Part shown: piece by piece, positions 1 to 64,000 of the stretch
Layout of the letters: each line of letters opens with the position of its first letter
Numbering within the stretch: position 1 is the first letter of the stretch
Assembly (NCBI RefSeq): GCF_009905435.1
Contig: NZ_JAAAMT010000028.1
Span: forward strand, 1 to 64,000
Reading direction: 5' to 3'
Length of the DNA: 64,000 bases
From: Pseudomonas sp. R5(2019)
GTDB lineage: Bacteria > Pseudomonadota > Gammaproteobacteria > Pseudomonadales > Pseudomonadaceae
Position numbers and translations under genes: made by a program
Notes under the pieces: model-generated
The model's input: the letters and a program-made list of their open reading frames with translations, nothing else
The model's database searches: none
Told to the model about the DNA's origin: nothing

Positions 1-79
1 CCCGAACTCAGCAGTGAAACGATGCATCGCCGATGGTAGTGTGGGGTTTCCCCATGTGAGAGTAGGTCATCGTCAAGAT
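1..79 (+). rRNA. rrf: 5S ribosomal RNA, 3' part
   Basis: The first ~79 bases read as the 3' two-thirds of a pseudomonad 5S rRNA. They contain the conserved CGATGGTAGTGTGGGG and the closing GGTCATCGTCAAG. The 5' end lies outside the window, so an rRNA operon runs into it from the left. A terminator follows at once, which makes this the last gene of that operon. Confidence 0.93.
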
Positions 80-88
80 TAAATTCCG

Positions 89-127
89 AAACCCCTATCT
101 GCGTACGCAGGTAGGGGTTTTGTTTTT
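89..127 (+). terminator. rRNA operon terminator
   Basis: A 14-bp stem (AAACCCCTATCTGC pairing with GCAGGTAGGGGTTT, one G-T pair) around a GTAC loop is followed by TGTTTTT. It sits about 10 nt after the end of 5S rRNA, as expected of the intrinsic terminator of the rRNA operon. Confidence 0.9.
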
Positions 128-153
128 GCGAACGGAAAAAGCGCAGGCATAAA

Positions 154-176
154 AAAACCACCGCAAGGGTGGTTTT
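154..176 (-). terminator. queD terminator
   Basis: AAAACCACC and GGTGGTTTT pair around GCAAG. On the minus strand a run of seven T follows. It lies 17 nt past the queD stop codon. Confidence 0.8.
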
Positions 177-192
177 CAGAACCGCTTCGATT

Positions 193-549
193 TTACTCGC
201 CGCAGTATACGCAACCGCTGGTGCAGGTCTCGTGAATACGAACCTTGGACAGTTCAGGCAGCAGCGGTTTGAGTTGATCCCAGATCCATTTGGCGACGTT
301 TTCACTGGTCGGGTTTTCAAGCCCGGGAATGTCGTTCAAGTAGTTGTGGTCGAGTTGATCATAGAACGGCTTGAAAATGGCCTTGATCTCGGCGAAGTCG
401 CGGATCCAGCCGGTGTGCGGGTCAACTGGCCCGGTCAGGTGGATGGCGGCCTTGAACGAATGGCCATGCAAGCGTCCGCACTGGTGCCCATCAGGCACAT
501 GAGGAAGGCGGTGGGCTGCTTCGAAGGTGAATTCTTTGAAAATTTCCAC
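193..549 (-). CDS. queD: 6-carboxy-5,6,7,8-tetrahydropterin synthase (QueD)
   Basis: QueD converts dihydroneopterin triphosphate to 6-carboxytetrahydropterin in the queuosine pathway, which modifies G34 of GUN tRNAs. The 118-aa protein is colinear with the ~120-aa E. coli enzyme. Zinc ligands H13, H28 and H30 are visible, as are catalytic C24 and the D67-H68 pair, with the conserved HETCTSG near the C-terminus. The start is GTG, chosen because the conserved [17 protein letters not shown] begins there and no better ATG exists. It is a single gene with its own terminator, convergent with the rRNA operon. Confidence 0.95.
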
Positions 550-746
550 GGTATGCTGGACTCTGAAAGGTAATGCCGACCGCCAGTTTATCAGCTAGGG
601 CATCGCCTTGCGCGTTCGGTCCGCTACAAGGCTCGCCATAGACACAAACGAATGCACTATCATGGTGCCCATTTTCAGCTTCAATTAAGTTGCCTTCGCT
701 AATGTAAGCACCGTAGACACAGACAACGCCCAACGGAGGCTTACTC

Positions 747-1055
747 ATGAAGACTTTTACCACTCTGATCACTGTCACCGCCCTGACACTGACTGCCAGC
801 CTGGTTCAGGCCCGTGACCTGGGTCCGGATGAAGCGCTCAAATTGCGCGATGCCGGTACCATCATCTCGTTCGAAAAACTCAACGCGGCCGCCATCGCCA
901 AACACCCGGGCGCAACCGTGCACGAGACCGAGCTGGAACAGGAGTACGGCAAGTACGTGTATCAGGTCGAGCTGCGTGATGCCCAGGGTGTCGAGTGGGA
1001 CGTCGAGCTGGACGCCACCAATGGCCAGGTACTCAAGGACCATCAGGACCGTTAA
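747..1055 (+). CDS. PepSY-domain periplasmic protein (first of a tandem pair)
   Basis: This 102-aa protein has a Sec signal peptide (residues 1-22, cleavage after VQA) followed by one PepSY-like unit. That unit has the family pattern of a helix (AIAKHPGATV) and a strand (KYVYQVELRDAQG) ending in VELDATNGQVL. PepSY proteins are usually periplasmic and are thought to inhibit or modulate proteases or accompany sensors. A GGAGG lies 7 nt before the ATG. The stop overlaps the next start (TAATG), and the operon continues into a response regulator and sensor kinase, so the protein probably acts with that sensor. The specific function is unknown. Confidence 0.85.
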   Translation: MKTFTTLITVTALTLTASLVQARDLGPDEALKLRDAGTIISFEKLNAAAIAKHPGATVHETELEQEYGKYVYQVELRDAQGVEWDVELDATNGQVLKDHQDR

Positions 1056-1369
1056 TGAAGTTTTCATCGCGCTCTGCGCAGTGGCTGATCGTGGGCCTGC
1101 TTGCCTTTTGCTCGCTGGCGGTAGCCCGCGACCTGGATCAGGACGAGGCCCTGCAGTTGCGTCAGAAAGGGATCATTCTTCCGCTTGAGCAGTTGCTGCA
1201 TCAAGCCTTGGCGCGATACCCCGGGGCGCGGTTGCTGGAGGCCGACCTTGAAGAGGAAGATCATACCTATGTGTACGAAGTCGAGCTGCTGACAGCCGAA
1301 GGTGTGGTGCGCGAAATTGAACTCGACGCGACTACCGGACATTTGCTCAAAGACAAGGAAGACAACTGA
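1055..1369 (+). CDS. PepSY-domain periplasmic protein (second of a tandem pair)
   Basis: This 104-aa paralogue of the preceding gene shares RDL-x-x-DEAL, a central YPGA helix, a YVYEVEL strand and [12 protein letters not shown]. It has its own signal peptide (residues 1-24, ending SLAVA). The ATG at 1055 overlaps the upstream stop as TAATG. The longer in-frame reading from 995 would remove the signal peptide from the N-terminus, so 1055 is preferred. The stop overlaps the start of the response regulator (TGATG), which implies tight translational coupling. It is probably the product of a local duplication. Confidence 0.83.
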
Positions 1370-2037
1370 TGCGCCTGTTGCTGGTAGAGGACAACGTACC
1401 GCTGGCCGATGAGCTGATGGCCGGCCTGACCCGCCAGGGCTATGCGGTGGACTGGCTGGCCGACGGCCGTGATGCGGTTTACCAGGGCAGCAGCGAACCC
1501 TATGACCTGATCATACTTGACCTGGGGTTGCCGGGAATGCCAGGCCTTGAGGTATTGTCCCAATGGCGTGCCGGTAACCTGGCGACGCCGGTGCTGATTC
1601 TCACCGCCCGTGGTTCATGGGCTGAGCGCATCGAAGGCCTGAAGGCTGGTGCCGACGACTACCTGACCAAACCGTTTCACCCAGAAGAACTTCAGCTGCG
1701 GATCCAGTCGTTGCTGCGCCGCGCGCGCGGCATCGCCAACCAACCGACGCTGACCGCTGCGGGTCTTCAGCTGGATGAAAGCCGCCAGTGTGCTCTGCGT
1801 GGCGATATCGAAATTCAGCTCACCGCCGCAGAGTTTCGCTTGCTGCGCTACTTCATGCTGCACCCCAGGCAAATCCTTTCAAAAAGCCACCTGGCCGAGC
1901 ACTTGTACGACGGAGAAACCGAACGCGACTCCAACGTCCTGGAAGTTCACGTCAACCACCTGCGCCGCAAGCTTGGGCGCAGCATCATTGAGACACGCCG
2001 TGGCCAAGGTTATCTGTTCGGTGAGGTGAGTGAGTGA
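1369..2037 (+). CDS. OmpR-family response regulator
   Basis: A 222-aa DNA-binding response regulator. The receiver domain (1-~115) has acidic residues E7 and D8, phospho-acceptor D51, switch T79 and K101 in LTKPF. The OmpR/PhoB winged helix (~125-220) has the typical [16 protein letters not shown] recognition segment and an IETRRGQGY wing. The closest general type is PhoP/QseB/BqsR. The gene is translationally coupled to the PepSY gene before it and the histidine kinase after it. The ligand and regulon cannot be read from the sequence. Confidence 0.93.
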
Positions 2038-3356
2038 AGTCACTGCAGGCGCGGCTCAGCCTCGGGTTGATCACGGTGCTGGTCGTCGTTGGCCTGGGTG
2101 TCACGCAGTTGAGTCTGTGGTTGTTCGAAGTCGGCTTGCAGCGTTATCTCGAGGCAGGGCTGCGCAACGAAAGTGAAAGCATCCTGGTTGCCTTGGTGCG
2201 TGGGCGTTCCGGGCTTGAGCTTGAAGAACGGCGGCTCTCTCCAGCCTATCAGCGGCCGTTTTCCGGCCATTATTTTCGCGTCGATTTCAGCAATGGCAGT
2301 TGGCGATCCCGCTCCTTGTGGGACTTGGATATGCCGCGTCCAGACACCACTGGCTTGCATTCCGATCTGACGCTGGGACCAGAAGGGCAGCAGCTGTTGA
2401 GTCTGCGTGCCGATTACCGCCGGTTTGGCGAAACCCTCTCCATCAGCGTTGCTCAGGATTACACCCCGGTGCGGGCGAGTTTTCGGCGTATGCAGCAGAT
2501 CGGCCTGGGAATTGGCCTGGGCGCGTTGCTGGTCATCCTGATCTTGCAGCGCTTGATCGTGACACGCTCGCTTCGACCGCTCGAACGTGTCCGCGAGCAG
2601 ATCGCTCAGTTGCAACAAGGCCAGCGCTCTCAGCTCGACAGCGAAGTGCCTGCCGAGCTTGAGCCTTTGGTCGCACAGATCAACCACCTGCTGGCCCACA
2701 CCGAAGACAGCCTGAAACGCTCACGCAATGCGCTGGGCAACCTTGGTCATGCTCTCAAGACGCCCTTGGCGGTGTTGCTCAGCCTGGCTGCCAGTGACCG
2801 CCTGCGGGATAACCCGCAGGTCCGCGCGCAGTTGCAGGAGCAACTCGAACAGATCCAGCACCGTTTGAGCCGCGAACTCAATCGAGCGCGGCTGGCCGGC
2901 GATGCCTTGCCCGGTGCGCACTTCAATTGTGATAACGAGTTGCCCGGGCTGTTCTCGACCCTGGGCATGATTCATGGCGACGGGTTGAAACTTGCCCATG
3001 AAGTACCCGCTGGCTTGAAGTTGCCTTGGGATCGGGAAGACTTGCTGGAGCTTTTGGGCAATCTGTTGGACAACGCCTGCAAGTGGGCCGACGCTGAGGT
3101 GCTGCTGAGTATCGAGCAGCATCCTCGACATTATTGCCTGTTGGTCGACGATGATGGCCCCGGCATCCCCCAGGCCTCCCGTGCCGAAGTGCTGGAGCGC
3201 GGCATGCGCCTGGATGAGCAGATCGACGGCCATGGCCTGGGACTGGGCATCGTGCGGGATATTGTCGACGCGTGGGGCGGCAGCCTGAGCTTGCAGAGCA
3301 GCCCGTTCGGCGGGCTGCGGGTGCTGATCGAGTTGCCACGACGCACCGCTGCCTGA
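2034..3356 (+). CDS. Two-component sensor histidine kinase
   Basis: A 440-aa inner-membrane kinase partnered with the regulator just upstream (4-bp overlap, GTG start). TM1 is ~10-30 and TM2 ~156-176, enclosing a ~120-residue periplasmic sensor region. A HAMP-like linker follows. The H box has H239 (GHALKTPL), the N box N346, G1 is DDGPGIP (372-378), and G2 is GLGLGIV (401-407). The architecture matches PhoQ-type kinases. Neighbouring PepSY proteins suggest the signal is periplasmic, perhaps a cation or envelope stress, but that is inference. The BqsS iron-sensing motif RExxE was not found. Confidence 0.92.
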
Positions 3357-3393
3357 AAGGCTCCCTCGCTGTAGCGCATGGGAGCCATTACGG

Positions 3394-5541
3394 TCAGACG
3401 CGGAACTGGTCCATCAAGCCTTGTTGCTGGTTTGCCAGGCTATTGAGCGACTGGCTGACCCGGGCGGACTCATTGGCCTGACCCGATAGCGATTCAGTGA
3501 CATCGCGGATGGTGGCGACGTTGTTGTTGATTTCCTCGGCGACTGCGCTTTGCTCTTCGGCAGCGCTGGCGATCTGCAGGTTCATGTCGGTAATGATGGT
3601 GACCGCATCGCCGATCTGGCGAAGTGCAGTGACAGCCTGGCCGACCTGCTCGACGCTGCCCTGCGCCTGGCGATGACTGTTGCTCATCGCCTCGACCACC
3701 ACCTGTGTGCCTTGCTGCAGGTGTTCGATCACCTGGCGGGTTTCTTCGACCGACTCCTGAGTGCGACGGGCCAGGTTGCGTACTTCATCGGCCACTACCG
3801 CGAAGCCACGCCCGGCTTCACCGGCGCGGGCGGCTTCGATCGCAGCATTCAAGGCCAGCAAGTTGGTTTGCTCGGCGATCGAGCGGATGACCTCCAGTAC
3901 CGAGCCAATCTTTTCGCTGCTGGCCGCCAAGCCTTCAACCTGGCTCATCGCGGTGCTCATGTCGGTCGCCAATTCATCGATACTGCCCGTGGTGCGGTCG
4001 ATGACGGCCAAGCCCTGGCGCGTGGCCTGATCGGCGTCCCGGGCAGCCTGTGCCGCTTGGGCTGCACTGCGGGCGACATCCTGGGCGGTAGCGCTCATTT
4101 CATGGGAGGCGGTTGCCACCTGATCGACCTGGCGGTACTGCTGTTCCATGCCGGCGCTGGTCTGGCTGGCGATCGAGGCTGATTGGTCTGCGGTGTCCCG
4201 GGCGGCTTGCACGGAGCGCTTCACGTCGGCAATCGTCGGTTGCAGTTTGTCGAGAAAGCGGTTGAACCAGCCGGCCAACGCGCCCAGCTCATCACGTTTG
4301 GGATAGTGCAGACGACGGGTCAGGTCACCTTCGCCGCTGGCGATGTCCTGGAGCATATCGGCGACCCCGAGGATGGGCCGCGTGACGCTGCGGGCCATCA
4401 CCCAGACCAACAACAAGCCGATGATCGCGGCCATCAACCCGAGGCCCAGTTCAATCAGGGTGCCGCTGGCATTGCGTTGATCCAGCTCTTTTTTCAAGGC
4501 TTCGGCGGGACCGACCAGTGCGGCTGCCGGTACGTCCAGCAGCACGCCCCACAACTTGCCATCAGGAATGGGCGCGAAGGAGGCCAGGACCTTGAGCCGT
4601 GCATCGTGGTGGAGGCTGTGAAGAGGCTTGCGATCACTGAGCAGGCCAACCAGTTGTGCGCCATTGACACTGTCAACCTGCTCCAGGCGCTTGGCAAGCT
4701 GAGACGCATCGCCGCTGTGGCCGGCCAGCAAGCCGGCTGGGCTGATGATGCTGACGCGCGTCTGGCCTTCATACAGGCTTTGGCTGGCCTGCTCGCTGAT
4801 GACCTGCAGGCTGTTCAGATTGATGTCCACTAACAGAGTCGCGATCGCCTTGCCGTTGTCCATCAGCGGAAACACGATGCTGGTCATCAGCACGTTCTGG
4901 CCATCGATCTCGTAGAAATACGGCTCGATCACGCACGTCTTGAGCGTGGTCCTCGGGCAGGTCGACCACGTGTTGTTCGGCTCTCCGCTTGGGCCGATGC
5001 TGGTGTCATTCATGTCCCGTTCCGGCAGCGCCATGGAGGTCAGCTTACCTGCCGTCGGCTGTGACCAGTACAGCGCATAGCGGCCTTTCTCATTGCTGCC
5101 CAAGATGTGCTGATTGACGAACAGCTCGTCCTTGCCGTCCAGCGCGTTGGGCTCGAACACCAGGGAAAGTCCCAACAGTTGCGGGTTGGCCTGCAAGGCC
5201 GACTTGACCTGCCGGGTCATGTCCTCTCGCAAGTCAAAGGCATCCAGAAAGCGCTTTTGCGCCTGTTCACGCAAGAACAACACCTGGCGCGAGAAGCCTG
5301 CGCCGTATTGATAGGCATCCATGAATTGGCGACGAATATTCAGCGCCTGCACTTCGCCCTGGGATTCCAGGCGTGCCCGGGCCGACTCATTGAGCATTTG
5401 CATGCTGCTGGCTTTGACCAATTCCGAGTTGTGCTCCATCCGGTACAAGGACAACCCGACCAGCAGGGTGACTGTAGCCAGCAGGCAGAGGCCCGCCAGC
5501 AGGGTAATTTTCCATTGAATGGAAAGTTGTCTGAGTGACAT
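3394..5541 (-). CDS. Methyl-accepting chemotaxis protein
   Basis: A 715-aa transmembrane chemoreceptor that passes ligand binding to CheA/CheW. TM1 is near 12-32. A large ~340-residue periplasmic region follows, of a size and pattern suited to a double-Cache fold. TM2 is ~375-397, then HAMP and the cytoplasmic signalling coiled coil. The hairpin tip [20 protein letters not shown] is canonical. The protein ends in DQFRV with no CheR-tethering pentapeptide. The ATG at 5541 is preferred over an upstream start at 5610 because an AAGGA lies 8 nt before it and the N-terminus then begins directly before TM1. It is a single gene, divergent from the antiporter gene. The ligand is unknown. Confidence 0.93.
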
Positions 5542-5825
5542 CGAGGCGTCCTTGAAAGGGATGACAGGGCTGAAGACTGTGTCGGCTGTGCAGGACTTTT
5601 CTTTATTCAAACGTTCAATTTAAATGCGTCGTTTACTGTCAACCGTGCGACCTGCCGCAGCCTTGTGCGTCCAGCGCTTTGACATCCCCACAACGCTGCT
5701 GCAGAGTGTCGGCCCTTCATCAAAACGTCCCCCAAGCCCGGTCGCTGCAGGCGCAGTCTGGTTGCCGTTGTCGAGCTATTGACGGGTGTTTTTACAGTTT
5801 TTTCAGGTGTGCAAGAGGTACAGGA

Positions 5826-7145
5826 ATGAACGCAGTCATTGCCGCGGTCGGGATCATGCTGATCCTGAGTCTCTCCCGCGTGCATGTGGTGATCGCTTTG
5901 ATCATCGGAGCGCTGGTGGGTGGATTGGTCGCAGGCATGGGCATTGAAGCCACCCTCAAGGCGTTCAATGGCGGCTTGGGGGGCGGTGCGACGGTTGCCT
6001 TGTCTTACGCGCTACTGGGCGCTTTCGCCGTGGCTATCGCCAAGTCGGGTCTGGCCCATGCCTTGGCCGACCGGGCGTTGGCATTGGTCGACCGCCGCGA
6101 TGCTGCGACTTCCGGCAAGGTGAAATGGTTGCTGATCGGTTTGCTGCTCAGCGTGGCCATCGCCTCGCAAAACATCCTGCCGATTCATATCGCCTTTATT
6201 CCCTTGCTGGTGCCGCCGTTGCTGTACGTGCTGACGCGCTTGCAGATCGACCGGCGCTTGATCGCCTGTGTGATGACCTTCGGCCTGATCACCCCTTACA
6301 TTTTTCTGCCGGTGGGGTTCGGCAATATCTTCCTCAACCAGATCCTGCTGGCTAACGTCGCCAGCAGCGGGGTGGATGTGAGCGGCGTGAATGTCACCCA
6401 CGCCATGGCGATTCCTGCGGTGGGCATGCTGTTCGGCCTGCTGGTCGCGGTGTTTATCAGCTACCGTAAAAAACGCGTGTACGACCTGGAGAAAATCGCG
6501 CAGGTCGAGCAAGTGGCCGTGAACTACAACCCGGTCACGCTGCTGGTCGCGCTGGGGGCGATCGCTACCGCTTTTATCATTCAGTTGTGGCTGGACTCGA
6601 TGATCATCGGTGCACTGGCAGGTTTTGTGATCTTTTCGTTGTCGGGCATCGTGCGCTGGCGCGAGACCGATGACCTGTTCACCGAAGGCATGAAGATGAT
6701 GGCCATGATCGGTTTCATCATGATTGCCGCCTCCGGGTTCGCCGAAGTGATGAAGGCAACCGGCGAGATCCGCACTCTGGTCGAGGCCTCTGCCGGTTGG
6801 ATCGAACACAGCAAGGGCATCGGCGCGCTGTTGATGCTGCTGGTTGGGCTGCTGGTGACCATGGGCATCGGCTCGTCGTTTTCCACCGTACCGATCCTGG
6901 CGGCGATCTTTGTGCCGCTGTGCGTGCAACTGGGCTTCGACCCGCTGGCGACCGTGTGCATTGTCGGAACCGCGGGTGCGCTGGGGGATGCGGGTTCGCC
7001 TGCATCAGACTCAACCTTGGGGCCCACCTCCGGCTTGAACATCGATGGACAGCATCACCATATCTGGGACACGGTCGTCCCCACCTTCATCCACTACAAT
7101 TTGCCACTGCTGGCGTTCGGCTGGGCTGCGGCCATGCTCCTGTAG
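5826..7145 (+). CDS. Na+/H+ antiporter family transporter
   Basis: A 439-aa polytopic membrane protein with about ten to twelve hydrophobic segments. It resembles the Na_H_antiporter / YuiF-type family: an N-terminal hydrophobic pair, a conserved [20 protein letters not shown] region, and a C-terminal [15 protein letters not shown] motif. The ATG at 5826 has an AGGTACAGGA ribosome-binding site and starts at the first membrane helix. A longer reading from 5679 adds a non-conserved tail and is rejected. Members probably exchange protons for sodium or transport organic anions or amino acids, so the substrate is uncertain. The gene stands alone. Confidence 0.85.
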
Positions 7146-7260
7146 GCCGCTGGCCAATAGCAGGGGACGATCAGGATCTACACTCATGGCACTCGGCCGC
7201 AGTACGGTGGACTAACCCTCAGTACCTAAGCGCTTTTCGGCGCACTGACAGGGATCGACC

Positions 7261-8322
7261 ATGAGTGAATCTTCGCTGCACCATCGCAGCCTGCTGCTAT
7301 TGCTGATCCTGGTCACGCTGGCGTTTATCTGGGTACTGCTGCCGTTCTATGGAGCAGTCTTCTGGGCTGTGATCCTGGCTATCGTCTTTGCACCGTTGCA
7401 ACAGCGGTTGCTGCTCAAGTTCAGCTTTCGTCGAAACTTGGTCTCGCTGCTTACCCTGACCATTTGTATCGTGATCGCCGTGTTGCCGGTGATTGTGATC
7501 AGCGCCTTGCTGGTGCAGGAAGGGGCGAGTCTCTACAAGCGCATCGAGAGCGGTGAGCTGGACATTGCCGGCTATATCAGTCAGTTCAAACACATGCTGC
7601 CGGCCTATTTCCAACACCTGCTCGATCGCATGGGCATGGGCAACCTGGCAGGCTTGCGCGAGACCATCACCAAAAGTGCGACTCAAGGCAGCCAGCACCT
7701 GGCGAGCCAGGCCTTCAGTTTTGGCCAGGGTACCTTCGACTTTATGGTGAGCTTCGCCATCATGCTGTACCTGCTGTTTTTCTTCCTCAGGGACGGCGCC
7801 GAACTGGCGCGCAAGGTTCGCGCTGCCATCCCGTTGGCCGAGCACCAGAAGCGCCTTCTGCAGCTGAAATTCAACCGCGTGGTGCGGGCCACAGTGAAAG
7901 GCAACCTGCTGGTGGCGGTCACTCAAGGTGCGCTGGGGGGAGCGATTTTCTGGTTTCTTGACATTCCCAGTGCCTTGCTCTGGGCGGTGCTGATGGCATT
8001 TCTTTCATTACTGCCTGCAATCGGCGCAGGAATCGTCTGGGCACCGGTGGCCGTCTTCTTCCTGCTCAGCGGGGCGATCTGGCAAGGGGTGGTGCTGTCG
8101 CTGTTCGGCGTGTTCGTGATTGGCCTGGTGGACAACGTGCTGCGACCGATCCTGGTCGGCAAGGACACCCGGATGCCCGACTACCTGATCCTGATCTCGA
8201 CGCTGGGCGGCCTGGCCGTGTTCGGCCTCAACGGCTTTGTGATCGGGCCGCTGATTGCCGCGCTGTTCATGTCCACCTGGGATATTTTCGTCGGCACTGG
8301 AAAACAGGTGCAGTTGCCGTAG
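7261..8322 (+). CDS. AI-2E family transporter (PerM/YdiK-like permease)
   Basis: This 353-aa inner-membrane protein has the family layout: two N-terminal hydrophobic segments, a soluble central stretch (~70-150), then a block of helices. The family hallmarks PAIGAGIVWAPVAVFFLL and DNVLRPILVG are present, with GGLAVFGLNGFVIGPLIAALF near the end. Despite the family name, most members have no proven AI-2 role, and some are Na+/H+ antiporters. Start ATG 7261 follows a GGGATCGACC. The 115-nt gap after the antiporter gene contains nothing recognisable. The gene converges on the TonB receptor with only 17 nt between them. Confidence 0.88.
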   Translation: MSESSLHHRSLLLLLILVTLAFIWVLLPFYGAVFWAVILAIVFAPLQQRLLLKFSFRRNLVSLLTLTICIVIAVLPVIVISALLVQEGASLYKRIESGELDIAGYISQFKHMLPAYFQHLLDRMGMGNLAGLRETITKSATQGSQHLASQAFSFGQGTFDFMVSFAIMLYLLFFFLRDGAELARKVRAAIPLAEHQKRLLQLKFNRVVRATVKGNLLVAVTQGALGGAIFWFLDIPSALLWAVLMAFLSLLPAIGAGIVWAPVAVFFLLSGAIWQGVVLSLFGVFVIGLVDNVLRPILVGKDTRMPDYLILISTLGGLAVFGLNGFVIGPLIAALFMSTWDIFVGTGKQVQLP

Positions 8323-8339
8323 TGTGCCTTTCCTGGGGG

Positions 8340-10460
8340 CTACCGGAAACTGTAGGAAACCCCAGCATACACCCCGAAGCCTTCGCCGGGCGTCGAACGG
8401 GCAATATCCTGGCCCTTGTCGTTGTAGCCCGGTGTGACCGTGGCAGCGTAGCGCTTGTTGGTCAGGTTGCGCAGGTCCAGCCAGGTGTCCCAGTCGTGCT
8501 TGGGTGAGGCATAACCCAAGGTGGCACCGAGCAGGGTGTAGTGGTCGGCGTAGAAGCTGTTGGCATAATCAACGGCGATCTTCGAGGCCACCTGGGTGTT
8601 GATGCCAGCGTAGAAACCCAGTGGGTGGTCGAAGCGCAGCTCGGCCTGATAGTAATGACGAGGAATGCCCGGCAGGCGGTTGTCGCCAAAAGTGTCGTCA
8701 TCCCGGTAGTGGAAATCGCTGAAGGTGTAGGCCTGACGCAACGACACCTTGCCGACGGCAGCGCGTTCCCAAAGCAGGCTGTCGAGGCCGGCTTCGATGC
8801 CCTGGTGCACGGTCGGGCTGGCGTTGACCTCACCGACGATTTGCGAGGTGGTGGCCGTTGCTGTCTGGGTCTCGACTGTCAGCAATTCATGGCGCACGGC
8901 CGAGTAGTACCAGGCCAGGTCCCAGCGCCCGATGGCCGATTCGCCCCGGCTGCCGAGCTCGAAGGTGGTGGCGGTCTGGTTTTGCAGTTCGACAGGGGTA
9001 CTTTGCAAGCCGGTCGCTGCACCGCTGCCGGCCGGGAAGTAGCGGTTCGAGCTCCAGATCAACGCCCACGGGTGCGGCGGCTCTACCGTGCGGCTGATGT
9101 TGCCATACACCTGCAGCTGCGGCGTGAAGTCGTAGCGCAGGCCGACCCGTGGTGCGTAGTCCCAATCGTGCTGGCTGACTTTGCCGCCGCTGGCGGGGTA
9201 GGTCACGTCGCTTTCCCGACGGGTGTAGATCAGCGCCAGGCCTGTGGTCAGCCACAGGTCTGGCACCAGCTCCAGGTCGTTACTGGCGTGCAGCGCAGAA
9301 TCTGAACCCTGATAGCTGAAGTCCCGGGTCTTGGTGCCGGGGGCGAAGCCTGCCGTATTGCCGACCGGAATCCGCACGAACTCGGAAGAGCCGCTGTTGG
9401 GCAGGTGCTTGGTGGTGCGCCAGCCCAGGGTGGTCTTGCTTTCATGGCCGAACAGGGTATCGCGGCGATGGTAATTCAACGAGCCGCTGACATCGGTGTA
9501 CGCCACCTTCAGCCGGTTGGCGCCCTCGCGCAGGTCCATCGGGTAGTCGTGGTACACCAGCCCGGTTTCCAGTTGCGAATCGTCGTCCAGGTAAAAGGTC
9601 GTCTTGTTCGCCAGCCAGGTGCTGCCCGGTTGCGGGCGGCTGGCGTCGCGCGCCACGTAGACCGGGTTGGCGGCGCGAGGGTGATGCTCGATCGAGTCTT
9701 TGCTGACCCGGCCGGCCAGTTCGTTATCGGTCTCCCGGTAGCGCAGGTAAAAGCGGGTTTCCAGGTTGGGGTTGAAGCGGTAGCCGACGTTGGCGGCGAT
9801 CCCCTGGCTGTTGCCTTGGGTATGGTTCTGATAGCCGTCGTAGTCGGAGTCGGTCAGTGCTACATAGTAATCCAGATCGCCCAGCACTTGCCCGGAACTG
9901 ACTTGGCGCTTGCGGTAGCCATGGCTGCCCATTTCGTAACGCACTTGCAGAGGCGCAGCGTCGTAACCGGTGCGGGTGATGTAGTCGACCGCGCCGCCCA
10001 GGGCCAGCGAACCCTTGTTGAAACCATTGGCTCCGCGCAGCACCTCGGCGCGGCTCAGCCACAGGGGTTCGAGCAGCTCATAGGGCGTGCCACCGGGGCC
10101 GGTCAAGGGCAAGCCGTCCAGCATCACGAACACGCCTGAACCGTGGCTGCCCGGTGCCCGGTTGATTCCGGAACCTCGAATCGACAGCTTGATGCCTTCG
10201 TTGCCAGCCGATTGGGCATACACGCCCGGTTGGTAGGCAAGCACGTCCTGGTTGCTGGAAACGCGGCCCTGCTCGACACGGGTCAGGTCGATCAGGTTGC
10301 TGGCGCCGGGCACTTGCTGGAGGCGCTCGCTGGCGGCTTCCAGTTCCGTGCGTTCGCTTTCCTGAATCATGACCTGGCCCAGTTCGATGCCTTCGGCGGG
10401 GGCGCAGGCCAATGCCACGAGCACAGCGAAGGGTTTGGAGAAGGGCAGGGGGGATCGCAT
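8340..10460 (-). CDS. TonB-dependent outer-membrane receptor
   Basis: A 706-aa outer-membrane receptor. It has a signal peptide (1-~24), a plug domain (~45-165, with RGSGINRAPGSHGSG and a conserved EVLRGANGFNKGSLALGGAVDYITR), then a 22-strand type barrel ending in the aromatic C-terminus SYSFR. It is broadly FecA-like, so a ferric chelate or another metal complex is the likely cargo, but substrate cannot be assigned. No FecA-type N-terminal signalling extension or adjacent sigma/anti-sigma pair is present. ATG 10460 is preferred to TTG 10463, with GGAG upstream. An inverted repeat in the leader may be an operator. Confidence 0.9.
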   Translation of the reverse strand: MRSPLPFSKPFAVLVALACAPAEGIELGQVMIQESERTELEAASERLQQVPGASNLIDLTRVEQGRVSSNQDVLAYQPGVYAQSAGNEGIKLSIRGSGINRAPGSHGSGVFVMLDGLPLTGPGGTPYELLEPLWLSRAEVLRGANGFNKGSLALGGAVDYITRTGYDAAPLQVRYEMGSHGYRKRQVSSGQVLGDLDYYVALTDSDYDGYQNHTQGNSQGIAANVGYRFNPNLETRFYLRYRETDNELAGRVSKDSIEHHPRAANPVYVARDASRPQPGSTWLANKTTFYLDDDSQLETGLVYHDYPMDLREGANRLKVAYTDVSGSLNYHRRDTLFGHESKTTLGWRTTKHLPNSGSSEFVRIPVGNTAGFAPGTKTRDFSYQGSDSALHASNDLELVPDLWLTTGLALIYTRRESDVTYPASGGKVSQHDWDYAPRVGLRYDFTPQLQVYGNISRTVEPPHPWALIWSSNRYFPAGSGAATGLQSTPVELQNQTATTFELGSRGESAIGRWDLAWYYSAVRHELLTVETQTATATTSQIVGEVNASPTVHQGIEAGLDSLLWERAAVGKVSLRQAYTFSDFHYRDDDTFGDNRLPGIPRHYYQAELRFDHPLGFYAGINTQVASKIAVDYANSFYADHYTLLGATLGYASPKHDWDTWLDLRNLTNKRYAATVTPGYNDKGQDIARSTPGEGFGVYAGVSYSFR

Positions 10461-10531
10461 CAAGCGTGCTCCAGGACGACGAACAATGAGAGCTCAGACG
10501 CACGAAGTGACGGACAAAGCACGGCGATCTT

Positions 10532-10547
10532 TAACGCAAAGGCGTTA
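10532..10547. promoter_or_regulatory. Candidate operator upstream of the TonB receptor
   Basis: TAACGC and GCGTTA form a perfect 6-bp inverted repeat with a 4-base spacer, 72 nt before the receptor start. It is not a good match to a Fur box. Its role is inferred only from position and symmetry. Confidence 0.35.
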
Positions 10548-10569
10548 CCCGGATTTTTCGCCGCATAAA

Positions 10570-10595
10570 AAACACCCCGCCGAGGCGGGGTGTTT
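10570..10595 (-). terminator. nuo operon terminator
   Basis: A 12-bp GC-rich stem (AAACACCCCGCC with GGCGGGGTGTTT) has a very short loop. It is followed on the minus strand by further T residues. It lies 18 nt past the nuoN stop codon. Confidence 0.9.
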
Positions 10596-10612
10596 GAGGG
10601 GGCAGCGCAGCA

Positions 10613-12082
10613 TCAACCGATCAGTTGAAAGCCTGCGTGTTGCACCATGTCCAGCAGCGGTTGTGGGTAGACGCCGAGAACGAAGGCCACGATCGCGATC
10701 GCCAGCAGCATCACGCCGCCGGTACGTTGTTCCCAGTTGAACGGTGCATCGTGACGACGCAGGTTCGGTTCGATCAGGTACAGGGTGACCATCACGCGCA
10801 GGTAGTAGAACACGCCGATGGCACTGCCGATGACCAGCGTACCGACCAACCACCACAGCTGCGATTCAACACCGGCGGCAATGATGTAGAACTTGCCGAT
10901 GAAGCCTGCGGTCAGCGGAATGCCCGCCAGCGAGAGCATCATCACGGTCAGCACGGCGGTGAGGTACGGACGGCGCCAGAACAGGCCGCGGTATTCGTAC
11001 AGGGCGTCCGCGTCACGGCCGTTGTACGGCGAGGACATCAGGGTGATCACGCCAAAGGCGCCCAGGCTTGTGATCACGTAGGTGACCAGATACACGCCGA
11101 TGGCTTCCAGCGCCAGGCCCTTGCTCGCCACCAGGGCGATCAGCAGATAACCGAAGTGGGCGATCGAGGAGTAACCCAGCAGACGCTTGAGGTTGCTCTG
11201 GGTCAGGGCCAGCAGGTTACCGACGATGATCGAGACCACGGCAATGATTGCCAGCACATCGTGCAGCACGCCGCTGCTGGCAGCAGGCGAGAGCTGGAAC
11301 AGGCGCACGACCACGGCGAACACCGCGACCTTGCTGGCAGTGGCCAGGAAGGCGGCAACCGGTGCCGGAGCACCTTCGTAAACGTCCGGGGTCCACAGGT
11401 GGAAAGGCACCAGCGAGAGCTTGAATGCCAGGCCTACCAGCATCATGGCCAGGCCCAGCTGTGCCAGCAGGCTTGGCATGCCGGTGGCTGCCAGTGCCGC
11501 GCCGATACCGCTGAAGCTCAGGCTGCCGGCGTCGGCGTACAGCAGTGCCATGCCGAACAGCAGGAATGCAGAGCCTGCGGCCGACAGCACCATGTACTTG
11601 ATGCCGGCTTCCAGCGAACGCTTGTTGAAGAACGCATACGCCACCAGGCCATAGACCGGAACCGACAGCAGTTCCAGGCCGACGAACAGGCCCGCCAGGT
11701 GCTGCGCGCTGACCAGCACCAGACCACCGGCGGCGGCCATCAGGATCAGCAGGTACAGCTCTTCACGGTTGCCGGGGTAGCCCGAACCGCCATCGCCCAG
11801 GTAGGCGTGGGCGAGGGTGACGCAGGCCAGCGTGGCCACCAGGATCAACGCCATGTACAGGCAGGCGAAGTTGTCGATCTGCAGCAACGGGGTGACGGCC
11901 AGCGGGGCGACTTTCAGCGCCGGGATGATCGACAGCAATGCCAGGTTCAAGCCTGCTACCGAGAGCAGGAAAGTTTGCGAGTGATTGCGACGCCAGGCGA
12001 TGGCCAGCATCACCACGATGATGGTGAGGCTGGTGATCAGCAGCGGCGCAAGCGCGATAAAGTGTTGAATCGTCAGGTCCAT
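10613..12082 (-). CDS. nuoN: NADH-quinone oxidoreductase subunit N
   Basis: NuoN is one of the three antiporter-like proton-pumping subunits in the membrane arm of complex I. The 489-aa protein has about fourteen hydrophobic helices. The conserved [12 protein letters not shown] and [18 protein letters not shown] segments are present, including the lysine and proline of the broken helix. The start is set at the [11 protein letters not shown] (12082), 7 nt after the nuoM stop. A longer in-frame extension to 12145 would run into nuoM and is rejected. It is the last gene of the operon, just before the terminator. Confidence 0.96.
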
Positions 12083-12089
12083 AGCGCTC

Positions 12090-13622
12090 TTACCGGGCCG
12101 AAGCGAGTTGAGTGAAAGCGGAACCGAACCACTGCTGTACACCACTCATGGTGGCGGCAGAAGTATCCAGGAACGGCTGCGGATAAATCCCGAGCAGGAT
12201 CAGCAGGCCAGCCAGGCCCAGCACCATGATCATTTCGCGACCGTCCATGCCGGCCAGCACTTCCTCGGATCTGGCCGGGCCGAAGAAGGCGCGGTGGATC
12301 ATGATCAGCGAGTAGACCGAACCGAACACCAGGCCCGAAGTGGCGATCACGGTGACCCACGGCGAGGCCACGAAGCTGCCGATCAGGATCAGGAACTCAC
12401 CGACAAAGTTACCGGTGCCCGGCAAGCCCAGCGAAGCAGCCGCGAAGAACAGGCTGATCGCCGGCAGGTAAGCGATGCGGTGCCACAGGCCACCCATCTG
12501 ACGCATGTCACGGGTGTGCAGGCGCTCGTACAACTGGCCGCTGAGGATAAAGAGTGCGGCGGCCGAGAGGCCGTGGGCCAGCATCTGGATCACCGCGCCT
12601 TGCAGGGCTTGCTGGCTGCCGGAGTAGATGCCGATCAGCACGAAGCCCATGTGCGCGACGCTGGAGAACGCGATCAGGCGCTTGATGTCGGTCTGAGCGA
12701 AGGCCAGGAACGCACCGTAGAAAATCCCGATCAGACCCAGGGTCATGGCGAACGGCGCAAACTCGGCCGAGGCATTCGGGAACAGCGGCAGGGCGAAGCG
12801 CAGCATACCGTAGGCAGCGGTTTTCAGCAGAATACCGGCCAGATCCACCGAACCTGCGGTCGGTGCCTGGGCGTGAGCGTCAGGCAGCCAGGAGTGGAAC
12901 GGTACGACCGGCAGCTTGACCGCGAAGGCGATAAAGAAGCCCAGCATCAGCAGGTACTCGGTACCGGCTGGCATCTCGGCCTTCAGCAACTGCGAGTAGT
13001 CGAAGGTCAGCACGCCAGTGCTGTTGTAGTTGACCAGCACCAGACCGAGGATCGCCACCAGCATGATCAGGCCGCTGGCCTGAGTGAAGATGAAGAACTT
13101 GGTCGCGGCGTAGATCCGGGTTTTCTTGCCGTCTGCCGAGCTGTGACCCCAGAGCGCGATGAGGAAATACATCGGCACCAGCATCATTTCCCAGAAGAAG
13201 AAGAACAGGAACAGGTCCAGGGCCAGGAACACCCCGACCACGCCGCCCAGGATCCACATCAGGTTGAGGTGGAAGAAGCCGACGTGGCGCTGAATCTCTT
13301 TCCACGAACACAGGACCGACAGCACACCGAGCAAGCCGGTGAGCAAGATCATCAGCAGCGACAGGCCGTCCAGGCCCAGGTGCACGCTGATACCGAAGCG
13401 CTCGATCCAGAGCACTTTGAATTCAAGCGCCCAGGCAGGTTCGGCACCCGGAGCGGGGGCGAGGGTGTAGTCACCGTTGGCCCACAGCCAGAGGCCGATA
13501 CCGAGCAACAGGGACATGGTCAGCAGCGCAATCCAGCGTGGCAGGGTGGCGCCGAAGCGCTCACCCAGCCAGCACAGCAGGCCGCCGATAAAGGGGATCA
13601 GGATCAGCCAAGGCAAAATCAT
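12090..13622 (-). CDS. nuoM: NADH-quinone oxidoreductase subunit M
   Basis: This 510-aa antiporter-like membrane subunit of complex I forms the middle proton channel of the membrane arm. The family signature [20 protein letters not shown] carries the conserved glutamate of TM5. [29 protein letters not shown] contains the lysine and broken helix. It starts at ATG 13622, 39 nt after nuoL. Length and gene order are standard for pseudomonads. Confidence 0.97.
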
Positions 13623-13661
13623 GACGGGCTCAATTCCTTTCGCAAATTCGCAAGGTTCATA

Positions 13662-15508
<1,847 letters not shown>

Positions 15509-15512
<4 letters not shown>

Positions 15513-15817
15513 CCGCGCATCTCACTGGCTGCATCGATATCGAGAGTGTGGAAGCGGCGATACAGCTGCAGCAGGATCGCCAGGCCAATACTGGCCTCGG
15601 CGGCTGCCAGGCTGATCACCAGGATGAACATGATCTGCCCATCCGGCTGCGCCCAGCGGCTACCGGCGACGATGAACGCCAGGGCCGAGGCGTTCATCAT
15701 GATTTCCAGGCTCATCAATACGAAGAGAATGTTACGACGCACCATCAGGCCGACCAGCCCGAGGCAGAACAGAATGCCGGCGACCGCCAGGCCATGCTCT
15801 AAAGGAATTGCAGGCAT
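15509..15817 (-). CDS. nuoK: NADH-quinone oxidoreductase subunit K
   Basis: A 102-aa subunit with three membrane helices. Two conserved glutamates in the membrane carry proton transfer: [14 protein letters not shown] has the first, and the [13 protein letters not shown] helix has the second. It lies between nuoJ (4-nt gap) and nuoL (4-bp overlap). The length is typical of the family. Confidence 0.97.
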
Positions 15818-15821
15818 GTGA

Positions 15822-16322
15822 TTACTCCTTCGCCTCGTTGCGGCCGAGGTGGAAGGCCGTTACCGCTGCGGCAAGCAGCAGCATCGACGCCAGTTCCACC
15901 ACCAGCAGGTAAGGGCCGAACAGGCTGATGCCAACGGCCTTGGCGTCCACGGTGGTATGACCGACACCGCCCGCGCTTGGATTGACGAACAATACGTAGA
16001 GCAGTTCGAGCAGCAGCAGCGCAGCGAGGAAAATGGGACCGGCCCAGATTCCAGGTTTCAGCCAGGTGCGTTCCTGTTGAACCGAGGCCGGGCCCAGGTT
16101 CAGCATCATCACCACGAAGACGAACAGCACCATGATGGCGCCGGCGTAGGCGATCACTTCCAGAACCCCGGCGAACGGTGCACCAAGGCTGAAGAAGGTC
16201 ATCGCCACGGAGATCAGCGAGATGATCAGGTAGAGCAGGGCGTGCACGGGGTTGGTGTTGGTGACCACCCGAAGGGTGGACACCACAGCGACACCGGATG
16301 CGAAATAGAAGGCGAATTCCAT
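15822..16322 (-). CDS. nuoJ: NADH-quinone oxidoreductase subunit J
   Basis: This 166-aa membrane subunit sits at the joint between the hydrophilic and membrane arms. Its TM3 carries the conserved tyrosine ([21 protein letters not shown]), which takes part in coupling quinone reduction to proton pumping. It has five predicted helices. It follows nuoI by 9 nt. Confidence 0.96.
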
Positions 16323-16331
16323 CTTTCTTCC

Positions 16332-16880
16332 TTAAGGGAGCAAGCTCTTCACGTTGATCGGCTCGGCTTCGTTCTGCGCGGCGCCTTTCGGCTTGCCGGC
16401 AACAGCCATACCTGCAACACGGTAGAAGTTGTAGTCAGGGTTCTTGCCGGGGCCGGAGATCAGCAGATCTTCTTTCTCGTACACCAGGTCCTGACGCTTG
16501 AACTCGGCCATTTCGAAATCCGGTGTCAGCTGGATTGCGGTGGTCGGGCAGGCTTCCTCGCAGAGGCCGCAGAAAATGCAGCGCGAGAAGTTGATACGGA
16601 AGAAGTCCGGGTACCAGCGACCATCTTCGGTTTCAGCTTTCTGCAGCGAGATGCAGCCCACCGGGCACGCCACGGCGCACAGGTTGCAGGCTACACAGCG
16701 CTCTTCGCCATCCGGGTCGCGGGTCAGGACGATGCGGCCACGGTAGCGTGGCGGCAGGTAGACCGGCTCTTCGGGGTATTGCAGGGTGTCACGCTTGCGA
16801 AAGCCGTGACCGAAAATCATCACCAGGCTGCGCAGCTGAGTGCCCGTGCCTTTAATGATGTCACCAATATATTTGAACAT
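16332..16880 (-). CDS. nuoI: NADH-quinone oxidoreductase subunit I
   Basis: A peripheral 182-aa subunit that carries clusters N6a and N6b and passes electrons from NuoG to NuoB. Two complete [4Fe-4S] ferredoxin motifs are visible, [12 protein letters not shown] and [12 protein letters not shown]. Length and start (ATG 16880) agree with other pseudomonads. It lies 11 nt after nuoH. Confidence 0.97.
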
Positions 16881-16891
16881 GGGTCAAATCC

Positions 16892-17899
16892 TCACTGGGC
16901 CGCAACAGCTGGCGTGTTCAACAACACGATCGCAGCGGTCACCAGCAAATTGATCAGGGTCAGCGGCAGGCAGAACTTCCAGCTGAAGTCCATCACCTGG
17001 TCATAGCGCGGGCGCGGGATCGAGGCGCGCAGCAGGATGAACAGCATGATGAAGAACGCGGTTTTCAGTGCGAACCAGACGAACGACAGTTGCGGCAGGA
17101 TGCCGAACGGACCGTGCCAGCCACCGAAGAACAGGGTGACCAGCAGCGCCGAGATCAGGATGATGCCGATGTATTCACCAACGAAGAACATACCCCATTT
17201 CATGCCGGCGTATTCAATGTGATAGCCGTCGGCCAATTCCTGTTCTGCTTCCGGCTGGTCGAAGGGGTGACGGTGAGTCACGGCCACACCAGCAATGAAG
17301 AAAGTACAGAAGCCGAAGAACTGCGGAATGATGAACCACAGGTTCTGAGCCTGGTAGTCAACGATATCGCGCATGTTGAACGAGCCGACCTGAGCCACGA
17401 TGCCCATCAGCGCCAGGCCCATGAACACTTCATAGGACACGGTCTGGGCCGAGGCCCGCAAGCTGCCGAGCAGGGCATACTTGTTGTTCGACGACCAACC
17501 GGCGAACAACACCGCATACACCGACAGACCGGCCATGGCGAAGAAGAACAGCAGGCCGATGTTCAGGTCCGCGACACCCCAGGTCGGGGTGATCGGGATG
17601 ATCGCGAAGGCGATCAGCAAGGCGCTCATGGCCACCACCGGCGCCAGGGTGAAGATCACCTTGTCGACGAAGGGCGGGTTCCAGTCTTCCTTGAAGAACA
17701 TCTTCAGCATGTCGGCGGCAATCTGGAACATGCCGAACGGACCGACGCGGTTAGGACCGTAACGGTCCTGCCACCAGCCCAGCAGACGCCGCTCGACGAA
17801 GCTGAGCAGCGCGCCACAGACCACCACGGCGAGCAGAATGACCACCGCCTTGATGACTGTAATCAGCACGTCGATCACTTCAGGAGTAAACCAGGTCAT
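16892..17899 (-). CDS. nuoH: NADH-quinone oxidoreductase subunit H
   Basis: This 335-aa membrane subunit forms much of the quinone-binding cavity with NuoB and NuoD. The conserved [21 protein letters not shown] loop and the acidic [24 protein letters not shown] segment are both present. About eight helices are predicted. Its start overlaps the nuoG stop by 4 bp. Confidence 0.97.
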
Positions 17900-20610
17900 T
17901 GTGCTGCCTCCTGCAGACCGTCGACGGATGCACCGAAGATGGCTGGCGGGATACCGGCCAGGCCTTTGGGCAGGGCAACCAGGCCGGCGCCCAGTTCTTC
18001 ATTGATGCGCAGCGGCAGACGCAAGGTCTGGCCGGAAACGTTCAGGCTCAGCATGGCACCGTTGTTGATGCCCAGGCGATCGGCTTCCGATTTGGCCAGG
18101 CCGACATAGGCGCGCTGAATGCGCTCCTGAACCGGTGCGGCGCGCGAAGAGGTCTCTTCACTGCCGAACAGGTGGTAGAACGGCACGGCTTGCCAGGTGC
18201 CACGGGCCGGGGAGAAGGCGCCCGGAATGCGGCTGAACCAGCTCAGGTTGTCGCCCTGGGTTTCGATCAGGCGGGTGCCCGGGTCGCCAGCGCGCAGGTG
18301 ACCACCGACTTCGTCCTGGAACTTGTTCCAGGCTTGCGGCGAGTTCCAGCCCGGCGACCAGGCGAACGGCACCTGTTGGCGAGGTTCGGCCGAACCCGAG
18401 TAACCTTCCATGGAGAAGGCGAACGCGGTGTCGTTGTCTTGCGAGGTACGCGGTTCGTGCACGCTGATGTTGGCGCGCATGGCGGTCCGGCCGCTGTAAC
18501 GCAGCGGTTCACGGGCAAGCTTCATGCCCTTGATGCGGAACGCTGCCGACGGTGCGGCATTGAGGATACCGGCCAGTTGCGGGCTGCTGGCAGCGCAAGC
18601 GCTGGTGACATGGTCCAGTTGTGTCCAGTCGACCTTCTTGTTCAGCAGGGTCGAGCGCAGGACATGCATCCAGCGCCAGCCCTCGTGAATCAGGATGTCG
18701 GCATTCAGGTAGGTAGGGTCGAAGACCTGGAAGAAGCGCTGGGCACGGCCTTCCTGGCTGACCAGCGTACCGTCGCCTTCAGCGAAGGAGGCAGCAGGCA
18801 GCACCAGGTGGGCGCTGTCGGTGGTGCGGGTTTTCTGGTGGTCGGCGACGATCACCACTTTCGCGGCTTTCAGCGCGGCGTCGACCTTGGCCGCATCGAG
18901 GCGGGTGTACAGATCGTTTTCCAGCACCACGATGGCGTCGGCACGACCTTCGATCACGGCGTCCAGCGCAGTGTCGACGGACTCACCGCCGAGCATGGCC
19001 AGGCCCAGGCTGTTGGCTTCCGGCACAACCAGGCTCAGGGAGCCGGCTTTTTCGCGCAGCTTCAGGGCCTTGGCGATGTTGGCAGCGGCTTCGATCAGCG
19101 CGGTGGACGCCAGCGAAGTACCGGCAACAATCAGCGGACGCTGGGCGTTGACCAGCGCATCGGCGATGCGTTTGGCCAGTGCCAGGGCTTCGGCGTCCAG
19201 GCCTTCGACGGCCGGCGCGCTCGGGTCGATGGCGTGCGCCACGGCAAAACCGATACGGGCCAGGTCGTCGGGCGCTGCGTGTACGCATTCTTCGGCAACG
19301 TCATCGAGCTTGGTTTCGGCCAGGCTGGCGATGAACAGCGGGTACAGCGCGTGCTGACCGATGTTCTTGACCGCCGCGTCGAGCCACGGCTGGACGCGCA
19401 TGGCATCGGCCATGGCTTCGGCCTTGCCCTTGACCGACTGACGAATCGACAGCGCCATGCGGGCAGCGGTCTGGGTCAGGTCTTCGCCGAGGACGAATAC
19501 GGCGTCATGGTCTTCGATTTCGCGCAGGGTCGGAATCGGCAGCGGGCTGTCTTTCAACACCTGCAGAACCAGGCGGATACGCTCCAGTTCAGCGGCCTCG
19601 ATGCCGGAGTGGAAGTACTCGGCGCCGACCAGTTCGCGCAGGGCGTAGTTGCTTTCGAGGCTGGCGCGAGGCGAGCCGATGCCCACGATGGTACGGCCGC
19701 GCAGCAGGTCGGCAGCCTTGTCCAATGCGGCGTCCAGGCCCAGCTTCTGGCCACCGGCCAGCATTGGCTGGCGCGGGCGGTCTTCACGGTTGACGTAGCC
19801 ATAGCCGAAGCGGCCGCGGTCGCACAGGAAGTACTGGTTTACAGAACCGTTGAAGCGGTTCTCGATCCGGCGCAGTTCACCGTAACGCTCGCCCGGGCTG
19901 ATGTTGCAGCCGCTGGAGCAGCCATGGCAGATGCTCGGGGCAAACTGCATGTCCCATTTACGGTTGTAGCGCTCGGAGTGGGTCTTGTCGGTGAACACAC
20001 CGGTCGGGCAGACCTCGGTCAGGTTGCCGGAGAATTCGCTTTCCAGCGTGCCATCTTCGACACGGCCGAAATACACGTTGTCGTGGGCACCGAATACGCC
20101 CAGGTCGGTACCGCCGGCGTAATCGTTGTAGTAACGCACGCAACGGTAGCAGGCGATGCAGCGGTTCATCTCGTGAGCGATGAACGGGCCGAGTTCCTGG
20201 TTCTGGTGGGTACGCTTGGTAAAACGGTAGCGGCGCTCGTTGTGGCCGGTCATCACCGTCATGTCTTGCAGGTGGCAGTGACCGCCTTCCTCACAGACCG
20301 GGCAGTCGTGCGGGTGGTTGGTCATCAGCCATTCGACGACGCTGGCACGAAACACTTTCGCTTCTTCGTCTTCGATGGAAATCCAGCTGCCGTCGGAGGC
20401 AGGGGTCATGCAGGACATGACGATACGACCACGGGTGTCGTTCTCGTCGGTGTACTGCTTGACCGCACACTGGCGGCAGGCGCCGACGCTACCGAGCGCC
20501 GGGTGCCAGCAGAAATAAGGAATGTCGAGGCCTAGCGACAGACACGCCTGTAACAGGTTGTCTGCGCCGTTGACTTCGAGCGCTTTGCCGTCTACGTGGA
20601 TAGTGGCCAT
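17896..20610 (-). CDS. nuoG: NADH-quinone oxidoreductase subunit G
   Basis: NuoG (904 aa) is the largest peripheral subunit and carries a chain of Fe-S clusters between NuoF and NuoI. The N-terminal [2Fe-2S] domain has [16 protein letters not shown]-x-x-x-C-x-x-C ligands for N5 are visible ([12 protein letters not shown]), and a four-cysteine N4 set starts [20 protein letters not shown] plus the downstream LCDRGR supply the extra N7 cluster found in E. coli-type NuoG. The C-terminal half is the molybdopterin-oxidoreductase-like fold without an active cofactor. A 133-nt gap separates it from nuoF. Confidence 0.97.
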
Positions 20611-20710
20611 GGTTCAAAGTTCTTCGTTGGCCCGCATGGGCGGGCGTGGCTAATGGAAAGCTGTGTGCCTGCAGCCCGCCTCAGGCGTACCCGGGCGAGC
20701 GCTGCAAGCA

Positions 20711-20732
20711 GCGGATGGCACGGGCCATCCGC
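20711..20732 (-). other. Hairpin in the nuoF-nuoG gap
   Basis: GCGGATGG and CCATCCGC form a perfect 8-bp stem with a 6-base loop, about a dozen bases after the nuoF stop. No T-run follows on the transcribed strand, so it is unlikely to be a terminator. It could protect or process the operon mRNA. The rest of the 133-nt gap shows no ORF. Confidence 0.5.
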
Positions 20733-20743
20733 TGTCGATTCGG

Positions 20744-22099
20744 TCAGGCCGGGGCGACGATCGGGCGCGCCAGGTCCGGACGCACGCTGCTGGTCGCAGC
20801 GATGCCTGCCTCGAACTCCGGACGGAAGTATTTGATCGCGCTGCCCAAGGGCTCCACGGCACCTGGTGCGTGAGCACAGAAGGTCTTGCCTGGGCCGAGA
20901 AATCCAACCAGACCCAACAGGGTCTCGATGTCGCCTTGCTGCCCCTGGCCTTGCTCGAGCGCGCGCAGAAGCTTGACGCTCCATGGCAGACCGTCGCGGC
21001 ACGGGGTACAGAAGCCGCAGGATTCGCGGGCGAAGAACTCTTCCATGTTGCGCAGCAGGGACACCATGTTGATGCTGTCGTCCACGGCCATGGCCAGGCC
21101 CGTACCCATCCGGGTGCCGACCTTGGCGATGCCGCCGGCGTACATCTGTGCGTCCAGGTGCTCGGGCAACAGGAAACCGGTACCGGCGCCGCCTGGCTGC
21201 CAGCACTTGAGCTTGAAGCCGTCGCGCATGCCGCCGGCGTAGTCTTCGAACAGCTCGCGCGCGGTGACGCCGAACGGCAGTTCCCACAGGCCCGGGTTCT
21301 TGACCTTGCCGGAGAAGCCCATCAGCTTGGTGCCGTGGTCTTCACTGCCTTCTCGGGCCAGCGACTTGTACCAGTCAACGCCATTGCCGACGATGGCCGG
21401 CACGTTGCACAGGGTCTCGACGTTGTTGACGCAAGTCGGCTTGCCCCAGACGCCAACGGCGGCAGGGAAGGGCGGCTTGGAGCGCGGGTTGGCGCGGCGG
21501 CCTTCGAGGGAGTTGATCAGTGCGGTTTCTTCACCGCAGATGTAACGACCGGCACCGGTGTGGACGAACAGTTCGAAATCGAAGCCGCTGCCCAGGATGT
21601 TCTTGCCCAACAGGCCTGCGGCTTTCGCTTCTTCAACGGCGCGGGTGAGGTTGCGGGCGGCGGTGGTGTATTCGCCACGCAGGAAGATGTAGCCGCGGTA
21701 GGCTTTCAGTGCACGGGCACTGATCAGCATGCCTTCTACCAGCAGATGGGGCAGTTGCTCCATCAGCATGCGGTCTTTCCAGGTGTTGGGCTCCATTTCA
21801 TCCGCATTGCACAGCAGGTAGCGGATGTTCATGGATTCGTCTTTGGGCATCAGGCCCCATTTGACGCCGGTGGGGAAACCCGCACCGCCACGGCCCTTCA
21901 GGCCGGAATCTTTCACGGTTTGAACGATGTCGTCCTGGGACAGGTCGGCGAAGGCCTTGCGCGCGGCGGCATAGCCGTCCTTGGCCTGGTATTCGTCGAG
22001 CCAGACCGGTTCGCCGTCGTCACGCAGGCGCCAGGTCAGCGGGTGGGTTTCAGCGGTGCGCGCAATGCGGTTGGCCGGGCCGAAGGAAGTGATGGTCAT
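20744..22099 (-). CDS. nuoF: NADH-quinone oxidoreductase subunit F
   Basis: NuoF is the NADH-oxidising subunit and holds FMN and cluster N3. The 451-aa protein shows the glycine-rich FMN/NADH motif [13 protein letters not shown], the [13 protein letters not shown] segment, and N3 ligands in [12 protein letters not shown]. It starts at ATG 22099, overlapping the nuoE stop by 4 bp. Confidence 0.97.
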
Positions 22100-22593
22100 A
22101 CGTAGTCCCCCAGCAATTTCGCTACACCGGCAGGTTGCACGTCGCCGAAGGTGTCATCGTCGATCATCAGCGCCGGCGCCTTGTCGCAGTTACCCAGGCA
22201 GCATACCGGCAGCAGCGTGAAGCGGCCGTCAACGGTAGTCTGGCCCAGGCCAATGCCCAGCTCGCTCTGGATCTGGGCAACCACGGACTCGTGGCCACCG
22301 ATGTAGCAGACCATGCTGTCGCAGACGCGAATGATGTGGCGGCCAACGGGCTGACGGAAGATCTGGCTATAGAAGGTGGCCACGCCTTCGACGTCGCTTG
22401 CAGGAATGCCGAGGATTTCGCCAATGGCATAGATTGCGCCATCCGGTACCCAGCCGCGGGCCTTCTGGACAATTTTCAAAGCTTCGATGGACGCCGCGCG
22501 CGGGTCCTCGTAGTGATGCATCTCGTGCTCGATGGCCGAGCGCTCGGCTGCGCTGAGGGCGAAGCGGTCAGTCTGAATAAGTGGGCTGTTCAT
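22096..22593 (-). CDS. nuoE: NADH-quinone oxidoreductase subunit E
   Basis: A thioredoxin-like 165-aa subunit that binds the off-path [2Fe-2S] cluster N1a next to FMN. Ligands are visible as CDSMVC and CLGNC, spaced as in E. coli NuoE. It sits between nuoCD and nuoF, with 2 nt to nuoCD and a 4-bp overlap with nuoF. Confidence 0.97.
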
Positions 22594-22595
22594 AC

Positions 22596-24395
<1,800 letters not shown>

Positions 24396-24454
24396 TCAAC
24401 GTAAAGAATGAAGCCAGGGTGCTTGCCTTGTGGGTCAAGACACAAACAACTGGA

Positions 24455-25129
24455 TCAGACTTCGTCGGGGCTGCGCAGGTTGGTCACCGCAATGCGCTGT
24501 TCGCGGCGCTGCTCTTTCTGGGACGGCATTTCGGCGCGGTAAACGCCTTGATCGCCAACGACCCATGAAAGAGGACGGCGCTCCTGGCCAATCGATTCCT
24601 GCAACAGCATCAGGCCTTGCAGGAAAGCTTCAGGGCGAGGCGGGCAGCCAGGTACATACACGTCCACGGGGAGGAATTTATCGACCCCTTGAACGACCGA
24701 GTAAATGTCGTACATGCCACCGGAGTTGGCGCACGAACCCATGGAGATAACCCACTTCGGTTCCAGCATCTGCTCGTACAGGCGCTGGATGATCGGGGCC
24801 ATTTTCACAAAGCAGGTACCGGCAATAACCATGAAGTCAGCCTGACGCGGCGAGGCCCGGATGACTTCGGCGCCGAAGCGGGCGATGTCGTGGGGCGCCG
24901 TGAAGGCCGTGGTCATTTCCACATAGCAGCACGAGAGACCGAAGTTGTACGGCCACAGGGAGTTTTTACGCCCCCAGTTGACGGCACCATTGAGCACATC
25001 TTCGAGCTTGCCCATGAAGATGTTCTTGTGGACCTGATCTTCTAGCGGATCGGAAACGGTTTCGCGTTCGCCGATTGGATACTGCTCGTTAGGTGCATCC
25101 GGGTCGATTCGAGTGAGATTGTATTGCAT
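24455..25129 (-). CDS. nuoB: NADH-quinone oxidoreductase subunit B
   Basis: NuoB (224 aa) carries terminal cluster N2, which reduces quinone. The tandem-cysteine motif GLSCCYVEM is present, as is the distal [16 protein letters not shown] 25129 is chosen over a TTG two codons upstream. The gene follows nuoA by 10 nt. Confidence 0.97.
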
Positions 25130-25139
25130 TGCCAAAGCC

Positions 25140-25553
25140 TCATTGTTTCAGCTTCGCTTGCCGCATGCGACGACCCACGGGAGCCCAATCGAGCGCCCCG
25201 ACCCGCCAAAGGTAGACAAGACCTGCCAACAGAATTGCTATGAAAACGAGAGCTTCGACGAATCCGGCCCAGCCGCTTTCGCGGACGGACACAGACCAGG
25301 CAAAGAGAAAGAGGGCTTCGATATCGAAGATCACGAACAGCATCGCGACCAGATAGAATTTTGCGGAAAGACGCAGGCGCGCGCCGCCGGTAGGCAGCAT
25401 GCCGGATTCGAAGGGTTCGTTCTTGGCGCGGCCGAAGGCCTTGCTGCCAAGAAGGCTCGACAGACCGAGCATGAAGGCGCACAAGCCGACGACACCCAAA
25501 AGGAAGATGGCAAAGCCCCAGTTGTGGGCGATGAGTCCTGTCGAATCGGGCAT
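25140..25553 (-). CDS. nuoA: NADH-quinone oxidoreductase subunit A
   Basis: A 137-aa three-helix membrane subunit near the quinone cavity and the first gene of the operon. The conserved loop with [39 protein letters not shown] is present, including the invariant acidic residues of TM2. A candidate promoter on the minus strand (TTTACT, 17 nt, TAAAAT) lies about 100 nt upstream. Confidence 0.96.
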
Positions 25554-25805
25554 GCTGGAAATCCTTAACAGAGAGCCGGGTCTCTGAGCTTGAAAAAGAA
25601 GTAGAGCAGTGACGATATGTCGCAGCGGAATCTATCGCTCTGATTTTATGGGTAAACCAGGTGCAAGTAAATTTTCTGCAGCAAATTTATTCGTAGGATT
25701 AAGTACATATTCGGTCACGGATGCGACGCAGGCCCCGTAAACCGTGGATTAGCGCCACTTTTGTCAATTATGTTTCTTGGGCGCGGCAATGAAGCACTTA
25801 AGCTG
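25554..25805. promoter_or_regulatory. nuo operon leader and promoter region
   Basis: This non-coding stretch lies upstream of nuoA. On the minus strand TTTACT and TAAAAT are spaced by 17 nt and could be a sigma-70 promoter. A+T content rises above 50% towards 25.8 kb, where the accessory region begins. No ORF here is supported. Confidence 0.45.
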
Positions 25806-25826
25806 AAATGATAATTACTATCATTT
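25806..25826. promoter_or_regulatory. Fur box (apparently orphan)
   Basis: AAATGATA and TATCATTT form a perfect 8-bp inverted repeat with a 5-base spacer. The core TGATAATTACTATCA differs from the 7-1-7 Fur consensus TGATAATNATTATCA at one position. The nearest plus-strand sequence holds no recognisable iron gene. nuoA starts 253 nt away on the other strand. The iron-regulated gene it served seems to have been lost, or it has become a distal nuo site. Confidence 0.7.
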
Positions 25827-26018
25827 ATAGGTGTTACTTATTTTCTCACCTTAATGAACGGTCAAATTAATGAGGGTGCTTTGCTCGCTTAGGTATCCTC
25901 CCTTAATGGTTGTAGCAGGTTTTCTATCAACCGGGGGTGCGCTGGATCAATGTCTGTCGGAAAAACAACAAGCCGCCCCTCAGCACGCTCAGCATAGGCA
26001 CGAATGGAGGTGGGTGCA

Positions 26019-26136
26019 GGAGCCGAGCTTGCTCGCGATGAGGCCGGTAAAGGTTGCGGACATGTTGCTGCTGGAGAGGCTGTTGCGGGTGAAATATCCG
26101 CAGATGAGGCGGTTTCATCGCGAGCAAGCTCGGCTC
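26019..26136. repeat. REP pair (BIME-like)
   Basis: GGAGCCGAGCTTGCTCGCGATG at 26019 (written here in two parts: GGAGCCGAGC, TTGCTCGCGATG) is mirrored by CATCGCGAGCAAGCTCGGCTC ending at 26136, again as an inverted copy. Such head-to-head GAGCAAGCTCG elements are the typical extragenic repeats of fluorescent pseudomonads. The ~70 nt between them shows no gene, and the apparent ORFs across it are repeat translations. Confidence 0.85.
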
Positions 26137-26220
26137 TCATCAAGCATGGTGACCCGCGATGCGGCACTGTTTCAATGCCTGGGCAGTGCTATTGATGATT
26201 TTGGGGCCTCGTCCCGAGAG

Positions 26221-26667
26221 CTGGCTACCGTTGCGTTCCTGATAGCGAAGTCATTGCTGGTGATCCGCTGCTCAAGGAACTCCTAACAGTCGACCTCCTG
26301 CTCCAGGACGTGAAGGTGTTCGAGTCGCGAGCTGCCTTGAAGGCTCCGTGCGATGGTGTCTTGCGGGGCCCTAGACGCGGCGATCTCTCAGCGCTGTCAG
26401 CTTTTTCGGGTTGCGCTCCCCGGCGATGATTGCCCTGAGGATCTTCAAGCTGGTGACGCCGGAAATATTGCTGATGACATTCGCCAATTGAACGTTCATC
26501 TGCCTGAGCGCTTTTGGAATCCGATTGAGTGGCTGTGCCTGGTCATGAACCGTGTTCGCTCGCCGTCGAACCAATGCGCGCACCGAACAAATAGCGCCTG
26601 CGGGCCGAAACGCGCTGCACCCCTTGGTTGCGCTCCATGCAGTCCTTTGCAAAGCGTTGAGTCGCAA
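26221..26667 (-). pseudogene. IS110-family transposase remnant
   Basis: On the minus strand, the reading frame ending at 26371 contains VRALVRRRANTVHDQAQ, then ALRQMNVQLANVISNISGVT and KILRAIIAGERNPKKL, then TALRDRRV. This is the middle-to-late part of an IS110-type transposase. A stop (TAG) follows, but a +1 frame then resumes the family sequence as DTIARSLQGSSRLEHLHVLEQEVD. After a further stop it continues as EFLEQRITSNDFAI. At least two lesions plus missing N- and C-terminal parts mean it is inactive. IS110 elements usually lack terminal inverted repeats, so the original ends cannot be traced. Confidence 0.75.
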
Positions 26668-27242
26668 AGAAAGGAAGGCGGAGGTTGACTGCGAGGTTTT
26701 GATCCTATTCGTCGCCGCTCAGCTTCAGGAATGGCTCCGGCTATAGCGCTTCCATACCTGCTGATGAGCCCGTCACAAGCGCTCGCTTTCCTCTCAATCG
26801 TCCTCTCATGGCTTGGTACTCCGTCATGCCATTTGGGTGACTGGGTGCTTGCGGTTGCATGGGGTATAACGCATTGATCTTGAATGTAAATTGAGAGCTG
26901 CCCTTCGATAGTGCAAGATCTAAAAGTATTATCCAAGTGCGTTATATGATGTTTCAGGGGTGTGCGGAGTCGTGCTTTTTAATCAGCTGTATGGCTGGAT
27001 GCGCACAGTGTCCTGATGCGACTAGTTATTTGTTTTGTGAATAGTATGTCGATATCTCGGTAAAAGTTCCTACAGAGTTTTCGCTCGAAAATTTCGGAAT
27101 TTTTCCTATTGATGAATGAATTTATTTGTGGAAGGCTAATGGTGTGTGTTTATTTGTGTGATTGAGCGGCAGTGGTTTGATTAATGAGGTGCCGGAAAAT
27201 ACCTTAATAGCTGAGGATGTTGCATCCATTGCTTAGGGTCTC
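26668..27242. other. AT-rich spacer without supported genes
   Basis: About 575 nt with no convincing ORF on either strand. GC content is clearly lower than in the flanking core genes, especially from 26880 on. TATAACGCA (26865-26873) and TGCGTTATA (26938-26946) are inverted copies 64 nt apart. No terminator or known mobile-element end was seen. Confidence 0.5.
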
Positions 27243-27395
27243 GTGAATTTACCTACCCCAACTATCAACCGCTGTTGGTCGGGACGTCACCAATGCTCTT
27301 TGATCAAAGAGCTCTATACGACCATGCGACGAGGCATACCACTGTGGGTGGATGCACTAGTGACCCTGCCACGCTGGTTTTTGGCGTCGAGGTGA
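27243..27395 (+). CDS. Short unrecognised ORF before the MFS fragment
   Basis: A 50-codon ORF starting at GTG, preceded by TTAGGG, with the stop 16 nt before the MFS start. Its second half (LIKELYTTMRRGIPLWVDALV, TLPRWFLASR) has an ordinary protein-like composition, and the spacing suggests an operon. An in-frame stop just upstream prevents a longer reading. It may be the tail of a lost gene or chance. No family was recognised. Confidence 0.3.
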   Translation: MNLPTPTINRCWSGRHQCSLIKELYTTMRRGIPLWVDALVTLPRWFLASR

Positions 27396-27411
27396 TCCTG
27401 AAGTGAGGAGA

Positions 27412-27738
27412 ATGTTGAGTAAAATCAGTTTGGCGGCAGGAATGCGCAATATTGTTTTGCTCCGGTTGCTCTTCGTCACGGCGAATGCGTTGGGGCCTTT
27501 TGCTGCCTTATTTTTCCAGCGTCATTACCAACTCGAAAGTTCGGCGGTGGCGTTAGTGATTACGCTGATGTCGGCGTTCTATCTCGCGGGTAATCTATTG
27601 GGCGGGGCGCTGGTCGGTCATTGTTCATTCCGGGCGCTATTCATTTGTACTTCGTCCTGTTCATCAGTGTTTCTGTTACTCGCTGTCGTGTTCAGCTCAT
27701 CGGTCGCATGGACGGAAGCGGCGCCCCGTGTTTCATAG
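27412..27738 (+). pseudogene. MFS transporter, truncated N-terminal fragment
   Basis: The 108-aa reading starts at ATG 27412 behind AGGAG. It contains the first two or three membrane helices of a major-facilitator exporter: RNIVLLRLLFVTANALGPF, then an extracytoplasmic QRHYQLESS loop, then ALVITLMSAFYLAGNLLGGALVG with the usual motif-A position. The hydrophobic pattern runs on to LLLAVVFSSS and then stops. MFS proteins have ~400 residues and twelve helices, so about three-quarters is missing. It lies upstream of leuS on the same strand and may have exported the compound that leuS protected against. That link is inference. Confidence 0.6.
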
Positions 27739-27817
27739 CCACAAAGGAGCTGAAACCTGCATCCGAAGCCGGCTGGCTAGCCGCTTTGAAACATCAATGG
27801 AAAGAGGTGTGGTTAAG

Positions 27818-28140
27818 ATGAACGCGACAACGCAGGATTTGTTTGGTCGGTTGTACACGGCTTCCCCGACCCTGGTCAAAACCGATGATTTCGAAAATAT
27901 GGCCAAATTTTTATTTCATTGTTTATGACAGTCTGTATCGATCGCTTAAAGCGAAATATAGACCGGCTCATGCATTTAGTGTTTGGCCCGGTGGCTGGCT
28001 ATGGGGTGGGCGCAACTGGGAAAAGTCGGAGTCCAAAATCTTGTCTATTTCGATAAGCGCTTTTTGTGGCAAGCGTTCTCTTGTTGAAGTTGACCGGAAG
28101 TTTACAAGGGAATGTGAGCCGAATGAGTCATTGTCGCTCA
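27818..28140 (+). pseudogene. Frameshifted unrecognised gene before leuS
   Basis: ATG 27818 follows GGAAAGAGG and begins a 36-aa reading, MNATTQDLFGRLYTAS through DDFENMAKFLFHCL, which ends at 27928. Shifting frame there gives a natural continuation, YDSLYRSLKAKYRPAHAF. A second shift near 28030 gives GVQNLVYFDKRFLWQAF. Protein-like sequence that moves through three frames points to a decaying gene rather than three small ones. I did not recognise the family. It precedes leuS on the same strand. Confidence 0.4.
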
Positions 28141-28165
28141 GTTCCAGCAATGTTGAGGAACCTCT

Positions 28166-30757
28166 ATGCGACCGCAGTACGATCCAGCCTGGGTAGAAAG
28201 TACGGCGCAGGCCAAATGGCTTCAAGATGATGTATTCAGGGCGGTCGAAGATGAAAGTCGGCCCAAGTTTTATGCTTGCTCCATGCTTCCCTATCCATCA
28301 GGTAAGTTGCACATGGGCCACGTACGCAACTATACGATCAACGACATGCTGGCCCGTCATTTGCGCATGAAGGGGTTCAACGTGCTAATGCCGATGGGGT
28401 GGGATGCTTTCGGTTTGCCGGCAGAGAATGCGGCTATGCAGTCGGGCGTTTCTCCCGCCCAGTGGACACGGTTGAATATTGCTGACATGAAGTCGCAAAT
28501 GCAGCCGCTGGGCCTGGCTTTCGACTGGTCGCGAGAAATCGCCACCTGCGACCCGGAATACTACAAGTGGAACCAGTGGTTTTTCTTGAAACTGCTGGAA
28601 AAGGGCGTGGCCTACAAGAAAACCCAGATAGTCAACTGGGACCCTGTCGATCAAACAGTTCTGGCCAATGAGCAGGTGATCGATGGTCGAGGCTGGCGAT
28701 CTGGGGCGCTCGTCGAGAAACGGGAAATTCCCGGGTACTACCTGCGCATCACTCAATATGCCGAAGAGCTGCTATCGTCCATCGACACTTTGGATGGCTG
28801 GCCGGATATGGTCCGCACCATGCAGCGCAACTGGATTGGCAAGGCCACCGGGGTTCGTCTGGCATTCGCCCACAAGATTCAAAACGCCTCCGGGCAACTA
28901 ATCGATGCAGGCAAACTGTGGGTGTTTACAACCCGCGTCGATACGCTCATGGGAGTGACGTTTTGTGCCATTTCTCCCGAGCATGCACTTGCCAGGCGCG
29001 CTCTGGAGATCAATCCCGGCCTTGAGTCGCAGGTGCAGGCGTGTCGGCAAGCGGAAGATGCGGGCACGGCTTTCAGAGCCCAAGTCAAGATCGGCGTTCC
29101 CACCGGTTTGCAGATCGACCACCCGTTGACCGGTGAGCCTGTCGCACTGTGGATTACCAACTACGTGCTCGGCGGATATGGTGAAGGGGCCCTGATGGGG
29201 GTGCCTGCCCATGATAAACGTGACTTCGAATTTGCCAATCAATACGGTTTGCTTGTTCGCCAGGTCATTGCCTGCGACGATCAGGTATACGACCCCCGGG
29301 GCTGGTCAGACACCTACACCAGTCGGGACGGCCATCTAGTCAACTCCGGCACCTACGATGGGCTGGCAGTCGCACAGGCCACCCGGGCCATCGTCGCTGT
29401 ACTGCGTGAGCGTGGAATGGGCGAGGAGACCACCACATGGCGCCTGCGCGACTGGGGAATTTCACGGCAGCGTTACTGGGGTACCCCAATTCCCATTATC
29501 CATTGTGAGCAATGTGGCGACGTTCCGGTACCTTACTCGGATCTGCCCGTGGTGTTGCCCACCGATTGCACTCCCGACGGCAGCGGCAATCCGTTGCTGC
29601 AGCATGACGGGTTTCGCCATGTGGCTTGCCCTCGCTGCGCAGCGCCTGCGCTGCGTGAAACGGACACCATGGATACCTTCGTGGATTCAAGCTGGTATTT
29701 CATGCGCTATTGCGATCCCGACAGTCATACCTCGATGGTGGGGGCCGGCAGCCGATACTGGATGCCGATTGACCAATACATCGGCGGTATCGAGCATGCG
29801 GTTCTGCATTTGCTCTACGCCAGATTCTGGACCCGGGCGATGCGTGATGAAGGGCTGGTGAACTTCAGCGAGCCATTCAAAAGCCTGTTTACCCAAGGAA
29901 TGCTGCTGCGTGAAAGTTATTACCGAAAAGCCGACGACGGTAGCCGGCGGTGGTTCTATCCCGCTCAGGTGTTGGTCGAATACGATGAAAAAAGCCGCCC
30001 GGTGAGGGCCACGGCGCTTGAGGATGGTTTACCTGTCACCATTGGCGACGTGGAGAAGATGTCCAAGTCCAAGAACAACGTCGTCGAGCCGAAGGACATC
30101 ATCAACAAGTTTGGTGCCGACACGGCCCGATTGTTTACGATCTTTGCGGGCCCCCCTGACCAGAGCACGATCTGGAGCGACAGTGGCGTTGAGGGTGCCT
30201 ATCGCTTCCTGCGCCGGCTCTGGCGCTTTGCCAGCGAGGAGCAGGCCCCACGTAATGGGGATGAGCAGGCTGAAGATGTTGCCGAATCCAGACGCGTGCG
30301 CTTTGAGATGCATTGTTTGCTGCAGCAGATCAACATTGATTACGAACGACTGCAATACAACACCGTGGTGTCGGGCGCGATGAAAATGCTCAAGGTTCTG
30401 GAGGGGGGCAAGGCGGCCGGTCAGCAGACGTCGCGCGAGGGCATGGCAATCCTGTTGCAGGTTTTGCATCCAGTGACGCCGCATATCTCCCAGGTCCTCT
30501 GGGATGAGCTGGGGTTCGCAGGTGATATCTACGACAGTTCGTGGCCGGTTCCGGATAGCGAAACTTTGAAACAGGACGAAGTAAAAATGATGGTGCAGGT
30601 CAATGGCAAGTTGCGCGGAGATATCATGATCCAGGCTAATGCCGATCACGAATTGATACGAAGCCGGGCGTTATCCGATGCTGCCTTGCGCAGTCACCTG
30701 GAAGGCGCCGGGAGGATGATCGTGGTGCCCAACCGTCTGGTGAACTTCATCGTCTGA
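28166..30757 (+). CDS. leuS: Leucyl-tRNA synthetase, accessory (betaproteobacterial-type)
   Basis: An intact 863-aa class I synthetase that charges tRNA-Leu. HMGH (49-52) and KMSKS (631-635) are complete. The CP1 editing domain has TTRVDT (255-260, with the discriminating Thr at 260) and the universal Asp at 353. The zinc-like pairs HCEQC and CPRC (447-491) are present. Wording such as YTINDMLARHLRM, VFTTRVDTLMGVTFCAIS and NIDYERLQYNTVVSGAMKML follows Burkholderia/Ralstonia-type LeuRS as I remember them. Pseudomonas housekeeping LeuRS differs (YTIGDV, TTRPDT). The usual neighbours holA and lptE are absent, and decayed genes precede it. GAGGAACCTCT precedes ATG. It is probably a horizontally acquired second copy, perhaps inhibitor-tolerant. 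Confidence 0.93.
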   Translation: MRPQYDPAWVESTAQAKWLQDDVFRAVEDESRPKFYACSMLPYPSGKLHMGHVRNYTINDMLARHLRMKGFNVLMPMGWDAFGLPAENAAMQSGVSPAQWTRLNIADMKSQMQPLGLAFDWSREIATCDPEYYKWNQWFFLKLLEKGVAYKKTQIVNWDPVDQTVLANEQVIDGRGWRSGALVEKREIPGYYLRITQYAEELLSSIDTLDGWPDMVRTMQRNWIGKATGVRLAFAHKIQNASGQLIDAGKLWVFTTRVDTLMGVTFCAISPEHALARRALEINPGLESQVQACRQAEDAGTAFRAQVKIGVPTGLQIDHPLTGEPVALWITNYVLGGYGEGALMGVPAHDKRDFEFANQYGLLVRQVIACDDQVYDPRGWSDTYTSRDGHLVNSGTYDGLAVAQATRAIVAVLRERGMGEETTTWRLRDWGISRQRYWGTPIPIIHCEQCGDVPVPYSDLPVVLPTDCTPDGSGNPLLQHDGFRHVACPRCAAPALRETDTMDTFVDSSWYFMRYCDPDSHTSMVGAGSRYWMPIDQYIGGIEHAVLHLLYARFWTRAMRDEGLVNFSEPFKSLFTQGMLLRESYYRKADDGSRRWFYPAQVLVEYDEKSRPVRATALEDGLPVTIGDVEKMSKSKNNVVEPKDIINKFGADTARLFTIFAGPPDQSTIWSDSGVEGAYRFLRRLWRFASEEQAPRNGDEQAEDVAESRRVRFEMHCLLQQINIDYERLQYNTVVSGAMKMLKVLEGGKAAGQQTSREGMAILLQVLHPVTPHISQVLWDELGFAGDIYDSSWPVPDSETLKQDEVKMMVQVNGKLRGDIMIQANADHELIRSRALSDAALRSHLEGAGRMIVVPNRLVNFIV

Positions 30758-30781
30758 ATACTCCGGGCTGATGCTCTGGAA

Positions 30782-30824
30782 ACGAAAAACCCGGTGTTTC
30801 GTGAGAAACGCCGGGTTTTTTCGT
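30782..30824. terminator. Shared terminator of leuS and aceA
   Basis: AAACCCGG and CCGGGTTT pair with an inner GTTTC/GAAAC extension. A-runs and T-runs on the two sides suit both strands. It lies between the converging leuS and aceA stops. Confidence 0.8.
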
Positions 30825-30854
30825 TCAGGCACTGGGCCTGTCAGAGCTGATCAA

Positions 30855-32180
30855 TCAATGAAACTGCTCTTCTTCAGTCGAGCCGGTCAGCGCGGTGACC
30901 GAGGATGAGCCACCCTGGATCACGGTGGTCATGTCGTCGAAGTAGCCGGTGCCCACTTCCTGCTGGTGCGCCACGAAGGTATAGCCTTTGGCGGCGTCAG
31001 CGAACTCCTGCTCTTGCAGTTTCACGTAGGCGGTCATGTCGTTGCGGGCGTAGTCGTGCGCCAGGTTGAACATGCTGTGCCACATGTTGTGGATGCCTGC
31101 CAGGGTGATGAACTGGTGCTTGTAGCCCATGGCCGACAGCTCGCGCTGGAACTTGGCGATGGTCGCGTCGTCCAGGTTTTTCTTCCAGTTGAAGGAAGGC
31201 GAGCAGTTGTAGGACAGGATCTGGTCCGGGTATTCCTTCTTGATCGCTTCGGCGAAGCGACGGGCTTCGTCCAGGTCCGGCTTGGCGGTTTCACACCAGA
31301 TCAGGTCGGCGTAAGGGGCGTAGGCCAAGCCGCGGGCGATGGCTTGATCGAGACCTGCACGAACCTTGTAGAAGCCTTCCTGGGTACGGGTGCCGGTCAC
31401 GAATGGCTGGTCGTACGGGTCGCAGTCGCTGGTCAGCAGGTCGGCGGCGTTGGCGTCGGTACGGGCCAGGATAATGGTCGGTACACCGGCAACGTCAGCG
31501 GCCAGGCGAGCGGCAGTCAGCTTCTGAACGGCTTCCTGAGTTGGCACCAGTACCTTGCCGCCCATGTGGCCGCATTTTTTCACTGAAGCCAGTTGGTCTT
31601 CGAAGTGAACGCCAGCGGCGCCTGCTTCGATCATGCTCTTCATCAGTTCGTAGGCGTTCAGGACGCCACCGAAACCGGCTTCGGCGTCAGCAACGATTGG
31701 CGCGAAGTAGTCGATGTAGCCGTCGTCGCCCGGGTTCTTGCCGGCTTTCCACTGGATCTGGTCGGCACGACGGAACGAGTTGTTGATGCGCTTGACCACG
31801 GTTGGAACCGAATCCACCGGGTACAGCGACTGGTCTGGGTACATGGACTCGGCAGAGTTGTTGTCTGCAGCGACTTGCCAGCCCGACAGGTAGATGGCCT
31901 GGATGCCGGCCTTCACTTGCTGTACAGCCTGGCCGCCGGTCAGGGCGCCCATGCAGTTGACGAAGTCCTTGTCTGGACGGAAGGAAGGCTTGGCACCTTG
32001 GGTGACCAGGTTCCACAGCTTTTCAGCGCCCATGCGGGCCAGGGTGTGCTCAGGTTGGACCGAGCCACGCAGACGAACGACATCAGCGGCAGAGTAGGTA
32101 CGAGTCACGCCTTTCCAGCGCGGGTTTTCTGCCCAGTCTTTTTCAAGGGCTGCAATTTGCTGTTCGCGTGTCAGTGCCAT
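30855..32180 (-). CDS. aceA: Isocitrate lyase
   Basis: Isocitrate lyase splits isocitrate into glyoxylate and succinate, the first step of the glyoxylate shunt used on acetate and fatty acids. The 441-aa protein carries the KKCGHMGG signature (201-208) with catalytic C203 and the metal-binding region around VHFEDQ. ATG 32180 ([12 protein letters not shown]) has GAGG 10 nt upstream and matches the family start. The longer reading to 32270 is not conserved. It is a single gene with a 528-nt upstream gap. It competes with Icd and Idh, both in this window, for isocitrate. Confidence 0.96.
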
Positions 32181-32708
32181 GGAGATAAACCTCGTCGCAT
32201 AGGTCTTGGGTGAAAAATTCTTGCTCCGTCTGGCAGCTGTCTCGACAACATACCGGTGACTTGCTCGCAAACCAGAAGCTTAGGCGCTCGAGTCCTGGTT
32301 TGACGGGGCGGGCGACGATCGAACGATGAGGTCGATTGAAGAAGAGGAAGTGGTCGGGCGTCGGGCGAGTCTTGCGGGCGCACTGTGGCTCGTGGATGCC
32401 GGTGTGCAGCCGAAAGGGTCTTGCCGTGTACCTCGTATCTGCTTCCGTCCCTCAGGACAACTTCGTTCCAGTCGCAACCTCGTCAAACTGCCTTGTGGGC
32501 GGTACAGACACGAATCGGCTCAGGTGGGTAGGGTTAGAGCGGCGATTCGAAGGCCCTTGTCGGGGCCTCTGATTAGCGGGAGCGGGGCCATCATGCCTCC
32601 GTGATTTTTCGCCGTCAAATGTTTTGTAGTGGTTTTTTTGGTCCACTACATCTTTGGTCTAATACGACTGAGCAGTCAGTTTCAAGGCCTTTGGTCGAAG
32701 CCTTGATT
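32181..32708. promoter_or_regulatory. Long aceA upstream region with palindrome
   Basis: A 528-nt intergenic stretch that presumably holds the aceA promoter on the minus strand. TGTAGTGG (32625-32632) and CCACTACA (32643-32650) are perfect inverted copies 10 nt apart. The halves TGTAGT/ACTACA resemble sites of the RpiR-type regulator RccR, a known controller of aceA in pseudomonads. The spacing is wider than I recall for RccR and the site is ~445 nt from aceA, so the assignment is tentative. The 64-codon ORF below it (32452-32646) has no recognisable features. Confidence 0.45.
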
Positions 32709-33455
32709 TCATTGAGGTCCGTCCAAAGCGTCGACCTTGACCCTCAGGGTCATGTCATCGCGGCCCTGGGTCGAATAATGGCGCGAGTAGCCATTTTGAT
32801 CGGCCTGGCTCTGGCGATTGACCCCTGCCAGGGTGATCCATTCGCCCAGTCGACCGCTGACGTTGGTGTCGGTGCTTTGCACATTCACGACATCCGGCTG
32901 TTCCTGGCTCATCCGGTCGTTGTTGGTGCTGATGCTCACGTGCACGGTTTGCCCGGTGACGCTGGCGGTCACGTAGAAGCCTTGGGTCACGTTGCGGTAT
33001 TGGGTCTGGGCCTGAATCTGGCCGTAAGGATCGCTCTGGGTGCTGGTCAGTGGCACGCTCTGGCCGACCTGGATCAGCGCGGGTGAACCTTCGGTGGTCT
33101 GAATTTGCTGGATCCCGCCGCTGCGGTTGGTGGTGCTGTAAGTGATGATTCGGGTATTGCCGGGGCCGCCTTGCTGGACATTGCTGTCGCTGGAATCGAC
33201 GCTGATCAGAAGTCGCCTTGCGGGCCTGTCGAGCTGGTTGATCAGGACGCGAAGTTCGTCGATCTTGCGCGGTTCGGCGTTGACGATCAATTGGTTGCCA
33301 TAAGCACTGACCTTGCCTTCGTCGCCCAAAAACTGCTGAGCGGCGGGCAACAGCTCTTCACTGGGGCGGTGGTTGAGGGGCAAGACTTGCGTATCGGCAA
33401 GCAGGGGAAGGCTGAGACTCAGCAGGAGGGAAGCGAGGAGGGTGCGTAGCGGCAT
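32709..33455 (-). CDS. Secretin N-domain-like exported protein
   Basis: A 248-aa protein with a signal peptide (residues 1-~20, ending LPLLADT). A short domain resembling the secretin/NolW N1 fold follows: VLPLNHRPSEELLPAAQQFLG, then YGNQLIVNAEPRKIDELRVLINQLD. The remainder is Ser/Thr/Gln-rich and beta-prone (SVPLTSTQSDPYG, VTASVTGQTVHVSIST). The C-terminal pore domain of true secretins is absent, so it cannot form a channel by itself. Start ATG 33455 is preferred over 33461 because GGAG is then 9 nt upstream. No secretion-system genes are adjacent. Function unknown. Confidence 0.75.
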   Translation of the reverse strand: MPLRTLLASLLLSLSLPLLADTQVLPLNHRPSEELLPAAQQFLGDEGKVSAYGNQLIVNAEPRKIDELRVLINQLDRPARRLLISVDSSDSNVQQGGPGNTRIITYSTTNRSGGIQQIQTTEGSPALIQVGQSVPLTSTQSDPYGQIQAQTQYRNVTQGFYVTASVTGQTVHVSISTNNDRMSQEQPDVVNVQSTDTNVSGRLGEWITLAGVNRQSQADQNGYSRHYSTQGRDDMTLRVKVDALDGPQ

Positions 33456-33545
33456 GTCCATAATCTCCGCGAGTGGAGACGACATGATGGCAAATTTTCT
33501 GCTACAGCAGGAGCGACCTGGGTCACTCCTGCTGAAAACAGCGAA

Positions 33546-33974
33546 TCAGGCGCGCGAATCGCGAACCATATCAACGTGTGGAATGCCTGCTTCCAGGAAT
33601 TCTTCGCTGACGATCCTGAAGCCCAGCCGCTCATAGAACGGTATGGCCTGGACCTGCGCACTCAGCATTTGTTGCTTGAGGTCGCGGTTCTGGGCTTCGC
33701 TGATCACGGCGCTCATCAGTGCATCGCCGACTTTCAGGCCGCGCCAGTCCTTGAGCACCGATACCCGCCCGATCTGACCGTCGGGTAGCAGCCTGGCGGT
33801 GCCGACCGGGTAGTCGCCTTCGAGTGCGAGAAAATGCACGGCGTCGATGTCGTCGGCATCCCATTCAAGCTCCGGTGGTACCGATTGCTCGGCGATAAAC
33901 ACGCTGTCGCGGATACGGCGTATTTCGGCGTTGTCTTTGTGCCAGTCGGCAATACGGACGCGGATTTTATTCAT
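33546..33974 (-). CDS. GNAT family N-acetyltransferase
   Basis: A 142-aa single-domain acetyltransferase that uses acetyl-CoA. The family fold is visible: the V/R-x-x-G/A motif A region reads RVSVLKDWRGLKVGDALM and motif B reads AIPFYERLGFRIV. It overlaps the end of roxA by 8 bp and is on the same strand, so the two are probably co-transcribed. The acceptor is unknown. A 9-bp stem (CAGCAGGAG/CTCCTGCTG) at about 33506-33534 follows its stop and could be a weak terminator. Confidence 0.88.
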   Translation of the reverse strand: MNKIRVRIADWHKDNAEIRRIRDSVFIAEQSVPPELEWDADDIDAVHFLALEGDYPVGTARLLPDGQIGRVSVLKDWRGLKVGDALMSAVISEAQNRDLKQQMLSAQVQAIPFYERLGFRIVSEEFLEAGIPHVDMVRDSRA

Positions 33975-35142
33975 CGGCAGCGAACCCCAGACTTCCTTGT
34001 TTGACCAATTGGCAGAGCAGCGTCAGGCCTTCTTCGTCGCTCAGCCATGGTTGGAGGTTTTCGATGTGCAGGGCGTCAGCCGAGCAGATCAGTTTCAACA
34101 GCTCGCGCAGCGCGCCCGGCAGCAGGCGGCTCTGACCGCTGGCGAACAATAGCAGGTCGTCGTCGACTTCGGACCAGGCCAGGCGTGCGCTCGGGTTACG
34201 GATCAGCAGGGCGCCTTGTTCCAGGCTCTCGACCAGGTCTTCTCCATGCAGTTCGGTGTCGTCGCCGCTGACCAGTTCGGGGTAGCGCGGCTCGGTCATG
34301 AACTGGCCGAACCAGGTGAGCAGCAGGCGTTCGTCGCTCATGTGCTCGGCCAGCAGGCGCTTGAGGCGGTCCAGGGCGTCATGCTGAATCTGGTGCGGGT
34401 CGGCGGCCGGCTGTGCGTCAGCATCGCTGTAGCGCTCTTCGTCCGGCAGGAACTGGCTGAGGAAGTCGGTGAAGTGGGTCAGGACTTCGGCGGCACTTGG
34501 CGCGCGGAAGCCGACCGAGTAGGTCATGCAGTCGTCGACGGCTACGCCGCAATGGGCCAGGCGCGGCGGCAGGTAAAGCATGTCGCCCGGTTCCAGTACC
34601 CACTCGTCGGTCTGCTGGAAGTCGGCCAGGATACGCAAATCGGCGTGCGGCAGCAGCGGGCTGTCGGAATCGCACATCTGGCCGATTTTCCAGTTGCGTT
34701 TGCCGTGGCCTTGCAGCAGGAACACGTCGTAGTTGTCGAAATGCGGGCCAACGCTGCCACCGGGTGCGGCGAAGCTGATCATCACGTCGTCGATGCGCCA
34801 GCTCGGCAGAAAGCGGAAGTGCTCCAGCAGGGCGCCGACTTCCGGCACAAACTGGTCGACGGCCTGTACCAGCAGCGTCCACTCACGCTCGGGCAACTTG
34901 CTGAACTCGTCTTCGGCGAATGGGCCGCGACGCATTTCCCACGGACGCTCGCCGTGCTCGAGGATCAGGCGCGATTCGACGTCTTCTTCCAGCGCCAGGC
35001 CGGCCAGTTCATCGGCGTCGATCGGGTTCTCGAAATCAGTAAAGGCCTGGCGGATCAGCAGGGGCTTTTTCTGCCAGTAGTCACGCAGGAATTCGCGTGC
35101 AGTCAAACCGCCAAGAAGCTGGAGTGGAATATCAGGATTCAT
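33967..35142 (-). CDS. roxA: Ribosomal protein uL16 arginine hydroxylase (RoxA/YcfD-like)
   Basis: This 391-aa JmjC-type Fe(II)/2-oxoglutarate oxygenase is of the YcfD family, which hydroxylates an arginine of ribosomal protein L16. The metal triad is visible as H134-x-D136 (GPHFDNYDVFLLQG) and H197 (PRLAHCGVAVDD), at nearly the same positions as in E. coli. The C-terminal winged-helix-like part follows to the end. The start is the ATG of MNPDIPLQLLGG at 35142. It is co-directional with the GNAT gene and lies after the purB terminator. Confidence 0.88.
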   Translation of the reverse strand: MNPDIPLQLLGGLTAREFLRDYWQKKPLLIRQAFTDFENPIDADELAGLALEEDVESRLILEHGERPWEMRRGPFAEDEFSKLPEREWTLLVQAVDQFVPEVGALLEHFRFLPSWRIDDVMISFAAPGGSVGPHFDNYDVFLLQGHGKRNWKIGQMCDSDSPLLPHADLRILADFQQTDEWVLEPGDMLYLPPRLAHCGVAVDDCMTYSVGFRAPSAAEVLTHFTDFLSQFLPDEERYSDADAQPAADPHQIQHDALDRLKRLLAEHMSDERLLLTWFGQFMTEPRYPELVSGDDTELHGEDLVESLEQGALLIRNPSARLAWSEVDDDLLLFASGQSRLLPGALRELLKLICSADALHIENLQPWLSDEEGLTLLCQLVKQGSLGFAADE

Positions 35143-35181
35143 GTGTAACCTATTGAAAAAAAGTACTTTTCTTTCAGGAAT

Positions 35182-35206
35182 AAAAACGCCCGGCACTGCC
35201 GGGCGT
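35182..35206 (-). terminator. purB terminator
   Basis: AACGCCCGGC and GCCGGGCGTT form a 10-bp stem around a short loop. A T-run follows on the minus strand. It sits 20 nt after the purB stop. Confidence 0.88.
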
Positions 35207-35225
35207 TCAGGCGGTGTAGGCAGCG

Positions 35226-36686
<1,461 letters not shown>

Positions 36687-36719
36687 CTATGAGGGGTGAA
36701 ATCTGCGTGAGCGCGGCGG

Positions 36720-37340
36720 TCAGCCGCGCATCATCGGGTACAGCTCCTTGAGCAGCTTGCGCCGGCTGATCACCAATTGCCAACGGTGGCCGCCCAGTTG
36801 CCGCCACAGACGCGCTGAGCGGATACCGGCCAGCAGCAGGGCGCGGATCTTGGAGGCATTGCTGGTTTGTTGCAGGTGGCGCATGTCTCCATGCACCTGG
36901 ATGCGTTGGCGCAGCGTGCTCAGGGTGTCCTGATACAGAGCACCACTGGCGGCAATCACGTTGTCGTGGACCAGGCCAAAGTGTTCGACTTGCTGCTGGA
37001 TTTGCGGCAGGCGGTTGCCGATCACTTCCAGCATGTCGCCGCGCTTGGCCAATTGCCGCTCCAGGCCCAGCATGCCGAGGGCGTAGCGCAGTGGTTCACG
37101 CTGCAGGCTCGCCGGGTCGCGCTCCAGGGCGCTGGCCAGTGCGCGGTAGCCGTCGCGTAGGTACAGGTCGTCGCCGCCGAACACTTCAAGGGTGTTTTTC
37201 GGGTCGCGAACCATCAGGCTGCCGAGCATGCAGCCGAGGTCGGCCTCGCTGGCGGTGCCGGTCTTGGCGATGCGGTCGACCAGCACGGCTGCCTGAAAGA
37301 CGCCGCCCAGTGCGATGAGTTGCTCTTGCATCGCATTCAT
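36720..37340 (-). CDS. hflD: High-frequency lysogenisation protein HflD homologue
   Basis: A 206-aa, mostly helical, membrane-associated protein that in E. coli modulates lambda CII. Its cellular role is unclear. Conserved stretches are [18 protein letters not shown] and the C-terminal [20 protein letters not shown]. Its start overlaps the mnmA stop (TGATG) and purB follows, the conserved mnmA-hflD-purB order. The assignment rests on both sequence and context. Confidence 0.93.
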
Positions 37341-38461
37341 CAATGGCTGCTCCAGGGTTCGGCAGTTTCGATCACGCCGCCACCCAGGCAAATTTCACCG
37401 TCATAAAACACGACCGATTGGCCGGGCGTCACGGCCCGTTGCGGTTCGTCGAACACGGCGCGGTAGCCGCTTTCAGTGTGCTCCAGGGTGCACGCCTGGT
37501 CGCTCTGGCGATAGCGGACCTTGGCTGTCAGGCGGCGCGGGCTGCTCAGGTCGATCGGGTTTACCCAGTAAATGTCCGAGGCGAGCAGGGCGCGGGAGAA
37601 CAGCCAGGGGTGTTCGTTACCTTGGCCGACGACCAGCACATTGCGCTTCAGGTCTTTCTCCAGCACATACCACGGCTCGTCGCCAGCGTCTTTCAGGCCG
37701 CCAATGCCCAGGCCCTGACGCTGGCCGATGGTGTGGTACATCAGGCCGTGGTGCTGGCCGATCACTTCGCCGTCGGTGGTCTGGATTTCACCCGGTTGGG
37801 CCGGCAGGTATTGCTTGAGAAAATCGCTGAAGCGACGCTCGCCGATAAAGCAAATGCCGGTGGAGTCTTTCTTCTTGGCAGTGGCCAGGCGGTATTTTTC
37901 AGCGATGGCACGCACTTCGGGCTTTTCCAGTTCGCCAACCGGGAACAGGGTCTTGGCGATTTGCTCGCCGCCGACGGCGTGCAGGAAGTAGCTCTGGTCC
38001 TTGTTCGGGTCCAGGCCCTTGAGCAGTTCGGTGCGACCGTCGATGTCGCGGCGGCGAACGTAGTGGCCGGTGGCGATCAGGTCGGCGCCCAGCGCCAGGG
38101 CGTAGTCGAGGAACGCCTTGAACTTGATTTCGCGGTTGCAGAGGATGTCCGGGTTGGGGGTACGCCCAGCCTTGTACTCCTCCAGGAAGTGTTCGAAGAC
38201 GTTGTCCCAGTATTCGGCAGCAAAGTTGGCGGTGTGCAGCTTGATGCCGATCTTGTCGCACACGGCCTGGGCGTCGGCCAGGTCTTCGCGGGCGGTGCAG
38301 TATTCAGTGCCGTCGTCTTCTTCCCAGTTCTTCATGAACAGGCCTTCGACCTGATAGCCCTGTTCGAGCAGCAGGAGAGCGGAAACGGAGGAGTCCACGC
38401 CGCCGGACATGCCGACGATGACGCGCAACTTGCCGGGTTCGATGAGAGCTGAATCAGACAT
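37340..38461 (-). CDS. mnmA: tRNA-specific 2-thiouridylase MnmA
   Basis: MnmA puts the 2-thio group on U34 of tRNA-Lys, -Glu and -Gln, using ATP and persulfide sulfur delivered by TusBCDE and TusE. The 373-aa protein shows the PP-loop [11 protein letters not shown] (18-28), catalytic C108 ([12 protein letters not shown]) and C204 ([11 protein letters not shown]). The sulfur-relay partner operon lies about 20 kb away in this window. It is co-transcribed with hflD (TGATG overlap). Confidence 0.97.
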
Positions 38462-38532
38462 AGGGATAGGATGAGTATCTGGGAAAAGGAAGCGATTCTA
38501 TCAGGCTGCGGGCCCCAAGGCGAAAGGCGCGC

Positions 38533-38973
38533 TCAATCGCGGATCAGATCGAGGCTGTGCAGCGGGCCGGCCAGGTAGTCGTCGATGCAGCGCAACAGCA
38601 ACTCACTGCGCCAGCGTTCCGGCTGGGTGGCCAATTCGTCGCGTTCGAACCACTGTGCGCCGAGGATGCCGGTATCCAGTTTGCGTTCGGGATGGTGTTT
38701 GAGCGGGCGGGCGGCAAAGCACACGCGCTGGTAAGTGACGCCGTTGCTGGGAGCGGTATACAGGTAGATGCCGACCACGCCGGTCAGCTCGACGTCCCAG
38801 CCGGTTTCCTCGAGGGTTTCGCGCACGGCGGCTTCGCGCAGGGTTTCATTGGCCTCCAGGTGGCCAGCCGGTTGATTGAGCACATTGCGCCCACCCTTGA
38901 ATTCCTCCACCAGCAGAAAACGGCCCTGGTCTTCGACAATGGTGGCGACGGTGATATGCGGTTGCCAAGTCAT
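38533..38973 (-). CDS. nudJ: NUDIX hydrolase NudJ
   Basis: A 146-aa phosphatase of the NudJ type, which hydrolyses HMP-PP, thiamine diphosphate or nucleoside tri/diphosphates. The Nudix box is complete (GHLEANETLREAAVRETLEETGW, written as GHLEANE then REAAVRE then EETGW). The gene sits upstream of mnmA in the order known from E. coli. Start ATG 38973 gives the standard TWQPHITVATIV N-terminus. Confidence 0.93.
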   Translation of the reverse strand: MTWQPHITVATIVEDQGRFLLVEEFKGGRNVLNQPAGHLEANETLREAAVRETLEETGWDVELTGVVGIYLYTAPSNGVTYQRVCFAARPLKHHPERKLDTGILGAQWFERDELATQPERWRSELLLRCIDDYLAGPLHSLDLIRD

Positions 38974-39004
38974 GATTGCCTGTCCTTTTCAAGGTGTAAA
39001 AAGC

Positions 39005-39033
39005 AGAACCCCCGGTGCGTGGCCGGGGGTTCT
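39005..39033 (-). terminator. idh terminator
   Basis: AGAACCCCCGG and CCGGGGGTTCT form an 11-bp stem with a 7-base loop. GCTTTTTAC follows on the minus strand. It lies 20 nt past the idh stop. Confidence 0.88.
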
Positions 39034-39053
39034 GGTGTCACTTCAAACGGACC

Positions 39054-41677
<2,624 letters not shown>

Positions 41678-42934
41678 ATGGGATACCAGAAAATCAAGGT
41701 ACCAGCAGTCGGCGACAAGATTACCGTCAATGCAGACCATTCACTCAACGTTCCTGATAATCCGATCATTCCCTTTATCGAAGGCGACGGTATCGGCGTC
41801 GATATCAGCCCGGTGATGATCAAGGTCGTTGATGCTGCCGTCGAAAAAGCCTATGACGGCAAGCGCAAAATCTCGTGGATGGAAGTCTATGCCGGCGAAA
41901 AGGCCACCCAAGTCTATGACCAGGACACCTGGCTGCCGCAAGAAACCCTGGACGCTGTCAAAGATTACGTCGTCTCCATCAAAGGCCCCCTGACCACCCC
42001 GGTCGGTGGCGGTATCCGCTCCCTGAACGTTGCCTTGCGCCAGCAGCTCGACCTGTATGTGTGCCTGCGCCCGGTACGCTGGTTCGAAGGCGTACCAAGC
42101 CCGGTGAAAAAACCTGGCGACGTTGACATGACCATCTTCCGTGAAAACTCCGAAGACATTTACGCCGGTATCGAGTGGAAGGCCGGCTCGCCGGAGGCGC
42201 AGAAGGTCATCAAGTTCCTGAAAGAAGAAATGGGCGTCACCAAGATCCGTTTCGACCAGGACTGCGGTATCGGCGTCAAGCCGGTCTCCAGGGAGGGCAC
42301 CCAGCGCCTGGTGCGCAAGGCCCTGCAATATGTGGTCGACAATGATCGCAAGTCGCTGACGATCGTTCACAAAGGCAACATCATGAAGTTCACCGAAGGT
42401 GCCTTCAAGGATTGGGGCTATGAAGTCGCCAAGAACGAATTCGGCGCCGAGTTGCTCGATGGCGGTCCGTGGATGAAGTTCAAGAACCCGAAAACCGGCA
42501 GGGAAGTGGTGGTCAAGGACGCTATCGCCGACGCCATGCTGCAGCAGATCCTGTTGCGTCCGGCCGAGTATGACGTGATCGCCACCCTGAACCTGAACGG
42601 CGACTACCTCTCCGACGCATTGGCGGCCGAGGTGGGTGGTATCGGTATTGCACCGGGTGCCAACCTGTCCGACACCGTGGCCATGTTCGAAGCCACCCAC
42701 GGCACTGCGCCAAAATACGCCGGCAAGGACCAGGTCAACCCGGGTTCTGTGATTCTTTCGGCGGAAATGATGCTGCGCCACCTGGGCTGGACCGAAGCAG
42801 CCGACCTGATCATCAAGGGCACCAACGGCGCGATTTCGGCCAAGACCGTGACCTACGACTTCGAGCGTTTGATGGATGACGCGACGCTGGTATCGAGCTC
42901 GGGCTTTGGTGAAGCAGTCATCAAGCACATGTAA
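41678..42934 (+). CDS. icd: NADP-dependent isocitrate dehydrogenase, dimeric type
   Basis: The TCA-cycle isocitrate dehydrogenase (418 aa, like E. coli Icd). The [13 protein letters not shown] segment carries S115, the equivalent of the serine phosphorylated by AceK to divert carbon to the glyoxylate shunt. [10 protein letters not shown] and [17 protein letters not shown] are present for substrate and NADP/Mg binding. ATG 41678 gives the family N-terminus [15 protein letters not shown]. It ends before a clear terminator. Confidence 0.97.
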
Positions 42935-42948
42935 GACGAGCGAGCACT

Positions 42949-42984
42949 AAAAAACCGGCTGCGCATTGAGCAGCCGGTTTTTTT
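42949..42984 (+). terminator. icd terminator
   Basis: AACCGGCTGC pairs with GCAGCCGGTT around GCATTGA. Seven T follow on the plus strand. An A-run on the other side lets it also act on cspD. Confidence 0.9.
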
Positions 42985-43014
42985 GTGCCTGCGGTTTGAC
43001 TCGCAGGGCTTTTG

Positions 43015-43278
43015 TCAGGCGGTGACCTTGGCTTCAGTCGCAGCGCTGGCAGCGGGAGCGGTATCTTGCACCTTGGACGCACTGCAGATGTTCACCGCAT
43101 GCAGCCCCTTGGGCCCCTGGATGATCTCGAAGCTCACGGCCTGCCCGGCCTTGAGCGTCTTGTAACCGTCCATCTGAATGGCCGAGTAGTGGGCGAAGAG
43201 GTCTTCTGTCTTGCCGTCTTCGTTGATGAAACCGTAGCCCTTGGCATTGTTGAACCACTTGACTTTACCGCTTGCCAT
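43015..43278 (-). CDS. cspD: Cold-shock domain protein CspD
   Basis: An 87-aa nucleic-acid-binding protein. The cold-shock domain has RNP1-like KGYGFI and RNP2-like DLFAHYSAI, followed by a ~20-residue Ala-rich tail ([14 protein letters not shown]). CspD proteins act on single-stranded DNA or RNA and can inhibit replication in stationary phase. ATG 43278 is preferred to 43284, since GAGGG then stands 8 nt away. It is divergent from clpS, the same neighbourhood as in E. coli. Confidence 0.93.
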
Positions 43279-43500
43279 GCTCATATCCCTCTGCAAAGGA
43301 CTCCATCACTGGAGTATCATCCACTACATCCGCATCGCGACCGACGAAATTGTGGTTGACTGGGCGGATCTTTATTACCCAATGTGGGTTCTATTGTTTG
43401 TAACACCGTTTTGCCGATAGTCAAGGTCATGCGATGCCCTTGTGCCGTCGCGGATACGGAAACCCACAATCCTGTTTGCCAACGATGAAACTTTCTTTCC

Positions 43501-43863
43501 ATGCATGCACACAGCCAGATTCGACTAACATTCAATCAGGATCGCCCGCAATCGCATGAGGACGACTCCTCGGGGCTGGCCTTGCAGGAGGCCAAGCCGG
43601 CGTTACAGGCTCCGCCTATGTATAAGGTGGTTTTGTTTAACGATGACTACACGCCGATGGATTTCGTCGTCGAAGTGCTCGAGGTGTTTTTCAACCTGAA
43701 CCGCGAGCTGGCGACCAAGGTCATGCTGGCCGTCCACACAGAAGGACGGGCAGTGTGCGGATTGTTTACCCGCGACATCGCCGAGACCAAGGCCATGCAG
43801 GTTAACCAGTACGCAAGGGAAAGCCAGCATCCGCTACTCTGTGAAATCGAGAAGGACGGTTAA
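43501..43863 (+). CDS. clpS: ClpS, N-degron adaptor for ClpA
   Basis: A 120-aa adaptor that binds N-terminal Leu, Phe, Trp and Tyr and delivers substrates to ClpAP. The core [18 protein letters not shown] lines the binding pocket, with the [19 protein letters not shown] block C-terminal to it. An N-terminal extension (~40 residues, [11 protein letters not shown]) is used to engage ClpA. It lies directly before clpA, 29 nt apart. Bpt and Aat, which make such N-termini, are encoded 3-5 kb downstream. Confidence 0.96.
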
Positions 43864-43892
43864 AGCCGGCCAGTTGGGTATGAGGTGAAGCT

Positions 43893-46163
43893 ATGTTAAA
43901 CCGCGAGCTCGAAGTCACCCTCAATCTCGCCTTCAAGGAGGCCCGTTCCAAACGTCATGAGTTCATGACCGTGGAACATCTCCTGCTGGCTCTATTGGAC
44001 AATGAGGCTGCTGCCACGGTACTGCGTGCCTGTGGCGCCAATCTCGACAAACTCAAGCACGACTTGCAGGAGTTCATCGACTCCACCACGCCGCTGATCC
44101 CTGTTCATGATGAGGACCGCGAAACCCAGCCAACCCTGGGCTTCCAGCGGGTGCTACAACGTGCCGTATTCCATGTGCAGAGCTCCGGCAAGCGCGAAGT
44201 CACGGGTGCCAACGTACTGGTGGCGATCTTCAGCGAGCAGGAAAGCCAGGCGGTCTTTCTGCTCAAGCAACAAAGCGTGGCGCGTATCGATGTCGTCAAC
44301 TACATCGCTCACGGCATTTCCAAGGTGCCAGGGCACGGCGAACATTCCGAGGGTGAGCAAGATATGCAGGACGACGAGGGCGGTGAGTCTTCTTCTTCAG
44401 GCAATCCGCTGGATGCTTATGCCAGCAACCTCAACGAACTGGCGCGCCAGGGTCGCATAGACCCGTTGGTGGGGCGCGAAGTGGAAGTTGAGCGCGTGGC
44501 GCAGATTCTCGCACGGCGTCGCAAGAACAACCCGCTGCTGGTCGGAGAGGCCGGTGTCGGTAAAACCGCCATCGCCGAAGGCCTGGCCAAGCGCATCGTT
44601 GATAATCAGGTGCCGGACCTGCTGGCCAACAGCGTCGTTTACTCCCTTGATCTGGGGGCGTTGCTGGCCGGTACCAAATACCGCGGCGATTTCGAGAAGC
44701 GCTTCAAGGCGTTGCTGCACGAGCTGAAAAAACGCCCGCAAGCGATTCTGTTCATCGATGAGATTCACACGATCATCGGTGCCGGTGCGGCCTCGGGCGG
44801 GGTGATGGATGCCTCGAACCTGCTCAAACCGTTGCTGTCGTCGGGTGATATCCGTTGCATCGGCTCGACCACCTTCCAGGAATTCCGCGGCATTTTCGAG
44901 AAAGACCGGGCCTTGGCGCGGCGCTTCCAGAAAGTGGATGTGAGTGAGCCGTCGGTGGAAGACACCGTTGGCATCCTGCGCGGCCTCAAGGGGCGTTTCG
45001 AGCAGCACCACAACATCGAGTACAGCGATGAGGCGCTGCGCGCGGCCGCTGAGCTGGCAGCGCGTTATATCAATGATCGGCACATGCCGGACAAGGCGAT
45101 CGATGTGATCGACGAGGCGGGTGCCTACCAGCGCCTGCAGCCGCTGGAAATGCGGGTCAAACGTATCGAAGTGCCGCAGGTCGAGGACATCGTCGCGAAA
45201 ATCGCGCGGATTCCACCAAAACACGTCACCAGCTCCGACAAGGAACTGCTGCGTAACCTGGAGCGCGATCTGAAGCTGACCGTGTTTGGTCAAGACGCTG
45301 CCATCGATTCGCTGGCTACCGCGATCAAGCTGTCTCGGGCAGGCCTGAAGTCGCCGGACAAACCGGTGGGTTCGTTCCTGTTCGCCGGCCCTACCGGCGT
45401 CGGCAAGACCGAAGCGGCGCGGCAACTGGCCAAGGCGCTGGGTGTGGAGTTACTGCGCTTCGACATGTCGGAGTACATGGAACGCCATACCGTATCGCGC
45501 CTGATCGGTGCGCCACCGGGCTATGTCGGTTTTGACCAGGGCGGCCTGTTGACTGAAGCGATCACCAAGCAGCCGCATTGCGTGCTGCTGCTCGATGAAA
45601 TCGAGAAGGCTCACCCCGAAGTCTTCAACCTGCTCTTGCAGGTCATGGACCACGGGACCCTGACCGACAACAACGGGCGCAAGGCGGATTTCCGCAACGT
45701 GATCGTGATCATGACCACTAACGCCGGTGCCGAAACCGCGGCGCGTGCTTCGATCGGCTTTACGCACCAGGACCACTCGTCCGATGCGATGGAAGTCATC
45801 AAGAAGAGCTTCACGCCCGAGTTCCGCAACCGTCTGGACACCATCATCCAATTTGGTCGCCTCAGCCATGAGGTCATCAAAAGCGTGGTGGACAAGTTCC
45901 TTATCGAGCTTCAGGCGCAGTTGGAAGACAAGCGTGTGCTGCTTGAGGTGACGGATGCGGCCCGTAGCTGGCTGGCAGCCGGTGGTTATGACGCGCAGAT
46001 GGGTGCGCGGCCGATGGCGCGGTTGATCCAGGACAAGATCAAGCGTCCGCTGGCGGAGGAAATCCTGTTTGGCGAGTTGGCTGAGCACGGTGGTGTCGTC
46101 CATATCGACATCGTCGATGGGGAGTTGACCTTCGAGTTCGAAACCACTGCAGAGATGGCATGA
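43893..46163 (+). CDS. clpA: ATP-dependent Clp protease ATP-binding subunit ClpA
   Basis: ClpA is the AAA+ unfoldase that feeds substrates into ClpP. The 756-aa protein has the Clp-N domain (1-~145), AAA-1 with Walker A GEAGVGKT (~218-225) and DEIHTIIG, and AAA-2 with Walker A GPTGVGKT (~499-506) and [11 protein letters not shown]. The ClpP-docking loop of ClpA type is expected in AAA-2. The linker between Clp-N and AAA-1 is acidic ([18 protein letters not shown]). Gene order clpS-clpA is standard. Confidence 0.97.
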
Positions 46164-46205
46164 AGTAGAGCAGGGCGCCTGGCGTCCCGCTTTTCCTTGG
46201 TGCAC

Positions 46206-46238
46206 ACAAAAACGCCCGGCATTGCCGGGCGTTTTTGT
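46206..46238. terminator. Bidirectional terminator between clpA and infA
   Basis: ACAAAAACGCCCGGC and GCCGGGCGTTTTTGT are perfect inverted copies around ATT, with A- and T-runs on each arm. It serves the converging clpA and infA. Confidence 0.93.
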
Positions 46239-46247
46239 GGGTGTTGC

Positions 46248-46466
46248 TTAGCGAGCGCGGTAGGTGATACGCCCTTTGCTCAAATCATAGGGCGTCAGCT
46301 CAACACGCACCTTGTCACCGGTCAGAATACGGATGTAGTTCTTGCGCATCTTGCCGGAGATATGCGCGGTTACGACGTGCCCATTTTCCAACTCCACACG
46401 AAACATGGTGTTGGGCAGGGTGTCGACGACAGTGCCTTCCATTTCGAAGCTGTCTTCTTTCGACAT
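46248..46466 (-). CDS. infA: Translation initiation factor IF-1
   Basis: A 72-aa OB-fold protein that binds the ribosomal A site during initiation. The sequence [19 protein letters not shown], then [20 protein letters not shown], is near-identical to the proteobacterial consensus. ATG 46466 is the conserved start, and upstream in-frame codons to 46562 are not part of the family. It lies between clpA and bpt, as in E. coli and Pseudomonas. Confidence 0.98.
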
Positions 46467-46567
46467 GCAGTAAAGCCCTCGGTGTCCAGTTATTGGCCCG
46501 GTGCAACTGCGCCAGGCTAAAAAGTGGCGTGCATTGTGCCCGAAAAATGGGGTTAACGCCAAGGGCT

Positions 46568-47275
46568 TCAGTTCAGGGTGATCCAGCGCTGATTGATCAG
46601 CAGCTCGATCGGGCGGTATTGAGTCTTGTAACTCATCTTCTTGCAGTTCTTGATCCAGTACCCGAGATAGACAGCGTCGAGCCCCAGGCGCAGGGTTTCG
46701 GCGATCTGCCAGAGAATGGCAAAACGGCCCAGGCTGCGGCGCTCTTCATCTGGTTCGTAGAAGGTATAAACCGCCGAAAGGCCATTGGGGAGCAGGTCGG
46801 TGACGGCGACGGCGACCAGTCGGCCCTCGAGCCGGAACTCGTAAAAGCGTGAGAAAGGCAGGTCTCGGACCAAAAAGGTGGCGAACTGGTCGCGGCTTGG
46901 TGGGTACATGTCGCCGTCGGCGTGCCGCTGCTCGATATAGCGGCGGTACAGCTCGAAGTACTCTTCACTGAAGGACGGGCGGGCCGCGGTTACCTGCAGG
47001 TCGGCGTTGCGCTTGAGAATGCGTTTTTGCTGGCGGCTTGGCAAAAAGCGCGCGACCGGGATGCGCGCAGGTACGCAGGCATTGCAGTTCTGGCAATGCG
47101 GACGATACAGGTGGTCACCACTGCGACGGAAGCCCATTTCCGACAAATCGGCATACACATTGACGTCCATCGGCTGGCTGGGGTCGAGGAATAATGTGGT
47201 CGCCTGCTCGTCGGGCAAGTAGCTGCACGAGTGGGGTTGAGTGGCATAAAACTTCAAGCGCGCCAGCTCGGTCAT
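46568..47275 (-). CDS. bpt: Aspartate/glutamate leucyltransferase Bpt
   Basis: This 235-aa enzyme moves leucine from Leu-tRNA to N-terminal Asp or Glu, creating an N-degron read by ClpS. The N-terminal cysteine cluster is visible (HSCSYL and [13 protein letters not shown]), and the C-terminal acyltransferase fold includes [20 protein letters not shown] 47275 with GGGGTTG upstream fits the conserved [15 protein letters not shown]. It follows aat by 2 nt in transcription order, so the two form an operon. Confidence 0.95.
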
Positions 47276-47277
47276 GA

Positions 47278-48012
47278 TCAACCCCTTTGGATAATGTCTT
47301 TGGATAAGTGTAAGCCAGTCGTGCAATCTCGCCCAGAAATCCAGCTGGCGCTATTGGGTTGATCGAGGTATTGCTGCAGGTAGCCGGTGAACTCGGCCCG
47401 GGATATGGCGCGGGCGCCCAGGCTGTGCAAATGGTGGGTCGGCATCTGGCAATCGATCAGCACAAAGCCGGCTTCGCGAAGGTGCTCGACCAGGGTGGCG
47501 AAGCCGAATTTCGAGGCGTTATCGGTGCGGCTGAACATCGATTCACCAAAAAACAGCTTGCCCATGGCCAGCCCGTAGAGGCCGCCGACCAGCTCATTGC
47601 CGTCGCGCACTTCTACCGAGTGAGCGAAGCCTTGCTCGTGTAGTTTCAAATAAGCCGTCTGCATGGCGCTGGTAATCCAGGTGCCCCCGGCGTAGTCCCG
47701 AGGGGCGGCGCAGGCGTGAATCACGGCTTCAAAATCCTGGTCAAAACTGACCTGGTAACGGCCCTGGCGCAGCAACTTGCGCAAGCTGCGGGAGACATGG
47801 AGTTCGTCAGGAAACAGCACGGTGCGAGGGTCGGGTGACCACCAGAGGATGGGCTGACCCTCCTCGAACCAGGGAAAGCAACCGTGGCGATAAGCTTGCA
47901 CCAGTCGCTCGGCGCTCAGGTCGCCGCCGGCTGCGAGCAGGCCATTGGGTTCACGCAGGGCTTTTTCCAGTGGTGGAAAGGTCAGGGTGTCGCGGTTAAG
48001 CCAGGTCAACAT
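47278..48012 (-). CDS. aat: Leucyl/phenylalanyl-tRNA--protein transferase Aat
   Basis: Aat transfers Leu or Phe from its tRNA to N-terminal Lys or Arg. The 244-aa protein has the family blocks [44 protein letters not shown] and [23 protein letters not shown] 48012 ([13 protein letters not shown]) matches the family N-terminus. No strong ribosome site precedes it, and an upstream start at 48078 would add a non-conserved stretch. It overlaps nothing and lies between trxB and bpt. Confidence 0.95.
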
Positions 48013-48074
48013 GGTAATGATCGAACCAGAAGGGGAGGGCGCGAAGGGCATTGAAACCACTTCGCGCCGTTCAT

Positions 48075-49034
<960 letters not shown>

Positions 49035-49312
49035 TCATAAGCCTTTGTCACGAAAGAGAATGCATGCTCAAATTAAATGGTATGAAAGTGCTGTCAGCTA
49101 TGCTGGAGCGATGCCAATACGGGCGTGGCATCGGCGTTACAAACCCGTACAATGCCGGGTGGCCTTGCGTCGGGGCCCGGGCCTTCGGGCGCAATGGACC
49201 TGGCAGTATGTTAAAAGTAGTCGGTCATCAACTTTCCACCTGACCCGAAAGGGCAGTATTTTCGTAGTCAATCATTTGTTGGACGCGCTACGAGCGCAGG
49301 AAAAGACGCGTT

Positions 49313-51721
49313 TTGAAGAAATCCACCGCAACACCCAATCCCGTGCCCCTCTGGCGCCAGCAACTGCACTACCGGCTCAAGGAGGGTGCGTTGATCGCCA
49401 TGGGGGCCTTGTGCCTGTACCTGTGGATGGCGCTGCTGACCTACGATCAGGCCGATCCAGGCTTCAGCCATACCAGTAACGTCGACCAGGTACAGAACGC
49501 TGCTGGCCGTGCCGGCGCCTGGTTCGCCGATGTGCTGTTCATGGTACTGGGCTATTTCGCCTACATCTTCCCGCTACTACTGGCCGTCAAGACCTATCAG
49601 ATTTTCCGTCAGCGCCATGAGCCCTGGCAGTGGAGTGGCTGGCTGATCTCCTGGCGCCTGGTCGGGCTGGTGTTCCTGGTGCTTTCCGGCGCTGCGCTGG
49701 CGCATATCCACTTTCATTCGGCGTCGAACCTGCCGGCATCGGCCGGCGGTGCACTGGGCGAGAGCCTCGGCGAACTGGCGCGCAACGCCTTGAACGTGCA
49801 GGGCAGCACCCTGTTGTTCATCGCGCTGTTTCTCTGCGGGCTGACCGTGTTTACCGACCTCTCCTGGTTCAAGGTCATGGACCTGACCGGCAAGATCACC
49901 CTGGACCTGCTCGAGCTGATCCAGGGCTCTGCCAACCGCTGGTGGGCAGCCCGCAACGAACGCAAGCAACTGGTCGCGCAGCTGCGTGAAGAGGATGAGC
50001 GGGTGCGCGACGTGGTCGCACCGGTCGTGCCAGAGCGCCGCGAGCAGGCCAAGGCCCGTGAGCGCATCATCGAGCGCGAGCAGCCACTGACCAGGCCCGT
50101 GACGGCCCGCGAACAGCCGCCAGCACCGGTGATCATCCCGCCCGCGGCGCCCAAGGCCCCCGAGCCGAGCAAGCGCGTGCAGAAGGAAAAGCAGACGCCA
50201 TTGTTCGTCGACAGCGCGGTCGAGGGCACCTTGCCACCGATCTCCATTCTCGATCCGGCCGAAAAGAAACAGGTCAATTACTCGCCTGAATCGCTGGCCG
50301 GTGTCGGTCAATTGCTGGAAATCAAACTCAAGGAATTCGGCGTCGAAGTCTTGGTGGACTCCATCCATCCGGGCCCGGTGATTACCCGTTACGAAATTCA
50401 GCCCGCGGCCGGCGTCAAGGTCAGCCGCATCGCCAACCTGGCGAAAGACCTGGCGCGTTCGTTGGCCGTTACCAGCGTTCGGGTAGTGGAAGTGATTCCG
50501 GGCAAGACCACGGTCGGTATCGAAATCCCCAACGAAGACCGGCAGATGGTGCGCTTCTCCGAAGTGCTGTCGTCGCCGCAGTACGACGAGGCCAAGTCGC
50601 CTGTCACGCTGGCGCTGGGCCACGACATCGGCGGCAAGCCGGTCATTACCGACCTGGCCAAGATGCCGCACCTGCTGGTGGCCGGTACCACCGGTTCCGG
50701 TAAGTCGGTGGGCGTGAACGCGATGATTCTGTCGATCCTGTTCAAATCCAGCCCCGAAGACGCCAAACTGATCATGATCGACCCGAAAATGCTCGAGTTG
50801 TCGATCTATGAAGGTATTCCCCACCTGCTGTGCCCGGTGGTGACCGACATGAAGGACGCCGCCAATGCCCTGCGCTGGAGCGTGGCCGAGATGGAGCGCC
50901 GCTACAAGCTGATGGCGGCCATGGGCGTGCGAAACCTGGCGGGCTTCAACCGCAAGATCAAGGACGCCGAGGAAGAGGGTGCGCCACTGAGCGATCCGCT
51001 GTACAAGCGCGAAAGCATGCACGATGAAGCGCCATTGCTGAAAACGTTGCCAACCATCGTTGTCGTGGTCGACGAATTTGCCGACATGATGATGATCGTC
51101 GGCAAGAAGGTTGAAGAGCTGATCGCCCGTATCGCCCAGAAAGCGCGGGCGGCCGGTATTCACCTGATCCTCGCGACCCAGCGTCCGTCGGTGGATGTGA
51201 TCACAGGCCTGATCAAGGCCAACATCCCGACCCGCATGGCGTTCCAGGTGTCGAGCAAGATCGACTCGCGGACCATCATCGACCAGGGCGGTGCCGAGCA
51301 ATTGCTGGGCCATGGTGACATGCTCTACATGCCACCAGGCACCAGCCTGCCGATTCGGGTCCACGGTGCGTTCGTTTCCGACGAAGAGGTGCATCGGGTG
51401 GTCGAGGCCTGGAAACTGCGTGGCGCGCCGGACTACAACGACGATATCCTCAATGGCGTCGAGGAGGCCGGCAGCGGCTTCGAGAATGGCGGTGGCGGTG
51501 AGGGTGGCGACGATGCTGAAACCGATGCGCTGTATGACGAAGCCGTACAGTTCGTGCTCGAAAGCCGTCGCGCCTCCATTTCGGCAGTCCAGCGCAAGCT
51601 CAAGATTGGCTACAACCGCGCGGCACGGATGATCGAGGCGATGGAAATGGCCGGCGTGGTCACGGCCATGAACACCAACGGCTCGCGTGAAGTGATTGCG
51701 CCAGGGCCGATGCGCGATTGA
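49313..51721 (+). CDS. ftsK: DNA translocase FtsK
   Basis: FtsK (802 aa) pumps DNA at the division septum and activates XerCD at dif. Four or so membrane helices occupy residues ~20-190. A Pro/Arg/Glu-rich linker (~200-290) is short compared with E. coli. The motor has Walker A GTTGSGKS (~457-464) and Walker [12 protein letters not shown]. The gamma winged helix is at the end ([28 protein letters not shown]). The start is TTG, with AGGA 12 nt before it; no in-frame ATG precedes TM1. LolA and RarA follow. Confidence 0.96.
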
Positions 51722-51778
51722 TTGATATTGCCGGCCGCTGCACAGTGGCCGGTCTATTTACTTTGAATGAGGATTCCC

Positions 51779-52402
51779 ATGCGCCTGATCCGCATGTTGT
51801 TGGTCTCTGCACTGACGTTCGCCGTACTGCCGGCTCATGCAGATGAAAAGGACGTAGCTCGCCTGACTCAGCTGTTAGAGAAATCTCAGACGCTGAGTGC
51901 GAGATTTTCCCAGTTGACCCTGGATGGCAGTGGCACGCAATTGCAGGAAACTGCTGGCGAAATGTCGGTCCAGCGTCCGGGGTTGTTCTACTGGCATACC
52001 GATGCGCCGCAAGAGCAACTGATGGTGTCCGATGGCAAGAAAGTCTCGCTGTGGGACCCTGACCTGGAGCAGGTCACGATCAAGACCCTCGACCAACGCC
52101 TGAACCAGACTCCGGCCCTGTTGCTGTCCGGTGACGTGTCGAAGATCAGTCAGAGTTTTGACATCACCGCCAAGGAAACCGGCGGCGTGATCGATTTCAC
52201 GCTCAAGCCCAAATCCAAGGACACCCTGTTCGACTCCCTGCGCCTGTCGTTTCGCAACGGGATGATCAACGACATGCAACTGATCGACAGCGTTGGCCAG
52301 CGCACCAATATCCTCTTCACCGGGGTCAAGGCCAACGAGCCGATCGCAGCCAGCAAATTCAAGTTCGACATCCCCAAAGGGGCTGATGTCATTCAAGAGT
52401 AA
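51779..52402 (+). CDS. lolA: Outer-membrane lipoprotein carrier protein LolA
   Basis: LolA (207 aa with signal peptide) carries lipoproteins across the periplasm from LolCDE to LolB. The signal peptide is residues 1-~20, ending in VLPAHA before DEKD. The mature beta-barrel half shows [19 protein letters not shown], the hydrophobic lining of the family. ATG 51779 has TGAGGATT upstream, in preference to an ATG at 51767. It lies between ftsK and rarA, the standard arrangement. Confidence 0.95.
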
Positions 52403-52422
52403 TCGAGGTTCGCCCCGCGCCC

Positions 52423-53744
52423 ATGGATCTGTTTCGTAGTGAACCCATCGCCCAGCCGTTGGCCGCGCGTTTGCGCCCGGCCAACCTGGACGAGTACGTC
52501 GGTCAGGAGCATGTGCTCGGTCGCGGCAAACCCCTGCGCGAAGCGCTGGAGCAGGGCGCCCTGCATTCGATGATCTTCTGGGGCCCGCCCGGGGTCGGCA
52601 AGACCACCCTGGCGCGGCTGCTGGCCAAGGTCTCGGATGCGCATTTCGAAACCGTTTCGGCGGTCCTGGCGGGCGTGAAAGAGATTCGCCAGGCGGTCGA
52701 GATCGCAAAGCAACAAGCCGCTCAGTACGGCCGGCGCACCATTCTCTTCGTCGACGAAGTGCACCGCTTCAACAAATCCCAGCAGGATGCGTTCTTGCCC
52801 TACGTGGAAGACGGCACCCTGATCTTTATCGGTGCGACCACCGAGAACCCTTCCTTTGAGCTGAACAACGCTTTGCTCTCGCGAGCGCGGGTGTATGTGC
52901 TCAAAAGCCTGGACGAAGCGGCCCTGCGCAAGCTGGTGCAGCGCGCCCTGAGCGAAGATCGCGGCCTGGGCAAGCGCCACCTGACACTCGGCGAGGACGG
53001 TTTCAAGATGCTCCTGGCCGCCGCCGATGGCGATGGCCGCCGACTGCTGAACTTGCTGGAAAACGCTTCGGACCTGGCCGAAGACCACAGCGAAATCGGT
53101 ATCGAGCTGCTGCAAAGCCTGCTCGGGGATACCCGTCGTCGCTTCGACAAAGGCGGCGAAGCGTTCTATGACCAGATCTCGGCGTTGCACAAATCTGTGC
53201 GCGGTTCCAACCCGGACGCGGCGCTGTACTGGTTTGCGCGCATGCTCGATGGCGGTTGCGACCCGCTGTACATCGCCCGGCGCGTGGTGCGCATGGCCAG
53301 CGAGGACATCGGCAACGCTGACCCGCGTGCCTTGAGCCTGTGCCTGGCGGCCTGGGACGTGCAAGAGCGCCTCGGCAGCCCGGAAGGCGAACTGGCGGTC
53401 TCCCAGGCCATCGTGTACCTGGCCTGTGCACCGAAAAGCAACGCGGTGTACATGGGCTTCAAGGCCGCGATGCGCGAAGCGGCCGAGCATGGTTCGCTGG
53501 AGGTGCCGCTGCACCTGCGCAATGCGCCGACCAAATTGATGAAGCAACTGGGCTACGGTGACGAATATCGCTACGCCCATGACGAGCCGGAGGCCTACGC
53601 GGCGGGTGAGGACTATTTCCCCGAGGCGCTTGAGCCGCGGCCCTATTACCAACCGGTGCCGCGCGGGCTTGAATTGAAGATTCGCGAGAAACTCGGGCAC
53701 CTGGCGGAGCTTGACCGATTGAGTCCCCGGCAGCGGAGAAAACC

Positions 53745-53748
<4 letters not shown>
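52423..53748 (+). CDS. rarA: Replication-associated recombination protein RarA
   Basis: A 441-aa AAA+ ATPase of the RarA/MgsA/WRNIP1 family acting at stalled replication forks. Walker A is [15 protein letters not shown] (~residues 47-61) and Walker B is [16 protein letters not shown] sensor block [19 protein letters not shown] follows. The C-terminal tetramerisation domain ends in [20 protein letters not shown]-like text. It overlaps the next gene by 4 bp and follows lolA by 20 nt. Confidence 0.95.
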
Positions 53749-55416
<1,668 letters not shown>

Positions 55417-56811
55417 ATGGAATTTCTGCCGCTGTTCCATAACCTGCGAGGCAGCCGTGTGCTGGTCGTAGGGGGAGGCGAAATTGCCTTGCGCAAGTCG
55501 CGTCTGCTGGCTGACGCTGGCGCAGTGTTGCGCGTGGTTGCGCCCCAGATCGAAGCGCAATTGGCGCAGTTGGTCGAGGGCAGCGGCGGCGAAACTCTGT
55601 TACGGGGCTATGACGAAGCGGACATGGACGGCTGCCAGTTGATCATCGCCGCCACCGACGACCAGGCGCTCAATGCCCAGGTTTCCGGTGATGCCAAGCG
55701 TCGTTGCGTGCCCGTCAATGTGGTTGACGCGCCTGCCCTGTGCAGCGTCATCTTTCCGGCCATCGTTGACCGCTCGCCGCTGGTGGTGGCGGTCTCCAGC
55801 GGTGGCGACGCCCCGGTGCTGGCGCGGTTGATCCGGGCCAAGATGGAAACCTGGATTCCGTCTGCTTATGGCGAGCTGGCCGGTTTGGCGGCGCGCTTTC
55901 GCGCACGGGTCAAGAGTTTGTACCCGGATGTACAGCAGCGTCGCGCGTTCTGGGAAGAGGTGTTCCAAGGCCCGATTGCCGATCGCCAGCTGTCGGGGCA
56001 GGGCGCCGAGGCCGAGCGCCTGCTTCAGGAAAAGCTCGACGGTGCGCCACCGCATGCACCCGGTGAGGTGTATCTGGTAGGAGCCGGCCCGGGCGACCCG
56101 GACCTGCTGACCTTCCGCGCCTTGCGGTTGATGCAGCAGGCCGATGTGGTGCTGTATGACCGCCTGGTGGCTCCGGCGATCCTTGAGCTATGCCGACGCG
56201 ATGCCGAACGACTTTATGTCGGCAAGCGCCGCGCCGATCACGCGGTGCCGCAAGACCAGATCAACCAGCAGCTGGTGATCCTGGCCAAGCAGGGCAAGCG
56301 TGTGCTGCGGCTCAAGGGCGGCGACCCGTTTATCTTTGGTCGTGGCGGTGAAGAGATCGAGGAGCTGGCTGCTCATGGCATTCCGTTCCAGGTCGTCCCC
56401 GGCATTACCGCCGCCAGTGGCTGTGCGGCTTACGCCGGTATTCCGCTGACTCACCGTGATTATGCCCAGTCGGTGCGCTTTATCACCGGCCACCTCAAGG
56501 ATGGGACCAGTGACCTGCCATGGGATGACCTGGTCGCGCCGGCTCAGACCCTGGTGTTCTACATGGGCCTGGTCGGCTTGCCGGTTATCTGCCAGCAGCT
56601 GATCATGCACGGCCGTTCCGCCGATACGCCTGCGGCCTTGATTCAGCAGGGCACCACGGTCAATCAGCGGGTCTTTACCGGCACGCTGGCGGACTTGCCA
56701 AACCTGGTTGCCGAGCATGAGGTGCATGCACCGACGCTGGTGATCGTGGGTGAAGTGGTGCAGTTGCGTGAGAAGCTGGCGTGGTTTGAAGGCGCTCAAG
56801 CGTTGAATTGA
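55417..56811 (+). CDS. cysG: Sirohaem synthase CysG (trifunctional)
   Basis: A 464-aa fusion with two functions. The N-terminal precorrin-2 dehydrogenase/ferrochelatase (1-~200) has the NAD motif [22 protein letters not shown]. The C-terminal uroporphyrinogen-III methyltransferase (~215-460) has [30 protein letters not shown] and YVGKR. It makes sirohaem for sulfite and nitrite reductases. Start ATG 55417 follows the serS stop with no gap, so translation is coupled. A REP pair follows its stop. Confidence 0.96.
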
Positions 56812-56813
56812 TT

Positions 56814-56902
56814 TGTGGGAGCAAGGCTTGCCTGCGATGCAGGCACCGCGGTGCAGAGGGAACACCGCGGTGATTTCATCGCGGGCAAGCCTTGCTCCCA
56901 CA
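56814..56902. repeat. REP pair (BIME-like) between cysG and yqjG
   Basis: TGTGGGAGCAAGGCTTGCC (56814 on) and its inverted copy ending GGCAAGCCTTGCTCCCACA (56902) flank a smaller palindrome, ACCGCGGT. This is the other common GGGAGCAAGGCTTGC class of REP in fluorescent pseudomonads. The yqjG stop codon lies inside the right copy. Confidence 0.9.
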
Positions 56903-57922
56903 GATGCATGACTCAAGCTTGAGGTAGTGCCCCCAGATTCCTTTTCCTGTCAACCGTTCCCGGTCATGGGGTGCGGTGAAATTCTGCTGCGGGCCTTTAG
57001 GTACGATTCCAGTCGGGTTGATCGTCTGGTGGCTGCCGTAATAGTGGTGTTTGATGTGTTCGAAACTCACCGTTTCAGCAACGCCCGGCCACTGATACAG
57101 CTCACAAATCCAGTTTGACAGGTTGGGGTAATCGGCGATGCGGCGCAGATTGCACTTGAAGTGCCCGAAATACACCGCGTCGAAACGAATCAGCGTGGTG
57201 AACAGGCGCCAGTCAGCTTCAGTCAGGTACTCGCCGGCCAGGTAGCGGCGCTTGTCCAGCAACTGTTCCAGGCGATCAAGCTCTTTGAACAGTTCGTCGA
57301 ACGCCTCCTCGTACGCACCTTGTGATGTCGCAAAGCCGGCCCGGTACACGCCGTTGTTGATGTGAGGGTAAATGCGCTCGTTCAGTTCATCGATCACGGG
57401 CCGCAGCGGCTCGGGGTAGAAGTCCAGACCGTTGCCGGTCAGTTCATCGAACGCACTGTTGAACATGCGGATGATTTCAGACGACTCATTGTTGACGATG
57501 CACTCACGCTGTCTGTCCCACAGCAGGGGCACGGTCACGCGGCCAGTGTAATTCGGGTCATCGCGGGTATAGCGCTGGTGGAGAAAGTCCAGGTGGTCGA
57601 GCTTATCGCCGGTGGAGCCTTTCGCTGGGTCGAAGGTCCAGCCGCTTTCGCGCATCAGCCAGCTCACCACTGACACGTCTACCAGGCTTTCGAGGCCTTT
57701 GAGCTTGCGAAAGATCAAGGTGCGATGCGCCCAGGGGCACGCCAGCGACACATACAGGTGATAGCGTCCGGGTTCGGCTGCAAAACCGCCGTCACCGCTG
57801 GGACCTGGCTGGCCATCGGCCGTCAGCCAGTTGCGCCGCTGCGCCTGCTCACGCTGGAACGCGCCGTCCTTGCTGCTTTCGTACCACTGGTCGCGCCATT
57901 GCCCTTCAATCAGCAGGCCCAT
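56876..57922 (-). CDS. yqjG: Glutathionyl-hydroquinone reductase (YqjG/ECM4-like)
   Basis: A 348-aa xi-class glutathione transferase that reduces glutathionyl-hydroquinones. The active-site C62 sits in SLACPWAHRTLI. FVPLLWDRQ-like text (VTVPLLWDRQRECIVNNESSEIIRMFN) and the C-terminal helical domain follow. The reading frame runs past the conserved part into the REP element, so the last ~7 residues (GSKACPR) are encoded by repeat DNA. It is divergent from nothing close; 89 nt separate it from ybiB. Confidence 0.92.
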   Translation of the reverse strand: MGLLIEGQWRDQWYESSKDGAFQREQAQRRNWLTADGQPGPSGDGGFAAEPGRYHLYVSLACPWAHRTLIFRKLKGLESLVDVSVVSWLMRESGWTFDPAKGSTGDKLDHLDFLHQRYTRDDPNYTGRVTVPLLWDRQRECIVNNESSEIIRMFNSAFDELTGNGLDFYPEPLRPVIDELNERIYPHINNGVYRAGFATSQGAYEEAFDELFKELDRLEQLLDKRRYLAGEYLTEADWRLFTTLIRFDAVYFGHFKCNLRRIADYPNLSNWICELYQWPGVAETVSFEHIKHHYYGSHQTINPTGIVPKGPQQNFTAPHDRERLTGKGIWGHYLKLESCICGSKACPR

Positions 57923-58011
57923 TCTGAACTCCTCGGTCGTTTAAACGTTGGAGCCCAGTCTACGGTGAACGGTTCGAACAAAAAGCGCAAAGGGTGGGGC
58001 GTTATGATCGA

Positions 58012-59013
58012 TCAAATCGATCGATTGCGGTTTTCCCAGTACTGGCGGGCGGTGATGAAGGCGTCTTCACGGGCGGCGCCAAGGCCGCGCAAGGCCAACG
58101 CCATGGTCGAAATCAAGGCCATTTCGCCATAGCTGTCGGTTTGCTCACCGCGCCATACTGCCAGCAACTGTGTCGGCTCCAGGCTGGCCGGTTTGACATG
58201 CCGCTGGGCGGCGAGCGCCGGCCATTCTTCGTCCCAGTCCTGGCCGCCGGTGGTGCCGTAGAGGTGGCTCGGGCTGTCCGGGTTCACTTCGATCTCGCCA
58301 CCGTCGCCCTTGATGACAATGGCGGTGTCGCCCAGTAAGGTACTGGCTGCCCGGTGAACGGCCTGGTAGCCGGGGTGGAAGATGCTCTGCAGGCCGCAGC
58401 GGGCGCCGAGCGGGTTGAGTACGCGGGCCAGGGAGTGAATCGGCGAGCGTAACCCCAGGGTGTTGCGCAGGTCGATCATGCGCTGCAGGCGCGGCGCCCA
58501 GTCCATCAACGGGGAAAACGCCAGGTGCTGGGTGTCCAGCGCCTGGCCGACGCTGGCCCAGTCGCGGCACAGCGGGATGTTCAAGGTGTGCAGCAGCTGC
58601 TCGGTGTACATCCGCCCGGCGGTGTGAGCGCCGCCACCGTGCATGAGGATCCGCACACCATTGCCAGCCAGGCATTTGGCGGCCAGCAGGTACCAGGGCA
58701 GGTGGCGTTTCTTGCCCGCGTAGGTCGGCCAGTCCAGGTCCACCGCAAGGGCTGGGGCGTGCAGGCGCTCACGCAGGGCTTCGGTAAAGCCGGCCAGTTC
58801 GTCCGGGCTTTCCTCCTTGTGCCGAAGCAACATCAGGAAGGCACCCAGCTGGGTGTCTTCGACTTTATCGTCGAGCAGCAAGCCCATGGCTTCGCGGGCT
58901 TCCTCTCGTGTGAGGCTGCGCGCGCCGCGCTTGCCCTTGCCGAGAATGCGAACGAACTGGGCGAACGGGTGTTCGGCCGGGGTTTCGGTGATCAGTGCTG
59001 GGTGGTCGGTCAT
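58012..59013 (-). CDS. ybiB: TrpD2-like protein YbiB
   Basis: A 333-aa member of the anthranilate phosphoribosyltransferase-like family. YbiB of E. coli dimerises, binds nucleic acids and is not a Trp enzyme. The helical N-domain (~10-80, REEAREAMGLLLDDKVEDTQLGAFLMLLR) and the GARCGLQSIFHPGY region in the larger domain fit. Its start overlaps the tusE stop (ATGA), so it is the last gene of tusDCBE-ybiB. The grouping hints at RNA-related work but proves nothing. Confidence 0.85.
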   Translation of the reverse strand: MTDHPALITETPAEHPFAQFVRILGKGKRGARSLTREEAREAMGLLLDDKVEDTQLGAFLMLLRHKEESPDELAGFTEALRERLHAPALAVDLDWPTYAGKKRHLPWYLLAAKCLAGNGVRILMHGGGAHTAGRMYTEQLLHTLNIPLCRDWASVGQALDTQHLAFSPLMDWAPRLQRMIDLRNTLGLRSPIHSLARVLNPLGARCGLQSIFHPGYQAVHRAASTLLGDTAIVIKGDGGEIEVNPDSPSHLYGTTGGQDWDEEWPALAAQRHVKPASLEPTQLLAVWRGEQTDSYGEMALISTMALALRGLGAAREDAFITARQYWENRNRSI

Positions 59014-59345
59014 ATGCAGTTGGTCGGCTTGGGCAGGCCCGCCAGCTTGGCGGCGAGTTTGGCAGGGGTGCCATTGAAGAGTCGATTAAGGTGCAGGCTG
59101 TTGCCTTTCTCCGGGCCGAGTTTCAGGGCCGTGTATTTGATCAGCGGGCGGGTCGCCGGTGACAACTGGAATTCCTGGTAGAACTGGCGCAACAGTGTCA
59201 GCACTTCCCAGTGGTCAGGGCTCAGGGCCAGCTCTTCGCGGGTAGCGAGGGCTTCAGCGACTTCAGGCGACCAGTCGTTGAGGTCGGCCAGATAGCCGTC
59301 CTTGTCCAGTGGGATGTGGCGCTCTGCAACGATCAAGGTACTCAT
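59010..59345 (-). CDS. tusE: Sulfurtransferase TusE (DsrC family)
   Basis: TusE takes persulfide from TusBCD and hands it to MnmA. The 111-aa protein has the DsrC-fold helices (DWSPEVAEALATREELALS, HWEVLTLLRQFYQEFQLSP) and the essential penultimate cysteine C110 (PKPTNC-I). ATG 59345 is preferred over a TTG two codons upstream. It overlaps tusB by 4 bp and ybiB by 4 bp. Confidence 0.95.
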   Translation of the reverse strand: MSTLIVAERHIPLDKDGYLADLNDWSPEVAEALATREELALSPDHWEVLTLLRQFYQEFQLSPATRPLIKYTALKLGPEKGNSLHLNRLFNGTPAKLAAKLAGLPKPTNCI

Positions 59346-59629
59346 AGCCAACTGTTGACCTTATCGAAGCGAATGGACAGCTCGACGAAACCGGGGTAGT
59401 CGATTTGCTGGGCGTCGCTGCTAATGTTGCGGGCCTGGAGGTCTTCTTGCAGAGCGAACAGTCGGGCGCCGAGATGGTTGAGCTTGCGCTGCGGCTCGCT
59501 ACCTGGCTGCAGGGCGTACACCGCGTCGCCAGTCAGCAGGATCGCATCAGCGTTGCCCAGCAGGCGCAGGCAGCTGTCCAGGCGGTTGTCGCCGAACGGG
59601 GAGTGGGACAGCACATGCAAGGTAGTCAT
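59342..59629 (-). CDS. tusB: Sulfurtransferase complex subunit TusB
   Basis: A 95-aa DsrH-family subunit of the TusBCD heterohexamer. MTTLHVLSHSPFGDNRLDSCLRLL and the aliphatic AILLTGDAVYAL strand fit the family. No catalytic cysteine is needed in this subunit. It is coupled to tusC (TGATG) and tusE (ATGA). Confidence 0.94.
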   Translation of the reverse strand: MTTLHVLSHSPFGDNRLDSCLRLLGNADAILLTGDAVYALQPGSEPQRKLNHLGARLFALQEDLQARNISSDAQQIDYPGFVELSIRFDKVNSWL

Positions 59630-59988
59630 CAGAGGGTAATCACCTGATCGTAGCGGTCGACAAGGGCTTTGAGGTCCTTGTCGGCCAACAATTGTACTTC
59701 CAGGCCCAGGCCTTTGGCGTCGATGCCGCGCTCGGCCAAACTGGAGCTGCAGGCGTAGAGGTCTTCAATGCCGAACATGGGCAGGGCTTGCAGGTTGGCG
59801 GTGAGGTTTTTCTGCTGCACCTGGGTTGGCTGCTGGTCAGGCAGCAGTTGGAACACGCCATCATCGAGAAACAGCATCCCCAGCGGTAAATCAAAGGCGC
59901 CACCGGCCAGCACGATATCCAGTGCCTCACGCGCGCCGGGGCCGGACCACGGGGCCTGGCGGCTGATCAGCAGCATTGATTTAGCCAT
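59629..59988 (-). CDS. tusC: Sulfurtransferase complex subunit TusC
   Basis: A 119-aa DsrF-family subunit of TusBCD. The family blocks LLISRQAPWSGPGAREALDIVLAGGAFD and PMFGIEDLYACSSSLAERGI are visible. ATG 59988 is chosen, since the extension to 60051 overlaps tusD and is not conserved. The stop overlaps the tusB start by one base. Confidence 0.94.
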   Translation of the reverse strand: MAKSMLLISRQAPWSGPGAREALDIVLAGGAFDLPLGMLFLDDGVFQLLPDQQPTQVQQKNLTANLQALPMFGIEDLYACSSSLAERGIDAKGLGLEVQLLADKDLKALVDRYDQVITL

Positions 59989-59989
59989 T

Positions 59990-60382
59990 TCAGTGCCCTC
60001 CAAAGCAGACAAGTCGATCGGCCAACTGCACTGCTTCATGCAGTTGCCCAAGGCCGGACAACTCCCATGGTGCAGGTAGATTTACGGCGGAGCGCTGATA
60101 GCGCTGGGCTTCCTCCTCATTCAGCACGCCACGACGAAGGGCGGCGGCGATACATACCACGGCATCCAGGTTGTGCTGGCTGACAAATTCGCGCCATTGC
60201 GCCGCGGTGTCCTGCTCGTCCTGAGGGCTGACGATATTGCCCGAGGCGCTGTGCACACCGTCCTGATAGAAAAACAAACGGACAATTTCATGCCCGCCCG
60301 CCAGCGCCGCCTGAGCGAACAGCAGGGCGCGGCGGGAAGAGGGCGCGTGGGCGGGGGCGAATACGGCAATGGCGAATTTCAT
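59990..60382 (-). CDS. tusD: Sulfurtransferase complex subunit TusD
   Basis: The catalytic DsrE-family subunit (130 aa) that receives sulfur from TusA at C77 (DAVVCIAAALRRGV), matching C78 of E. coli TusD. The N-terminal MKFAIAVFAPAH strand is typical. It is the first gene of the tusDCBE-ybiB operon, 1 nt from tusC. The product of this relay is used by MnmA, encoded near 38 kb. Confidence 0.95.
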   Translation of the reverse strand: MKFAIAVFAPAHAPSSRRALLFAQAALAGGHEIVRLFFYQDGVHSASGNIVSPQDEQDTAAQWREFVSQHNLDAVVCIAAALRRGVLNEEEAQRYQRSAVNLPAPWELSGLGQLHEAVQLADRLVCFGGH

Positions 60383-60452
60383 GGTCGACTCTGTCAGCAA
60401 ATCTGTCGGAATGATAAAGCCAGCCGCCGTAAAAAGCCCGCGCCCGCATCAA

Positions 60453-61838
60453 TCACGCCGTTTGGGCTTTGGTGGTTTCCGGCAGGAACCAGTTCAGCAC
60501 CAGGGCACAGATACCGCCGGTGGCCACGCCAGACTCCAGCACATTGCGCAGCGCCGAAGGCATGTGCGCCAGGAATTCCGGCACTTGTGCCACGCCCAGC
60601 CCCAGGGCCAACGACACCGCAATGATCAACAGCGCACGGCGATCCAGCGTGATGCTCGCCAGAATATTGATGCCCGACGCCGCCACGGCACCAAACATCA
60701 CCATAGCCGCGCCGCCCAGCACCGGCTCCGGCACCGCTTGAATCACCCCGGCGACCGCGGGAAACAGGCCCAGCAGCACCAGCATCAGCGCAATCCAGAT
60801 ACCGATATGGCGGCTGGCGATGCCCGTCAGCTGAATCACGCCATTGTTCTGCGCGAAGATCGAGCTGGGGAAGGTGTTGAATACCCCCGCCAGCAGCGAG
60901 TTGGCACCGTTGACCAATACGCCGCCCTTGATGCGCTGCATCCATAGCGGGCCTTCGACCGGCTGGCGCGAGACCTTGCTGGTAGCCGTGACGTCACCGA
61001 TTGCTTCCAGCGAGGTCACCAGGTAGATCACCAGCATCGGGATAAACAGCGACCAGGAAAAGCTCAAGCCAAAATGCAGTGGCATCGGCACCTGAAACAG
61101 CGCCGCCTCATGCATGCCGGTAAAGTTCAAGCGACCCAGCCAAGCCGCCAGCGCATAGCCTGCGGCCAGGGCGATGACGATAGCGCAGCTGCGCATCCAG
61201 ACCACCGGGATACGGTTCAGCACCACGATAATGGCCAGTACCATGCCCGACAGCAACAGGTTCTCACCGTTGGCGAAAGTACCGTCGGCCATCGCCGAAA
61301 AGCCGCCGCCCATGCTGATAAGGCCTACCTTGATCAAGGTCAGGCCGATCATCAGCACCACGATGCCGGTCACCAGCGGGGTAATCAGCCGCTTGACGAA
61401 GGGCAGAATGCGCGAAATGCCCATTTCCACAAACGAGCCGGCGATCACCACGCCGAAAATGGCGGCCATCACCCCTTCGACAGGTGTGCCTTGCTTGACC
61501 ATCAGCGCACCCCCGGCAATCAGCGGCCCGACAAAGTTGAAGCTGGTGCCCTGCACAATCAGCAGGCCGGCGCCGAACGGTCCAAACCGACGGCACTGCA
61601 CAAAGGTCGCAATGCCGGAAATCACCAGCGACATGGAGACGATCAGGTTGGTATCACGCGGCGACACCCCGAGTGCCTGGCAGATCAGCAGGCCAGGCGT
61701 GACGATCGGCACGATGATCGCCAGCAAGTGCTGCAACGCGGCCAGCAAGCCGATCAGAAGGGGAGGACGATCTTCCAGGCCCAGAACCAGCTCATGATTC
61801 TGCGATGGAGCGTCAGGCGACTTTTCGATGGAGCTCAT
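60453..61838 (-). CDS. Nucleobase:cation symporter-2 (xanthine/uracil permease family)
   Basis: A 461-aa transporter with twelve to fourteen helices. Family landmarks are QGTSFNFVGPLI in TM3, YLVTSLEAIGDVTATSKVS in TM8 (the conserved glutamate), and FAQNNGVIQLTGIASR with the NAT signature region in TM10. The most similar group transports urate or xanthine, but cargo cannot be fixed. ATG 61838 (MSSIEKSPDAPS) is preferred over 61877. It has 70 nt before tusD and a separate terminator upstream belongs to the next gene. Confidence 0.92.
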   Translation of the reverse strand: MSSIEKSPDAPSQNHELVLGLEDRPPLLIGLLAALQHLLAIIVPIVTPGLLICQALGVSPRDTNLIVSMSLVISGIATFVQCRRFGPFGAGLLIVQGTSFNFVGPLIAGGALMVKQGTPVEGVMAAIFGVVIAGSFVEMGISRILPFVKRLITPLVTGIVVLMIGLTLIKVGLISMGGGFSAMADGTFANGENLLLSGMVLAIIVVLNRIPVVWMRSCAIVIALAAGYALAAWLGRLNFTGMHEAALFQVPMPLHFGLSFSWSLFIPMLVIYLVTSLEAIGDVTATSKVSRQPVEGPLWMQRIKGGVLVNGANSLLAGVFNTFPSSIFAQNNGVIQLTGIASRHIGIWIALMLVLLGLFPAVAGVIQAVPEPVLGGAAMVMFGAVAASGINILASITLDRRALLIIAVSLALGLGVAQVPEFLAHMPSALRNVLESGVATGGICALVLNWFLPETTKAQTA

Positions 61839-61895
61839 GGGGGTGCCCTGGAAAAAAGAGCGCAATTCTACGGACACCCCAACGCGCGCGCAAAG

Positions 61896-61919
61896 AAAAG
61901 CCCGCCGAAGCGGGCTTTT
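61896..61919 (-). terminator. Terminator of the BAX-inhibitor-like gene
   Basis: AAAAGCCCGC and GCGGGCTTTT pair around CGAA. TTTCTTTG follows on the minus strand. It lies 16 nt past the stop of the gene that ends at 61936. Confidence 0.88.
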
Positions 61920-61935
61920 TGACAGCAGTGTGCGA

Positions 61936-62607
61936 TCAGTCGTCGCGGCTCATCAGGCCGAACAGTTGCAGCAGGCTGACAAACAGGTTGTAGATCGATA
62001 CATACAGGCTGATGGTCGCCATGATGTAGTTGCGCTCGCCACCGTGAATGATCGCGCTGGTCTGGAACAGAATGCAGACCGACGAGAATAGTACGAAGCC
62101 CGCACTGATCGCCAGTTGCAGGCCGCTGATCTGGAAGAACAGGCTGGCCAGCACCGCGCCCATCAGGACAAAGAAACCGGCCGTGATGAAACCGCCCAGG
62201 AAGCTCATGTCCTTGCGGGTGATCAGCACATAAGCCGACAGGCCACCAAACACCAGCGCCGTCATGGCGAACGCCGAGCTGACCACTTCAGCACCGCCCT
62301 GCATAGCCAGGTAGCGGTTGAGGATCGGGCCCAACAAGAAGCCCATGAAACCGGTCAAGGCGAAGGTGGACACCAGGCCCCAGACCGAATCACGCAATTT
62401 GTTGGTGAGGAAGAAAAGACCATAGAAGCCGATCAGTACCACGAAAATGTTGGGGTAACCGACCCGCATCTGCTGTGCCACATAAGCCATGACGCCGCTG
62501 AAGGCGAGGGTGATGGCCAGCAGGCCGTACGTGTTGCGCAGGACCCGGCTGACTTCTAGCTGCTCGACCTGCTGGCCGTGATTGACGGCGTAATCCTGTT
62601 CGCGCAT
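61936..62607 (-). CDS. BAX inhibitor-1 / YccA family protein
   Basis: A 223-aa inner-membrane protein with seven hydrophobic segments. The N-terminal half starts LEVSRVLRNTYGLLAITLAFSGVMAY, and the C-terminal pair of conserved aspartates is reflected in ISLYVSIYNLFVSLLQLFGLMSRDD. Family members include YccA, a regulator of the FtsH protease, and pH-dependent leak channels. It lies next to the tRNA-Ser gene and transcribes away from it. Confidence 0.9.
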   Translation of the reverse strand: MREQDYAVNHGQQVEQLEVSRVLRNTYGLLAITLAFSGVMAYVAQQMRVGYPNIFVVLIGFYGLFFLTNKLRDSVWGLVSTFALTGFMGFLLGPILNRYLAMQGGAEVVSSAFAMTALVFGGLSAYVLITRKDMSFLGGFITAGFFVLMGAVLASLFFQISGLQLAISAGFVLFSSVCILFQTSAIIHGGERNYIMATISLYVSIYNLFVSLLQLFGLMSRDD

Positions 62608-62684
62608 GGCGACACTCCTGTGGGTTTTGAAACGTTCAGATGCAAGATCATAACAGCAGATTGGAATCTAGCTACACGCAGAGT

Positions 62685-62712
62685 TTGACAGTGTGTTTCA
62701 TTTCGGTATTAT
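62685..62712 (+). promoter_or_regulatory. Sigma-70 promoter of tRNA-Ser
   Basis: TTGACA (62685-62690) and TATTAT (62707-62712) are spaced by 16 nt. The tRNA begins 18 nt after the -10 element. This is the cleanest consensus promoter found in the window. Confidence 0.8.
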
Positions 62713-62730
62713 GGCGGCCGCAAAGCAGTT

Positions 62731-62818
62731 GGAAGCGTGGCCGAGTGGTTTAAGGCAACGGTCTTGAAAACCGTCGATGGGCAACTATCCTAGAGTTCGA
62801 ATCTCTACGCTTCCGCCA
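62731..62818 (+). tRNA. serT: tRNA-Ser(UGA)
   Basis: An 88-nt class II tRNA beginning GGAAGCGTGGCCGAGTGG and ending CGCTTCCGCCA, with the 3' CCA encoded. The anticodon loop CTTGAAA gives anticodon TGA (62765-62767), which reads UCA codons and others of the UCN box. A long variable arm (CGATGGGCAACTATCCTAG) fits serine. Such genes are frequent attachment sites for integrative elements, and an integrase relic follows. Confidence 0.97.
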
Positions 62819-62830
62819 TACCTATACGTT

Positions 62831-62856
62831 AAAGCCCTGATTATTCAGGGCTTTTT
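62831..62856 (+). terminator. tRNA-Ser terminator
   Basis: AAAGCCCTGA and TCAGGGCTTT pair around TTAT, followed by TTCGTTT. It lies 12 nt past the tRNA. Confidence 0.88.
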
Positions 62857-62884
62857 CGTTTCTGTGTTTCTGAGAAAAATCCAA

Positions 62885-62904
62885 GCCCATACTTTGGCCC
62901 ATAC
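62885..62904. repeat. Short direct repeat beside the tRNA-Ser
   Basis: GCCCATAC occurs twice with a 12-nt period, separated by TTTG. It stands between the tRNA terminator and the integrase relic. Phage integrases bind such short arm-type repeats, so it may be a leftover of the att region. Confidence 0.35.
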
Positions 62905-62957
62905 CTTGGATAGCTCACTGCTTTGCGACCAAAGGCTATTTTTCCCGACGGTTTCTT

Positions 62958-63193
62958 AGCGGTGTAGTTCAGCAGCGTCCGTCGATCGATCTGGCGCGCA
63001 TCGTTGTAACCGGGGTCGTCCTCTGACCGACACCTACGCACGAACGCACGAACGCTTGCCAGCGATCGCTATGCGCTTTGGCCGTGGCAAAGTGGCCGCT
63101 GGCAAACAGATCCTTTAACGCTTGTGGGCCGGTGTAGCTCAGCTGGCGGCCATAGCCAAAGTTGCGATCATCACGCTGACCGACAAAGGCCAT
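62958..63193 (-). pseudogene. Integrase relic (tyrosine recombinase, N-terminal part)
   Basis: ATG 63193 begins MAFVGQRDDRNFGYGRQLSY, then TGPQALKDLFASGHFATAKAHSDRWQAF, the N-terminal domain of a Pseudomonas island integrase. The frame then breaks at an 8-bp tandem duplication (ACGCACGA at 63036-63043 and 63044-63051). Removing one copy restores VRRCRSEDDPGYNDARQIDRR and TLLNYTA. After that the family sequence ends and an unrelated tail follows, so the catalytic domain is missing. It lies next to tRNA-Ser(UGA), the expected integration site, and is inactive. Confidence 0.75.
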
Positions 63194-63318
63194 CATCACC
63201 GTTCTCGTTATCTTGCAGAAAGAGAAGCAAGGATTTCCAGTGAGGGCTGAGCCTGTCCACCTGCTGCTAGTGTGTCGAGCGGATCAGTAGGGCGAGGTTG
63301 GTAGGGTCTAAGGATGGT

Positions 63319-63409
63319 GTGGCGACAGCGGCGACAGTGGCGACAGTGGCGACAACCTGCGTCGTTTTTGGCCTGGCGCGTGGCGACAGGATGGCGACAG
63401 AGGTGGCGA
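63319..63409. repeat. GTGGCGACA short tandem/interspersed repeats
   Basis: The unit (G/C)GGCGACAG recurs four times in a row at 63319-63354 and three more times, less regularly, at 63379-63409. The 9-nt period means the array stays in frame: on the minus strand it encodes repeated VAT. It lies in the integrative-element scar. Confidence 0.7.
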
Positions 63410-63542
63410 CGCGCCGCGGTTGATGTTGCGCTTGGTAGCGGCGCACTGCGTCAAGGAGGGCAGCAGGATACAAAGTGCCAGCATTTCGAGCATGCCTATC
63501 TTGCCTTCCACGTTTCCAGGCCTACTCGTGACACACAGTGTA

Positions 63543-63590
63543 CGTCCGAAACGGAGGCTCTCCCTTAGGTGGGGTCCTCCGTTTCGGACG
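63543..63590. repeat. 15-bp perfect inverted repeat
   Basis: CGTCCGAAACGGAGG (63543-63557) and CCTCCGTTTCGGACG (63576-63590) are perfect inverted copies around an 18-nt loop that could pair further. GATTTTAG follows on the plus strand. It may be a strong hairpin terminator or paired mobile-element ends. Confidence 0.75.
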
Positions 63591-63867
63591 GATTTTAGTG
63601 GGATGGTTTGCTGGCGGGGCGAGTCGGCCAATACACCTTGGGTAGTTAATCGGGCACCCACCTATGCAGCAGCTCAGTAATAACACTTTGAATGCATTGT
63701 TTTGATGGCGAGCTCGCTATACCGCGGGGGCGGCAGCCTCTGTCATCAAATGCTAAATCGCTGACGTTCAATGAGAAGCAGTCGACTTGCGCGTGACGAT
63801 AATGGTTTGCTCAACCGTCCCCAAGCGTGCGGCAAGAACAGCAAACGTGATCTCAGCAGGATGCTCC

Positions 63868-64000
63868 ATGGAACAACACTCGCTTGTCATCATTCTTGTC
63901 GCCGTGGCCGTTGGCAGCTACTTGCAAGCGTTCACCGGGTTCGCGCTGGGCATTGTCGTACTGGCGATTGCCGTACTCACCCACGCCGCCTCCATCGCCA
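63868..64000 (+). CDS. TauE/SafE-family sulfite exporter-like permease (5' part)
   Basis: The first 44 codons of a membrane protein, cut by the window edge. MEQHSLVIILVAVAVGSYLQ followed by AFTGFALGIVVLAIAVLTHA is the typical first repeat of the TauE/SafE (DUF81) family, with the G-FALG motif. ATG 63868 has CAGGATG a few bases upstream. An overlapping ATG at 63861 is out of frame. The substrate is unknown; relatives export sulfite or organosulfur compounds. Confidence 0.75.
   Translation, partial: MEQHSLVIILVAVAVGSYLQAFTGFALGIVVLAIAVLTHAASIA

Follow-up and report, generated by a model that had tools for sequence, protein, structure and literature searches.

The analysed window, a 64,000-nucleotide stretch of the genome of Pseudomonas sp. 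R5(2019) (termed G000), contains an intact extra leucyl-tRNA synthetase gene (LeuRS2; 28166–30757, plus strand; 863 amino acids plus stop) in a decayed island. Comparative sequence analysis makes it probable that LeuRS2 is a working LeuRS of Chitinibacter-like origin which acted as the self-immunity enzyme of a small cluster producing a LeuRS-directed metabolite and was kept after the producing genes decayed. An intact spare synthetase beside the ruins of a cluster that is preserved in relatives suggests that an antibiotic, since lost and undescribed, has left its immunity gene behind, and the data support the reading as a possible resistance gene that was advanced in the original prediction.

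The reading frame of LeuRS2 is devoid of internal stops, and Pfam analysis of the protein revealed class I catalytic, LeuRS editing and anticodon-binding domains. Together with the motifs HMGH, KMSKS, TTRVDT and Asp353 (corresponding to Asp345 of the E. coli enzyme), all present as originally stated, this amounts to the catalytic, CP1 editing and anticodon-binding domains and the HIGH/KMSKS signatures of a bacterial leucyl-tRNA synthetase. The closest solved structures by sequence are LeuRS chains, with 6q89 at the top. The synthetic-site residues examined match those of housekeeping LeuRS and, because of this conservation, LeuRS2 should be able to charge leucine. A Shine-Dalgarno-like GAGGA (28155–28159, plus strand) is directly readable six bases 5′ of the ATG, and GAGGA or AAGGA is kept at the aligned position in all ten LeuRS2 orthologs described below. 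On direct reading, a terminator-like hairpin followed by a T run (30790–30821, plus strand) is found 3′ of the stop codon; it is not among the sites listed by the computational scan. The third-position GC content of 0.677 is lower than that of the three nearby core genes aceA (0.748), nuoG (0.788) and nuoCD (0.823), and the gene sits between nuoA and aceA and not beside holA/lptE, both in agreement with the original prediction.

A second leuS is indeed present elsewhere in the genome: the only other full-length LeuRS of G000 (contig C35, 24694–27285) is 53% identical to LeuRS2 and of the housekeeping type, lying within the Pseudomonas housekeeping clade of the tree. Each of the nine other genomes with LeuRS2 also encodes a housekeeping LeuRS, 88–91% identical to that of G000, so that LeuRS2 is an additional copy of separate phylogenetic position that accompanies a housekeeping enzyme, as is characteristic of self-immunity aminoacyl-tRNA synthetases. 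Orthologs of LeuRS2 (74–100% identity) occur in 10 of 398 Pseudomonas genomes (G000, G252, G243, G208, G349, G077, G037, G371, G190 and G204), the next among the matches listed showing 52–55% identity. The reading frame is open in nine of them, and the G204 copy carries a TAG at residue 135. No LeuRS2 genome beyond these ten was detected among 144 relatives of G000, over one third of which lie outside the genus, or among 59 genomes around G208.

In a tree of 77 LeuRS sequences, which comprise 49 of 80 named loci and 20 Pseudomonas housekeeping sequences and were analysed by a quick method with SH-aLRT support and no bootstrap, the ten LeuRS2 proteins form one clade (100) that joins Chitinibacter (98), then Chitinimonas (92) and Undibacterium (100). 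This clade has a long stem of 0.58 changes per column and is nested in a mostly betaproteobacterial group, separate from the 20 Pseudomonas housekeeping sequences (100), in line with the original prediction of a foreign-type enzyme. From this nesting among betaproteobacterial LeuRS next to Chitinibacter we infer that LeuRS2 is acquired, the donor being a Chitinibacter-like betaproteobacterium. In Chitinibacter, Chitinimonas and Undibacterium, leuS has lptE- and holA-like neighbours, as recognised by eye from the translations. The motifs originally cited as betaproteobacterial fared differently. YTINDM is found in 18 of 41 non-Pseudomonas, mostly betaproteobacterial rows (counted without Cardiobacterium) and in none of the 20 Pseudomonas housekeeping rows, whereas TTRVDT occurs in only one of the 41 (TTRADT in 27, TTRPDT in 13) and, being present in eight of ten LeuRS2 proteins, rather marks the LeuRS2 clade itself.

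The island is bordered in the window by nuoA (25140–25553, minus strand) on the left and the isocitrate lyase gene aceA (30858–32180, minus strand) on the right, and contains several remnants upstream of LeuRS2. The clearest is the stub of an MFS exporter (27385–27708, plus strand) with about 108 N-terminal codons, which is 85% identical to the intact copy of G208 (E 1.7e-51) and was retrieved as a 98-residue match in the MFS search of the Pseudomonas genomes as well. A membrane desaturase stub (27767–28013, plus strand) retains the N-terminal end (27767–27901) and, in another frame, the C-terminal end (27870–28013) with the middle missing (best E values of 1e-6 and 1.5e-10 in tblastn searches with intact proteins). 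Two pieces (26621–26809, minus strand; E 7e-13 and 5e-4) derive from the short-chain dehydrogenase (SDR) gene with which, in divergent orientation, the cluster begins at this site, and a weak match (27282–27359, plus strand; E 7e-5) possibly represents a 26-codon stub of an AbiEi-like gene. In view of these stubs, the initially considered option that the producing cluster was never here has been dropped. The decayed stretch also harbours a 27-nt inverted repeat (26020–26136) with GAGCCGAGCTTGCTCGCGAT arms, 93% complementary and separated by 63 nt, which resembles Pseudomonas REP elements. Upstream of aceA, the window encodes SrbA, an sRNA regulator of biofilms (RF02872, 111.8 bits; 32347–32573, minus strand).

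Better-preserved versions of the neighbouring cluster, matching the stubs of the window, were found in relatives when 16–20 kb around nine LeuRS2 orthologs, and for some further upstream, were read. In G208, G349 and G190, the cluster lies directly upstream as a co-directional biosynthetic run that ends with LeuRS2, an arrangement that would correspond to a single operon. On the basis of Pfam and NCBIfam assignments, the core of eight genes encodes an oxoamine synthase, a CitE/RipC-like lyase, a MaoC/RipB-like hydratase, a member of the ornithine-cyclodeaminase (OCD) family, a D-2-hydroxyacid dehydrogenase, a class II aldolase, a HisC-like PLP enzyme and an MFS transporter. The G190 version has further genes for an SDR, an AbiEi-like protein, a membrane desaturase and an ATP-grasp ligase whose relatives include BacD-type L-amino acid ligases. 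AbiEi-like genes, members of a type IV antitoxin family, were observed inside two cluster versions (L136 of G189, 11673–12407; L121 of G190, 4266–5003). The best NCBIfam relatives of three cluster enzymes are PRK07505, a BioF/Kbl-like family named only “hypothetical protein”, which the oxoamine synthase matches above the cut-off (486 vs 342), and the itaconate-degradation enzymes RipB and RipC, whose matches, at 221 and 185 bits, respectively, fall short of the curated cut-offs of 340 and 375 bits. The product would be a small amino-acid-like compound, or a dipeptide where the ligase occurs, and one may speculate that the set of lyase, dehydratase, dehydrogenase and aminotransferase resembles the logic of leucine synthesis. 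Furanomycin from P. fluorescens SBW25, an isoleucine analogue, was considered as the compound and set aside.

The cluster and LeuRS2 are statistically linked, the aldolase being present in three of the ten LeuRS2 genomes compared with 3 of 388 others (Fisher p 2e-4). The rooted order of G190, G349 and G208 is identical in the LeuRS2 and cluster trees, an agreement expected for three taxa by chance in one of three cases. All eight core genes are found in six genomes (G189, G190, G208, G230, G301 and G349) and are open in five; in G208 the 2-hydroxyacid dehydrogenase gene (L116, 12571–13575) shifts frame near its end, possibly by early decay or by a sequencing error in a draft of about 80 contigs. 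LeuRS2 is thus encoded with a whole core in three of its ten genomes (G190, G208 and, like G190 open throughout, G349), with a partly deleted one in G037 and with adjacent stubs in the window, G243 and G371, but the other three whole-core genomes (G301, G230 and G189) have a single LeuRS and lack LeuRS2, so that producers do not strictly require it. With G189 as the root of the cluster tree, two of these absences would be explained by a single loss in the ancestor of G301 and G230. The cluster was absent from the flanks (up to 10 kb a side) of the 80 named LeuRS loci among the matches listed, the aldolase gave no plasmid match at 1e-20, and all 135 plasmid records matching LeuRS2 stay below 60% identity. 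Among 398 genomes of a phylum sample, the aldolase was found outside Pseudomonas in one (G585, 37%), where the 20 kb read contained no further gene of the cluster.

Within Pseudomonas, the aldolase is present in 6 and the MFS gene in 11 of the 398 genomes, two of the latter as fragments. Taken together, the three probes LeuRS2, aldolase and MFS mark 15 genomes, six with a whole and nine with a broken or missing core; as these probes miss broken islands that keep only another gene, the count is biased towards LeuRS2 and MFS. In the nine broken islands LeuRS2 is open in six (G000, G037, G077, G243, G252 and G371), stopped in G204 and not found in G201 and G332, of which the latter holds stubs only. 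The aldolase is missing from all nine, and a full-length MFS gene persists in two (G243 and G201; that of G037 has an internal gap). The oxoamine synthase, which was searched genome-wide in 13 genomes including seven of the nine and only locally in G201 and G332, persists in one, G037. Neither the aldolase (E up to 1e-30) nor the oxoamine synthase (E up to 1e-40) was detected anywhere in the genomes of G000, G077, G204, G243, G252 and G371. In the window, G252, G243, G349, G301, G230, G189 and G201, the island is flanked by nuoA and aceA, with 96–98% identity at the aceA border compared in frame, so that one chromosomal site shows whole, half-lost and orphan states. In G208 it adjoins nuoA before the contig ends, and neither border gene occurs in the stretches read of G190, G037, G371, G077, G204 and G332. 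The broken nuoA–aceA island of G201 (L187, reverse complement, 9856–11058) keeps only a full-length MFS gene with an SDR tail and possibly represents exporter-only immunity.

Pairwise dN/dS values of 0.044–0.123 in 44 of 45 pairs, the remaining pair being saturated, demonstrate that the LeuRS2 family is under purifying selection. Comparisons of orphan with cluster copies yielded 0.110 (G252–G208), 0.117 (G243–G208), 0.117 (G000–G208) and 0.097 (G077–G037), values which include the time before cluster loss. For the MFS stub of the window, dN/dS amounts to 0.16–0.25 (five computed pairs) versus 0.085–0.375 for intact copies over the same codons. As the stub is no more relaxed than its intact counterparts, the cluster loss in the window seems recent, and the intactness of its LeuRS2 alone consequently says little about selection after the loss. 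The gene might thus be a neutral remnant with its decay yet to come, an alternative of low but appreciable probability which is favoured by the young appearance of the adjacent stub, by the breakage of the gene in G204 and by its absence from G201 and G332. However, LeuRS2 is open in two thirds of the broken islands, a share biased upwards by the probes, among them G252 and G077 where the stretch read contains no other cluster gene, and its ribosome-binding site is conserved, which rather argues for retention.

A general spare synthetase for stress, other regulation or resistance against outside inhibitors, inserted beside the cluster by chance, appears improbable. Copies without the cluster at several sites (G252, G077, G371 and G204) would conform with it, and duplicate synthetases of unsettled role exist according to the accessible part of a review (PMC9437257), but a chance neighbour is at odds with the association of LeuRS2 with the cluster, which is both statistical and physical, and with the stubs beside several orphans. 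A biosynthetic role, in which LeuRS2 gives leucyl-tRNA or leucyl-adenylate for the metabolite, is the least probable alternative: its terminal position in the run of three relatives and the use of seryl-tRNA for valanimycin (cited in the accessible part of PMC9437257) would fit, but half of the whole cores lack LeuRS2, the gene is open where the biosynthetic genes are gone (G000, G252, G077 and G371, and G243 with MFS), which is unexpected for a purely biosynthetic gene, and the cluster proteins scanned include no tRNA-using enzyme at a curated cut-off, the OCD protein matching glutamyl-tRNA reductase only below threshold. Eight of nine cluster loci scanned contain no tRNA gene, and the ninth (L119) has a single tRNA-Gly downstream of LeuRS2.

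In the preferred self-immunity scenario, the product of the cluster would be directed against LeuRS and exported by the MFS protein; it would probably be a leucine-like amino acid, or a dipeptide containing one where the ATP-grasp ligase is present. With the housekeeping enzyme blocked or misused by this metabolite, LeuRS2 would continue to charge tRNA-Leu. After decay of the producing genes, LeuRS2 would be retained because neighbours still make the metabolite. A potential clue to its mode of action is offered by the clade-specific changes at otherwise conserved columns, which amount to 12 of 72 in the editing domain versus 12 of 278 elsewhere (Fisher p 8e-4); Thr252 and Asp345, both editing residues, are kept in all ten LeuRS2 proteins. 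Four control clades show 0/67, 0/71, 0/74 and 1/72 editing-domain changes. Among seven single-row controls, two are also significantly enriched (L065, 9/74, odds ratio 6.3; L084, 12/72, odds ratio 3.5) and five are not; the signal is therefore treated as a lead that makes an editing-based immunity possible. A search of the literature on Ala293 of E. coli LeuRS provided nothing useful. In a more specific version, considered rather unlikely, the undescribed metabolite would be toxic via the editing site or mischarged tRNA-Leu, and protection by LeuRS2 would stem from an altered tuning of the editing domain rather than from closure of the synthetic site; strains such as that of the window would then be resistant non-producers that retain the immunity gene after toxin loss.

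LeuRS is a drug target, and AgnB2 is to our knowledge its only characterised natural immunity form. A Pseudomonas biosynthetic run with its own LeuRS would offer a direct route to a new LeuRS-directed compound, and since islands exist in the whole, half-deleted and orphaned state, often at one and the same chromosomal site, toxin loss with immunity retention can be tested in relatives. Immunity synthetases are a known class, among them MupM, the immunity IleRS of mupirocin producers, and the attached cluster is apparently undescribed in the open-access literature. Among the open-access papers listed by our searches, none describes a Pseudomonas cluster that carries a LeuRS of its own; starting from the PDB identifiers of the nearest oxoamine synthases, only a paper on enzyme engineering was reached. 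A review of duplicated synthetases gives two archaeal cases for LeuRS in its accessible part, and the word Pseudomonas is absent from its main text (PMC9437257). Agrocin 84 is named as the natural LeuRS case in the accessible parts of two further reviews (PMC4392301, PMC7916415).

As far as the accessible part of the former review describes them, the immunity IleRS, SerRS and TrpRS of mupirocin, albomycin and indolmycin producers are likewise insensitive second synthetases in the producer, but concern other amino acids and clusters (PMC9437257). Haloarchaeal LeuRS2 and LeuRS-I of Sulfolobaceae are, according to the same source, also second LeuRS of unsettled role; they charge tRNA poorly or not at all and the editing domain of LeuRS-I is disrupted, whereas the Pseudomonas enzyme keeps the catalytic and editing residues examined and would not share this loss of editing or charging features (PMC9437257). 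The closest parallel is AgnB2, the agrocin 84 immunity LeuRS of Rhizobium rhizogenes K84 (plasmid pAgK84), which is likewise a second LeuRS linked to a biosynthetic cluster, although the agn genes and the Pseudomonas cluster are set apart by annotation and the two synthetases share 39.8% identity in the alignment. Another plasmid-borne LeuRS, about 41% identical to LeuRS2 (Agrobacterium tumefaciens pAtG3_79b; L141, 5995–8514), groups with AgnB2 in the tree, but the branches are long and the support is weak, and no biosynthetic genes are named beside it in 14.5 kb. The residues contacting Leu-AMS are little changed in AgnB2, as in LeuRS2, and resistance of the former originates from peripheral residues and tRNA contacts, as described in the accessible part of the structural work (PMC5059758). 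Its determinants Thr42, Ala102, Gln573, Gln413 and the lost LS domain, taken from the same part of that source, are opposed in LeuRS2 by Pro44, Asn104, Met632, Arg428 and an LS segment of 49 residues, so that none of them is found in the alignment (PMC5059758). LeuRS2 has its own nearby changes at residue 102, two positions from that aligned with Ala102 of AgnB2 (E. coli 104), and at E. coli positions 627 and 629 after KMSKS. Given the absence of the AgnB2 resistance residues, immunity by LeuRS2, if real, would work differently from that against agrocin 84.
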